In this document: positions 1 through 64,000 of the stretch, in pieces
How positions within the stretch are numbered: position 1 is the stretch's first letter
How the letters are laid out: every line of letters starts with the position of its first letter
Translations under genes and position numbers: made by a program
The notes under the pieces: generated by a model
Database searches by the model: none
Seen by the model: the letters and a program-made list of their open reading frames with translations, nothing else
Told to the model about the DNA's origin: nothing
Source: Chrysoperla carnea
Lineage: Eukaryota > Arthropoda > Insecta > Neuroptera > Chrysopidae
Direction of reading: 5' to 3'
Assembly: GCF_905475395.1 (NCBI RefSeq)
Contig: NC_058341.1
Location: forward strand, 34,673,501 to 34,737,500
Length of the DNA stretch: 64,000 bases

Positions 1-262
1 TATCTCGGTTAACGGTTTACAAGATGGGTCCTACGGATCCAAGACCCAATTGACGCATGTTGCTGATTTACGAACTCGACCTCACTTGTTACATCTTTAG
101 CAGGCTTTAAAAATTTCAGCTTTATATCTTTTTTCGTTTTTAGTTATCGTATTCGCCAACCTATACCGAAATTTTGTTCGTAGTTTCAATATTTTTATGC
201 GTTACAAACTTGGGACTTAATTATACATACCATGATATATTTCATATATACATATAATTACA
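1..262 (+). repeat. Dispersed repeat family B, copy 1 (cut by window start)
   Basis: This copy shares long blocks with sequences at 41387-41795 (plus), 17925-18160 (minus), 5849-6034 (plus) and 29726-29800 (minus). Shared landmarks are a block reading CGGTTTACAAGATGGGTC near its start, a TTTTTTCGTTTTTGAGTTA-like block in the middle, a GCGTTACAAACTTGGGACT-like block near the end, and a final short palindrome around TTTCATATAT. No open frame survives. It is an old, probably non-autonomous interspersed element; its class is not clear. Confidence 0.7.
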
Positions 263-493
263 AACATCAAACTCTGATATGAACGAATGATATTATTCTC
301 TTTTGTTTCGGACTATACGATCTATAATCAATATAATAAAATTAATAACAAATATCTTCTATCTTATTTCAGGTAATTAGTGTCAGTCCGAAAAAAGACC
401 TTGATATGCAATATTTTCTTGGAGACTTGGAGACATTTTATTTGAGGGGAAATTTAGAAAAAATAGTATAAGTTAATTTTAATTCTAAAGTAA

Positions 494-770
494 CGTTGTC
501 GCCCTATTAGCTCAGTTGGTTGGGGTATGCTTAGGGTAGCGGGTTTGATTCCCGCCGTCACAACAAAATTAATTTAATTAATAGTTGTGATGGGCTGGTG
601 TAGTGCATGGTATATGCATGAAGGAGGTGCACTCAGCCTCTGAAATTGAGGAGGTGATAAATGAAATTATCAGCGGAAAGGTGGTAAAACACATATATGG
701 TGTCACAATGGGCTCTATAGCCTAAGTGTGTCCTTCGTGGACAGCCAATATAACTTAACCTAACCTAAAT
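494..770 (+). mobile_element. tRNA-derived SINE with telomere-like tail, copy 1
   Basis: The head contains a pol III A box (TAGCTCAGTTGG, 508-519) and a B box region (GGTTTGATTCC, about 542-552). The first bases GTTGT (495-499) can pair with ACAAC just after the T-arm, as in a tRNA acceptor stem. A unique body follows and the element ends in CTTAACCTAACCTAAA, which is degenerate CCTAA pentamers. The 8-bp direct repeat TAAAGTAA at 486-493 and 771-778 is a plausible target-site duplication. Body and tail match the copies at 10665-10924 and 44046-44305. The head differs from those copies between the first bases and the B box, so it may be another subfamily. Confidence 0.85.
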
Positions 771-1537
771 TAAAGTAAAGTCGATTAAAGGTTATGGTTC
801 GAAGAAAGTAATTGTTTAACTAAAGGTAATCGCAAAAAACTCCTCTATTTCTTTTACTAGTATGACGGAGCGATTTTCTCAATCAAAACTGAAGTGTGTA
901 TAATATAATTTTTTTTAAACCGTTATTCATCGAAAATACAGATAAGTAGCTAAAAGTTAAAAAAATGTGCAAATAAAACTTATATTGCATTTGTAATCTT
1001 CCCATCAGTTTGCAAAAAAAAAAAATCCTAAAAAATTTATAATTCCTCACTCAAAAGGTAATTTTATTCAGAAGTCAACTACCTTATAATTATACAATTA
1101 ATTAATATATTTATATATATTAAAATACACCAAATATAAGTCACAAAAATAAATAAAATATAATAACTATTTAAAAAAATGAAAAGATTATTTTGGTTTA
1201 GATATAAATAATATGTTACATTTTAGTTACAATCATGTAGGGAGAGTTTGTACGAAATTGAAGAATGCAATGATTGTGGTAAAATTCAAGTTTCCATTCT
1301 CTAAAAAACTAATAATGATGGAGAATTGAAAATTTGCAGGTGGCTTCAAAGAATAAGTCTTTTGATTTTAATTTATTATTAAACCCATTCGATAATATTA
1401 AGGGGAAGTAGGATTGAGAAAAAAACGAAAAGACAATTTTAAATTTTACGGGAAACAAATAGCCGTCATTTTTATCCGACTTCTAATTCAAAAAAAGGCA
1501 GAGGTTTTCAATTCGACTGTATTTTTTTATTTTTCTA

Positions 1538-1574
<37 letters not shown>

Positions 1575-1781
1575 TTTTAATGTTTATAACCTCAGAACTT
1601 TGGATTGAGTGTACCGATTGGCCTGACAATGGCATTCCGGCAAAAAACCGTCTTAAATTTGCATTAAGTATGTGTGCGACAAATGGACGAATAATTTCAA
1701 TATCACGCCAACCGATTCCGATTATTCATTTTAAGTTACAAATCAGTTAGTGTACTTCGGATTCACTAAAAATCACAAAAT
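771..1781. other. Intergenic, AT-rich, no gene seen
   Basis: No recognisable gene. It holds a pure T28 tract at 1538-1565. The only open frame (1414-1608) is low-complexity lysine/phenylalanine coding created by A/T runs and is not credible. Confidence 0.6.
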
Positions 1782-2077
1782 AAAATACTTTCAACAAAAA
1801 GAAAATCGACTTCAAAAGGTAAAAAAATAAAAATGCACTAAAAAGTAAAAAATAACGACAATAGGTATAATGTAGTTATAATTATTGTTATTTTTTGGAG
1901 TCGGTGGCAGTCAAGTTAATGTAATGTTCTGCCACAGTTTCCTTGGCTGACACCAACTCCAAAAAAAAAAAACAAAAATTATAGCTACATTATATTGTCG
2001 TTAATTTTTTACTTTTTAGTGCATTTTATATTTTTACTTTTTGAATTCGGTTTTCTTTTTGTTGAAAGTTTTTTTAT
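1782..2077. mobile_element. Foldback (long inverted-repeat) element
   Basis: Two arms of about 130 nt are imperfect reverse complements around a short centre near 1915-1955. The outer arm ends read ACTTTCAACAAAAAGAAAA (left) and TTTTCTTTTTGTTGAAAGT (right). The inner arms read TTTTTTGGAGTCGGTG and CACCAACTCCAAAAAA. No coding sequence. It would fold into one long hairpin, typical of a foldback or MITE-type non-autonomous element. Confidence 0.8.
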
Positions 2078-4393
2078 CCTATATGATTATCTTTATATTT
2101 TAACTTATTTATAAAAGCAATAAAAGCACTGATATTCAACTTTGTGTATGTAGGATATTTAGGCAATTAACTCAATTGTTTATTTTCCCTTTTTTTTTCA
2201 ATACTCATCGTTTATCGATAATATAAACGGCGGGAATTCACATAATAGGCTAAAAATGTATCTTGAAGGGATTTTAACAATGCGAGTGGTGTACGAGAGT
2301 TTGGTTCTATTTTTCGGGCTAGGGAATGGAATGGTGTGTATACCCTTTAGGTTAGAAGAGACAATATGAGTGTAACAACATCTTACGATCTATAAAGTAT
2401 ATTGTATTTATACCTATTTTCTAGGTTTCGAACACCTTTCAATATTCGAAGAACTCTCTATACACTTATAAATTTTAATTTATTTACTTTTTTTATAATT
2501 AGTAATATTTATAGCGCAACAAGCAGCCACTTCATTTTTTTACAAACTATAACTTTATCCATATACATACATACATAGAATTATTAACACACGCAAATTA
2601 TAATTTTTAATAATAATTCTAAATCATTTACAATATTTATGCTCTACCAATTTTTTTTCTATTTTTTATATTACGTATATATTTTTGTGTGTATTTTACT
2701 TCCATAATTAAACCACTTAATTATGTATGTGATTATGAAAAAATTTTTGTTTGCAAAAACATAATCAAAGTCCTGGCATAATACGCTGACATGCTCAAAG
2801 GATATAACAGCCAGTGAAAGTATGTCGGATTTTCCTTGGGGAAATGCCCTGCTTTTGAGATATGAATTTTTAAAGCTCAAACATGGATTAAATAAATAAA
2901 TATACGCCTTCAGGAACGTACTATTTGGCTTAAAAGAAAAATGGAGATTTTTATTCAATTTGCATTTTCTTTTCGCTAAATATCTTGCATAATAGGATGA
3001 GAAGTCCATCATTCAACTTAATTCGGAAAAGGGAACATTCTATACCTAAAATAAGCGCATATAAATATTTATTTTCGTTATATAAAATCGCTGATTAAGT
3101 TGATTAAGTCTGGAATAATGTTGTGAACAGTATGTAAGTTCTCAGGTGAATATAATCCAGGTAAAAGTTATCAAAGGCGTGTATCATTACTTATATTTAA
3201 ATTTTAACCTCCATATTTCAAAAACAAGTATTTTTGGGACTTTATACCTCTGGCGAGTCTACTGTTGAACGAGACCAAAATTAGACTAATTTGATTATAT
3301 ATGTCTGGGTATTTCGGTTTTGCTCTTAAAGGACAAGTAGTAATTCGTACAACAGATATGTTAGACTCGTAAAAGTTGAAAACAAAAACGGAAATTTCCT
3401 AATTGTGTGCACTAAAACCCCAAACGAAAAAAAAACTATCAACATAAGTTCTTCACTTAAGAATGTTTCATAAAAATCACATCATTAGCTACGTGAAAAT
3501 AGCACCTCCAAAGGCGATTTTTCATAAAATGCTGATGACAAAAAGCTTTCTTCACATTTGTTCATCCTCTCATTGAAAGTTGTGCTCAAATTTTCGTTTC
3601 TCTACCCTCGAATTGAAAGTTATGGTATCAGACGTAAAAAAACTGTGCTTTTTATCAAAATTACTTTTTGCGTTAATTTTGGGATATTGTTTATATGCCT
3701 ACTATTAAATTCATCATTTGTTTTATAAAAATGAAGCCTAGTTGATTACAACGCATCTATTCAAATTCGATTGAATAATTAATGATAATTGCACTTTTTG
3801 TTACTTACTCTGTAGGTCAGCTTTCAGAAAAAATAAATGATTGTCTAAATCATTAAGACAATCGGTACTAATGTACAAATTTCGAATATTAAACTTTGAA
3901 AAGTAATAAACTTAAAATTACTAATTGTTTATTTACGAAAAAAATTTGGACTTCATCAGGTATCATTACCCAAAAACACAGATTGTTAGACGAAGGCTAA
4001 AACTTCATCTATAAATACAATACGAATGCTGAAACTTGTTCATTTGATCTTAATATAAAAAGGTTTCAGACATAGGCAAATGAATCTACAACAGAAAATT
4101 TGAACCATGTGTGAATAGTGAATATTAAGTTTATTAAAAATTATTATATGTTCGATAAATTGATAATGCGAAAAAGAATTAACACTTGTAACATTTGAAT
4201 TTAGAGAAAAATAGACCGAAAAAAATTTCTCTAATAGTATCCCATTTTGAACGCAAGGACTTCAAACTTCAGAGCCTAGCCAACTCCTCTATAGTCGACA
4301 AACTAAACCCAATCAAGTCATAATTACAACAATAATCTGGGTGTACGGTAACATTTATTTAATACTAGTGAATTTTGAAAATTTAAAGAATTC
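2078..4393. other. Intergenic, no gene recognised
   Basis: AT-rich non-coding sequence. A 113-codon open frame on the minus strand (2671-3012) has no domain, signal peptide or family resemblance that I recognise, and no convincing splice neighbours. I do not call it a gene. Confidence 0.5.
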
Positions 4394-4722
4394 CCGACAA
4401 TTTTTTCGGGCTCGGAGCCCTTATCTCGCACTTGAAACACATCTAAAACACTCTCAATTAAATTAGCTTTTTCCTTAGAGTCTACTTCAAACTGAACCGA
4501 TTTTAAGGATCATCGTCTATTTTATAGTTGTTCCCGGCACGAAACCCTAAACTCGGACTTGAAACATAGCTAAGAACACTCTCTATTAAAATACCCTTCA
4601 AACGAAACAAAAAAAATCAAAAGGTTTAGGCGCTACAATGCCGCAGTCAGATAGACTGACAGGCACACACACACATAGCGGTCAAACTTATAATACCCCT
4701 TTGTTATTTCGGGGGTGAAAAA
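4394..4722 (+). repeat. Dispersed repeat family C (CAGA-tract repeat), two partial copies
   Basis: Two overlapping partial copies carry the signature CTTGAAACATAGCTAAGAAC and the 3' block CATAGCGGTCAAACTTATAA followed by a C-run, T-run and GGGGTGAAAAA. A degenerate CAGA/CACA tract precedes the 3' block. Related copies lie at 7455-7650, 8495-8670, 32430-32515, 46982-47110 (minus), 58137-58345, 62092-62300 and 62370-62640 (minus). Confidence 0.75.
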
Positions 4723-5848
4723 TATACGATATTTTACAATGATTTGTGTATCTTGAGTTACCATAGAGGTAAAAATTCCGAACCTTACCTTGTAGTTTAT
4801 TGCTTTGAAAAAGTATGTTCTTTACACTTTGACGAAACGAACAATGTTATCATTTTGAAACGCTTTACAATTTTAATTTGTTTAATAGTCTGTCTTAGAA
4901 TCGAGCCATTATGCGAATATAACAACAAAGTTTTACCGTGTTTTGAAGCTGATCGGATTTTGCTAGAATCTTTGTTTAAAGTCATCGATACACTTGGTGT
5001 AAGTGACGTTAGGATTATAGTCACGTTTCATTTTTATTGTAAACTATCGGTAAATATACAAATGCTAATATGAACTTTTAGACAAGACCGATGAGAATCT
5101 AAAACGTTCCTAAAAATTTTAAATAGGCTGTATTTGAATAGGCTAACTTAAAATAGTACAATATTACGAAATTCATTAATACAATTAAATTCTAAGTTAG
5201 AAAATAACGAAATTTAAAACCATTTGGTTAACCATATAAAACACTACCGATATTAAATATCTTTATACCGACTTACATTAATTATTAACATTCTGATAGA
5301 AAATTATTGTTTCTTCTTGAAAAACGAAATCAAAAATGGAAATCGGTTTTTCCTATTTGAGTTGCTTACAATGCGAAAATACCGCATTTCATAAAGATAT
5401 GTATGTGCCCGAAACTTTTACCACACGTTAGGTAAGGTTAGTCTAAGGTGAAGGCCTAGCTTTTCAAGAACTCATGTTTTAAAAATTGCATAGTAGGAAT
5501 TTTAGTATCCGAACTTCTAAACAAAAATGGAATATTCCTTCGCATCACAATATTCGCAGTCATTTATCCTCATTTCGTGCGATTAATCCTGAGAGAACAC
5601 TTTTCTGAGATTCATATAGCCTCAATGTTATCAATTTTAGGCAGGGAGCAAGGTCCGTGCGATTAAATCCCACAGACATAGCATGTTGTTTTAAAATTAA
5701 ACTCGATTTAATAAAAATTTCCTCCAGTTCGTTCAAAAAATTTGCGGTTGTGTAAGAAATAAATTTGACCTTAAATTTGCTTCAAAAGCATGATATTTAA
5801 AAATAAATTTCCATTCTTCTAATTATAATGAAGATATTTTGCGAAAAA
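4723..5848. other. Intergenic, no gene recognised
   Basis: Two antisense-overlapping open frames (4744-5073 plus and 4797-5024 minus) cover the same stretch immediately after a repeat end. Neither resembles a known family. They may be a decayed piece of a transposon or chance. Confidence 0.45.
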
Positions 5849-6034
5849 TGATATCTCTTTTCGTTTTTGAGTAATCCTGATGACGACACACAGACGACAG
5901 ACAGACAGACAGACAACCGGAAATGGACTAATTAGGTGATTCTATGAACACCTATATCAAAATTTTTTTCGTAGCATCAATATTTTTAAGCGTTACAAAC
6001 TTGAGACTAAACTTAATATACCTTGATATACAGA
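5849..6034 (+). repeat. Dispersed repeat family B, copy 2 (3' half)
   Basis: It contains the TTTTCGTTTTTGAGTAAT block, a CAGA microsatellite (about 5893-5920), the block GGAAATGGACTAATTAGGTG and the final GCGTTACAAACTTGAGACT block. The order is the same as in the fuller copy at 41387-41795. Confidence 0.75.
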
Positions 6035-6247
6035 AAGCTATTGATGTGCCTTCTAAATGCCATGGCTTATTAAATTTTTAAAACATTATGTAGATATATT
6101 ATGAATCATTCATAAAAATCACTACTATACACTAATTATAAAATTGTGTTGTTGCATTATTTGGAGAAAGTAAAAAAAAATTTTTTTTAAGGCACAACAA
6201 TGAAGAGTTTGTTGATGCAGAACATTGCCGCGTCTCATCTCATATAC

Positions 6248-6350
6248 CACGTGATCATAGAATCAACGAATCTGATTGGTTCAACACAATAATCATTTGT
6301 GAATGGGGAATGGTATAAAACTGGTTTGAAATTTTCAATTGTATGTCAGT
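6248..6350 (+). promoter_or_regulatory. Candidate core promoter: E-box, TATA box, initiator
   Basis: A perfect E-box CACGTG (6248-6253) lies about 60 bp upstream of a TATAAA box (6314-6319). An arthropod-type initiator TCAGT (6346-6350) follows at nearly the classical TATA-to-start spacing. The surrounding 200 bp is less AT-rich than its flanks. The motifs are seen directly; that they act as a promoter is inference. No coding exon lies nearby, so any transcript would start with a non-coding exon. The nearest plus-strand gene is the CRAL-TRIO gene 15 kb downstream. Confidence 0.35.
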
Positions 6351-6548
6351 TGTTGAACAGGTGTTGCATTTATTTAGTTTTATTCAATTCATTAAAAAAT
6401 AATAATAATTTCTTGTGTTTAATTTCTAATTTCTTTTTATTGTTGTGATTTTATTATCGTGCTTAAATATCATCGATTAGAATTAATTGTGTGAGCTCTT
6501 TGGGTTCTATATATAGACAACAATTAAATTTTTTATTTTATTATTCAG
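6348..6548 (+). other. Candidate non-coding first exon
   Basis: It runs from the candidate initiator to a donor CAG|GTATAT (GT at 6549-6550). It has no long open frame and could be a 5' UTR exon. The CRAL-TRIO gene at 21454 appears to have a spliced 5' UTR (acceptor at 21428-21429), which makes a link possible but unproven. Confidence 0.25.
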
Positions 6549-6550
6549 GT

Positions 6551-7454
6551 ATATTATTGTTTATTTTTATTTAATTTTTTTATTTATTATTTTAAATAAT
6601 TAAATTTCAATAAGGATTATTAAGAATTATAACAATTCCTCCATTTTCATAGAAGGAAGCTCGAATATGTTTATACATTAGTACATTTTTTAATTTCTAA
6701 AAAAGTTTAAAATACTTGAAATCAAAAATTTTTGATTCGGCAAAAGTTTTGGATTTCCTTCCTTTTATAATTTGATACTTAAATTAACGTGGGATACGTT
6801 TGAATTTTGAAGACACCTTTAGGATCTGAAACCTAAGTATTTGCTGTTTTCTTTTGTAAATGATACATTACGAAAACGAACGAATAGAAAAACGAATTGA
6901 TACGTAATCGACTACATCATTTTAGGAGTACTTATATCACAAAATGTTAATCTATGATCAATATCCGTATGCTTACAAATTAGGATTCGAACTTACAAAT
7001 ACATGCTCCTACGTTAAATAAGTTTCGAGTATAAAACTTCACTTTTACAAATTTTATTTCATTATCTCAATGATGTTATGTCAAACCATTTTGACATGTT
7101 TAAAGGAAAATATTGATTATTATTTGCACCAATTTTTGATGAGACAAAATTTCTTATGAAGATTATATAGACCGAAACATGTCACAAACCAATTAAAGGT
7201 GAAATTAACAAACTTACGTTCACAAAGTTATCCTCTCAGAACTTAAATAAATTGTTTTTAGAATCATAAAATAAAACAATATTATAAATACCTCATTATC
7301 CGTCTGCTTTTCATATAAAGATTGAGAATCTATAATTGAGCGGGAGCGCGGATCAATGCATATGAGATAATTACATATTTGTAACACAGAACTACTATTT
7401 GTAACTATTTGTAACAAATTAAGCCGATTTGAAAGATCATCGCCTTTTTTTAGT
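6551..7454. other. Intergenic, nothing recognised
   Basis: AT-rich. One minus-strand open frame (7220-7417) ends at a possible donor but has no known relatives that I recognise. Confidence 0.5.
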
Positions 7455-7650
7455 TTTTTAGGATACGGAACTCTAAATTCGGACTTGAAACATGGCTAAG
7501 AACACTGTCCGTTAAATTTAAATTTTAAACAAAATCAAAAAAATCAAAGTCGGTTTATCCGTGTAGGCGCTACGATGTCACAGACAGACAGACACACAGA
7601 CATAGCGGTTAATCTTCGAACACTCCTTTTTTTAGTTCGGTGGTTAAAAA
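7455..7650 (+). repeat. Dispersed repeat family C copy
   Basis: It carries the CGGACTTGAAACATGGCTAA block, a short CAGA tract (about 7581-7602), CATAGCGGTTAATCTT and the T-run 3' end. Reading frames across it are repeat artefacts. Confidence 0.8.
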
Positions 7651-8494
7651 TGGCATAGATGGCTGTCTGAAGTAAAACAATATAAAGGTTAACAGACAAA
7701 AGGTGAGAAGAGACAATCGATCTGACAATCATTGAATTATTTTGAAATGAGAATCCAAACAAGCCCCATTGTTCAAAAAATCTGGCTTTGAATTATGAAC
7801 ATGGACACAGTAATCATCCCGAACGTCATTCGAATCGTGGTCTGATTCCATTTATTCTATTTATCAAGTGTGAAATTCTGCTGATATTATTCGAACAAGT
7901 ATTTCAATAAAATTGTACATTTTTTCGATAACATACTTTTTCTATACCTACATCATATAAAAGTGATATTTATTATTCGTGACAATAAATCTTGAAATGA
8001 CTAAGAAAACCGGATATTAGCAGGAAGTATCTCTACTACTAAAGATATCCACTAGATATCTTTTCAAGTGATAGTTCAATCAATTTAAGGTATTAATGTT
8101 TAGAGAGTTTTATACTCAGTTCTAATTTATATATTTCTTTTTACTTTTACAATAATAAATAATAATACGATCTAGTAAAGAAAAGACATCTTAGCTGTTT
8201 AATCAACCGAAACGAAATATTCTTAACGTTGAGGAATTTCAAGATGTTGGCTTTTTGTTGTTTCTGTTATTTGTCGATCAATTTTTATAGATGAATAAAT
8301 GGCAAATACTTAAATAAGAGGTAAATTGTGTTTTTTCAAATGGAATTAACTTGAAATCGAAGTAAATTTTTCAAAATTTAAAGAAGTCTCTGTCACAAAA
8401 TCAGGCCTGTGGTCGATTCAACTGTGGAATCACAGCTTCTGTACGGATAAACAGATTTTCATTTTTTGTTTCGGAAATCTTTTGAAGATTATAA

Positions 8495-8670
8495 CCTCTT
8501 TTCGAGTTGTTTCGAGTACGAAACTCTTAACTCATATTTGAAAAATAGCTAGAAATACACTCGATAAAATTCTTTATTACAAATATCGGTGGTTCTGGAT
8601 GCCATAGGCAGACACATGGATGCAAAGACACGTTAAACTTATAACACCCTTCGTCGGGGGTTAATAATAC
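8495..8670 (+). repeat. Dispersed repeat family C, decayed copy
   Basis: More diverged than its relatives. It keeps a GAAACTCTTAACTC-like start, a degenerate CAGA region and GTTAAACTTATAACACCC followed by GGGGGTTAATAAT at the 3' end. Confidence 0.65.
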
Positions 8671-10502
8671 CAATCGTTCTATATTAGGTTCATTGGTGAG
8701 GGAGTATTTTGCCACTTGTGTTTGAATATGATTTTGGTTCTAAGGGTGCTGTAGCTACTAGCTCCAATGCAGTGAATTCTGGAAGTCAAATTTTCCACCT
8801 TAGTATCGAGCAGTTTAGGGTGGTATAAGAGTAAAATCTAATGACATCACATATCGTCACAGAAAATAATCCATCCATACAAATCGTACAACTTTTCACA
8901 TTTTTGAAGTATTCTTGTGTAAATTTATTTACGATGGAATAGCAAGATAGATTTAGAACAGATCATGCATCATGCAAGGGTACTTTACGCTCCATTTGAG
9001 CCAGACACGGTATCCTCACACTCAAAGTCATCTTTTACCATAAATGACATGACATTAGCTTTCCAATGAATCCAATAACTGTTGCTATCTTCATGCAGTG
9101 ATATCTATTAAAATAATTTTTTATTAGGAAATGTAAAAATGTATTGCATGATTTCTTTTTATATTACTTTCATAATAACGGAAGCTTATCAGAGATTATG
9201 AAAATGGCTACATAATTAGATATCATCGGTTCATTAAACTTCCTCTTTTGTGAAACATAAGTAGATATTACAGTTCTTTATTCTTACTATATACTCTTAT
9301 ATACTCTTTTTGTATCTACCATAAAATTTTCACATAAAAAAACTCAACCCAAAAAAATTATTAGAAATATCGAGTATGGATGGTAGTAAAACTGTTTTTA
9401 CTCTTATTACTAAATAAATAGGAGTATAAATGGCAGGAACTTCAAATGACGAAATATCACTATTTTTCTTACACAAGCTCCGTTGTTTTAACGGAAGTTC
9501 TATCTATTTTATAGGATTCTTCGAGGAAACTTTTATACCTATAGATATTAATTTCACTTAAAACACGCAATTTGTTTGATTTCAACCGGGTAATGTGAGT
9601 CAAAAACTTAAGAATAATTTAGACAGTTGATTCCTGTTGTCATATGAATCCATAAAATTATTCTTATTTCGTTTTTTTCTTGGAAAAAGTGTGGTTTATA
9701 TAACATAATTACTTTTTATAATTTTTTTATTAGACCGTGAGCTCAGAACGAAAATAAAATTGTATTATTGCCATTTGTAGGTTTGACAAAAATTAGTTCT
9801 ATATCAACGATAATTTTCTCCTTGCCATGTATGTTACATGAAAGTCGTTAATAACAAGTTAAAAACCATAGAGTTTTAAACAATCAAAAAATTACGTTAA
9901 TGTTTTGTTAATCAATTTCTTTTTACATAAACGTTAGGGGAAAAAGTCTTCGAAATGGGGGAACGAAACACGATAGTCGAATACCGGTTTAAAACTCGTT
10001 TTTTTTTTAATCAAACTTTATTAACCCTCCAAATGGCAAAAAGAACCATGCAAATGAAGTGTCATCATGAACTCACGGGCCATACTTTTAAGATAAAATG
10101 TTTTAAAAAAATGGAAAAAAACAAATTTTCATTAAATGAATAAAAATAATTATAGTAAAATATTCCTCTAATTAAATTTTTAATGATACAACTAAAGCGT
10201 AAGTATCATTAAAAACCCATCGGTTTTTCATACCATTAATTTTCTATTTTTAAATAAAAATTCATTTAATTATAAAAGACGCAAAAGAGTATTCCCAAAA
10301 AAAATTTTACACTTCCTTTTTTGCAAAATAATTAAAAGTATTCAAATATTTTTCAAACATAAATTAATATTGGACTGGACCTGAACTGAGACAATAATGA
10401 TTGTATGATTAAAAATTGCAAATTTTCTATGATAATATAACCGCTTTCCGAGTCTATTAAGGTTGTTTTTTTATGCAATCTAAGGGAAAAGTTTCACGTT
10501 AA
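8671..10502. other. Intergenic, nothing recognised
   Basis: AT-rich sequence without a credible gene. The 62-codon frame at 9955-10143 has no recognisable features. Confidence 0.5.
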
Positions 10503-10568
10503 TGTAATGCAGCTCAGTAGGTAAAATTAGGATTATGAATGATTTGGGTTCGATTCCCGACAATGCTG
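10503..10568 (+). repeat. tRNA-like fragment (SINE head or tRNA relic)
   Basis: An A box-like GCAGCTCAGTAGG (10509-10521) and a perfect B box GGTTCGATTCC (10547-10557) sit at tRNA-like spacing. The T-arm TTGGG/CCCGA pairs. The ends do not form an acceptor stem and the anticodon arm is poor, so this is probably a SINE head or tRNA relic and not a working tRNA gene. Confidence 0.5.
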
Positions 10569-10664
10569 TATTATATTTTCACATTTCAATTAATTACTCT
10601 GTAAAATTATTCACACAAATTAATTAATTATATTAATTTCTTGCATTGTTCATCTTATTGATAA

Positions 10665-10924
10665 GGTTAGGTTAGGTTACATTGGCTGTCCACGAAGTAA
10701 ACACTTATTCTATAGAGCCCATTGTGATACCATATATGTGTTTTACCACCTTTCCGCTGATAATTGCATTTATCAGCTCCTCAATTTCAGAGGCTGATTG
10801 CACCTTCTTCATGCATATACCATTTACTACACGAGCCCATCACAATTTTAATTAAATTAATTTTTTTGCGACGGCGGGAATCAATCCTGCTACCCTAAGT
10901 ATTCCACGGACGAAATTGGTGCGA
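10665..10924 (-). mobile_element. tRNA-derived SINE with telomere-like tail, copy 2
   Basis: A 260-bp element flanked by a perfect 14-bp target-site duplication CATCTTATTGATAA (10651-10664 and 10925-10938). It lies on the minus strand: the TTAGG-type tail (GGTTAGGTTAGGTTA) is at the low-coordinate end and the tRNA-like T-arm region at the high-coordinate end. The body matches the copies at 494-770 and 44046-44305. The flanking duplication shows insertion by target-primed reverse transcription with a LINE's enzymes. Confidence 0.95.
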
Positions 10925-10938
10925 CATCTTATTGATAA

Positions 10939-13900
10939 ACTACTTACAAAAACATATTATTTATAAAAGCTTAGAACATTTCGAAAGAAAAAGAATAAAA
11001 TCGAAATAAAATAATAAAAAAAGTTAATTAACCATTACTTAACATCTTAATGCCATAAAAATCTAAATGTTTAACCTCTGTTGTTAAATTTTTAATTGAT
11101 TTATTGTATTACCACAAAGCAATATCAAAACAATAAAAGTACAGACAAAAAAATCCACAATTTGCATGGTCGTCTTTTTTCATACACAATGTCAAGGTAT
11201 TCTTTCAGTGGTAATTAATTGAGAAATTAATTTATCCCCGAAAATTTGTTGTATAATCATAAAAATTACTCAATTAATTTAAATTCGTTTTTTTTTTTGG
11301 ACCCTTCTCAAAAATTAAAGAATTAATTAGGTAAATAAATTTGATTGATGTTCAAAATTATTGTTATAAAATTTTTCAAGGTGAGGTCGTATTCCAAAGT
11401 TTATTATTTTAACTTAATTAATGACATCGAAGGAAATGTATATCATATGTTATAATTACACTTGGAGGATTTATTTTTCTTAAAAAATTGTAAGCTATTA
11501 AATACATTCGAGGAATCATCACAGTTTCATAAAAAAAAATACCTTCCTTTTAGCCCACATTCAAATGAAAGTTCATTTTTCCTTATCATTATCTTACTGC
11601 CATCAAACAACGAAAGGCAATTCACAGAGTTTATTATATTGAAAGATAGATTACAGATACATTAACGACGAAATTCAATACTATTCCTTGTGTGCGTAGT
11701 CATGGTAGGGACAATAAAATCGATGCCAGCGCTTCCAGTGAAAAATTTGGCGATAAAGGAGGCTGTTATGACTAATTTGCAATTATTTACATGTTAATAT
11801 TATAGAAAATGTCAAATTAAAATTATTGAAAAACACTAATTAATTAAACTTGTGAAAATGCATTATTGTAAAATGCATTAAAAATTGTGAAAATAAGAAA
11901 TCAAATTGCACAAATATTATTTTTCAAATGTAAATTATCGTAATTATTTATTTAAATTTATGAGACAATAATATTAAGTTTTCAATGTGAGTCATAAATG
12001 CAATCCATACAATTTTATATGCATCCATACAATTCTACAATTAAAGAAGTGTATCGTTAGTGTTACATGAAAACTCCTCCAATAAAACTCACGCACGGTG
12101 CGAAAAAAACAGATATTATGATTTAAATTGGGGGTGGGAAAATGTAAAAGAATTTTCTAGTCAAGATTATTGTAGAAAAACTTTTTGCATTCTTTAATAA
12201 TAACAATGTGAGACCTTCATTTATTTCGGGATTATTAAAAACTTTTTTATAAATTTCTTTGGAACTAATAAAATTTCTTAAAAAGAAGTTCTAATTTTTT
12301 TTGAATAGGCATTGTATTTATTTCACCGACTATCTAAATAATTGGTAAACATTGCAAATATTAGTCATTTACTTGTTGCAATGTTTAAATAACCAAATAA
12401 ACAAATATACATTTTTTTTCATTAAAATGACATTTATCATAATAATTTGACATACTTCACAGATTTCTAATTTTTTTCAAGTATATTTCATCAACAGATT
12501 AACTACAATTTCATTGATGTTGATTTTAATTACGAATTGCAAAGGGTTGTTATTAAGTGAAAATTAAACATAACTATTGTTAATAAACAAATCTGAATGA
12601 CTAAACAGTTCCTAAATCGATAATTTTAACGTAGGACATATATTCTTACATAGAGACGTTACACCCCAACTTTTCAAAATGGTTTCGAGGACGCTGCATT
12701 GAAATTTTTTGCGATTATAAATCATTTGCTTTTCTTGGAAAATAATTAAAAAATATAAGGATTGTCTAGCTAAATAAAGACAAAATTTCAATAAAATATG
12801 CCAAGGGACGAATAAATAATAAAAATTTAATATTTCTTAGGTAATTTCTTCAATAATAAAAGTTAATAAGTAATATTACTTCATTGTAACATCAAGAGAT
12901 ATGTTTTTTCTTATAAAAATTCGAAGGCCATTTTTATTTGTATTTGTTCACGTGTACCGGCTGGCCCAATATTCAATTAATTGGATTTTTGAATTCAAAA
13001 TAATTATGTTTAATTTCAATTTAAATAATTTTGATTATTAACGTGTAACGACAAATCAATTCATTAACTTTAAAATTATATAAACGGTTACGTTTAACAG
13101 ATATAGTTGCTTGAAACTTTTTCAAAATTTTAATTTGCACATTGATGTTCTCCTATTCATAAAAACTTCCACTTTTGGATACTTTTGTGGTATGTAAGTC
13201 ACTGTGTGTTACTCTCGTCATCCAATCAGTTCGATGGTAATTTCTATACACAGACATTACTGCTCATGTTCTTATTATGTCTCATCTGATCATTATATTT
13301 TCATTTTTGGCAGGAAAATCACCGTATAATTTTAACGCAATCTATCAAATACTCTTGTGATTATAATAACTGGTCAGAAAAATAATGTAACACGTAAAAC
13401 GAAATTTAGAAGAATATATATATACAGTGTGTACAAATTTCAATACGAAGCATTTTGAAAGCCATCTCTCACATAGAGATACTTTCTTTTTCAATAAAAA
13501 TAGTTATGTTATTTTGCTTGATTATTTATTACTTTGGGAGACACCTTATATTAAGCATACCTACATGTAAATGTTAACTCTTATAAACCTATAGTGAAAG
13601 TTGTAAAATCTACACACATTGATAAAGTTAAGTTAAACTGCTCTTACATAATACCTATATTAATTATTTTGTTGGTTATTCACCTATTTTTTACAGAAAA
13701 AAAAAATTATATCAGATATTTAAAAGATCATTTAACTTCCATTGTAAAAGTTATTATTGGATTAAAATATTTACTATTAGGCTGATGTAACATTGAAACG
13801 AAAATTAACACGCAAATATTTCTACCACGAAGGGCATACTTATGCTATAGAGAGGTCATTGTGAGAATTCCTCATTTATTTTGGGAAGCTGAATAAGCAG

Positions 13901-16644
13901 TTCAAAATTTTATGCTTATCTTTATTTTATGAAATCTCATTCATGTAACAAATAGCAGAGAACAATTATTTTTCGAATAGGTAACTATAAAAACAACCAA
14001 GAAAGAAAAGCTATCATTTGTTTGTGTCTCTTTCTATCAAAACAGCTATCAACATGGAGTTCTTATGGCAAATATATTATAATATTATAATATCTGTCGA
14101 ATTAGTAGTTTAACATGCTTATATCATATGTATTTCTTGGTCTATTTCAATTATAATTTCACTTTTTGTCATCTCTTAGAATGTTTTCATTTTTTGTTAA
14201 GGTATGTGAAAAAATCATGAATATTTTTTATTGACTGAGTTTGTTATAACAATAAAAATGAAAATCCAAGAATTTAATATTAGGTATTCATTTCACTAAA
14301 AACGATTTTCTATAAAGATGATATAAAATTCCCTAAACAAGTAATTTTTTGTGCCATTCTATATCCGCATGTGATTTTCATTTTATAACGATCACGTGAC
14401 CCATAAGTCATTTTTTAGATTAAAGAGATTATTAAATTTACATATTAATATTAAAAAAATAATTTAATATTTCAGAAGTTTCTCTTAGAACATTTGTTTT
14501 TTTATAATAATCATGTCATGTCACCACATCAATTATAATCTGGGCATTTGGTTACCAGCAAGATGAACATCTTTCTAATGAAGCTGTTTTACATAAAATA
14601 GTCTATGGTCTAAGAGCTAAGGGATGGCAGACATTTACTGTATATTTTTATCAAATACTCTTCTATACAGGGTGGTCCAAGTTATATCAACAAAATTTCA
14701 TTTCATGGTAGACAACGTTAAAATAGACAATTTGCCTATTCACTTATAGTCAGGAAAGCGTCCTTTTCTAAGTACAAGGTGTTAAAATTTTGGAAGAAAA
14801 ATGATAATAATAAGATCCGTATAATGCTAAAGAAATCACTTGATTATATTTGGATATTTATATGAATCGCGATTTGAAATCATTGGTATAAACTCTTACA
14901 TATATACAATTTAAAAATATTTAATATTTCAAGAAATGTAAAAAAATATTGCCCAAATTTTGAATCCACTCATAATCAAAATATTTATAATAATTTCATA
15001 GCATATTTTCCTAAACGAAACATAATATTCTGTCAAAATAATTTGTTTCTACTCGAATACATTTTTTTTTTGTCCTTGCTTGGTAATAAAATATGAAAAA
15101 TAAATTTACTTTGATTATAGAACCTTAAATTTTAATTAAAATCAACCATCATAAAATTGTACATAGAAAGTCTTCCTATATTTCTATCTAATAAGACTTT
15201 ATATCTTTATAAAAACTTTATGTTGGTAGTTATCTCGAAATCACGTCTTTTATTAAGAGTGTATATTTAATTTTCTTCGCTTACATTAATTAATACGTAT
15301 ACGCACGTTTGTTTAAGCTTATTATTGCTTCATATAAAACTTTATTTTCGGAAATAATAATTTATATTTAGTCTTATCAGTGTTAATCGTCTTTTCTATT
15401 ATATACAGCAAGTCCCAAGTCTCTTGCGAGTATATACTTTTGACGATATTAAGTAGAAATGGTTTAATATAGTTAGTCCACATATCTAATGATATTCTTC
15501 GGTCTTTAATACATACAGAATTATGTTATTTGGCATATTTTCGGGCATATATTTTCAGAACCTCCACTAGGCATTAATAACACTTTACATTTATGATGAT
15601 TCCATTTCTCTGTTTTAACACAATCACAGGTATTGTAGATTTTTCAAACTTTTAATGGTATGAAAAGTTTCCTAACCACAAGAAAAAAAGACCTTCTCTG
15701 AATAGAGGAAAATATAAATATAGTTTTACTGTACCGCAGAAAAGAATAATATCCCATTCATTTGCAGAAGAGAATAACTTCGCATGACTGCCTTAAATAC
15801 TATAATTTTAATTATTAAATTTTATTGGGTGCGTAAATTAAATGTTGAGATAAAATTGCAGCGGGATTATCTACAAAAGTCCATCGTATCATATTTTCCG
15901 TTGTTTATATAACGTATGGAAGTTATTGGATAACATATCACAAGTATATCTGCTTTATATTTTCTATTTTAACTATAACATGAAGAAATTTTTATATAAA
16001 CAAAAATATGAAAACAACATCCCATGCAACCGCACTTGTATCCAAACTAAGATTATATTTATCTAGAGAAAGTTGTTGACCTTCCATTCTTACTTTCATT
16101 TGTATCCTCTCATATAAATACAACAAAAACAAAAATCGATATTATTATTGTATAAATATTAACAATTAAATATTTAAATACCTTCAAATCCAATATTTAT
16201 CTTTTAAAGATTATTTTTTTATATTAAATTAATGGAATGAAGTGCGATTCAATTATATCACAAGGTTGTGAGCTCTTTATCTGAAGAAGATTCCTTTTTC
16301 AAACAAATTTAGTTGCCGTGGCGAAAACAACTAATCGCTTAAATCCCTATAAAAATGAAACCCTTTTTCTATTCGTATTAAATTCAGTGTGTTCAACAAA
16401 AAGCCAAGCTACGTTCCTGGGCAATAGGTTTTCGGTAAATCAGAATTAATTGTCTATTATAAATGATAAAAACGAGTTCAGCTTTTTCTTAAAATCCTTT
16501 TTCGAGAAATTTTCAATTTTCCAATTTTCAACACCGACAAAACGGTTTTTTTTCGACAGTTTATTAAGGTTTTAATTTTTATAATCGGGTACCCCCCCCC
16601 TTAAATTTTCAGAATTGATTTACACTTAGTCCAACTATATAAAA
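10939..16644. other. Intergenic, no gene; scattered repeat ends
   Basis: No credible coding exon was recognised. TACAGGGTGGTCCAAG near 14667 is typical of the terminal repeat of TA-targeting DNA elements, but no partner end was found. A similar, weaker end lies at about 13425. The rest is AT-rich and unassigned. Confidence 0.5.
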
Positions 16645-17090
16645 TACTAGCTGGGAACTACCCGCTTTGCTGGGCAACATCCCCACTTGCACCCCTCCCT
16701 CCACATTTCCTTGCGTTGGATAACAGTTTTGTAATGTACACGTCATGCTCTTTTATTTGATACCCCACTTAGGTATATTTGTAAATATTCGATATTTCCT
16801 TCCCACTTTCTCGCTACACCTTTCTACCCTCCGAAGGTTAAAAAAATTTCTAAATGTAATTTAAAACATTCTGACCAAGTTTTGAACTATTAAAAGCCAT
16901 AATTGAAAAATATGAATTTTTTATTCATGAACACCCCCGCAACCCCCCTTGTGGGTGGATTTTCGTAAAATCCGTTCTTAGCTGACCTCTACTTGTCAAA
17001 AGGAATATTCCTGCCAAATTTCAAGTCTCTAGGTCTTATAGTTCCAGAGATATCGTGATGAGTGACTATCTATATCTATAGAAAGTCTCC
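16645..17090 (+). repeat. Retroelement-like dispersed repeat fragment
   Basis: It starts ACTAGCTGGGAACTACCCGC, has an unusually C-rich first half and a block CAAATTTCAAGTCTCTAGGT. It ends ATCGTGATGAGTGACTATC and then a TATA-type tail. This layout (ACTAGCTG-CCCGC start, 'GAGTGA' region and ATATAT tail) is common in short non-autonomous retroelements of insects. It has no open frame. The class is inferred from resemblance only. Confidence 0.5.
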
Positions 17091-17924
17091 TATATATTTA
17101 TAAGATCAAGCCTTTTATCCAAAATTATCCTATCCTATTACTCTTTTTTTTGTGGTAGTCAAATTAAAAAAATTAATTTAACAATATTCTCTTTAACTTG
17201 AATGAAAGTTGAATAAAAAGTTGTGATATAGCCGTAGAAATAAAATTAAAACTAATTAATTATTTTGGAATTATTATAAGTAATAATATAGAAACATAGC
17301 TACATTATAGATAGTTAGTTATTGAATATGTAATGATAGTAATTAGAACGTTTCGTAAAATGTACTTATATTAAAATAAAATACATTATTTATACGTAGA
17401 TTTATTTAAGCGTAAAAAAAAACCACAAACTCTCACGTGTAAATATGTTTAAATAAAATCAATTAGCAAATAGTATAATATTAAATTATAAAAATAAATT
17501 ATTTTACTGAATTATAAGAGAAGAAAACGAGGAATTAGGGAACCTTGTACCGCTCAGAAATAATGTACGCTCAATATGAAGTTTTTAGAATTTATTTTCC
17601 TGATATTCTTTCAATTAAAATAAATATTATTAGCAACAAACTTGATTTGAAATATTTTACCGAAAATTGAATGTGACTTTCTGAATGGCATTATAGATCA
17701 CAAACGAATTAACATGTGGTTTACAGCGAATTTTCCTACGAAATCTTTTTCAGCTAATAATGTTGTACCATTAATGAAATATTACGACTATTCTATATTT
17801 CAGAGCATCTGCTTTTATAAGAATGGTTCTTAACTTGTTTGAAGAAAACTTGGTTAAGGCAGAATAGGAGCATTTATGTAGACGAAAAAATTAATTTAAT
17901 ATTATTAAGAGTTGCTTTGACTGA

Positions 17925-18160
17925 CCCAACTCTACGAAAAAAGACATCAAAGTGACATTTTTACATCGTGCTCAGAACGTAAAAAGTGATGCCGAGTTCG
18001 AAAATGGGCAACATACTCAATTAAGCCTGGAATCCGTAGGACCCATTTTGTAAACCGTTAGAGGTTGAACAAAAGTTTAAACGTAAGAAATGTTCCTTAT
18101 AAAAATATTAACAACTTTTGTTTGAAACATTTTTTCGAAAACATTACTGTTTACCCGTGA
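17925..18160 (-). repeat. Dispersed repeat family B, copy 3 (5' half, minus strand)
   Basis: The reverse complement reads through the same order as 41387-41795: TAAACAGTAATGTTTTCGAA, an ACTTTTGTTCAACCTCTAAC block, CGGTTTACAAAATGGGTC, then the TCACTTTTTACGTTCTGAGC block. It stops in the TCTTTTTTCGTAGAG block. Confidence 0.75.
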
Positions 18161-18750
18161 TGGTGGAATTTAGGTTCGTACATTGTATAGTATGTTTTAT
18201 ATGGGAATATCAGTCATGTATCTGTGCCATGTACGTATGGCTGGCTATTTCTCTTTACTTACATGAAGTAAAAAAACAAATGATTCCGTAATCAACTCTG
18301 TCTATACATAACATTTCAACAATTAACTTAGTCAATTGTTTGTCGTACTTACTCTTAAGTATATTAAATGTACCAAAACAATTTCATTTTCTAATTTTTA
18401 TTGTTTCCTGTAATTTAATTTTCAAAAAATCTTAATTTATTACTACATACACCAAAAAACCCGAGTGGGTATCTATAATTATTATGTGATTATTATAAAG
18501 TTACATAATTTACGCATTTTTTTTTTTTTTTCATACTTGATTTTTACGCTTTCTAAAAATATATTTTGTAACATATTTAAAAAAAATAATTATTCATATA
18601 AATAACAAACAAAAAATTGTTATGAATTTCATTTTTTTCTTTTTTATTAATTAGAAAAATTTCTTAAATTTGTTTACCGTGAAAATATAATTCGAATTTG
18701 TTTAAAAAATAATTTTTTAATTTTATTTTACTTTTTCTTCTATTATTACG

Positions 18751-18790
18751 AAATAATAATTGTAAAGAACAAATAATAATTGTAAAGAAC
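18751..18790. repeat. Perfect 20-bp tandem duplication
   Basis: AAATAATAATTGTAAAGAAC occurs twice in succession, at 18751-18770 and 18771-18790. A recent local duplication. Confidence 0.95.
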
Positions 18791-19109
18791 AATAACAGTA
18801 AATAGATATTAAGAATTTTATGATCATTTATTTCTGTATACTTAGTAATGCTTATAGGTACGATTTTATACATTGTAATTTGAAATAATATGTCACATAT
18901 AATTAGCCGACATTAGTTTGTTTTTACTTACTTGCCTTTTAGCGATATTTCATTAAATTAAACATATCTTATAGATCATTGCTCAATAATTTTTTTAATA
19001 CTTTTAATCTCATTACTGCAATTAATTGAGTCAAGATATGACCGACTTCTTAGATGTCTAAGACTTAATAAGAAAGTAATAATAATATTAATAATTATAA
19101 AACAAAAGA

Positions 19110-19460
19110 GGGGTACCGCAAGTGGTTCCCTAGCACCTAGACCAAGAGTCCCCTGTGCCTTCCAAGAGAACGACCAGATCAGCCCGACTGTGTTGTTTAG
19201 TGCCAGGTGATTAGCTTCTCAAAGCGATCATAGACTATCCTTCATTGAAATCTTGACACTCCAAGGGCCTGAAAAGTGGCTTGACTATCTGATGTAAGAA
19301 AGTAACACAGTAAAATATTTTCGGACAAAATGTCTTCCATTTACATAGTAACATCTTATTGAACAATCCTGTACTAGTCCACGACTTTTGATCTAAAGAA
19401 CTTACTAAATAAAATTTGAAACTTGGACTTAATCGGCCGATTGTCTCCAAAATTCATTGC
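19110..19460. other. GC-richer patch of unknown origin
   Basis: Base composition is clearly less AT-rich than its surroundings and contains GGGGTACCGCAAGTGG. A 71-codon minus-strand frame (19235-19450) has no recognisable family. It may be a decayed transposable element or an untranslated exon; I cannot tell which. Confidence 0.3.
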
Positions 19461-21453
19461 TTGGTCATTCTATGATACTACATTTCTGGAAGAATGAATA
19501 AGTCTTCGCTACTGATTCAGGAAATAACTTCAACATGAACATTTTATAAGATTATAATATTTGAACTGCAAGGACGCTCCAACTCTGGATAGTGTAAAAT
19601 TCGGAGGTTATTAAAATTGTACCCACCGTTTAACAAAACGAAAAATTTATTGAATAACAAGATAATTGTTTATACTATATAAATAGGAATTCATAGTCAA
19701 ATAGATACATATCTACGGATGTAAAACGGGCTTTAGCTAGCTTTAACAATCCCTGTGGATGGTAACGAAAAGATTTCATTTTGATACAATATTTATCTTT
19801 CGCAAAAGTTTTAATTGCTTAAAATATAGCACTTAGTTCAATAAATACCATTTCGATATTGAAAAATTAAATATTACGGAATACATACAAAGAAGACAAA
19901 TATTACAAGTTATATTCAAGAGAATTTAGATGACTTCATTAAAATTTATTAAATCTATTAATTATTACCACTTCACTTGCTTCAAATAAAGTTCGAAATA
20001 CTAACCCTAGTGTATTTTGCTATTCGAGGCCTGACCAATCACTTTCAGATTAGATAAATCGCTATAGGTAGATACTTATTAATATATACAATATAAGCCA
20101 TAAATAAGTTAAATATTCCCATTTTATTTAAAAAACCAGAAAAACACAAAACTGTCTAAGGTTAAACTCATAGATAAAAATACTAGGATGACAAATTCAA
20201 TTTTTCTTAAAGTTCCCCCATGACCTTTGTTTAAACTTCGCTTGTTTCAACAGTTCCAACATTTGTCACTGGCTGTCTGGTAATTAGATCTTTGTCAGAA
20301 TGAACAAAGACACATTATATTGTTTAATAAAGCTATTAAACAAGATAAGTTTGGCTTTTTACTCAAAATTGCCTTGCAAATATCTCCGAGAACAAAAAAT
20401 TATTTACGACAGAGGTATTCGGCAATGTTTTTGTATTTTTAACTGGAATCAAGTTCAGGGAAACTGAAAATTTATCAGTGTTTTATATGTATAAGATAAC
20501 ACAATATAATCATCTTAGATTGAGCTAACTTGAAGGGCTCGTTTAGCAGTTCCGACACTTACTCGATGCCATTTAGGAAACTTTAATATAATTGAATTTT
20601 TTCAAGGTAATAAACACGAGCTTTCTATAAAGAAATTCATATATCTACCTATTTACTCAAATATTTTGTAAGATAAAATAATATTAAAATTTAATAATAA
20701 ATGGAAATTATTACGATCGCGAATGTAATAAAATTAACATTTACAAATATTTACAAAATATTTCATAATAAATATTTCTTATTTTTTAATAATAAGTATA
20801 ATAATAATCATCATCATCTTTTACAGCAACAAAATTGAAAGTATTATTACCAATATTTAATAATATTTTTATTTATTTTATGCAATATTACATTAGAATA
20901 TTACTTTAAATTGTTCATCGTAGGTTTATTGATCAGTATCATAATAATTACATTCATTAATAAAGAATTATATTAATTTTTATTGAAAGTAATAAAAATA
21001 TAATTGAAATAATAATGTAATTAAAGAAGTCCGACCATAAGTGATTTCACAACAAATATTCGAGAAATAGGCATAGATATTCGAGAAACAGTCGATAGAC
21101 TTACCAATCAATCTTGTTTCATTTTTAACCTTTGAAAGTTTGTTGTTCAACGTATAAACCGATAAGATATTAATAATTAATATTTTTATATGTTAACGAG
21201 GAAAAATGATAGAAATTTTACAAGCAGAGATAATACAAGAGGCATGCTACTCGTCTCGTCTCGCTTAACGGCAAGTCTGAGTATTGATTACTTCCCAGAT
21301 TTATAACAGATTATCGGAGCAGCCTACCATTTAGCTAGTGAATTTTATTCATAGCAAAGCTTTAAATAAACAAAACATCTTGAAAGGCACGTCATATTAT
21401 ATTCATAAAAATTTGTCTATTTGTTACAGATAAACAACTGATTATCAATCATA

Positions 21454-24400
21454 ATGGCAACTCTTCTCATTCATCCAGACAGCGAAATGCAAGAACGTAT
21501 TCGTTCTGAATTAAAAGAAAATGTCACCACACGGGAAAGTGATTTACAAATTATTAAAGAATGGCTTGCAAAAGAACCTCATCTACCAGACACTTGGGGT
21601 AATACAAAACTTTAAATTTTTTTAATAAAATCATAACAAATTACTAAATATTTTTGTATTTGTTACTGAATTCGTATGAAATATTTAAATTTGAAACATT
21701 TTGAAAGAACTGGCGTTCAATACTTTGACAAACCAGTCTTGAATATTTTTACTAATGAAATTTTTTCTGTGTTGCAGATGATGAACGTATAATGACCTTT
21801 TTACGTGGTTGTAAATTCAGTTTAGAAAAATGCAAGAGAAAACTTGACATGTACTTCACAATGCGTAATGCTTTACCTGAATTCTTCTCAAATCGAAACA
21901 TCAAACGTCCAGAGCTTCAAGAAATCTGTAAATATATGTAAGTATTTATGATCATAAACAATTAACATTTACTAAATGCAAAATAAAGATCCAATTTCAT
22001 TATAAATCAATATTGGTTTCTGAAAAACATTGTTTAAACGATATCTTTTAATTGAAAACTTATTAATTACAGAAACATTCCACCATTACCTGGTCTAACC
22101 CCAGAAGGTCGTCGTGTAATTGTTATGCGCGGTTTAGATAAAGATCAACCTACTCCAATTGTATCCGATGCAATGAAAATTGTTTTGATGATTGGTGACA
22201 TTCGTTTAGCTGCCGAACAAATTGGAGTTGCTGGTGATGTTTACATTTTAGATGCTAGTGTTGCAACACCAACTCATTTTGCTAAATTCACACCTTCTGT
22301 TGTCAAGAAATTCTTAGTTTGCGTTCAAGTGAGTATATATTTTTATTTTTCAGACTTTCAAATTTATCTCCAACATAAATTTATCTCTAATATAAATACA
22401 TCGACCAAAAATCAAAGAATCGAGAGTTGACAGTAAAATCATTAAATTCTGGGCTATAAAAAAAACCATAGTAATTGCGGGGAAAGTAATTGTATACATA
22501 ACATCAAAGCAAATCAAACTGAAAGAAAGTTCGGGTGTTAGTACTCGTACTTTTTCGAAACCGATGATAGCAACAAAAAATATAATTTTCTGATTCATCC
22601 TCTACTTTGATCCTTTATATTTTAAAAGATACGTTTTTGTGTGCAAATCCATGGAATGTTCTCATCCATCCGAGAATTCATAGTAATTTCGTCATTCCGT
22701 TTTAGAGCTTTGGTATTGGCAGATAAAAAAAGTTAGCTCAATATTTATCTGTTGTTTTTTTAAGGTTAAATTGTTGAAAATGTTTGAAGGCAAACCTAAC
22801 AACCAGGTTTGCTTTTAAACGTCCTTATCCATCTATTGACGGTTAAATTAATTATTTGCTCGTCATGATTGGAAAGGTTTCATTGTGGAAATATTAACCC
22901 ACAATTTTCCTGTTTCAATCATGCAAAATCTGTAACATAAGCCATAACTTGGCCTTCAGTAATCCTATACTAGTTATACTCAAAATCTTCCGAAAAGTAG
23001 TACACTTTTTCTCTGTAGAGGTATTGAAGTTTTTTACTATTTTTTTTTATCCTGATTTCTATTCAGGTTTGAAGCGTGTTAGAAAATTTAATTAAAACAT
23101 ATAATATAATATAGAAATGGAAATATAAAAATAGTTTAATTGAAAAATAATTTTTTATTTAATAAAATTAATTAACATTATTTTCAATATTTATTTTACT
23201 ATTACTAATGAGACATATTTCATAGTAGTCGGTAGCTACCTAATAGTGATGTGACGAATATTCGTATCCATATCCGCGGATATTTTCCAAGTAAAGAGTG
23301 ATTCAATATGGATTTCCTAACTGTAATTAAAAAAAAGAAACAAAAAATATATTATTATCTTAGTTATATTTTTATTAATCGAATATTAACTATAATTCAT
23401 TAAATACGAAAAATGATTTCAGAAAAATGACCGTCTCTAGAACTTAATAGCAGAAAATAAATTCATTCGATAAAATGAATCATTCGTTCATTTTGATAAT
23501 TTATATGGTTGGAAAGTTCATTCTTATATAATTTACGCCAAAGGGAGCCATAAAAAAGCAAAAAACTTGCGAACGACAATGAACCGATAACTCCGGGTCT
23601 TCCACTACGGTACCTCTCACAGAAGCAATATTTTTGGCCGAACACAAGCTACGATGATACACACGCGCTATCCTTTCTCCAATGCTACATCGACAGTTAA
23701 CTCACATTTTACGTTTAAAACTGCTACAGTATTTACAGCTTTCTAATTTACAGAGTTGCAAACGTATGCAACTTTTTTAAATTTATAAATCAAAGATCTG
23801 TATACGTATCCGCGAATCAATATTTTTGCCGATTCGACACATCACTAATCTTTACCACAATTTTCTAACATTATATGAATATTCAAACAGTTATACAAGT
23901 GGTTAAGGTACGGTATATAAGAACCCTTGAGATTACGAAAAGAGACGTTTTGAATTTTCTTTCAAATATTTTTATTAAATATTAAATTGAAATAAAAATA
24001 TATAAGTTACATACTTGAATTCATTACAATACTAGAAATATGACAAGTATAGATAGTGACAACTTAAACTGTTGTTATAATAATTTCCTATTATTTATTG
24101 TTAACTGTTGAAGAAACCGTTATCTGTATGTAAGCTTCCTATAGAAAGTAGGTACTAAAATTTCGTAGAAATTCACTCAATTTCACATTATTTATTATCA
24201 ATATTCGAAGAAACAAAAATATTAACGCTTCCAGGAAAATGTGTGATAAAAACGTCGTAATAATTCACGATGTATGATATGGGCATTAAGAACTCCATAC
24301 TAAGAGCTTATGAATTTTCATCCTATATCTCTTAATAAAAAAAGAAGCTTACGTACTAAATTTTCACATCTAATTGGGTAAACGATAGTTGTAAATTAAC

Positions 24401-27400
24401 ATGTATTTCTTATGTGCTTATATATGGAGCCATTCAACTGTTTTGAGAATAGGATTCAAACCAAGTTTAACTTTTTAGTGCCTAAAGTTATAGGATAGTC
24501 TTGCCTCTCGAAAGCAAAAAAAAGTAAACATGTGCACATAGAAAGTAAATACTGTTTTAAATTTTGGTATTTGAAATGAGATAGGAAAGTTTATCCCGTG
24601 TAGGTGGAAAAACTATTCTCAGATACATTTTTGTGGAAAAAGACAAAGAACATTTATTTCATGCTACTTTGCTTTCAAACACTTCCAGTTTTAAGCGGAG
24701 TTTATTTTCTATAAATTTTCGCCTCTCAATTTTTTTCGTTATCTTGTTTTGAAATACCAAAGCATCGATTTTTCTGGCAGATAATCTGACTTGTTCCTCT
24801 TTTACAGAGTTCTGTGTATTTATTGTAGATTCTCTTTATGTCTCAATTGTCCTTAAATAAATCCCAAGCAATAAACGATATTTTGAAACACCTGATTATC
24901 CAAATTTTTTTTATGGCAAAATGTTCATTTTTCATGTAAATTTATAAATTTCACTTACACTAGAATGAATTTCACTTACTTTCAGTTAGTTGTTTGTTTG
25001 CTTTGCGTGTTTTTATTTGATTTTAATCAAACGAAATCTCTTTTTATCTTTTACTACGGTAAAATGTCCTAAATATTTTGCTCTTTAATAGCACATAGAT
25101 TTAGTTAGGATGTTTGCTATATTTCTTATTCAAACCGCAGATGAATTTTCCAATTTTTAATGGATTGTCCGTAAATAAGCCCTAAACTTGTTTATATATT
25201 CCCACATTGTATGTACAACCAAACAAACCATTTGAGGTTTTTTAAAGCAATATAAATATTAAAAAGACATATTTATAGTTGTCATAACCTGCATATATAC
25301 TCCTTAGAATATATAAAATCCCTGGAATGTATACCATAACATAACATTTAGATTTATACTACAGCACATGTATATTTATTATTCCTGTATACGTAATATA
25401 TTTTCAACCTTGTAAAGGAAAAACAGGTTTGAATCCAGTTGGGGTCCCTGTAACAACTGTAAACTCTACATGACACCATCTCTTTTAGTTAGATTGATTA
25501 AATTGGAAAGTTGACCGTGGCTAATTGGTAGTGGCCCTTCTTAATCCATTTGGAGGATTGACCATTTAGTTATTTTTTCATAATAATTCTTTAACCACTC
25601 ATCAAAATTTGCTTTCAAACATTATCAATTTTAAATGTTTTATCAAGTTCAAAACGAAAAGAAACAAATTGAATCGCAGGGAAATAGGACTAGGAATATA
25701 AAATCAAAACTTTACAGTTGATTTAGTTGGACGTGTTCTCTCTTTATTGAGATTTCTTCAGCGACTACAAATTATAATTATCAAAATTACAATATAATCT
25801 CCAATACATAAGTACTTAGAAAAAATAAATTAAATGAACAAATAAAAATTCAGGAATTCGTTTAACTTCCTTGTGATTTGATTATCAAATTTTTCGGATC
25901 TTCTAATCTCTCTTCCCACGGTTTCTTGGAATCTTTTCTCAAAATTCTGCTACATAATAACAGAACATAAACTCAAAACCGGACTTTATCCTACTGAATG
26001 ATTTACGGTAGTAGTCGTTTGTGAATGTGATTCCTCTTACTTTGCCGTTATGGCTTTGATGTTAAGATTTTCCACAAGTTTAATCATTTTTTGGCTATAT
26101 TTTAACACTAGTTTCTGGCTATACTTGCCAAAATATCGTGTAGAATACTTCTGCTTTTTATGTATAATAAGGAAAGACCATTTAAGTTCTCTTTCACAGC
26201 AGCAATTTGACCATCCAAAACGAGCGATTGTTTTCTATTTTGAACATTAATGTGAGTAATCATGGAATCTCCCATATTAAAATTGGTGTTCTTCAGCTAA
26301 CAAATATAGATTTAAATAGTGGTGTCCCTGGTGGTGAAAGAAGGCTTTATTTTCTGCGTTTGTATTCTAAAGCAAACGTTATAATTTCGATAAACGTTAT
26401 AAAGTCTATGCCCCTCTCAAAATTTAATTCTACACCCGCCCTTGAGTAAAACTACTTTACCATATTCTATCCATATGACGTACGGGACACACACATAACA
26501 AAACAAACTGAAAGAAAATCGTATAAATAATTTAAATATAATATTTTTTTCATATATTTTTCTTGTTGATATTTTCAGGAAGCATATCCAGTTAAATTGA
26601 AGGAAGTTCATGTTGTGAATGTATCACCATTGGTTGATACAATTGTCAATTTCGTAAAACCATTTATTAAGGAAAAAATCCGTAATCGTATTCACATTCA
26701 TTCAGATATGGAATCATTACATAAATTTATACCAAAAGATGTCTTACCAGAAGAATATGGTGGTACTGCTGGCAAACTTCAAGTATTCCATGGTGAGTGG
26801 ATTATTGAACAAACATATAAAATGGATCTGATTCAAAATATAAAAAATGATTAATCATTCTAATTTCTCTTTTACCTCGAAAATCACATAGTTATCCTTT
26901 ACTAACATGCTTATTCCAAAATAAGGAAGTCATACTTGTTCAGGCCATTATTTATAAGCTCTAGTGAGGACAACTTTCAGGAGCTTTGGTAATAATAAGA
27001 GTCCAAATATTGAACTGGAAACTTGATTCCATGAGCAGTCCCACAACCGCTATCTTTTTTTCACAATTTTGAAAATGAAGTTAAAAGTGTAAAATTGACT
27101 TGTAGAACCTGAATGGAAATGTTTTAGCAAGAAGTAAACTTGGGACGTTGGCTTTGTTTTGTAAAGAAGACAATGGCGAAGATACTATTTACCTATCCCG
27201 TTATTATTGAATGTACTAGTTAAAATATACTAGGACCATTTTATCTATACTTACAAGAAATTTTTTTGTGCATAAGATTTAATATTCTATTACTAATTTT
27301 TCTTTGCTTATTCTGATAGATCAATGGATGAAAACTCTTGAAGAATACCAACCATGGTTTGACGAACAAGAAAATATTAAAGCCGATGAATCAAAACGTC

Positions 27401-27471
27401 CAGGCAAACCAAAGACACAAGATGACTTATTCGGAATGGAAGGAAGTTTCCGACAACTTGTTATTGATTAA
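21454..27471 (+). CDS. CRAL-TRIO domain protein, alpha-tocopherol-transfer-protein-like (5 exons, 308 aa)
   Basis: Soluble carrier of a hydrophobic ligand (tocopherol/retinoid class); the ligand cannot be read from sequence. Coding exons are 21454-21598, 21778-21937, 22073-22328, 26579-26792 and 27320-27471; every junction is GT-AG and the frame closes exactly (927 nt with stop). The CRAL-TRIO N-terminal helices span about residues 15-75 (DLQIIKEWLAKEPHLPD, then DDERIMTFLRGCKF). The lipid-binding CRAL-TRIO domain spans about 95-255 (GDVYILDAS at 156-164, QEAYPVKLKEVHVVN at 187-201, EEYGG near 244-248). The C-terminus GMEGSFRQLVID is the usual insect ending, and about 300 aa is the family's length. 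There is no signal peptide or membrane segment, so it is probably cytosolic. The start is the first ATG after an acceptor at 21428-21429, implying a spliced 5' UTR. The 4.25-kb third intron holds a TA-flanked mobile element. All signature blocks are intact, so it is probably functional. Confidence 0.95.
23246..23845. mobile_element. TA-flanked inverted-repeat element (MITE) in CRAL-TRIO intron 3
   Basis: The ends GTGATGTGACGAAT (left) and ATTCGACACATCAC (right) are terminal inverted repeats with one mismatch, each flanked by TA (23244-23245 and 23846-23847). A second related motif, TATCCGCGGATA on the left and CGTATCCGCGAATC on the right, lies inside the ends. The 600-bp interior has no transposase. 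This fits a non-autonomous element of the Tc1/mariner (TA-target) type. Confidence 0.65.
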
Positions 27472-27590
27472 GTTCACATAGATTTAATTTCATTAAAAAA
27501 AAAAATTATGCTTACATTATGTAAGTTGCATGCATATACGATTTTGCCAAGCGCGGAAAAAACTCAATTCTTTGAGCATGGGCAATAGAC

Positions 27591-27770
27591 AATAAAGAGG
27601 TTTTTCATTATTCTCCATAAATTTTGATTTCTCATGTTGTTAAAATTTGTTTTCATAACTTTTTTTGGGCATGCCTTTTTTTCATTAGAATACTTGTAGC
27701 ACGATTTTCATTAGCGTTATTATTGTTTTTTTTTTTCACGAATTTTATACGAACATTTAAAAATAATAAA
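27591..27770 (+). terminator. Poly(A) signals of the CRAL-TRIO gene
   Basis: AATAAA hexamers lie at 27591-27596 and 27765-27770, 120 and 294 bp after the stop codon. Either or both could direct 3' end formation. Confidence 0.55.
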
Positions 27771-27904
27771 GAAAATATTGTTTAACTAAAATAGTTTTAT
27801 TATTCCAAAATAAGAATTCCTGGTGTAAGCGTAGTGACAAGAGTTTTGACCGAATCGAGTTTTTAGAAAAAATGAAAAGCATATTCGGAAGTAATAATTT
27901 AACC

Positions 27905-28340
27905 AATTGTAGGGAAAGGTGGTCTAAAATGATCTCCCTACGAAAAAATGTAATTTAAAGCCAAACTATTTGACATATGTACATCGAAATATTTTCGAGT
28001 TCTTTATTCAAATGTTACAATATTGGTATTTAAATTTCTTTTGATCTGTTCAAATTATTAGAACTATTCAATATTTCTCAAAAGGGATCGTTTTGACCGA
28101 CCTTGTGACGATAGTGGGTAAAATGATTTCATTTCGTTTTTTGTCAAACAGTTCACGTAAAATATTAACTGTTCTTTTACATTGCATCAAAGATTAGTAT
28201 GAAAACAAAAATATGTGGTAAATTCATCTAAATCAACACATTCAAGACCTTTACATGATGGGAGATCATTTTATCTATTATAATTTTACACACAAAATAG
28301 GGATCCTAAAGGGGATCATTTTACCCGTAACGACATATTT
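27905..28340. mobile_element. Possible inverted-repeat element downstream of CRAL-TRIO
   Basis: The left end contains GTCTAAAATGATCTCCCT and the right end AGGGGATCATTTTACCCG, which are imperfect reverse complements. Two further GATCATTTTA/GATCGTTTT motifs lie between. No coding sequence and no clear target duplication, so this is a tentative MITE call. Confidence 0.35.
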
Positions 28341-31300
28341 GAATTTCGTCGTAAAATATGAAATAATAATTAAAATAATTTTAAAAGTTTTGAAATGTAA
28401 ATTATGAAAATGTGGTTCAATTTTCGATTCGTTAGACATATTACAAAAAATTTTGTTTCGGTATATCTCTGGTTTTGAATTTGAAACATTTGGAGTTGCG
28501 TGTAATGAAAATTAAAATCGAATGTTAAATAATGGTTTTCGACTGTTTTTATCAAACACATGAAAAATTTTTAATAAAAAAAGAAGACGGCTAAAATAAC
28601 AATCAGCTTGATAACATTATACTTACAATGAAATAAGTGTATTAAATTTAGTTTATTAAATAGCAACTTTTTTGTTCATATACCTAACAAGTTGCATAAC
28701 TTAATAGTCACATTTTTATCTTCTGGAGATTGGAGTAGCCCTAAACTTCCATGAAAATAATTTTTTTAACGAAACTATGGAATCATGACATCGTTAAACA
28801 TTCATTTTATTCTATTTTAGTCAATTTTCATGGTTTGATTGTATTTTTAAGTGAGATTGTTCTCGAAAAAGGTTAGCCGGCAATTTTTAAGTTTTTTAAA
28901 CTTAAAAAATTTGCAAACATAATAATTACTTTCTAGATTTTAAAAGCCTGAAAATTATTGCTCCTATTAAATGACGTCTCTATGGTGATTCGTAAAAAGT
29001 GGCGTCATTTTTGTTTAATGAGAAGTTTTAAACGTTCATATTTTTCATATTTCTACAGATTTTCAAAAACCGATTTCACTATCTTGTAGGTACGTGAAGT
29101 GAAACCTCTTCCTCTAAAGCAATTTTTTGTTAATATCTCTATTGGAAGCGTGTAACCTTGCCAAAACTCATTCACTATAAGCCATGTTTTTATCGTAAAC
29201 GTCTAATTTAATAACTAACTTTTCAACAAAATAATATTGCGATTAAGAATTCCTACCCGCAGTAAGATAAGCTTATTTTGACCCATTTGTATGATGTTAT
29301 TTTCATATCTAACAGATGTTTAGATTTATTGTTTTATAAAATGATAACAAAATATTTAGATTTAGAAGTTATGTTTAATAATAAGATAGGTATTTGCATA
29401 TACCATAATTTTGCAGGTGTTCAAAAAATATAATTATTGAAAAAGATTATTCATAAATAATATACTAACGAATAGGCTTATTATTTTAATATGCATCAAA
29501 TGATACAAAACATTGTTTTGTTTAATCATGCATATTAATTGTAATTTAATATTTATATTATTTATTATTTTTTTGTATGTGAATAAACGCTAATATGCTA
29601 GTGTGAAATTTTTAAAAATAATTCACACACATAAGTCAAGTGTGAACTATGATTATAATCATGATGCAAAAAATACCCGTTAAAAACTGATCGGGTCTGA
29701 TGGGATCTTTTTATTTTATTTTTATACCATGTATATATGAAATATATCATAGTATATTAAGTTTAGCCCCAAGTTTGTAACGCTTAAATATATTGATGGA
29801 ATCATTACAAAATATTTTGAATTCTTAAAAATTATTTTTAGTTCTATTTTATCAACTTAATCAAAATATTTGGTAATAATATCGTTATACTATTATAAAA
29901 TTTATAAAGTTGTGAACAATTATGAACCGTGTCCTAAAGCTGTCACATTAGATGCGTAAGATCAGAGGCAGGATCAAATTCTAAGAAGAAAATTTGTTTT
30001 AATTTCGACTGGATTAACAAGATAGAGCTTTGTTTGTAATTTTTAAATTTGTGTATTAATACTAGTCAACTTGAATTTTTTTAACTAAAACATAGTAGTC
30101 GAAAATACTTACTTACCTTCTTAGTGATACGTTAGATTAAAAAACTGCAGCTTCTATTGGAAATTTAATCTTTATTTCCATCTAATTTTGTAACGCGATA
30201 GTTTTGGTTTATCCATAATTGATATTGTATTGCATATCGTAAAGACACTTAAAGGTAAGAGAAAATTGAATATCCATTTTCACTTTTAAATTTATTTAAG
30301 TAATCCATTTATTTATTTATGTTTTAACATTCCAAAAATATAGAAAAATTTTAACTAAATTATGAAATACATAAAAATGCTTCTACTTACACAAAAATTA
30401 TAAATATTGATTAAAGAGAAATAATTGTAAACGAAGTAATTAATGAAATATACAATTATGGTAAGATATTATCAGTTAAATTTTTTAAATTTATGTCTCA
30501 ATTCCTCACGTTCATGGACGTACCCAGATTTTGCTACAAAGGAAGCAGTAAAAAAAGTGCTTTGGGCAAAGCATAAATATTTAGCCTAAAAATTGCATAA
30601 ATTCAACCCACAAAGGTTAGAAAAAATTAGTTGGAGGTACAGTAGTCCCAACAGGGAATTAAAAAAAATTTGCATACTCAGTTATGATACTTTTTTTATA
30701 TTTTGGTTTTTGGGACAGAGGGACAGAGGACACTAAAGGAAGTTGTCTATATGCTTAATATTTCAGTTATTATCAGTATGACGATAATCTTTTATTCAAC
30801 ATCTTTTAAATTGCATCTTAAATTCGTTGTATTACAACGAATAATTAAATTCTAAGAATAATTTATTTTATTTTAATTCCTTTCAATTTTATTAAAACTT
30901 GTAACATTTTTAATTTTAAATTCCTGTTTAAACTATTTTGACTAAGTTTTAGATAAAAGCAGCACATTCGGTCAACGGAAAATCTTTGATTGCAAATAGA
31001 TCCGAAAATATAATAATAGTTAAAGATATCTTTAAAGAAAATAAAATTGTCTACAAAAAAGATTCTTCTTAGTAGAAAAGTTTCATACTTTTCAAAGGAA
31101 CCGAATAAGGCTCAATTGAAGAGTTATGTGTTGCTGCAAATGCATGACATCCGTTAGGACAGAGACGCGTAGAATAGTATTATTTGGACATACAATTTTG
31201 ATACTTGCACAATGGAAATGGTCTTTCTAATAGGAAAAATAAAATTAACAATTTTTGAAAATTTTCGACTTATGCAATATTTTTAAGTCAATCCAGTAAT

Positions 31301-32118
31301 AAATGCGTTAAGAAACTTTTGGAAATTTTACATTTTCATTAAATTGGTTTCCTGCTTTATGAGGGTTTTATTTTTATGAATAAGGTATAACATACATTTG
31401 AAGGAATCGAGTTTTTCGACCATCGTTTTCTCTACCATGTAATACGTCAAAAGGAAGTCATTGGTGACACAATATCTATGAAAAAATGGCTCAAGTGTCG
31501 AAAGGGTTTGAAAATTGAATGCAATTGCAAAAAACGCTTGAAAAATTACTTTCAGTTTCTTTAGTTATACTGCTCTATTACCTTATCTGTTTCTTCTTTA
31601 CAATATTATCATTTGTGCAAAAATCAAAAGTCCTTTGACGTTTTTTTCGATATAAAACTGATAGAATTTACAGTCAATAGAATTAATGAAGTTGTATAAG
31701 AAGGAGAAATGGTAAATCAGTATTTATTGTTTATTATTTATGATAATTTATATTTTATGATCGCCATGAAAATTTTTGGAAAGTTATTGACTTCTTGAAT
31801 GACGCATCAATGCCTCAAAGGTAATACATAAAACGAACCCACTTATTTTATAATTTTAATTTAACATTTATTTCATAATATTGAAGTACTTTCACTTAAA
31901 CAGATTGATTATGGTAATTTTGAACTGTGGAAATAAATAATACATTCATGACTCATTCCTATTCTACCATTATTTATTGGAATTTATCCGTCAGCGTATA
32001 CACTATGTCTACGAGTAAACCTTCAATAATATTATCTTTTATTTATTTTATTAATAATAATTTTCTTACTCACATCTTACACCATACGAATAACTTCCCA
32101 ATATAAAAAAAACAGTTA
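28341..32118. other. Intergenic, no gene recognised
   Basis: AT-rich and apart from a family B end at 29726-29800 without recognisable features. All open frames are short and lack splice support. Confidence 0.5.
29726..29800 (-). repeat. Dispersed repeat family B, 3'-end fragment
   Basis: The reverse complement reads GCGTTACAAACTTGGGGCT, then TTAATATACTATGATATA, then a palindromic end around TTTCATATATACATGG. It matches the final 75 bp of the copies at 1-262 and 41387-41795. Confidence 0.75.
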
Positions 32119-32405
32119 AAAAAAAAAAACTCGATCGACTCGAAACGACCGATCGTTACGAAATTCTTTTCGGATCATATTGCCGCTAATACGCTTCGCT
32201 CGAAACTGTCGAAAAATGATCACGAACGTAAGTACACACTCATACTTCTTCTCCGAATTGGTGTTGTTGCCTTTTCCTGACCATGAAACGTAAAGATATG
32301 TTGAAAATTTCGATGACATCCAGACATAATAATGAGATACTTATAAGGTGATAGTGTGGTAGTGATCGGTTTCGAGAGTCGTCCGCGCGAGTGTGGATGA
32401 GGGGC
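32119..32405. promoter_or_regulatory. CpG- and GC-richer patch with a strong splice donor
   Basis: This 290-bp stretch has many CpG dinucleotides (for example TCGATCGACTCGAAACGACC and GTCCGCGCGAG), in contrast to its AT-rich surroundings. A near-consensus donor, GAAC|GTAAGTAC (GT at 32228-32229), follows on the plus strand. This could be a promoter with a non-coding first exon. No TATA/initiator pair at correct spacing is evident, and no downstream exon can be assigned; the GH9 gene is the next plus-strand gene, 19 kb away. Confidence 0.3.
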
Positions 32406-32429
32406 TTGAGAAAGTTATAAAAAGCTAAA

Positions 32430-32515
32430 AGGAGTTACACAGACAGACAGACAGACATATCACACACACACAACGGTCAAACTTAAAACACCCCTTTTTT
32501 TTAATTTGGGGGTTA
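32430..32515 (+). repeat. Dispersed repeat family C, 3' end
   Basis: A CAGA tract (about 32440-32457), a CACA tract, then CAACGGTCAAACTTAAAACA and CCCC-T-run-GGGGGTTAAAAAC, the standard 3' end of this family. Confidence 0.75.
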
Positions 32516-35500
32516 AAAACATCAAAAATGAATTTGTATGGAGCTTAATACTTGTGCGTCGCAATACTTTGCGCATCAGATATTGATATTAATTTGGAAT
32601 TTTCCTTGATAATAATTATAGATATGATTATTTTGTGGTAAATCTAGTAAATAGTATTCATAGATAAATACGTACACCATAAATTATTAGGAATTTTCTA
32701 ATACTAGCTTATAAAAGGAACTTATAAATTTTTATTATTTTTTTAAAACATTTATTAACATTAAGTTCTTAGTAATAAAAGTGTTTAACGTACAAAGTGT
32801 TTTTTTTCCACTATATGATAATAATTACACAAAACCACTTTTGCCGTTCGTATAATATGATAGTTTGCTGATAGTTACAAAGGAAATATCACGAACACAT
32901 GTAATATGTGTACCTATCTTTTCTTTTTATCTTACCATAATTTATGATTTAATCTCTGCAGTAGGTAAAATTATTGAAATACAGTATGGACTTGTGATTG
33001 ATTTCTCGTTATTATTTGTTGAGTGATTTATTCGTTATTATTCATATGGTAAGTGCGTGACAGAACTTGCTGTTATATTCGGAGAGGCCATGAGTATTCA
33101 GGATGTTCTGTTATTCATAGCCGAAAATTATACCATTAAATTAAGCTTATCAAGACAAATCGAACAGTTTTTTACTAAATTTCGATCTGAGACCTGATTC
33201 GGGAGATGTGGCTATGGAAAAATAGAAAGATTTATGAATTCACAAACCTATCAAATTCATTAAATTAGTAAGTGTCGCTTTAGACTATAGAAGGGGTTAT
33301 CATAAAACAATAATTGAATGTAAATTGATTTAATTGGGTAGCGAATACTAAAAATAATATTTTGTTGTCTTTATTTATAAAGAAAATACAAAAATAGTAC
33401 AAACCTATTTATCAAATTATTTCACCAATACAGTCACACTTAGATGTGGAAGGTATCAAATTATATATTAACATAGGTATGGGAGAGTTAAATTGTGTAA
33501 TACATAACCCATAATGTCTTAGGATAACAGTCGAAGCTTATATGTTCAAAAGAACATATTTTGATATACGTTGCGTTCATTTTACAAAGAGGATAATCAG
33601 TATTGCTATATCTTTAATTTGGAAAATTGAATCGAAAAATCATACTTTTACTAAAGATATTTAATACAAGTATTTTCTTAAATTATTAAATTAATCTTCT
33701 CGCAAACGAAAACTGATGTTAATTAACTCATATATCATCATAGTTTCGATTTATACGTAAACTAATTCCATCGGATCCGGTTTTAGTATCTCTGTATACG
33801 ATCAACAACTGTTAGTATATCATTAAGTATATTTATTTGAATACCTAAAATCAATTAGTCATCAATTATAATTTATAATTCTCCGAATAATTTAATAAGA
33901 TATCTCAACATATGTAATTTGTAAAATGATTTTAATACTGTTATTAAAATGACGTCAGTTTTATGTTTTATGTGATCTTTAAAATGTGGATGTTGTATTA
34001 GACAATCAGACGTTCTATAAAGTCTTTCAATAAGAGTGATACGTTTTAAAATTTATATTAAAAAATTCAATTTAACTTTTCTACAAGAAGTGCTTAGTAT
34101 TTAGTTAGACACTTGAATTATACGTTGATTGTTGATTTTTTAATGCAATGCAAAGAAAGTAATAATTAATTAATTAAAACAGAAGTTTTTCACTGCACAA
34201 ATGAAATAAAGTAATGTTAAACGAGTCGTGGTTGACATTTTCAAAATAGTTTATTCATAGTAAAATTTGAATATCAATGCTTCAAAATAATACAAAATAT
34301 TTATCATTCTTATTGGAAGACCCTACATAATAAAATCATACATAGTGTAGGAAGACGACTAGTTATTGGGTACAAATTGGTACGGGGAGTAATGAACAAA
34401 TGCTCTACTATAAAGATTTTTTCTCAATTTACGATAAAATTGCTTACTCAAAATTTAAGCAATAAGAAATATACACAAAGTATTGAAATGAAAAAGATTG
34501 TTTATAAAAAAAGAAGACAACTTTAACTAGAAAATTTTTATTGAAAAGCACACAGGCTCGATAAAAAGCATTCAACCAACAGAATTCTAGTAAAATTTCG
34601 ACACTTTTTTGGGATATTTTTGTAAAAGTTTGATAAAAAAAACATACAAAATTAAATCGGTCGATTGAACGTTTCAGATGTTCTTTTATATGAAATATCT
34701 TTCTTATCTATATCCGCATAAAATTCTTTAATTCCAAGTAAAATCAAAATTAACAATTATGGGTTTTTCATACAAAGTATTTTTATACAATTTTTTATTT
34801 TGAATATTTTTTAAGGAGTACTGAATCTCGTATAGTTACAAAACTTGTTTTTATATAATGCACAATCTACTTTCGCGTAATTTTTTTAAAATTCTCAATA
34901 AAATTAAATTAAGAAGAAGAAACCACGGTTTTTATCCAAAATATTTTCTTTAATTTTAAAGATTTTCCTTGATTTTATTATAAATTTTCATATATTTTAT
35001 GTATAAATTTTAATTTTGATTTTTCGGCTCAATTAAAAAACCTTTCTGTAATTCATAACTGATAAACATATGGCGAACATTTTAAATTAAAAAGTTGTTC
35101 TTTATAAAAACACAACAATTTTGTGTTTGAAACAAGTTTTTGTAAACCAGATAGTTTAGATAGGAATTGATAACAAAAATACCTTATAAAACCCTTTAAA
35201 AAACTACAAATCATAGTTTTTTGCGCGTTTCTTGATTCAATTTGAACAAATAATGTTCTTAATAGAAAAACAAACCACTTTTATTGGAATTTTTTCGAAG
35301 AGTGGCTAGATTCTGTAGAAGACATACCTACGAAAAAATATATATTTGTGTAAAACTTTTCAGTCGTTTTTGCCTAAACTGTACGGTTTGGGGAAAATAT
35401 TTCGAACCAAAAATGTTTCCCTTTTAATCAATAATAACTTTCTAATTTGAAGTGTTCATCTACTTATTATTAGGTATGGAATAGAGTCAGCTTTTCATGG

Positions 35501-38500
35501 AGCCTGAAAACCTGGATCAACATTTTTTGCGTGAAACAGTCTTAAAGCTTATTTTTCGAGTTTCAAGCCTATGACAACTATAAAAGAGACACCCTGTATA
35601 GATTAGGGTAGTAAGGGATGCAAAAAAACTTAGAGTAGTCTCCCAATACCTTAAAATAAACGTAAGATGGATGAATTGGTTGTCTAGTATAGATGAATAA
35701 GGTCCATTGTGTACCAATCAATAAACGATATCTAAATATTTATGGGTAATAAATGCGTTTTCTGTATAGACACACATAGCAACATTTCGTTTACATTCAT
35801 CATATTATATTATATTGGTACATTGATTGAATAGTAATTATACAAACATATCTTTATTCATCACAATTGACCGGGATCTTATAACGAAACGAAATTTATC
35901 TGATATATGTCAAATTTTATGGAAATTAAAGTTTTCATTTTTTGTGTTTTTTTATGATGATTTTTCTGCCAGATAATGGGTTAAAGATAATTAATGGCAC
36001 AATATGACCAAAAGGTTGAAAATGGAAATTATATTGTAAATAACAAAACTATTTCAATCTTTCCTAAAATTGTACGCTGTTTGCCATTGAAAAACAAAAA
36101 AAAGTAGAAAATCGAAAAAAAAGATTTGCAGCGTAAACTTGGAAATTGGTTAAAAATTTTGTAAAAGTATTATGATTTTTCTATGTATATTCATAGGGAA
36201 ACCGTATATAAATTTTAAATGAGAAAAAAATTTCTGTGAGATTCTGAAAATTTAGAAAATATTATTATTTTACAGGATTTTCAAGCATAGTTATTGAAGT
36301 TATTTTTGGAAATATGGATTTATATTGTCCGTTAAGTCCCATATGTAGCCTTGTTCTTGTCACTTTCTAAAATTAAAAAATATCCGAATATAATTTGTCA
36401 ACAATTTTCTTTCTTAAATCATTCGAAATTCTTTAAGCTATTGTATTGTCATTATTTTATTATTTCTCTTCTAATATCGTTGACACATTAACAATTCTCA
36501 AAAAAAGCAGACAAAAAATCCTGGGAATTGTGCTTTGTTATGGGATCATGGTCTATAACATTAACATATCATATACCTATTTAATAATTATACTTTAGTC
36601 AAATACTTACTATTTATTGGCATGGTATATACATTTTTATTAAACAATCATTTATACACATATATTAATCATAGGTGGAACTAAAAAGTTTTTTAATGGG
36701 ACACCGAATTGTGTACGAAAAAGTTGATTTCATTAAACATTTTTCTATATTTTCTATTTATTTTCCATAGTCCATTGTGAAATTGTACAGCTACAGTTTT
36801 CTCTCTCCCAGGTGTGTTTGAAACATCGAATCCATCTTATTTTTAGCATTTTAACTACTTGTTCCTAAAGTACTTTTATTGAATATTAAAAATGCTGGCA
36901 AAATAGTTTTATATAAAAGTTAGCTTAAGGAAAAGCCATTGAATACATTTTTATATTTTTTTGTACTTTCTTGTGTAGAACCGAATATTAATTAATAGAA
37001 AATACGTTCAAATGGTACAAGAACAACCAAGACCGGAAGGCGTGTGCTCCAATCTTAATCTTAATCTTACCTTAAACGGCTTATGAAAGACCTTGAAAAG
37101 TGGCAAAAATATTTCTCTCTTAATTTAGAAATGAGAGCTTTGTATTTTTTCATTTAAAATAGTTTTAATTAAAAATTAAACTTTAGATAATATGTATAAA
37201 GGTTTTTATCTAAGCTATACTTCTAGCCCATATTTTGCCCCTTCTTGATATTTTAATTGATCGTCTCCAGCTTTTACAGATGCATGCGAAATTTCAACTC
37301 AATCGGAAACCGATTGGGTCAAATTTTGATAAAAACAAAATTATTATAATATTTCATCGGAAGTAATCATTTTCCTGAGCATTTTTCCAATTCCAGTGTA
37401 TAAAAAGATTGTACTTTTTCAAGCATACTAAAAGCTATGCTTTCACAAAATTAATCTTAAAATTATTATCAAGGAGAATTTACTATCAAGGATCACAGTA
37501 CACTGTATTAATATAAGCTTCACGACGCTTCCACCAAAATTATAATTCATTTTGAATTTATACTTTTTCCTGTAAAATAATATGTTAAGCAGGTTATGGG
37601 TAAAATTTAGGTTCAATTTGTAGACAAGGTCCTGGGAATTTGTATGAAAATTATAGCAATATGAAAAATTGGTGAAGGAAAGCGTTGTGCGTAAAGGGTA
37701 GCCACGTTGCGTCCAACTATTAATTTGTTAAAATATAGAATGCTGATGATGCCTATTATAATTGACTAAAATTATAAAATAATATTTTACAAAGGTATAT
37801 TATTATTACCAAGGAAACAACATCTTTTACATTTGCAAGTGATCATTCATTCTTATATTCTCATGTGCAAGGGAAATATTAACACGATTTGTTAATACCT
37901 CAACACAACTAACATACAACTTCAACACACAAAAACTTTGTGTTTGTTGTGTATATGTCTGCATTGCTCGTGAGTTGAGAGTCAAAGCGTGATACTATGT
38001 CTTATATCAGAGACGTCAAACCTCATACATAACAAATTTACTATTACTTAAATATTTAATAAAAAATAAATAAAATAAAATAAAAAAAAAATTATATTAT
38101 TGCATTGTGTACACTTTGTATGAATTCGAAAACGAAACGTTGCGTTGAAGTTTTTTTTATATACATAATTTATACCTTTAAACAAAATGTTAAGTTTGTG
38201 AAATGTGTATCTTAGTTGTGCAGGAATAAAGAAAATGTGAATTTTCTCATGTGTTTTTAAAATTCTTTTGTTTCAATTTTATTTGTTTCATTGAAATTCT
38301 CAACAGGTGAGTTTAGTTTTTTTTATCTCATATATGAATCATCGATCGCATGTTTCAATAATCTATACTAAAATTTCCGTGTAAAAAATCTTTGTTAACA
38401 CTCTCAGAATCGTGGTACGCCGTTTTAATTATTTATTCAATTTAATAAACTAGAAGAAGTCTTCTGCAATAGAAAAACACCGCCGCTTTTCAAAAATTTT

Positions 38501-38529
38501 CCTTTCCTTATAAAAATTACGAAAAATTT
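32516..38529. other. Intergenic, old repeats, no gene recognised
   Basis: AT-rich. From about 34500 to 35480 it carries blocks distantly similar to 38530-39400 (for example a TTCCAAGTAAAATCAA block at 34733 and 39336), so both are probably relics of one old repeat. A terminal motif GACACCCTGTATAG at 35588-35601 looks like the end of a TA-targeting DNA element. A 54-codon frame at 33020-33190 following a donor-like GGTAAGT is unassigned. A short hairpin lies near 37927-37951. Confidence 0.4.
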
Positions 38530-39092
38530 GGAAAACTTGTCTTTGGAAAACAAGGTTTTTAAAACAGACTTCCAAGAAAATATTTTCATATTTCTTTACT
38601 TTTATGACTTAAAAGTGACGTCAACTTACCATTTTTAATATTCAATTGCAAAGTATGGCATTTTTCGCAATTACTATTATTTTTTTCATCGCCGACATTG
38701 GTATTTGTATAAAATTTGTTTAAAAAGAGTACCGATCAGAACTTACTCCAAGCGGGAAAACAGGTGAAAGCGTTTTTTCCCATTGCATAAAGGTTTTCTA
38801 GCGCTTAGTCTATAAGCTGTACAAATAGAACAAACATTTTCCAAGTAGTATTACGGAAAACTTGTTTAGGTCTAGTACAACAAGGTTTCCTTAACAGATT
38901 TCCAAGAACATATTTTCATATTTTCCACTAGTTTAAAAGCGCTGTCAACTTACCATTTTTATTATTCAAATTCTGGTGGCGTTTTGTGAAATCAATAATA
39001 CTATTTTCGTCAAAACTTTAATTTTCCGAATAATAACCATTTTTTTTATGTCGGTATTGACATTTTGATAAAATTTGTTTAGAAAGAGCACC
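38530..39092 (+). repeat. Direct duplication, two diverged units
   Basis: Unit 1 (38530-38733) and unit 2 (38855-39092) share GGAAAACTTGT at their starts, CATATTTTC and GTCAACTTACCATTTTTA blocks in the middle, and AAAATTTGTTTAGAAAGAG-like ends, in the same order. They are diverged by many substitutions and indels. It is either a segmental duplication or two copies of the same repeat inserted side by side. Confidence 0.7.
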
Positions 39093-41386
39093 TTAGCCTA
39101 TAATAATAGAAAAAGCATTTTCAATAATGTACTTTTTAAATATATTTCTACATAGGAATATTTTTGGTCGAAATACAAATATTTTCGAGAGAATTTTGCC
39201 TGGACTATATTGAAAAAGATTCTCTGAAGAAATTATGAAGACATAAATAAGTTAAGCCGGTAAATTTTATTTTAAAAGAATATTTCAGATGTTTTTTTAC
39301 ACGATAAATATTACATCATCATAGGTACATTGAATTCCAAGTAAAATCAATTTGACATGAACCGTAAGAAACGCGGTTTTTTTAATTTTGTTCATTCTAC
39401 AGATTTTTTAACGAGTTTCCTGCCTCGTATTTTTATCAAACTTGTTTAGCAAAATCAACCTTTTATTAAATTAATATTAAAATTGGATATTTTGGGTCGG
39501 ATTTTTTAATTAAGAAATTTTTAGAAAATGTATTAGTATAAAATAATTTAAAATTCTGTTAAAAGATTTATGGTAATGGTATGAAGTCATAAGATTTATT
39601 AAGCTAGAAGTATGTGTTGAACTTATACAAAGAGGGTTCACACAAAATGACCGGCATATAGAAAGATACGAGAGTGATGGTAGAGCGGTTCTTTTTTTAG
39701 ACTATATATACGGAACCCTAATTAAAAGATAAAAGGTACCTGTATGTCTGTTTGTTATCTTTCATACAAAAGCATCTAAGCATAATTTGTTAAACATAAA
39801 TACCAAAAAGCAATCTAGTTCATTCTAGGCTATCTCATCTCCAAGCACTTATGGCAGCTACTCTCAGTTTAAGTGCATGGATATTTATATGAGTAGATGT
39901 GTACGTTAATGCATGAAATATTTGACTGAATTTATTCTACTCTGCGCTTCCACCATTATCCTATTATATGAATTGCATTTAATTTTAAATAGATACTTAC
40001 AGCATTAAACTAAAAGTATTTTTGCACGAAGGCAGTTTTTATCGCCATAAAGTTGTAAAACAAAATTGTAGAAGCATTATCCGTTTCTCTTAGCTACTAT
40101 AAATTTTCAAAGTTGTTGATTTAATATTTAACACGTAAAGGATAATAATCTTTATTTTTTAGAATTTTTGAACATTTTTAGTTCGCGTTCTTGCTATAGT
40201 AACTTTCCAAACAAAGCTAGATATATGTAAACGAACAAATTAGAACAATAAACAAGAATTGGGGTTTCAGTCGGAACTTAGTCAAGCGCTCTTTCCCTGT
40301 TTTTTGAATATTTGTCGTGCCGTGTTTTTTAACCTTAGTATTAAATCAATTCTAGTTTGAGTACAATTTTTCCTAAAACGAAGCCTTGCTTAGACGTGTC
40401 TCTTTGCAATCGTGTTACTTCTGACTGCGCACTCCTTGCTTTTCTAGATTACCCTCGAGTTTTTTCTCTTTTATGGTGTAAACTTAACGAGGAAAACGAT
40501 CCCAGATTCACAGCTTTCAGTAAAAAGGCAGGGTCTTCTTTATTTACTTCTCCTGATTCAATCGCCCTTAAGGATATATACACTAGGAATGTAAATATCA
40601 TATACATCCTCGGGTTCGCAAATACCATATTTATTGTTTGTAATGTAAACTTGAGTATTAGTACTGTATGTAATAAGCAAGGCCAATCTCAGATATCAGA
40701 GACCAAATTCAGATTGAAAGCCTATTTGTCATCTAGGGCAAGAAGGTGCTAGAAGCAATTATGTGAGTCAATCTAAAGTGAATTATCCAGCAACGATCAA
40801 CAAGTAACGGCTAGTATGTAATAAAAAATTCTTAAAATTCTTTCGATATTAATTCCCAAATAAAAAAATATAAAATGATTTACAATAATTATTAGGTTGA
40901 AGTATATTAAATTTATCATATAAAAAAATATAGTCTATTACAAATAAAATGAATCAAATAATGATATGTCTATTACAACAATGTATTTTTCAATATAGTG
41001 CAAATGAATCATAACAATAATTTTGTATTTCATAACAAATAATAAGTGAAATAAATTCACACACTGTTGAAGTAAAATAGTCTTTAAATCTAATCAAAAA
41101 CTAATAATATAGCGTATTTTCCAAATTCCATAACCATATTATAACAAATTTATTACAAACAAGTGAAAAGAAACAATTGACTGAGTTAATTGTTGAAATA
41201 CCATGCATAGTCAGTGTTGATTTCTTTATCACATAACACATACAAAAATGTATAGACACTGTTGATGCGCAATCGTTTGTTTTTTTGACGTCAGTAAATA
41301 ACAAAAGATATTCACTTTTAAATAGACACACACACAACTAATATTCCTATATTAATACATACTATAAAATTTGCACCAAATTAACG
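39093..41386. other. Intergenic; one longer open stretch without ATG start
   Basis: A 131-codon open stretch (40357-40752, plus) is the longest in this region and less AT-rich than its flanks. It starts at TTG and not ATG, has no domain that I recognise and no flanking exon, so it is not called as a gene. The remainder is AT-rich. Confidence 0.35.
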
Positions 41387-41795
41387 CCCTCGTGGGTAAA
41401 CAGTGATGTTTACAAAAAAATGTTTCAAACCAAAGTATTTTTTTATAAGGAACATTTTTTACATTTAAACTTTTGTTCTATCTCCAACGGTTTACAAGAT
41501 GGGTCTTACGGACCCAAGATCCAATTGACCTATGATGCTCATTTACGAACTTGACCTCATTTTTTACGTCCTGAGTACGCTGTAAAAATTTCAGCTCGAT
41601 ATCTTTTTTCGTTTTTGAGTTACCGTGTCCACAGACGGACGGACGGACGGACAACTGGAAATGGACTAATTAGGTGATTTTATGAACAGCTATGACAAAA
41701 TTTTTTTCCTAGCATCATTATTTTTAAGCGTTACAAACTTGGGACTAAACTTAATATACTATGTATATTTCATATATGCATGGTATAATGATTAT
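41387..41795 (+). repeat. Dispersed repeat family B, most complete copy
   Basis: Reference copy for the family. From 5' to 3' it has CGTGGGTAAACAGTGATG, an AAAATGTTTCAAACCAAAG block, the CGGTTTACAAGATGGGTC block, the TACGTCCTGAG block, TTTTTTCGTTTTTGAGTTA, a GGAC tetranucleotide tract (41634-41657), GGAAATGGACTAATTAGGTG, GCGTTACAAACTTGGGACT and the palindromic end. It has no open frame. The interior microsatellite is CAGA in one copy and GGAC here. Confidence 0.8.
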
Positions 41796-44035
41796 ATAGA
41801 GTACATACATACACATTTTTCTAATAATGATGTATGTATATATGGGAAAAAATTATAAATATATATATATTTTATAAAATTGTTCAAGGTCAATTTTAAA
41901 AGAATGGCATCGGTAAATATAAAATTTTATAAGAATATCTATATTAAATAAATGGAAGTATCTGTGATGCCGGCTTTGGGACACCGATTTTCCAATTTTG
42001 ATTTTGACACTATATAAAACGATTTGCATGAAAAAAAATGTACGAGCGCCAAGCAACTTTGGATTAAAGGCTTGATTTTTTTATTTAGCTTTCAATATTT
42101 CGAAAACAAGGTCAGATACCGAAAAATTTTATTCTTAGTTTTCGTCTACATTTATGAAGTTACTGTAAAATTCATCAAAGTTGACAAATAATAAGGTACA
42201 AATAATTTCAACCCCAAGTCTAAACTTCCGCTGGAGCTCATACTACCGTTACATGTTTGCTATTAAGAGATTAAAAACGTTGAAGATTCTGACCAAAGAC
42301 TTACAGAATCATTCCCAATTACTTCTGTGAGTGTGACTTGTCCCTTACACCGATTAGGTTTACTATCAATAATTTGCTCTCGAATATTAAGTAGTTACAT
42401 AAGCTATCCTATAATAACCACCAAAATTGTGTGTTAAAGCTCCCTTTGAATGCCAACGCTTTAGCATCTTAGCAACAACTACTAATAAGCAGACAATCCG
42501 TGGTAGGTTCAACGTCATTCGGTATGACATACTTGGCAGTTTTTGTATAATAAAAGTAGAACCACATGTTAAATCCATGCATAGTCATCTTACAAATATC
42601 GACGACATCGAAATTTAAATTAAATTTAGTCGTGAAATGTAATCAAGTATTGAAGGTATTTTGTTATGAACACCGGCAACGAACACAATTCTTACAAATT
42701 CAAAAATTTTTCCAATATTTATAAAAAATCTATTTAAAAAATTTTAATCAAAAATTTTTGTAAGTTTTATGGGTTTTTCTTATCAAACAATTTTTTTATC
42801 CAATTTTTGGACAGAATTTTTATCAGTCATAAACGAGGTATTTCCCTTACAATTGTAATTTACATGCGGTGTTTTACTTGTAATAAGCAAAAAATTAAAA
42901 AAAAAAAAATCACAATCGTCCAAATTTTTATTTCCAAAACAAAAGTATAAAGCCTTGCGTACATTTTTGGAATGATTTGCATAAAGGTAAAATTGATTAT
43001 AGATATATAGATCTTAAATAGTCCAAAAACGCTCATTAACGGACCTGGCAGAATTTTAATTTACCTTTTTTTTGAATAAAAAGAACATAATTTTTTCCCT
43101 TAACTTAAAAAATAACAATTTTGAACGCATCAAATAACGGATAACCATTATACCAGATTTCAAGCAAAATGTTTTTCGATTTTTCAATGAACAATAGTCC
43201 ATTCTAGAAACACCCTACACTGTATAGACCTAAACATCCTTCTGCTTATGCTGGTGGCCCATTGCTAACTGCAGTCGAGTTTTATAGGCTAATAAAAATT
43301 TTAATTCAATGATTTTTGAATATTGTTTGATATGTCAGAGAAAGTATATTAATAAACTGAAAACCAGCGATAGCTCCATACAATTATTATTTAAAAAAAA
43401 CTTGTTCTAACAATTAAAAAATATTTAATGATTTTTTAATCACCATATATTTTAAAAATAGGTAAGTTTTACCAGTTCTTTAAGGAAAAACACAATAATT
43501 AGTATTTATTCTCAAAATTAACCATTTGTGTATATTATTTTCTTTTAAAAGTAATAATTATCACTTATTAAAATTTTAATTTTAATAAGTATGTACATTA
43601 TAATTGGAAAATCAATTAGGAGATTCAAGACATGTAATATCTATGCAATATAGAAACATGTAATTTTTCCAATTACTTAAAACCCATTTCAACCATATTT
43701 GTCAATTATTTTAATATAGAAGAAGTAATAGAATAAGTAGTTTCATATTTAAAGTGCTTTTACAGTTTTATATTGGAAACATATTTTCTGATAAAAGAAC
43801 AAGGTCATGATAATATTTATTATCTATGGTCATGAATATCCTTAAAATACCTACTTTTTTCCATGTAGAGAGGTGAATATGTTAAATGATAATAAATAAT
43901 ACAAACATATTATTAATATGAACATAAATATTCGAAAATTTACTAAAAGTTTTATTCATAAATTTTCCATTTTTTAAATTCATACTTGATAAAACTTGTT
44001 GAAAAAAAATAAATTTGATCTTTCTTTCTAGGACA
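41796..44035. other. Intergenic, no gene recognised
   Basis: AT-rich. Two mutually antisense 63-codon frames (42387-42618) have no recognisable relatives. A CACCCTACACTGTATAG motif near 43209 resembles the end of a TA-targeting DNA element. Confidence 0.45.
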
Positions 44036-44045
44036 ATTTTGTCTA

Positions 44046-44305
44046 GGTTAGGTTAGGTTAGGTTATATCGGCTGTCCACGAAGCACACACTTAGGCTATA
44101 GAGCCCATTGTGATACCATATATGTGTTTTACCACCTTTTCGCTGACAATTTCATTTATCAGCACCTCTTTTTCAGAGGGTGAGTGCACCTCCTTCATGC
44201 ATATACCATGCACTACACCAGCCCATCACAACTATTAATTAAATTAATTTTGTTGCGACGGCGGGAATCGAACCCGCTACCCTAAGCATACCGCGGACGG
44301 AATTG
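44046..44305 (-). mobile_element. tRNA-derived SINE with telomere-like tail, copy 3
   Basis: A 260-bp element on the minus strand, flanked by the 10-bp target-site duplication ATTTTGTCTA (44036-44045 and 44306-44315). The tail is four clean TTAGG-type pentamers (GGTTAGGTTAGGTTAGGTTA, 44046-44065). The B box GGTTCGATTCC is perfect (complement of 44264-44274). The A-box half of the tRNA head present in copy 1 is missing or replaced by CCGTCCGCGG. The body is close to the other two copies. Confidence 0.95.
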
Positions 44306-44315
44306 ATTTTGTCTA

Positions 44316-46981
44316 ATTTCACAATAATTTTGCACTGGATTTTGCAACACCAATCTAATGTGCAAACTTTGAAAAACATTTCAATAATATTTCCATTGAT
44401 AATATTCATAGAGGGGCATAAAGGAAGATATAGAGTTAAAATGTATTAAACTTTGTGTTATTAGTGTTTGTTTTGTCACTATAAATTTATTATAAATCAA
44501 TTTGTAAATTTATTATGAATCAATTTATAAAGAGAAAAAACAATTAATGATGTTAATTTTAAAAAAGTGAGGAAAAACTTTTACAGACCAGAGTACGTAC
44601 ACACGAATATACTTCGTGTGGGATTTACATCCCTGTATTGAAAATTTTATATACAGAGATGCGATTGAATAAAGAACAACAGTCATTGGACATAGTATAT
44701 TCATTTTATTTGATATAATTCTATAGTTACTTTAAGTTTAAAATTATGAGATAAGGATGCTACATATCTTGAAGATTTAGAGTATTTTATGTATTTCCGG
44801 ACATTTATAAGACAATATACTATAGCAAAAGGCAAGATGTGTAAGAAAGTCGTTGGTTGGTGGTTATTATAACGTCAGTAGTATTCTTATGCAATCAGAT
44901 GGCATGTCATTTATCCTTAAAATGCAGAGTTATCTTTTATTTTGTATAACAGATGCAGACGATACAATCTTTGAATGGTTTTTGCATATGCATATTCAGA
45001 AAATGTCGATGGTTTGCAAAAACAGGCACGCGATGGTCTAAAATTTTAAATTAAATTTTCGAGATTAACATTTTGTTAAAATTAAAATTGGCTATTGAAC
45101 GCTTAAAATAGCATGGTTTAACCTGTTCCGTAACCCCTTCTACAGTTTAGACATGTTTAACTCTCTTGATTTTATGTTAATTTTGTCAAGGAAAATTACA
45201 CAATGACTCGGATATTTTTTAATTGACATTATTACTTCGGTTCGTGGAAATTTAAATTGTTTTTCTTAAACCTATTAAAGAAAAATATTGTAGAAATTAC
45301 TAGTTAATGGATGTTTACACTTTTATTTTGAAGAGTTACAAATACTTTTATCTTTTATAATTCTTAGTCAAATTGGTCTGGGATATTTCTTAAATAAAAA
45401 AGTTAGTCGTCACGGTATGATTTGTTCAATTCTATCCCGAAATCGAAACCTCTGAGAGATTTGAACCATATCATCTTAATTTGCAATCGATAATGATCTA
45501 ATAAATATATTTTTAATTTTGCATATTGAATTTGTTTTAAAAAAAAAAAAACCCAGTTCAAATTAACTATAAAAAAAGTAATATAAATTTCTGGAGGATT
45601 CCTGTAACAGTTGAACCATTTATACTGTAACACATTGTGAGAGACATGATAGTTAGTATTTTATACTTAATAAAATTCTTATAAGACACAACTGGAATGT
45701 CGTTAAAAAAAATTTGCAATACCATCACAAATTTTTTATATCATTTATCCGAAATTCGAATAAAACCTATACACAAAAAATTGCTTACTATAATACTGTA
45801 AATTCCCAAAATATCATTATAATTATTTATATATACACACATATACAAAAAAAAAGCCATGATCATTAGTTGTCAGAATTATAGCTTTCTGATTCAGTAA
45901 ATTAGTTTGTTCTTTGATACTGATATTAACGAAAATATTGCAAATTTTATGTATTACCATTAAAATATGTGTTTAAACATATAATTACAACTGCATACTT
46001 ATGAAAAATATTTCAATCTGTTTGTAAATATCTGACTTTCGATTCGAATTAACATTCTATGAAGGGTAATTGAGAGTGTTTTTGGCTATGTTTCAATTAA
46101 ATCGGTTTAGTTTTGACAGAGTTACAAGAAAAAAGCCGGATTTATCGGGGTTTTTTAAATTTTGTAAATTTCACTTGTCATTCTTCCTAAAAATGAGCCA
46201 ATTAGTGTTTTTCCACTTTTAGTTTTCCATTTGGAATTTTTTTTAAATCATACTATTTAATAATTGAGTTTCTTAACTTGGCTAATAATAGAAATTTCCA
46301 CCAATATTGAAGAATAATTCATAATACCGAGAAATTAAAAGTTTCTTGTTTTCCTCTCAAATCCGTTTAATTGAAACTTTTTCTTTTACTGACACACTTA
46401 CACAAATATATTTAACCAAAAATATTATTTTAGACTTTTAAACATCCTAAGACGAATCGAAATAGTAACTTTCTGTCAGACAGTTAATATATTATATTGA
46501 AAAAAATATGAAAGTATGTAAAAGTAATTCGAAGAACTTGACTGAATAATGTCACTTATATTCCGTTCACTTAATTGTTCTTCGTAGAATTTTGTGTACA
46601 AGGTGCGGTTTTACTCGTTATATATGTTATTTTATTATATTTAATTTTTTCATTTTTAACTATATATTTATTGATGGTTTTGTACCAAAAATAGAATTGG
46701 CTGAAAAGGTCAAACTCAAAACTAAAATTATATTGCGATTGATGATTGCGGTATTTCGTATATGGCCAATCAAAACTTTATGAATTAGGAATTGTATATT
46801 GATTTTCACTTTAAAAAATCGAAGTATTTGAGACGCTTTAATAGGTTGTACCATTTAGCTCACAAACGTTATTTATCTTAACAAGACCAGCAATTCTTTT
46901 TCGAAACTCGAAACGAATACATTTAGCATAAAACTCAAACAAAATGTGACTTCTTTAAATAATGAATTGAGCAAGAGTTGA
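44316..46981. other. Intergenic, nothing recognised
   Basis: AT-rich. An imperfect tandem duplication of about 24 bp (TTTATTATAAATCAATTTGT-like) lies at 44484-44532. No credible coding frame. Confidence 0.5.
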
Positions 46982-47110
46982 TTTTTAACCTCCGATCCAA
47001 AAATAGGGGTATTATACGTTTGAACGCAATGTGTGTCTGTCTATATGTCTGTGGCATCGTAGCTCCCAAACGGATGAACCGATTTTTGATTTTTGAGTTG
47101 ACTTTTACAT
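46982..47110 (-). repeat. Dispersed repeat family C copy (minus strand)
   Basis: The reverse complement contains AATCGGTTCATCCGTTTGGG, GCTACGATGCCACAGACAT, a short CAGA tract and the GTATAATACCCC 3' end. The family is the same as at 62092-62300. Confidence 0.75.
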
Positions 47111-50100
47111 GGAACGTTCCATTTGATTTACGAATGATATTTGACACCTAAGAAACAATTCCATCTGGTTTTAGTGAAAAGTGAATCAACTAATTAAGGA
47201 AAATTAAATAAGCCACAGATTATCGTTTCATTTTCCTTAATACGCAGATTTTTTTACTTTTATTATTCTTAAAAGAAAAAGAAAAGTTGACTATTGAACT
47301 CAAAATGGATTAAATTAGAATGTAAAACATGAGACCTAAGACTTCTAGGAATTTATTAACTCTATACATAAACCAATTTTATGCAAATTTATTTACTAGG
47401 AAAAAATGAATTCGAATATGCGTGTGTAAATTCAAAATTGCTTTTATTGCAATTTATAAAAATTATATATTCCATAATAAATTAAAATTCGCCGAAAAAT
47501 TGATAAACTTAAATACATCATATTCATGTGAATTTAAAATTAAGATTTATAGTTTTGATCTATTTTTTACCAATCGAATACCTATTGACTTTTTGTAACA
47601 CGAGACCTTTATGAATTGAGCATAACTCATTCTTTTCCGGTTGTAACATTTTTAAATTATTTTTCTCTACTTCCATAATGTAGCAAACAAAAAAACTGCA
47701 TACAATGTTAAATGTATGCAAATTTTTGTGACGAATATTTTCTTATTTTTCACTACAAATTAAATTAAAGGGTAATTAAACAATAATTAGTTACTCGATT
47801 AACAATTACACCTCGTGATCTTCGAAATCAAGCTGTCAAGAATTTAAATACAAAATATTTTAAATATATTACACTTTTGTATGCAATTTTTACAAAAATG
47901 GAAGTAATTTGATGTTATTCGGAGCATTAACTAGTTCTTTTGAGTTTTATGTAGGTGCATGTTTGTTTTTCTGCAATATTTCAACATTATTTCAATACGC
48001 GTACAAAATGGTTTAAATAAACATACCACGTATACATGTGGTTTTTGTTATGATGTAATCAGAACGGCAGACCGTTTGTTTTTGTAAATTCAAAATACAT
48101 CGTTAGTTAAATATTTTTTTGAAACTTATTTTATAATTCTAGAGAGGTTTCAAAATTTAACAGCACGTATAATTGGCTAAAAATTTTATAATTCGAATTT
48201 AATAATTTGTTAAAAATTAGTACATTTTTATGGTGGAAGCGCAAGGAAGCAGTATATTTTAACATTATTAAGAAGCAAATTAAAAAAATTTACCCTTCCC
48301 TTAGCTTCCATGTTAAAATAAATTCCCATAAACTCAATTTAATCGATTGTTTTTTATTAAATATGGTTAACGGGTTTTCATATAAATTCAGTAGTACCGA
48401 AGAAAACTAACGGTTTAAGAAAATCGCTGACTTTTGTTACTTGTACTTGTATCGAAATATAAATTCAAAAGAAAATAAGTAAAAAACGAAACGAAATCAA
48501 GAAAAACTAAAAATAAATAGTTATTGAAATAAATACCGCGATACTCAAAATAAAACCATATATTAAGAACAACTCAAAGCCAAAAAAATTCATTAACAGA
48601 AAAATAAGTAACTAAAACTAAAAATTTACTATAAAACCTCCTATTTTTAACCTTTTTTAATTTATTATTTCAACCTTCTTAACTGAAAGTAGCGTTTGCT
48701 AATGAATTTAGTCGGGAAATGTTAGTGTTGAAAATATTTAAGCTTTTTAAAAAAACTTAAATATGTATATGAAAAAAATAAGTATACCAAACCAGTATTT
48801 TTTATTCTTTTTTAGTGATGAAAGTTTCGGAAATTGTACCAAATTGTTGCATGTTTTTTAAAGTGACGGGGTTTTCCGATTTCTCGTAAAATCTGAGAAA
48901 TGAAAGTGTGCAGTTATCTTCAAATGTATACATGTTTATTGATGATTTTTCCAATATATGAAATATTTTTTATACCATAGTGATTAGTGATGTACTTTTA
49001 TGATACATATAATAGACAACCTCTGTTCGTGAAAGAATGAAACTTATACAAAGGCTTTAATAATTGACGGTTGCAAAGAGTATTCTAAAATCAATTAAAA
49101 AATTTTTTTTACGTAGTGTTTAGTGTTTATACTCTTTTTTCTCATTTTGTTTAAACCGCCAATAATATCGCTTGGGAATCGTTAATCATTGGATGATTAA
49201 TCATTTTTTTTTACTAAACTGTTATGGTTATAAAAAATTATTGTTTGTCTCAAGGCCAAAACAAATCATGTCGTAATAATCAATTTCGTTCCACCTTAAA
49301 AACAATTTTTGAGTTTTGTTTTTGCAATGGAGATTTCGAACTCTGTTTTATACTACTTGACCGTCTTATCAATTATCAAGTAGAGGAAGTATCAGGTGGC
49401 CTACTTTCGAAGGATGAAAACTTTTCTCTGAAATTCTGAAAATTATACGTGAACATTCAAAATAGCACTCAAAAAATTACTACAATGGTACTTTCTCTAA
49501 AACCATGCAGTTCTTCGGATTTTTTTTATCAATGCAAAATGAAAGTAATACCCATTCGACAATCTTTTTTGTGTTGAGTAATTCATTGGAATTATAATGA
49601 TATCATTAATTTTAACGTGATGTTAAATTTGTTTAAAAAAATAACAATTTAAAAATAAATAAATAAAAATAAAGTTTTTTATTCTTATTTTACGGTTTTT
49701 TTTATCATAATCGGATATTCACTCGTTTTTTCTTTCTGTTTTTTGTAAAAAAAATATAAAAATGAATTCCAGTTAAGAGGTCGTTTAACTTTTTGTACTG
49801 TTACTAGATAGTTCACCAAATGTGAATTCAAATAATTACTTTTTGGGTAACAAGTTTTAAATGAACCTCATAAAAATTATTTCCCATTTTAATGTCATTT
49901 TTCTATTTAATGCTGCATTTGAAATGACTCGTTGATGAAAACTAATTCAAACGCCTGCCATTAATGACTCAAATAAAAAGACTTCAATTCGATTATAATT
50001 TCTAACTCATTCTAGCTGACAATATACTTTTTTGGCGTATAGTTTTGCACAAATTTAGCAATTCTACTTTCGATTTGTGTAGCTCCAAATTATTTAACAC

Positions 50101-51684
50101 TTTCTTGCTCTTTTAGTGTATATTTCTTCTTACTCTCAGTGTAAATCATAGAAAAAGATAGTCTTTTAAGATTGTCAACTACACTGCTTTCCTTTTCTAA
50201 TTGCAAGAAGAACTTTCCTTTTCTAATTGTGAAAACTGGAAAATTTAATGAATAATGAAAATAATATTTTTATTACACTTTTAAAATTTTACATTATATT
50301 ATTATTTTTCTGGGTAGAGCTGTACAAAATTCAGTTTAAAAATTGCTTACACATTGCTAAAAATATTTTAATAGCTACAAGATTAAACACAAACTAAATA
50401 CATGGATAGTATCATGGTACGAAAAATTATACGCAGCTAATCCTACTGATACGGAGTCTGAGGTTCCGATCCCCGTCTTAATATAATTAGCTGCATATCT
50501 GACACCGATTGACTCATGTCAAAAATGTTGTATGACTAATTACCGTTGTTGTCACAAGAAATGTAGATACAACTTTGTTTATCAACAACCATAGTTCTCC
50601 ATGTTGGTTCTTTACTAAGAATTGATAAAATTTCGCTGACACAAATTCATTACAACACGTAGTAAAAAAAAAACATAAAATAAAATAATAAGCAGGAACC
50701 AAAATAATAAAAATACCCATTTTGTATATAATTTAACACATTTTTATTTGGGTTATTATTAATATTTATAATTATTTCAAATATTTATATAAAATTCTAA
50801 ATTCAAATATTTATATCTAAATTAATAAATTTTTTTTTATTATTTTCGAAAGGATGTCGATTTTAATAATAATAGATCAAAATATAAAGTTTGTTTATAG
50901 AGGCTGTTTCAAGAAATATTGTAAAAACTCTACTATAAAGACCGCCGATTCAAAATACGTAATAATTTGCAATTTTGTATTAGCGTCGATTTCAAAATTT
51001 CTAACAAGGAAAATTATTAGTAAATTAGTAGTATTAATTAATTATTTTTAAATATTTAATCGTGTTATTTTCATGATTGTGATTTTTTGTATTATGGTCC
51101 AGATTGCCTTTTGTATAATTAATACAGTGAATAAGCCGGAAAAAATGTCAATAATGGAAAAAAAAGAGCCTGTTTTTTTGGTAATAAATAAGCTCACTAA
51201 ATCTAGTTTAATAAAAAAATATGAATAAAGTTTATTTATCTCGCTAGTCGCTACCAACGTGGCTAGATTTCTTTAGTGACAGCAGATTTGTCAGCATGAC
51301 GGACGCTATCGTTGATAATTTCAATACAAAGCACGAAATATCAATCAGAAAATCACTCAACCATGTTGACATCATTTCCGAATGCAAGCAAATACTAAAG
51401 CCGCAAAATTTTTTAATACCTCATAGTAGGTCGTTATTATACAACATCGTTCTTTCTACCCTGTTCTTGGTGTACGAGAATGCATAATTGCATAACTCAA
51501 TAATTAGCGTACCCTGATGTGGAAATTTATTCCCTAGTATTCTGACCTGCTTTTATTATGAAATTCATTCATGTAGGTACAATAACTTTTATCTCCCCAT
51601 TACTCCGTTATTTTTTACAACACCCTTTGTCGCGTACGTAGTAAAATCTAACAATGTTAATAACTTACTTTTCTTTGTTTACAG
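47111..51684. other. Upstream of the GH9 gene; no coding exon recognised
   Basis: AT-rich. It holds an imperfect 17-bp direct duplication (50187-50203 and 50213-50229). A 63-codon frame at 51296-51487 starts at a good ATG context and is less AT-rich than its surroundings, but resembles no family that I recognise. The stretch ends with a pyrimidine tract and ACAG (51681-51684), the likely acceptor of a 5' UTR intron of the GH9 gene. Confidence 0.45.
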
Positions 51685-51732
51685 ATTTCAACAACAACGC
51701 CAATAAAATAAAACCATAAAACTCCGTACACA

Positions 51733-54700
51733 ATGAAGTGCTTAAAATTGCAGATGATTTTCACAATTGGTACCTGTTTAATACCATCGTTATATAAGAC
51801 AGCACCCATAGATTATAACAATACAAGAAACAGAAGTATCAACATAAATAATAAGAATTATAATAATAATAATAATAACAATAATAAAGATGTGGTTGTT
51901 CATAAAACAACAAATGGCAATAGTTATGATTACAATAAAGTATTAAATTTAAGTTTATTATTTTATGAAGCACAGCGTAGTGGTTATATACATAATAATA
52001 CACGTATATCATGGCGTAGTGATTCTGGATTAAATGATCGAGGACAACATGGTGAAGATTTAATAGGCGGTTATTATGATGGTAATTATTATTATCTCTA
52101 TCATATTATTTATTATATGGTGTGAGCCATAAGTCTCCTACCTGGATAATATTAGAGTAACTAGAAAACTACTAGATACTAACTATATACTAACCGAGCT
52201 TTGCTCTTGATTCATTTTAAATAAAATCTCGCTAGAGCGATTTTTTGCACCCGAAACCTCCTGCATACTAAATTTCACGAAAATCGTTTGACTCGTTTCC
52301 GAGAGGAAACGACGTTTTCTTAAAATGAAACCTAGCTAGATCAATTTTTTTCCAATAAAAACCCCTGCATATTAAACGTGTATAAAAAGAATTTTTTCAT
52401 CCACAAAGAAGACAGAAATTTTCTTCTGCATCTAGCTACCCCTGCTTACAGAGAGATGCAATAAGATGATAAAATATTTCAATATTTCCATTGCTCAATG
52501 AAAATTTATCAGGGTCAATGAAAACTTCTTGTTTTAGAAACATTTATAAGTTTAAGAAGTTAAGATAAATAAATAATTTTACCTTTATATTTGTATTTAA
52601 CTATAACTTTACACATTTTTAGCCGGAGATTTCGTTAAATTCGGTTTTACCATGGTATTTACAACAACCATGTTAGCATGGGGTTTATTATCATATAAAG
52701 ATGCATACACAGATGCAGGTAATTATTTAAATTATTTTGTTTGCATAAATAAATTGGCAACAATTGTTTTAAATTACAAATACAAATTTAATTATTTAGG
52801 TCAATATAAAGAATGTTTAAATGCATTAAAATGGGCAACTGATTATTTTATTAAATGTCACGTTAGTCCAAATGAATTTTATGGTCAAATTGGTGATTTT
52901 CAATTGGATCATAAATATTGGGGTCGACCCGAAGATATGAATTTAAGTCGACCAGCATTTAAAATAGATGCAGATCATCCAGGATCAGATTTGGCTGGTG
53001 AGGCTGCTGCAGCAATGGCATCTGTTAGCTTGGTGTTTAAAGATATCGATGATAACTATTCACAAATATTGAAAAAGCATGCAATTGAATTGTATGATTT
53101 TGCTATCAACCATCGTGGATTATTCCATCAATCTATTCCAAGTGCTACACAATATTATGAGTAAGTAAACATTAAGGAAAATTGTTTGATCGGAAGAACA
53201 AACCTCCTATTGCTTAATGGAAGCATTAGTGTCAACCAGGAAATAGTGCTTGTTGTATTGAAATCAAAAACCTTTTACGAGCCCAAGCAAGTAGCTATAT
53301 TTTGAATAGCCCTTCATGCAATACATCTTCATGCAAATTCTTTTGGTCAAATTCTGATGTCATAGTTCCAGTGCCAATCCCATCAACGTAGTACCTAATA
53401 ATATAATCAAGACCTAGCCTAAAACAAGACTTTATTACTTGATTAATATTGTCTACATCCTGAGATTCGCCTTTGGTCTCGCTCTTGAACATTAAACTTG
53501 GTTTTACCGAGTGAAAAGCCAAGACTGTGTAAGACAATGATGTAAAAGTCGTAAGACTAAATATCTAAGATAAAAGAGACCAAATATAATTTTGAAGGCC
53601 CAAAACTAATGTACATGAGTACTGCCCAAACATATAAATAAATGCGCTTGTGCGCAAGATAAGAATGGCTAAATATAGTTTTACTTATTACTAGTACAAC
53701 AACACCCTATTTGATATCCGGTAGAGTAGCATTAATTGAAAAGAGCCATCAATCTGATTTCAGTCAGTGAGCCAAATAGTAATCCGATGTTGCCATTTAG
53801 GAGACCACAATTTACTAAAAAATCAAAATTACCTCTAAAATTATTTTAAATATATTTCTTTTTTTTCAGATCAACTGGTTATGCAGATGAATTAATTTGG
53901 GCAGCACTTTGGCTATTCAAGGCAACAAACGAATCCAAATATTTAGACGAAGCAGAAATCAACTACCGTAAATTTAGATTACAAGAACGTCCAAATGATT
54001 TCTTTTATGATAAAAAAGTGGCTGGTGTTCAAGTTCTTCTAGCACAATTAACCTATGATGAAGAGTATAGAAAAGCAGCTCAAGCATTTTGTGATCATAC
54101 TGTAGATAATCAAAAGCGTACACCCAAAGGGCTAGTCTTTATTGACAACGAAGGCACTTTGTCGCATGCAGCAAATGTTGCATTTGTGTGTTTACAGGTA
54201 CCTATTGTAACAGATAATTTTCTAATTTTCCATATTTTAATATTTAATTTTATGTCTTTTAGGCAGCTGATGTGGGAATTTCACCTAGAAAATATCGTGA
54301 TTTTGCAAAACAACAAATTAATTATATGCTAGGAGACACTGGACGTAGTTTTGTTGTTGGTTTTGGTGAAAACTATCCAAAACAACCTACACATGCTGCC
54401 AGGTTATTATGTTTTTCATTTTTTGTTTGAGAAAAAGACATCAGAGATGGCCAATTCTAATCTATCAAAATTTGATAATTTGGGTTCAAAAAATACAAAA
54501 ATCAGACTCGTTTAACAATTAAATCAATAGTTTTTGAATTATTGCCAAAAATCATATAAGAAGAGCTTTTATTTCAGAGCGATTTTTGAGATGATTTAAG
54601 AAATACTCATTTAATCGACAAATGAGCTATGTTTTCAAGTTTAATTTCTCTATTTAATACAGACACACGAAAACACCGTTGATTATAAGTTATCGACTAA

Positions 54701-57025
54701 AGAAATTGCTCCGTTTTGTTTGCTCCATACACGATTTTAGCCGATATCTCCCAATGTATTCGGCCAATCGTCAAATAAACCCAATTTTTACAATTTATAG
54801 GCCCAAACTACTCTAAAAAAAGAATTTTTTCCAAATAGGACACGACAATAATTTCCTGACTTTTTGTAATTTTCTTCGTAGAGGTAATTTGAACCTGAAA
54901 AATACAAAAATCCAGTTCATTCAACGATTAAGAGAGTAGATTTTGAGACCTACTAAAGATTAATTCAAATAAATTTTTTATATATTCCATTCTATCTACA
55001 TGATATCGGACTGCTAATTATTTAAAATAATTACTGCTCTACTTTTGAATGATCAACTAAATCTTAAAAAATGTTGAAATTCCATTAGTCAGACGCTTAG
55101 TGGCACACAACTTATGTTTTTTATAAATCAAAACTTTTTCTTTTATTATCATAAAATCATAAAAATAATATTTATAGTATTACCTCTATCTTTATAAAGA
55201 TTGCAAAAACTTTTATTAAGTAAACTTTTCTGCAATAAAAGTATTATGATAAAATTTCTTTAGTGTCATATAAGTATGTATAGTTTTCACAAACAATACT
55301 CGTCCAAGATTATTCTATGACGTATATGTAATATGTGCATGAGTTAGTAAAGAAAATTAAAGTTGATTTCCTTGGAGATTCCTTCACTGTTTGTTCAAAA
55401 TGTTTGTTTGTAATCTATGTTTGTTATACAGAATGTCTTCTAAGTATTTAACCACCGGTAATAAGTTTTGTAGGATACAGTAGATACAGAATAGGTATTT
55501 ACTCTACTAGTGATATAACAGCGTTATTAAAGTACGCCTGCGAAATGTGCTTTGTCTACGCCTCTAAAATGTGAAAATAAACGATTATTATTATTTAAAA
55601 TTTGTCACGACTTATTGAGAAAATAGAAAAGTGGTAATGAATTCATTATCACACTAGGGTGGTAATGAACTATTTTTCCTACGCATACTGAGTGAAAAAA
55701 GTACTTCTTTCTCACGGGTGTAGATAAAAAATTTTCAAACCAAATTTTTGGGTCTTAATTTCATCTTATTGCTAAGTTATTATAAAATGAAGTTTCCTTT
55801 AAGATGAATAGATTCGGCAAAATTTTGTTTTCGTTAGATAAAGATTTCCTAGATTCCTTAAATGTTTTCATCTATCTCTCAGCATTATCAGAAATTAGCA
55901 TATAAAATAAACCTACATAAATGGAACAGATAAATGGATTTTTCATTTAACTTTTGCTAACTAATTTTGGATTGTAAAAAAAATTCATATCCCATAAAAC
56001 CTTTTTCTTCGAAGGGTGGCTAAGTACTTTTGAGACACGCTGTATATTAAAAAACTGACATTGAGAGTACCATCATCATCGGATGTAGAACAATAATTTT
56101 TCAGATCATAAATTTAATTCATATAGTTAGTTATGATTAGAATGTACAAGGTGATCCAATGATGAAGGTACGATTACATTCAAAACTTTCTTAAAAGTCA
56201 TAATAATGTAATATTTATTCGAATAATCCAATATGAGTAGCGATACAATTTCATTAAGGTTGCATTGAAATTTAACATTTAAAAAAAAATGAAGCTAAGC
56301 TTAGTCTATCGATTTAAGTCGAGATTGCTCGCTCTGAATATCAGGTGATAGTGTATATGGGCTATCACCCCTATTATTGGAGACCTAAGACGAAACTATT
56401 TGTCATATAGCTGGTAAATTTTGATATTATCATGTAGATGGTATTCTGCTAAGAGTTAAAAAGCAAAAACCATATCTCCTTGGAGTTTTTGATAGCAAGT
56501 ATTACTATTACTATTGTACAAATTTTTAATTAATCAATCAACAATTTTGATGGTCAAACGACCCCTTAATAATGTAGAAGGGTGGGACACTTTCTAATCA
56601 GCCTTTCTGTAAATTCGAAAATTTTTTAAACACAAACTATCTTTGAAATAACAATAAAAACAATAAAAACTTTAAATAATTTTTGGAAAATCACCAAAAT
56701 ATTAAAAAATGACCTTCTTCAACGATTGGCTATCTTCCTTTAAATTATTATATCCAAAAATTAATTAATTTATTTATTACTACTATTATTAATTTACAGT
56801 TCATGCCCGGATCCACCAGAACCATGTGATTGGTCTGCATACAAATCGAACGCTTCAAATCCACACATATTATATGGTGCTCTAGTATCTGGACCAAATG
56901 AAAACGATGATTATGTCGATTTACGTGAAGAACACATATATAACGAAGTAACATTAGAATTTAATGCTGGCTTTCAAAGTGCTGTTGCTGGATTAAGACA
57001 TCTTCAATTAATAAATTATTTGTGA
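51733..57025 (+). CDS. Secreted GH9 endoglucanase-like protein (6 exons, 499 aa)
   Basis: Glycoside hydrolase family 9 (inverting endo-beta-1,4-glucanase family), probably secreted into gut or salivary lumen. Coding exons are 51733-52081, 52623-52718, 52800-53160, 53870-54197, 54263-54402 and 56800-57025; all junctions are GT-AG and the frame closes at 500 codons. A hydrophobic N-terminus (residues 5-20) suggests a signal peptide and is followed by an Asn-rich linker with an N8 run (44-51). The catalytic domain starts at [20 protein letters not shown] (65-84) and fills the rest; there is no carbohydrate-binding module. The catalytic motif DAGD (116-119) is assembled across the exon 1/2 junction. 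[30 protein letters not shown] and SFVVGFG are typical. Asp465 and the acid Glu474 ([12 protein letters not shown]) are present. Odd: Thr421 and Ala423 stand where signature 1 has His and Arg. Tyr stands where a Trp is common before DKK, and Thr where Pro is common after KFGF. The fold looks intact, but activity is uncertain. Confidence 0.96.
52195..52345 (+). repeat. Retroelement-like fragment in GH9 intron 1
   Basis: It contains CCGAGCTTTGCTC, a TACTAAATTTCACGAAAATC block and GTTTCCGAG. This arrangement is common in the tails of short insect retroelements and similar in kind to 16645-17090. No open frame. Confidence 0.4.
53180..53800. other. Less AT-rich segment inside GH9 intron 3
   Basis: Most of this 709-bp intron is less AT-rich than the other introns. 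It contains an 80-codon minus-strand frame (53295-53537) that I cannot assign. It may be an inserted transposable-element piece. Confidence 0.3.
55427..56044. mobile_element. TA-flanked inverted-repeat element (MITE) in GH9 intron 5
   Basis: The left end TACAGAATGTCTTCTAAGTA and the right end TACTTTTGAGACACGCTGTA are imperfect reverse complements of about 30 bp, the match extending to TTAACCACC / GGTGGCTAA. Each end is flanked by TA (55425-55426 and 56045-56046). The 618-bp interior has no transposase. Tc1/mariner-type target preference fits. Confidence 0.65.
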
Positions 57026-57332
57026 CGAGTTTCATAACAGAAAGTTTATTAGTGCGTATTTAAAAATCTAGTCGAAAAAGTTTTTTGTAGATTGTTATTA
57101 GTGCCTTGTTTTGAATATACCTATAAAAACGTTTTATATTTTCCGAAAGGATTGTTTGTTCCGAAAGGATGTCAAGTATCTAGCTCACTTGATTGTTCTC
57201 AAGGAGAGTGCGATCGTCCACATTAAGTGATGAATACATTTCATTAACTCTCTTTTCGGCCAAATGTTATCAATGATTGATTTGTTAGAAACTGTTTTAA
57301 TAAAAATGGCGTGAACTGCTTAATTAGTAAAT

Positions 57333-57338
57333 AATAAA
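57333..57338 (+). terminator. Poly(A) signal of the GH9 gene
   Basis: AATAAA about 310 bp after the stop codon, the first canonical hexamer downstream. Another lies at about 57610. Confidence 0.5.
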
Positions 57339-58136
57339 CTGTGATATTGGAGTGTTTATTTTTTAATAGGGAATAATAGATAAATAATCTCGTAGATATA
57401 AATATTTGCAAGGTCCTGGAATGTATTGGAAAGGGAAGATCATTGGAGGGTGGTTTTTTATCGGAGAAATTTATTTTCTATAATCATTATATTTAGGGAC
57501 CTTGCACATTTCTAACTAAACATTTTGTTCAGTGTAAGATTTTTTAAGAAATATTTTTGTATGATATTGTAAGTTACAAATGATATATATTTTTAAATCA
57601 AATTTTAAAAATAAAAACAATGAAATTTTAGATGATTTTTAACTGTTATTTTTAGGTGTATACCATCAACAGATGAGGAGCAAAACCAAATTCCACAAAG
57701 GTTTTACGTTTCCCCCAAAAATAGGTAGTCGATAACGTCACGAATATTAGTTTATCTGAATACAAAAGTAACAAATTAAGCGAGAAAAATTAACATTTTA
57801 CGGCGAAAATTTCTTCGTGCGATTTTTTGCTTTAGGTTCTAGAAGGTATATATAAACTTTGTGAATATTGCAAATTATGGGGAAATAGTGCATTAAAAAT
57901 GAATTTTATGTACATATTTTGTACATTTCAAAAAAGTTCTATTTTTTAAATCAGGATATCCCCCTCTCCAACTACTCGCATCTAGACCCATCTTACTTTA
58001 GAAATTTTCGCGGTTTTGACACTTTTTGAATTAAATTTCCTCATCTAATTATATTCAATAATATCATCAAACGAGTGATAGGGTATAGGATTGGTCTTCC
58101 TGCAAGTAACAGTCGAATATTTTGTGAAAATTTATG

Positions 58137-58345
58137 TTTGTGGCATCGAGGCATCTAAGCAGATGAACCGACTTTGATTTTTTTGTTCGTTTGAAAAATA
58201 AATTGATCGAGAATGTTCGCTGCTATCTTTCAAGTGCGAGTTTTAGGTTTAGGTATGAACTCTCGATCAAATTACCTTTTAAACTGAGAAAATAAAAATC
58301 GGTTCACCCATTTAGGAGCTACGATGCCAAACCAAATCGATCAGA
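58137..58345. repeat. Dispersed repeat family C, head-to-head inverted pair
   Basis: The left half (58137-58254) reads in minus orientation (GATGAACCGACTTTGATTTT, then CAAGTGCGAG). The right half (58255-58335) reads in plus orientation (AAAATCGGTTCACCC, then AGCTACGATGCC). Both are partial copies of the family defined at 4394-4722 and 62092-62300. Confidence 0.65.
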
Positions 58346-59344
58346 CCGCATTTCGTATCGGGATCTCTTTAAATTTTGAATTTATGTTAATTAAACTTTT
58401 TTATTTAGTGAAAATTTCTTAAATCTTCTTAAAACTACTGGTTTTTGACTTTTTTGTTTATTAAATTTAACACTAAATTTCGAGGATACTGAACATATTC
58501 TATGAAAAGTGAAACATGGTGATACAATATTTCTGTATTATAATCTGTATTCTTTCTCTCTTAACAATACGTGTCATATAATAGCATATGGCAAAAGAAA
58601 GGAATGGGGAAATATGCAGCTTAGGCTGGCTTTCTCAGAAACACATAGAATCAAAACACCCAGGATTTAACTTTCTGTATTACGGGACACACGATATATG
58701 CATTCGATTCTACGAATTCTTTTTAATTAAACAAAATTTTTTGTTGTAGTTTTATTAATTAACACAATCGTTAAACACAAATGCATGTATGAATACAAAT
58801 CATTAGAGGTAAAAATGTACCGACCACCGAATGTAAACATAGTTTTTATGAAAAGAGTACATAGATAAAAATAAATAACTCATTCTGTTTTATCCAAATA
58901 TGGTCACAATTTGTTATAATAAAACAAATAAATATTGAAAATTGTTTAGCCATGTGGTAACATATTCGAATTCATTCTGTTTACTTTATTTTTTAGGCTT
59001 TGAAGCTAAATATGTGACAGCTATACAGGGTTGGTCTGAATTTTACTTTATCAATGCTAACGGTGAAACATCAAAGTATCATTATTCAAGTTAGATATTT
59101 ATTGTAATTCCGGTCCAAATATAAACAGAGATTTTTTTAACAACCAGTTAATCAGTCGCTAACAAGGTCACTATGAGCATTAAGAGATTAACAAGACATA
59201 TTCATAAGTTTTCTCGAAATTATAGGCATTCAAAATAGTGACGGCACTCAAAATAGGCACCAAAAACACGGAAAATTTTAAATTTTTCAAAAAATATCAA
59301 AGATAATTAAAAGTTTATACATGCAAATTGATCGCAAATTTTAA

Positions 59345-59403
59345 GCCCGATAACTTTAGACTATTGTCTATTACTGCCCGATAACTTTAGACTATTGTCT
59401 ATT
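59345..59403. repeat. 31-bp tandem duplication
   Basis: A unit starting GCCCGATAACTTTAGACTAT occurs at 59345 and again at 59376 with no mismatch over 28 bp. A recent local duplication. Confidence 0.95.
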
Positions 59404-59641
59404 GTGGTATTGTTTTTTCCAAAATCACCTCTTTCATATTTTTCTGAAAATATGAAAAATTTTAATTTTCTGATATGAAGCTAAAAATTGGCATAAGTTC
59501 AGTAAATCATATGCAAATTTCATCTAATTTGATGGGATTATAACGTTTATTAAGGAACAAATTTAATATCATATGATTATTATTCCAAGAAAGAAAACAT
59601 CATTCAAGATAAAAATTCAATTTCATCTATAGATAATATTT

Positions 59642-59647
59642 TATTTT
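59642..59647 (-). terminator. Poly(A) signal of the odorant receptor gene
   Basis: TTTATT on the plus strand (AATAAA on the minus strand), about 167 bp beyond the odorant receptor stop codon. Confidence 0.45.
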
Positions 59648-59813
59648 CAAGTTTTTTCTAGTTACAATTTTCTAAATCATTTCTACTTATATAATAAATT
59701 CTAGAATTTGCTTACATGTGATTCATATAATAATTTTCTACTAATATGAAAAAATCTCAATTGCGAAACTAAAAATATATTTTTTTTAACATTGCATATG
59801 GAATATCGAAAAT

Positions 59814-60809
59814 TTACTTTTTTTCATTTATTGTTTGCAACATGGTGAAATATGAAAATGCCGTTCTCACAATCTGGAAAAATAAATAATGATTAGGAAA
59901 TATTTATTACCTGTAACCATCCATACATGATTGCATGTATTTCATGAAAACTGTAGTTTAACTATTTGTCAGAATCTAAATTTAACAATGTGGTTAGTAG
60001 GTACGGTTTATAAAATGAGAAAGCTTTAAAAATGTTTTCGATGAAGACGTTGATAAAAAGATCAGAAGGTACATTAACGAAGGTTCAAAATAGGTGTAAA
60101 TATAAACGACGCAGGCAGGAGTCTTATAAACGTCAAAGGGTTGACAATAGATTCACGGCGAAAAAGTCTTTATCGAAAGCTTTTTTATTACGGGTCTCGT
60201 GAAATAGACTTGCTGCCTGCCTTACTTTGGAATAAGGGCGGGCTCCATGAACTAACTCTGTACGTATTTGTTTGTTTAAAAATCCAAAAAACAGCAGACG
60301 AATAACAATCCAAAGATCGGATAACCATAGAAAACTGCGCATATTTAGAAAATCGAAGCGAATCGTCATAAACGGAACTTAAACTGCGTGGGTATGTACA
60401 TTAAATGCGATTAATTTGCCATTCAGCACTGAAATATATAAAGGAAACGTTCCATTATAATTCAAGGCAGTTTTCTAATCGACCAGGCATTGTGGAAAAC
60501 TGATAATTTTGGGTTCATTTTATTTGTATGGTTTCGATTAACATTATACGGTGTTCGTACAATCCTATTGTACTTTTCTATTCGTTTAGATTTTGACAAA
60601 TATTTAGATAGCTTATTATGATATTTTCCAAATGCAAAATAAATAATTTTTACCGAAATATATGTTTGAACAGATAAACGGAAAAATTTTCCACCAGTTA
60701 AAATAACCGGTTTGTTACATCGCATCAATATCAATTGCATTGAAGTTTTAAAACGTTTATTACAAACGTACCATGGACATTCATAGATGGAGTTTCTAAT
60801 CGATACACT
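59814..60809 (-). CDS. Odorant receptor (7tm_6), last two coding exons only
   Basis: Insect odorant receptors are ligand-gated cation channel subunits in the membrane of olfactory neurons, working with the co-receptor Orco. Two minus-strand exons are seen. The penultimate is 60809-60654 (52 codons, preceded by an AG acceptor, followed by GTAAAA); the last is 59873-59814 (19 codons plus TAA, preceded by TTTTTCCAG). Both are phase 0, separated by a 780-bp intron. The first encodes the conserved C-terminal block, with SIYECPWY, LILMRCNKPVILTGGKFF and LSVQTYIS; the second encodes the classical receptor ending TAFSYFTMLQTINEKK. Together they cover the seventh transmembrane helix and the region before it. 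I scanned the minus strand up to 64000 and found no convincing upstream exon, so the rest lies beyond the window, in unrecognised short exons, or is lost. No frameshift or stop is present in the exons seen. Confidence 0.85.
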
Positions 60810-62091
60810 CTAAAAAAGAACATTAATTTAAATAACAATGATTATTTGATAGGTTAATCTCCATTTGATAACAACATAGTAACTAAGACAGTGTAGCAGT
60901 GCGAACCCGGGTACATTTTGGCACTTGATTTAATACAGGACAGAAACTAAAGAGGGTGTTGTCATCGATTACAACGTGTTTTTGTTCTTCGAATTTCAGG
61001 CGGTGTTGAAACCAAGTATCTTTCTTAACAGATTTTCATCAATTAGGAAGAGACAAAACGCCTTCTTGTTGAAACTACATTTCGTTGAGATCCATATCTT
61101 CCACTTAACAATATAATAAACTGGCTATGAGATGTACCGCGAAAGATGTCATGGCACCCGGTAGGAACTATGATATAAAAATCTCTATTATTCTGGATTG
61201 GTTTCGTTATGACGACCTTTAGTATGAGCAGCGGGAATCGTTTCCTCAAGACCACGACTTAATCGATAATACCTTCTACTAAAATTTCTAGTTATTAAAT
61301 TGACGAACAAACAAACATGCTTACTTTGGCATTTATAATCTATAGAGATTGCAAAGTTAAAATATTTGCACGGGCTGCCCAACACTGTGGATTGTCATAA
61401 TCATTTGCCCAACAATATGTATAACTATAATTATAATTTCAAAAGGTTTGAAAAAAATTCACAGAAAACCATTTTCCTAGTCATATACTAAAACTATAAT
61501 ATATTCGAATACTACTAGAATACTAGGTCTAAAACTACTAAATAAAAATTTGTTTATCTGTGAGAGCTCTTCAGCATCAGAATGATTCAAAGAATATTTT
61601 AGAGTGAGTTAGAAAAAGTTTCACAGAAAACCATTTTCCTATCTAATATTACGGGGTCCTTTGATGGAAGTAGGTTAATGTTTTTGAAGTTTCAGATAAG
61701 TTTCCAATTTATATTGTAATCTATCAACTGTCTTATTTTCGATTTGAAAAAAAGTTATTATTTTTGGGTTAACACTATAAAAACTTCTTTGATTTTCCGA
61801 TAGAATACATATTATCATATTACATATACGGTTTAATGAGGCCTGAAAATTTCATTTATAAAATAGATCATATATTATTATTAAGAAGGCTCTTTATATA
61901 CTGTTTGTATAATCGATAAAACTTGAATTGGGTAGGATATGATGGGTATAACAGCGTACAGTAGGTATGTATAATATGTAAACATACAATAAATAACAAT
62001 CTCAGATTTTATATTAGCATGTAGCACGTATAAACTATATGGAATATTACAGCCAAAGTTAGAAATTATAGCAAAGTGTGTTTGGCAACAA
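60810..62091. other. Upstream of the odorant receptor exons; no further exon recognised
   Basis: Minus-strand frames at 61043-61255 and 61188-61385 do not resemble the receptor family. A 22-bp direct repeat (beginning TTCACAGAAAACCATTTTCC) lies at 61458 and 61620. This is where the next receptor exon would be expected if the gene is compact. Confidence 0.4.
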
Positions 62092-62300
62092 TTTTTCGGG
62101 TACGGAATCCTAAGCTCGCACTTGAAACATAACTAAGAACACTCCCAATTAAATTACTTTACAAACGAAACTAAAATCGATTCACCCGTTCAGACCTACG
62201 ATTCAAATCGGTTCAGCCCTACGATTCCACAGACAGACAGGCAGACACACATAGCAGTCAAACTTATAATACTCCTTATTTTGGTTCGGTTGTTAATAAA
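62092..62300 (+). repeat. Dispersed repeat family C copy, left half of a tail-to-tail pair
   Basis: It starts TTTTCGGGTACGGAATCC, contains CTCGCACTTGAAACATAACT, a duplicated ATCGGTTCA-type block, CAGACAGACAGGCAGACACA and CATAGCAGTCAAACTTATAA. It faces the minus-strand copy at 62370-62640. Confidence 0.8.
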
Positions 62301-62369
62301 TTGAAATATTATGATACGAGAGACTGCAACGCTGAGAGTTGCTGCGTTAACTAACGATGAATTCTAAAC

Positions 62370-62640
62370 GTGTCGGTCTGTCTGTCTGTCTGTCTGTCTG
62401 TTTGTGGATTCGTGACGCCTAAACGAATAAACCTATTTTCTTTTTTTTTTCGTTTGAAAGGTAATTTAATGGAGAGTGTTCTAAGCTGTACTTCAAGTGC
62501 GAGTTTAAGGTTCTGTACCCGGAACAGCTTAAAAATACGCAATGATCTTCAAAATCGGTTCAGTTTGAAGAAGGCTCTAAGGTAAAAGGTAATTTTAAGG
62601 AGAGTGTTCTTAGATATGTTTATTTTGTTTTAAAGGTTGA
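62370..62640 (-). repeat. Dispersed repeat family C copy with GTCT microsatellite, right half of the pair
   Basis: On the plus strand it opens with a GTCT tetranucleotide tract (62375-62400), followed by the family's landmarks in reverse order: CGTTTGAAAGGTAATTTAAT, CTTCAAGTGCGAGTTTAAGG and TTCTGTACCCGGAAC. A second partial unit follows to about 62640. The two mutually antisense frames here are produced by the repeat. Confidence 0.8.
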
Positions 62641-64000
62641 TATTCGGACGTCTTTGGTTTCTTAAGTCAGAGAGGGCGACAACTATCTGATTTATAAAAT
62701 GTCGTGTATTGTCTAAAAAGCTTCAGATGATCATAATTGCGGACTAAAAATGGTACAACACATAATATGAAAGTTGACAATTTATAACATTTCGCCGCAA
62801 GCTTATAAAGAGCAAAATTATATCCCTCAATTTAATATTAGATAGTGGAATATATACTCTATAAATATATATACATATATGTATATTCCCAAGTTTATGG
62901 CTTATAGGCAAGATTGTTGGTTATTATAGATATACATATAATAGGGTAAGATGTAGTACCTAGAGTATCAATGTACCTGAAATCATTATGTAGCTTCAAT
63001 ACAGCACATTTACAGGACAGCATTTGTATTAAATAAGGATATTTTCTGAGAATGCAGATACGCTGAAGATAGTTAATGTGGTTTTGTTTTTGTATAAACT
63101 AAAAATAAACTTCCGAGTTATTAAACCTCTTCCCAGTCATGAAAAGTACCACTTGAACTTGTTGTTGGACGTTCAGAGTAGTTGGTGCCTGAAGGGAAAA
63201 GTGTATGGTTTCAATGTTTCAATAACAGACATTATACGATACTGTCTTTTAGAAGAAACTGTAACGATTACATATTGAAGAAATAACTGTAAGTACAATC
63301 CTTAAGGGTGATTCTAAGTATGTATGGATGTATCATTTGGTACTTCGTGATATTGTACCATGAAACACAATTCCTGTACCATGGTTAAAAATCTTTATTA
63401 ACAATTCTTTAATACTTCTCCAAAAAATACATAGTGTTGAGGAATAACATTACTATAAACACAGACAATTTTCATTGTTATATTTTTAAAAACTGACTTT
63501 AAAAAACACATAAATATAAATTTTTATTTTGGGCACTACACCTTCCCCTTTCTATAGTAGTCATAGATACATTATAGTTCATAACTGAGCAAAAATATAA
63601 ATGGAAAAAATAAAACAAGTTATCGTCTGAACTTTTCTTTATCGGACATAATGAATTCTTTAAAAGAATGAAAATGGGCTACAGCCCCAGGATGATACTC
63701 TTTTTGTGGAACAAATTATCAATGGTTGAGATGAAAAAAGTTATGAAATAGATCTTTTCCTATTTTGTATAAAAATTTCACGTGTATTTTGTAATGAAAA
63801 GCGGCGCATAATTCTTAGTAGCCCACGTTAAATATGGGCTTTCATGAGTTTCCTACTACTTGACGCAAGAATATAACGCAAAAATAGGCTTTAAAAGAAT
63901 TCCAAAATTTAAAGAAATTGTTGAATTGAAACAATATTATGATTCTCATAAAATTTAAAATAACAAAACTTTAAAATAACAAAATCAAAAAATTTCGTAT
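62641..64000. other. Right edge of window, no gene recognised
   Basis: AT-rich. A 66-codon frame (63078-63278) has no recognisable relatives. Short TA-rich palindromes lie near 62862-62886. Any upstream odorant receptor exon in this stretch was not detected by eye. Confidence 0.4.

Follow-up and report, generated by a model that had tools for sequence, protein, structure and literature searches.

The termite GH9 enzyme NtEgl (PDB 1ks8, 1ksc and 1ksd) resembles the lacewing protein described here over an ungapped alignment (233 of 427 positions identical) and has the same catalytic carboxylates (Asp54, Asp57 and Glu412), but its Trp301, Arg305, His359, Arg361, Tyr408 and Tyr417 correspond to Glu, Ser, Thr, Ala, His and Phe in the lacewing. 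The bacterial enzymes Cel9A of T. fusca (1js4) and Cel9I of C. thermocellum (2xfg) share the domain and the catalytic triad, at 47% and 41% identity, respectively; compared with these, the lacewing protein is without a CBM and has lost five of 13 listed oligosaccharide contacts.

Two further systems are comparable. Beetle GH28 and GH45 pseudoenzymes are described in PMC6549527 and PMC6509783 as maintained plant-cell-wall enzymes in which catalysis is lost or seemingly lost, within multigene families that include active copies, whereas the lacewing GH9 is the only member found and keeps its carboxylates. In Vibrio, a glucosidase/glucosaminidase carries a GH9 domain with a role beyond cellulose digestion. 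Long loops in this exo-acting protein bar binding past the -1 subsite, according to a section of PMC6096475, whereas the lacewing protein has no insertion relative to NtEgl, and we rejected an exo-type GH9 with blocking loops on that ground.

Structure of the lacewing GH9 gene

The window (the whole 64,000-nucleotide stretch of Chrysoperla carnea DNA that was analysed, with a GC content of 0.282) contains a GH9 gene, which we re-derived as follows, all features lying on the plus strand:

51733-57025, +, GH9 gene, six exons, 499 amino acids
51733-52081, +, exon 1: hydrophobic N-terminus followed by an Asn-rich linker, then the beginning of the catalytic domain with the first DAGD Asp
52078-52080, +, codon of Asp116, first Asp of DAGD
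52623-52718, +, exon 2: remainder of DAGD, including the catalytic base
52628-52630, +, codon of Asp119, catalytic base
52800-53160, +, exon 3: kept binding residues His186, Trp189 and Tyr268
53870-54197, +, exon 4: Asp316 kept; W315Y, W363E and R367S
54263-54402, +, exon 5: signature-1 region; H421T and R423A
54403-56799, +, intron 5: 2397 bases, donor GTTATT after exonic CAG, acceptor TTTACAG
56800-57025, +, exon 6: Asp465, Y470H, Glu474, Y479F and stop
56945-56947, +, codon of Glu474, catalytic acid

The hydrophobic N-terminus is likely a signal peptide. All five introns are GT-AG and the frame has no internal stop, where about 41 stops would be expected in 499 random codons at the local GC; we found no frameshift, stop or broken splice site of the kind that marks a pseudogene.

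The protein matches Pfam PF00759 over profile positions 1-443 of 444 (478.5 bits, E = 3.5e-143), and this is the sole Pfam domain found in it. Asp116 and Asp119 (of DAGD, 116-119) and Glu474 align with Asp55, Asp58 and Glu424 of the T. fusca enzyme (Tf), and Asp465 aligns with NtEgl position 403, a column that is Asp in 79 of 80 bacterial domains. The full-length profile match, both DAGD aspartates, Asp465 and the acid place the protein in GH9, and the domain is expected to fold as an (alpha/alpha)6 barrel. Listed binding residues are retained at four positions (His186, Trp189, Tyr268 and Asp316). The original prediction had described an intact gene with its catalytic carboxylates kept, and the open frame and canonical splicing bear this out; its positions for Ser407-Pro420, DAGD, Asp465 and Glu474 agree with the re-derived model.

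That prediction had also reported that His and Arg are missing from the first GH9 signature, and the re-derived model likewise has Thr421 and Ala423. A different exon 5/6 junction, or a hidden micro-exon restoring H-x-R, had been proposed as a way in which this observation might disappear. Both codons belong to exon 5 and precede its donor at 54403, so the junction does not explain them. Eight earlier GT dinucleotides occur within exon 5, but use of any of them as donor would remove the motif, and H-x-R would be restored only through a micro-exon. Reading intron 5 in its three forward frames revealed no micro-exon carrying an H-x-R like that of GH9: the single [PLIVM]-H-x-R there, at 54723, is followed by a stop one residue on and has no GH9 context. 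We therefore rejected both proposals. Sequencing or assembly error is also unlikely, as at least 12 base changes are spread over six codons in an unbroken frame and the assembly is likely from PacBio HiFi reads, the type named for Chrysoperla carnea in a passage of PMC10116181.

Replacement of substrate-contact residues

We compared the protein with 81 related bacterial GH9 domains picked by similarity to the query, and with the termite enzyme as the only insect GH9. The changed codons, with the composition of the corresponding bacterial columns, are:

54006-54008, +, W315Y, in exon 4
54150-54152, +, W363E; W in 81/81
54162-54164, +, R367S; R in 81/81
54389-54391, +, H421T, codon ACA; H in 81/81
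54395-54397, +, R423A, codon GCT; R in 79/81
56933-56935, +, Y470H; Y in 71/80, with Phe in 8 of the other 9
56960-56962, +, Y479F; Y in 80/80

The H-x-R of signature region II is absent, the lacewing protein reading T421-H422-A423, and the bacterial columns place the loss of His and Arg beyond chance. A change of two signature residues was nevertheless an incomplete description: both are lost, but W363E, R367S, Y470H and Y479F had been missed. In Tf numbering these further lost contacts are W313, R317, Y420 and Y429, now E363, S367, H470 and F479. Tyr429 is presumably a substrate contact, and we take Trp313, His376 and Arg378 to make up +1 in T. fusca E4. All six columns (those listed above apart from W315Y) are retained in termite 1ks8 and in 3wc3. 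A list of 13 oligosaccharide-binding GH9 residues appears in PMC4579020, and five of the six changed columns belong to the list as given there; three other columns of that list differ in the lacewing protein and in NtEgl alike. With five published contacts altered, the sequence shifts the odds towards a lost endoglucanase function. Our literature search found no published subsite tables for single GH9 residues; a passage of PMC4806347 states that conserved GH9 residues chiefly contact the +1 site.

Changes at the His or the Arg, taken singly, are already published: PMC6032398, in the part that concerns these residues, reports that Panesthia cribrata (Metazoa) has a Ser for the His and that Ala or Gly stands in place of the Arg in many GH9 enzymes; algal cases of single changes are given there too. 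The suggestion that wide occurrence of Thr/Ala would make the lacewing case ordinary holds in part, for single-residue changes only. If such residues mattered less than believed, the protein might be an ordinary working endoglucanase, as the Panesthia and Arg examples would allow. However, the cases in that part of PMC6032398 are single-residue ones, and loss of all six occurs in 0 of 81 bacterial domains, leaving this explanation highly improbable. No bacterial domain lost more than one of the six columns, counting Phe470 as kept, apart from two gaps in the truncated domain L040; the single losses were R to A (L030), R to D (L062) and Y to A (L056). Among Neuroptera or other insects, the six replacements could be common.

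We then considered 94 columns, the three catalytic residues excluded, in which at least 95% of the bacterial domains agree and NtEgl, 3wc3 and TfCel9A have that same residue. The lacewing protein deviates at 12, comprising 4 of the 7 listed contacts and 8 of the 87 remaining columns (one-sided Fisher test, p = 0.0045); of 86 strongly conserved columns outside the contacts, it retains 79. It thereby shows an intact gene, conserved fold columns and losses enriched in the active site, as expected of a pseudoenzyme.

Copy number and evolutionary rate

In a search of the assembly (337 contigs, 559,487,470 bases) in which the best candidates were scored, all five family matches and all six protein matches with E <= 10 fell in this gene, and the window held no second GH9 apart from two matches at the level of chance (E 4.9 and 7.9). 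Among the best candidates scored, the lacewing genome apparently has a single GH9 gene. Viral contigs contained no relatives of it. A GH45 search of the lacewing genome gave zero matches, as it did in control genomes, so this search may miss GH45. Among the papers listed by our searches of literature outside subscription journals, no title or abstract dealt with a neuropteran GH9.

The lacewing GH9 groups with the termite enzyme (support 0.986) and then with 3wc3 (0.99). This placement and the five introns make transfer from bacteria unlikely; GH9 is thought to date to the animal ancestor (as stated in a passage of PMC4221708). Since the split from the termite, the lacewing branch has grown about three times as long (0.68 versus 0.23; 0.61 versus 0.25 without 13 flagged columns), and Tajima counts are 63 versus 31 (50 versus 31 without those columns). 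The claim that the protein is under constraint thus stands in part, with a lineage faster than that of the termite.

The faster branch fits relaxed constraint and a new function equally well. If a change of diet had relaxed selection, the gene would still be readable yet functionless and heading for loss, as the branch length and Tajima counts would allow. Many Coccinellidae are carnivorous. GH9 is absent from this family in the account given in part of PMC11871716. Set against this are a frame without stops, five canonical introns and the retained non-contact columns; the losses are also enriched at binding residues and require at least 12 nucleotide changes (three for H to T and two for R to A), hence are not recent. 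On such sequence grounds the gene is not a recent pseudogene, and we consider relaxed selection quite unlikely. The open frame, the kept columns and the number of changes in the six codons likewise agree with the earlier view that this is not simple decay.

Probable function and implications

We consider it probable that this animal-lineage GH9 protein has lost much of the acceptor side of its cleft and now either acts as a pseudo-endoglucanase or has a different ligand. By homology, Trp363, Arg367, His421 and Arg423 would have formed the acceptor-side grip, and with their replacement the hold on beta-1,4-glucan would be lost; Tyr470 and Tyr479, beside the acid, are replaced as well. With these residues gone, the protein would fail to hold the glucan chain across the scissile bond and would not hydrolyse cellulose at a useful rate. 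It may be retained because it binds the end of a glucan, or some other ligand, at the minus subsites; at best, it may cleave substrates that need little acceptor binding. Diet may have lifted the pressure for a working cellulase: green lacewing larvae are predatory, and adults live on pollen and nectar. Among the points against a pseudo-endoglucanase, the protein retains Asp465 and all of its catalytic carboxylates, three in number, although a purely non-catalytic protein need not keep them, and single changes at the same columns exist in other GH9 proteins.

The kept residues could instead belong to an active enzyme with a new substrate, in which the opened acceptor side accommodates glycans that are substituted or differ from cellulose (xyloglucan, mixed-linkage glucan, or those of yeasts or insects) and catalysis still proceeds through the acid, the base and the donor side. 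All three catalytic and four listed binding residues are there for such a role, and passages of PMC4806347 link the conserved GH9 +1 contacts to unbranched +1 sugars. In beetles, GH45 moved from cellulose to xyloglucan, a shift that the authors tie to active-site substitutions in the relevant section of PMC6509783. However, neither a loop nor an insertion takes the place of the lost Trp platform, His and two Arg, and the two Tyr adjoining the acid have changed too; we regard a new substrate as rather unlikely.

A bolder version of the favoured pseudo-endoglucanase reading, which we offer tentatively as a minor possibility, is that in a predatory-insect lineage the sole GH9 cellulase became a receptor for glucan, or a binder of glucan ends, that works with one side of its cleft. 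The donor half and carboxylates would be retained, the acceptor half erased, and the gene kept because its product senses or binds glucan from microbes or plants, such as fragments of yeast or pollen walls, rather than digesting it.

Annotation pipelines would presumably label the lacewing gene an endoglucanase, and the presence of a GH9 gene is unsafe ground for inferring cellulose digestion in insects. If the protein is a kept pseudo-cellulase, it would represent an unusual repurposing of the sole copy of a digestive family without a duplicate, and, as a natural experiment, could show which half of the cleft a GH9 enzyme needs for catalysis.

Gene model and altered signature

Rebuilt from sequence, the GH9 gene comprises six exons on the plus strand (51733–57025), with five introns, all GT-AG, and encodes 499 residues without internal stops. 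At the GC content of the window (28.2%) a random codon has a stop probability of 0.083, or about 41 stops expected per 499 codons; none was observed. The product has a single Pfam domain, PF00759 (478.5 bits, profile positions 1–443 of 444), and its top match among 22 solved sequences was the termite endoglucanase NtEgl (1ks8; E = 1.4e-162), to which 427 residues aligned with no gaps (233/427 identical). The original prediction that the gene is otherwise intact is borne out by the open 499-residue frame, the GT-AG introns and the nearly full-length PF00759 match. We also confirmed in the rebuilt model that Thr421 and Ala423 stand in place of the His and Arg of GH9 signature 1, whose remainder (Ser407–Pro420) matches the pattern in the form first quoted. 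Near the N-terminus, an Asn-rich stretch (about 51840–51890, plus strand) separates the presumed signal peptide from the catalytic domain.

Codons of the replaced signature residues, in exon 5 before the donor at 54403
54389–54391, plus strand: Thr421
54395–54397, plus strand: Ala423

The exon 5 donor (CAG/GTTATT) is not strong, and eight GT dinucleotides precede it within the exon. Use of an earlier GT would delete the signature motif, and H-x-R would return only with a micro-exon after it. Intron 5, read in all three forward frames, has a sole candidate for such a hidden micro-exon, a single [PLIVM]-H-x-R at 54723, which meets a stop one residue on and lacks GH9 context, and was rejected. 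The exon 5/6 join reads AASSCPDPP and aligns to homologues there without gaps.

Replacement of conserved binding residues

To compare the product with bacterial GH9 domains, contigs were scanned using an alignment that combined the window protein with 1ks8 and a further GH9 enzyme, 3wc3. The scan matched at least 595 stretches, at least 309 of which encode relatives; the best 80 loci gave 82 open frames and 81 aligned domains of more than 330 residues. This set is biased, having been picked by similarity to the query and with genera such as Paenibacillus and Micromonospora recurring, and its DAGD conservation is partly a selection effect because the scan patterns contain DAGD.

Residues at six columns in bacterial domains (best 80 of at least 309 loci) and in the window protein
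363: Trp in 81/81; Glu in the window protein
367: Arg in 81/81; Ser
421: His in 81/81; Thr
423: Arg in 79/81, one Ala, one Asp; Ala
470: Tyr in 71/80, eight Phe, one Ala; His
479: Tyr in 80/80; Phe

All six residues are kept in 1ks8 and in 3wc3, whereas the window protein keeps none of them. With Phe at 470 scored as retention, one of the six is lost in three bacterial domains from the best 80 of at least 309 loci and two are lost in none, apart from two gaps in a truncated sequence (L040). The three are useful comparators for single changes at these columns.

Bacterial GH9 proteins with natural single changes
L030, 3001–4287, Nostocaceae MAG: Arg to Ala
L062, 3001–4338, Anaerolineae MAG: Arg to Asp
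L056, 3001–4350, Chitinispirillaceae MAG: Tyr to Ala

An independent list, found after the changed columns had been noticed, gives 13 residues conserved in Cel9I, Cel9G and Cel9A with demonstrated oligosaccharide binding: His126, Trp129, Phe205, Tyr206, Trp209, Trp256, Asp261, Asp262, Trp314, Arg318, His376, Arg378 and Tyr419 (PMC4579020, excerpt). In this excerpted list, His126, Trp129, Tyr206 and Asp261 correspond to His186, Trp189, Tyr268 and Asp316 of the window protein and are kept, and Phe205 is Tyr, as in 33/81 bacterial domains (best 80 of at least 309 loci). Trp209, Trp256 and Asp262 are absent or different and are uninformative, because the termite enzyme differs there too. The remaining five, Trp314, Arg318, His376, Arg378 and Tyr419, have all been substituted in the window protein, yet the termite enzyme, 3wc3 and Thermobifida fusca Cel9A (TfCel9A, or E4) retain every one of them. 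We take Trp313, His376 and Arg378 to form the +1 site in the E4 crystal complex. Conserved GH9 residues mainly contact the +1 site (PMC4806347, excerpt).

Losses were enriched at listed contacts. Not counting the three catalytic residues, 94 columns are at least 95% conserved in the bacteria (best 80 of at least 309 loci) and invariant across NtEgl, 3wc3 and TfCel9A. The window protein departs at 12 of them: 4/7 listed contact columns versus 8/87 others (one-sided Fisher P = 0.0045, columns treated as independent). Including Tyr429 of TfCel9A, presumably also a substrate contact, gave 5/8 versus 7/86 (P = 0.0007, same treatment). Repeating the first test at conservation cutoffs of 85%, 90% and 98% gave P = 0.002, 0.007 and 0.046.

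The window protein retains the aspartate pair, the acid and four of the listed binding residues, but the putative acceptor-side Trp, two Arg and the His are gone and the two Tyr adjoining the acid are changed. Judged from sequence, a glucan chain could still occupy the minus subsites, although the protein would no longer hold it over the scissile bond. Useful endoglucanase activity is expected to be absent; the protein may bind glucan ends, and could retain residual cleavage of activated aryl cellobiosides.

Single signature-residue replacements have been published, one of them in the cockroach Panesthia cribrata. There His is replaced by Ser, in Volvox by Val, and in other GH9 proteins Arg is replaced by Lys, Ser, Ala or Gly (PMC6032398, excerpt). 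Among plant-cell-wall enzyme families, insect pseudoenzymes that have been maintained are described in GH28 (PMC6549527, excerpt) and suspected in GH45 (PMC6509783, excerpt), in both cases beside active copies. Single His or Arg changes are therefore known already; the combination seen here appears new, no report of it having been found in open-access literature searches, most of which were directed at subjects other than lacewing cellulase.

Copy number and evolutionary rate

We searched the assembly (559,487,470 bases, 337 contigs) in six frames, scoring the best candidates. All five hits of the GH9 family search fell in 51733–57025, and the same search matched 2 of 14 control genomes; the six hits of a protein search with an E-value cutoff of 10 likewise mapped to this gene. 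Among the best candidates, it is the only GH9 gene in the assembly. Window GC compares with 28.8–31.1% for C. carnea chromosomes (PMC10116181, excerpt).

Other exons in the window, both in keeping with an insect genome
26570–26851, plus strand: CRAL/TRIO domain, PF00650 (74.1 bits, E = 1.4e-20)
60465–60809, minus strand: odorant receptor, PF02949 (48 bits, E = 1.2e-12, profile positions 256–308 of 313)

Larvae of C. carnea are predatory and adults feed on pollen and nectar (PMC10116181, excerpt). Insect GH9 loss has precedent: ladybirds lack the family, an absence its authors link to a dietary change from fungi to arthropod prey (PMC11871716, excerpt), as do leaf beetles and weevils, in which its place may have been taken by other families (PMC3981738, excerpt).

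The six codons differ from those for the conserved residues by at least 3, 2, 3, 2, 1 and 1 base changes, 12 in total, so the replacements are unlikely to reflect sequencing error or to be of recent origin. A FastTree phylogeny was built from the 81 bacterial domains (best 80 of at least 309 loci), four PDB enzymes and the window protein. In it, the window protein paired with the termite enzyme, the sole insect GH9 compared (support 0.986), and then joined 3wc3 (0.99), a placement consistent with inheritance of an animal GH9 through the insect lineage. From the shared node its branch was 0.68 versus 0.23 for the termite enzyme (0.61 versus 0.25 without 13 flagged columns), and Tajima counts with 3wc3 as outgroup were 63 versus 31 (chi-square 10.9; 50 versus 31 and 4.5 without those columns). 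The window protein therefore evolves two to three times faster than its termite counterpart, which fits either a new role or partial relaxation.
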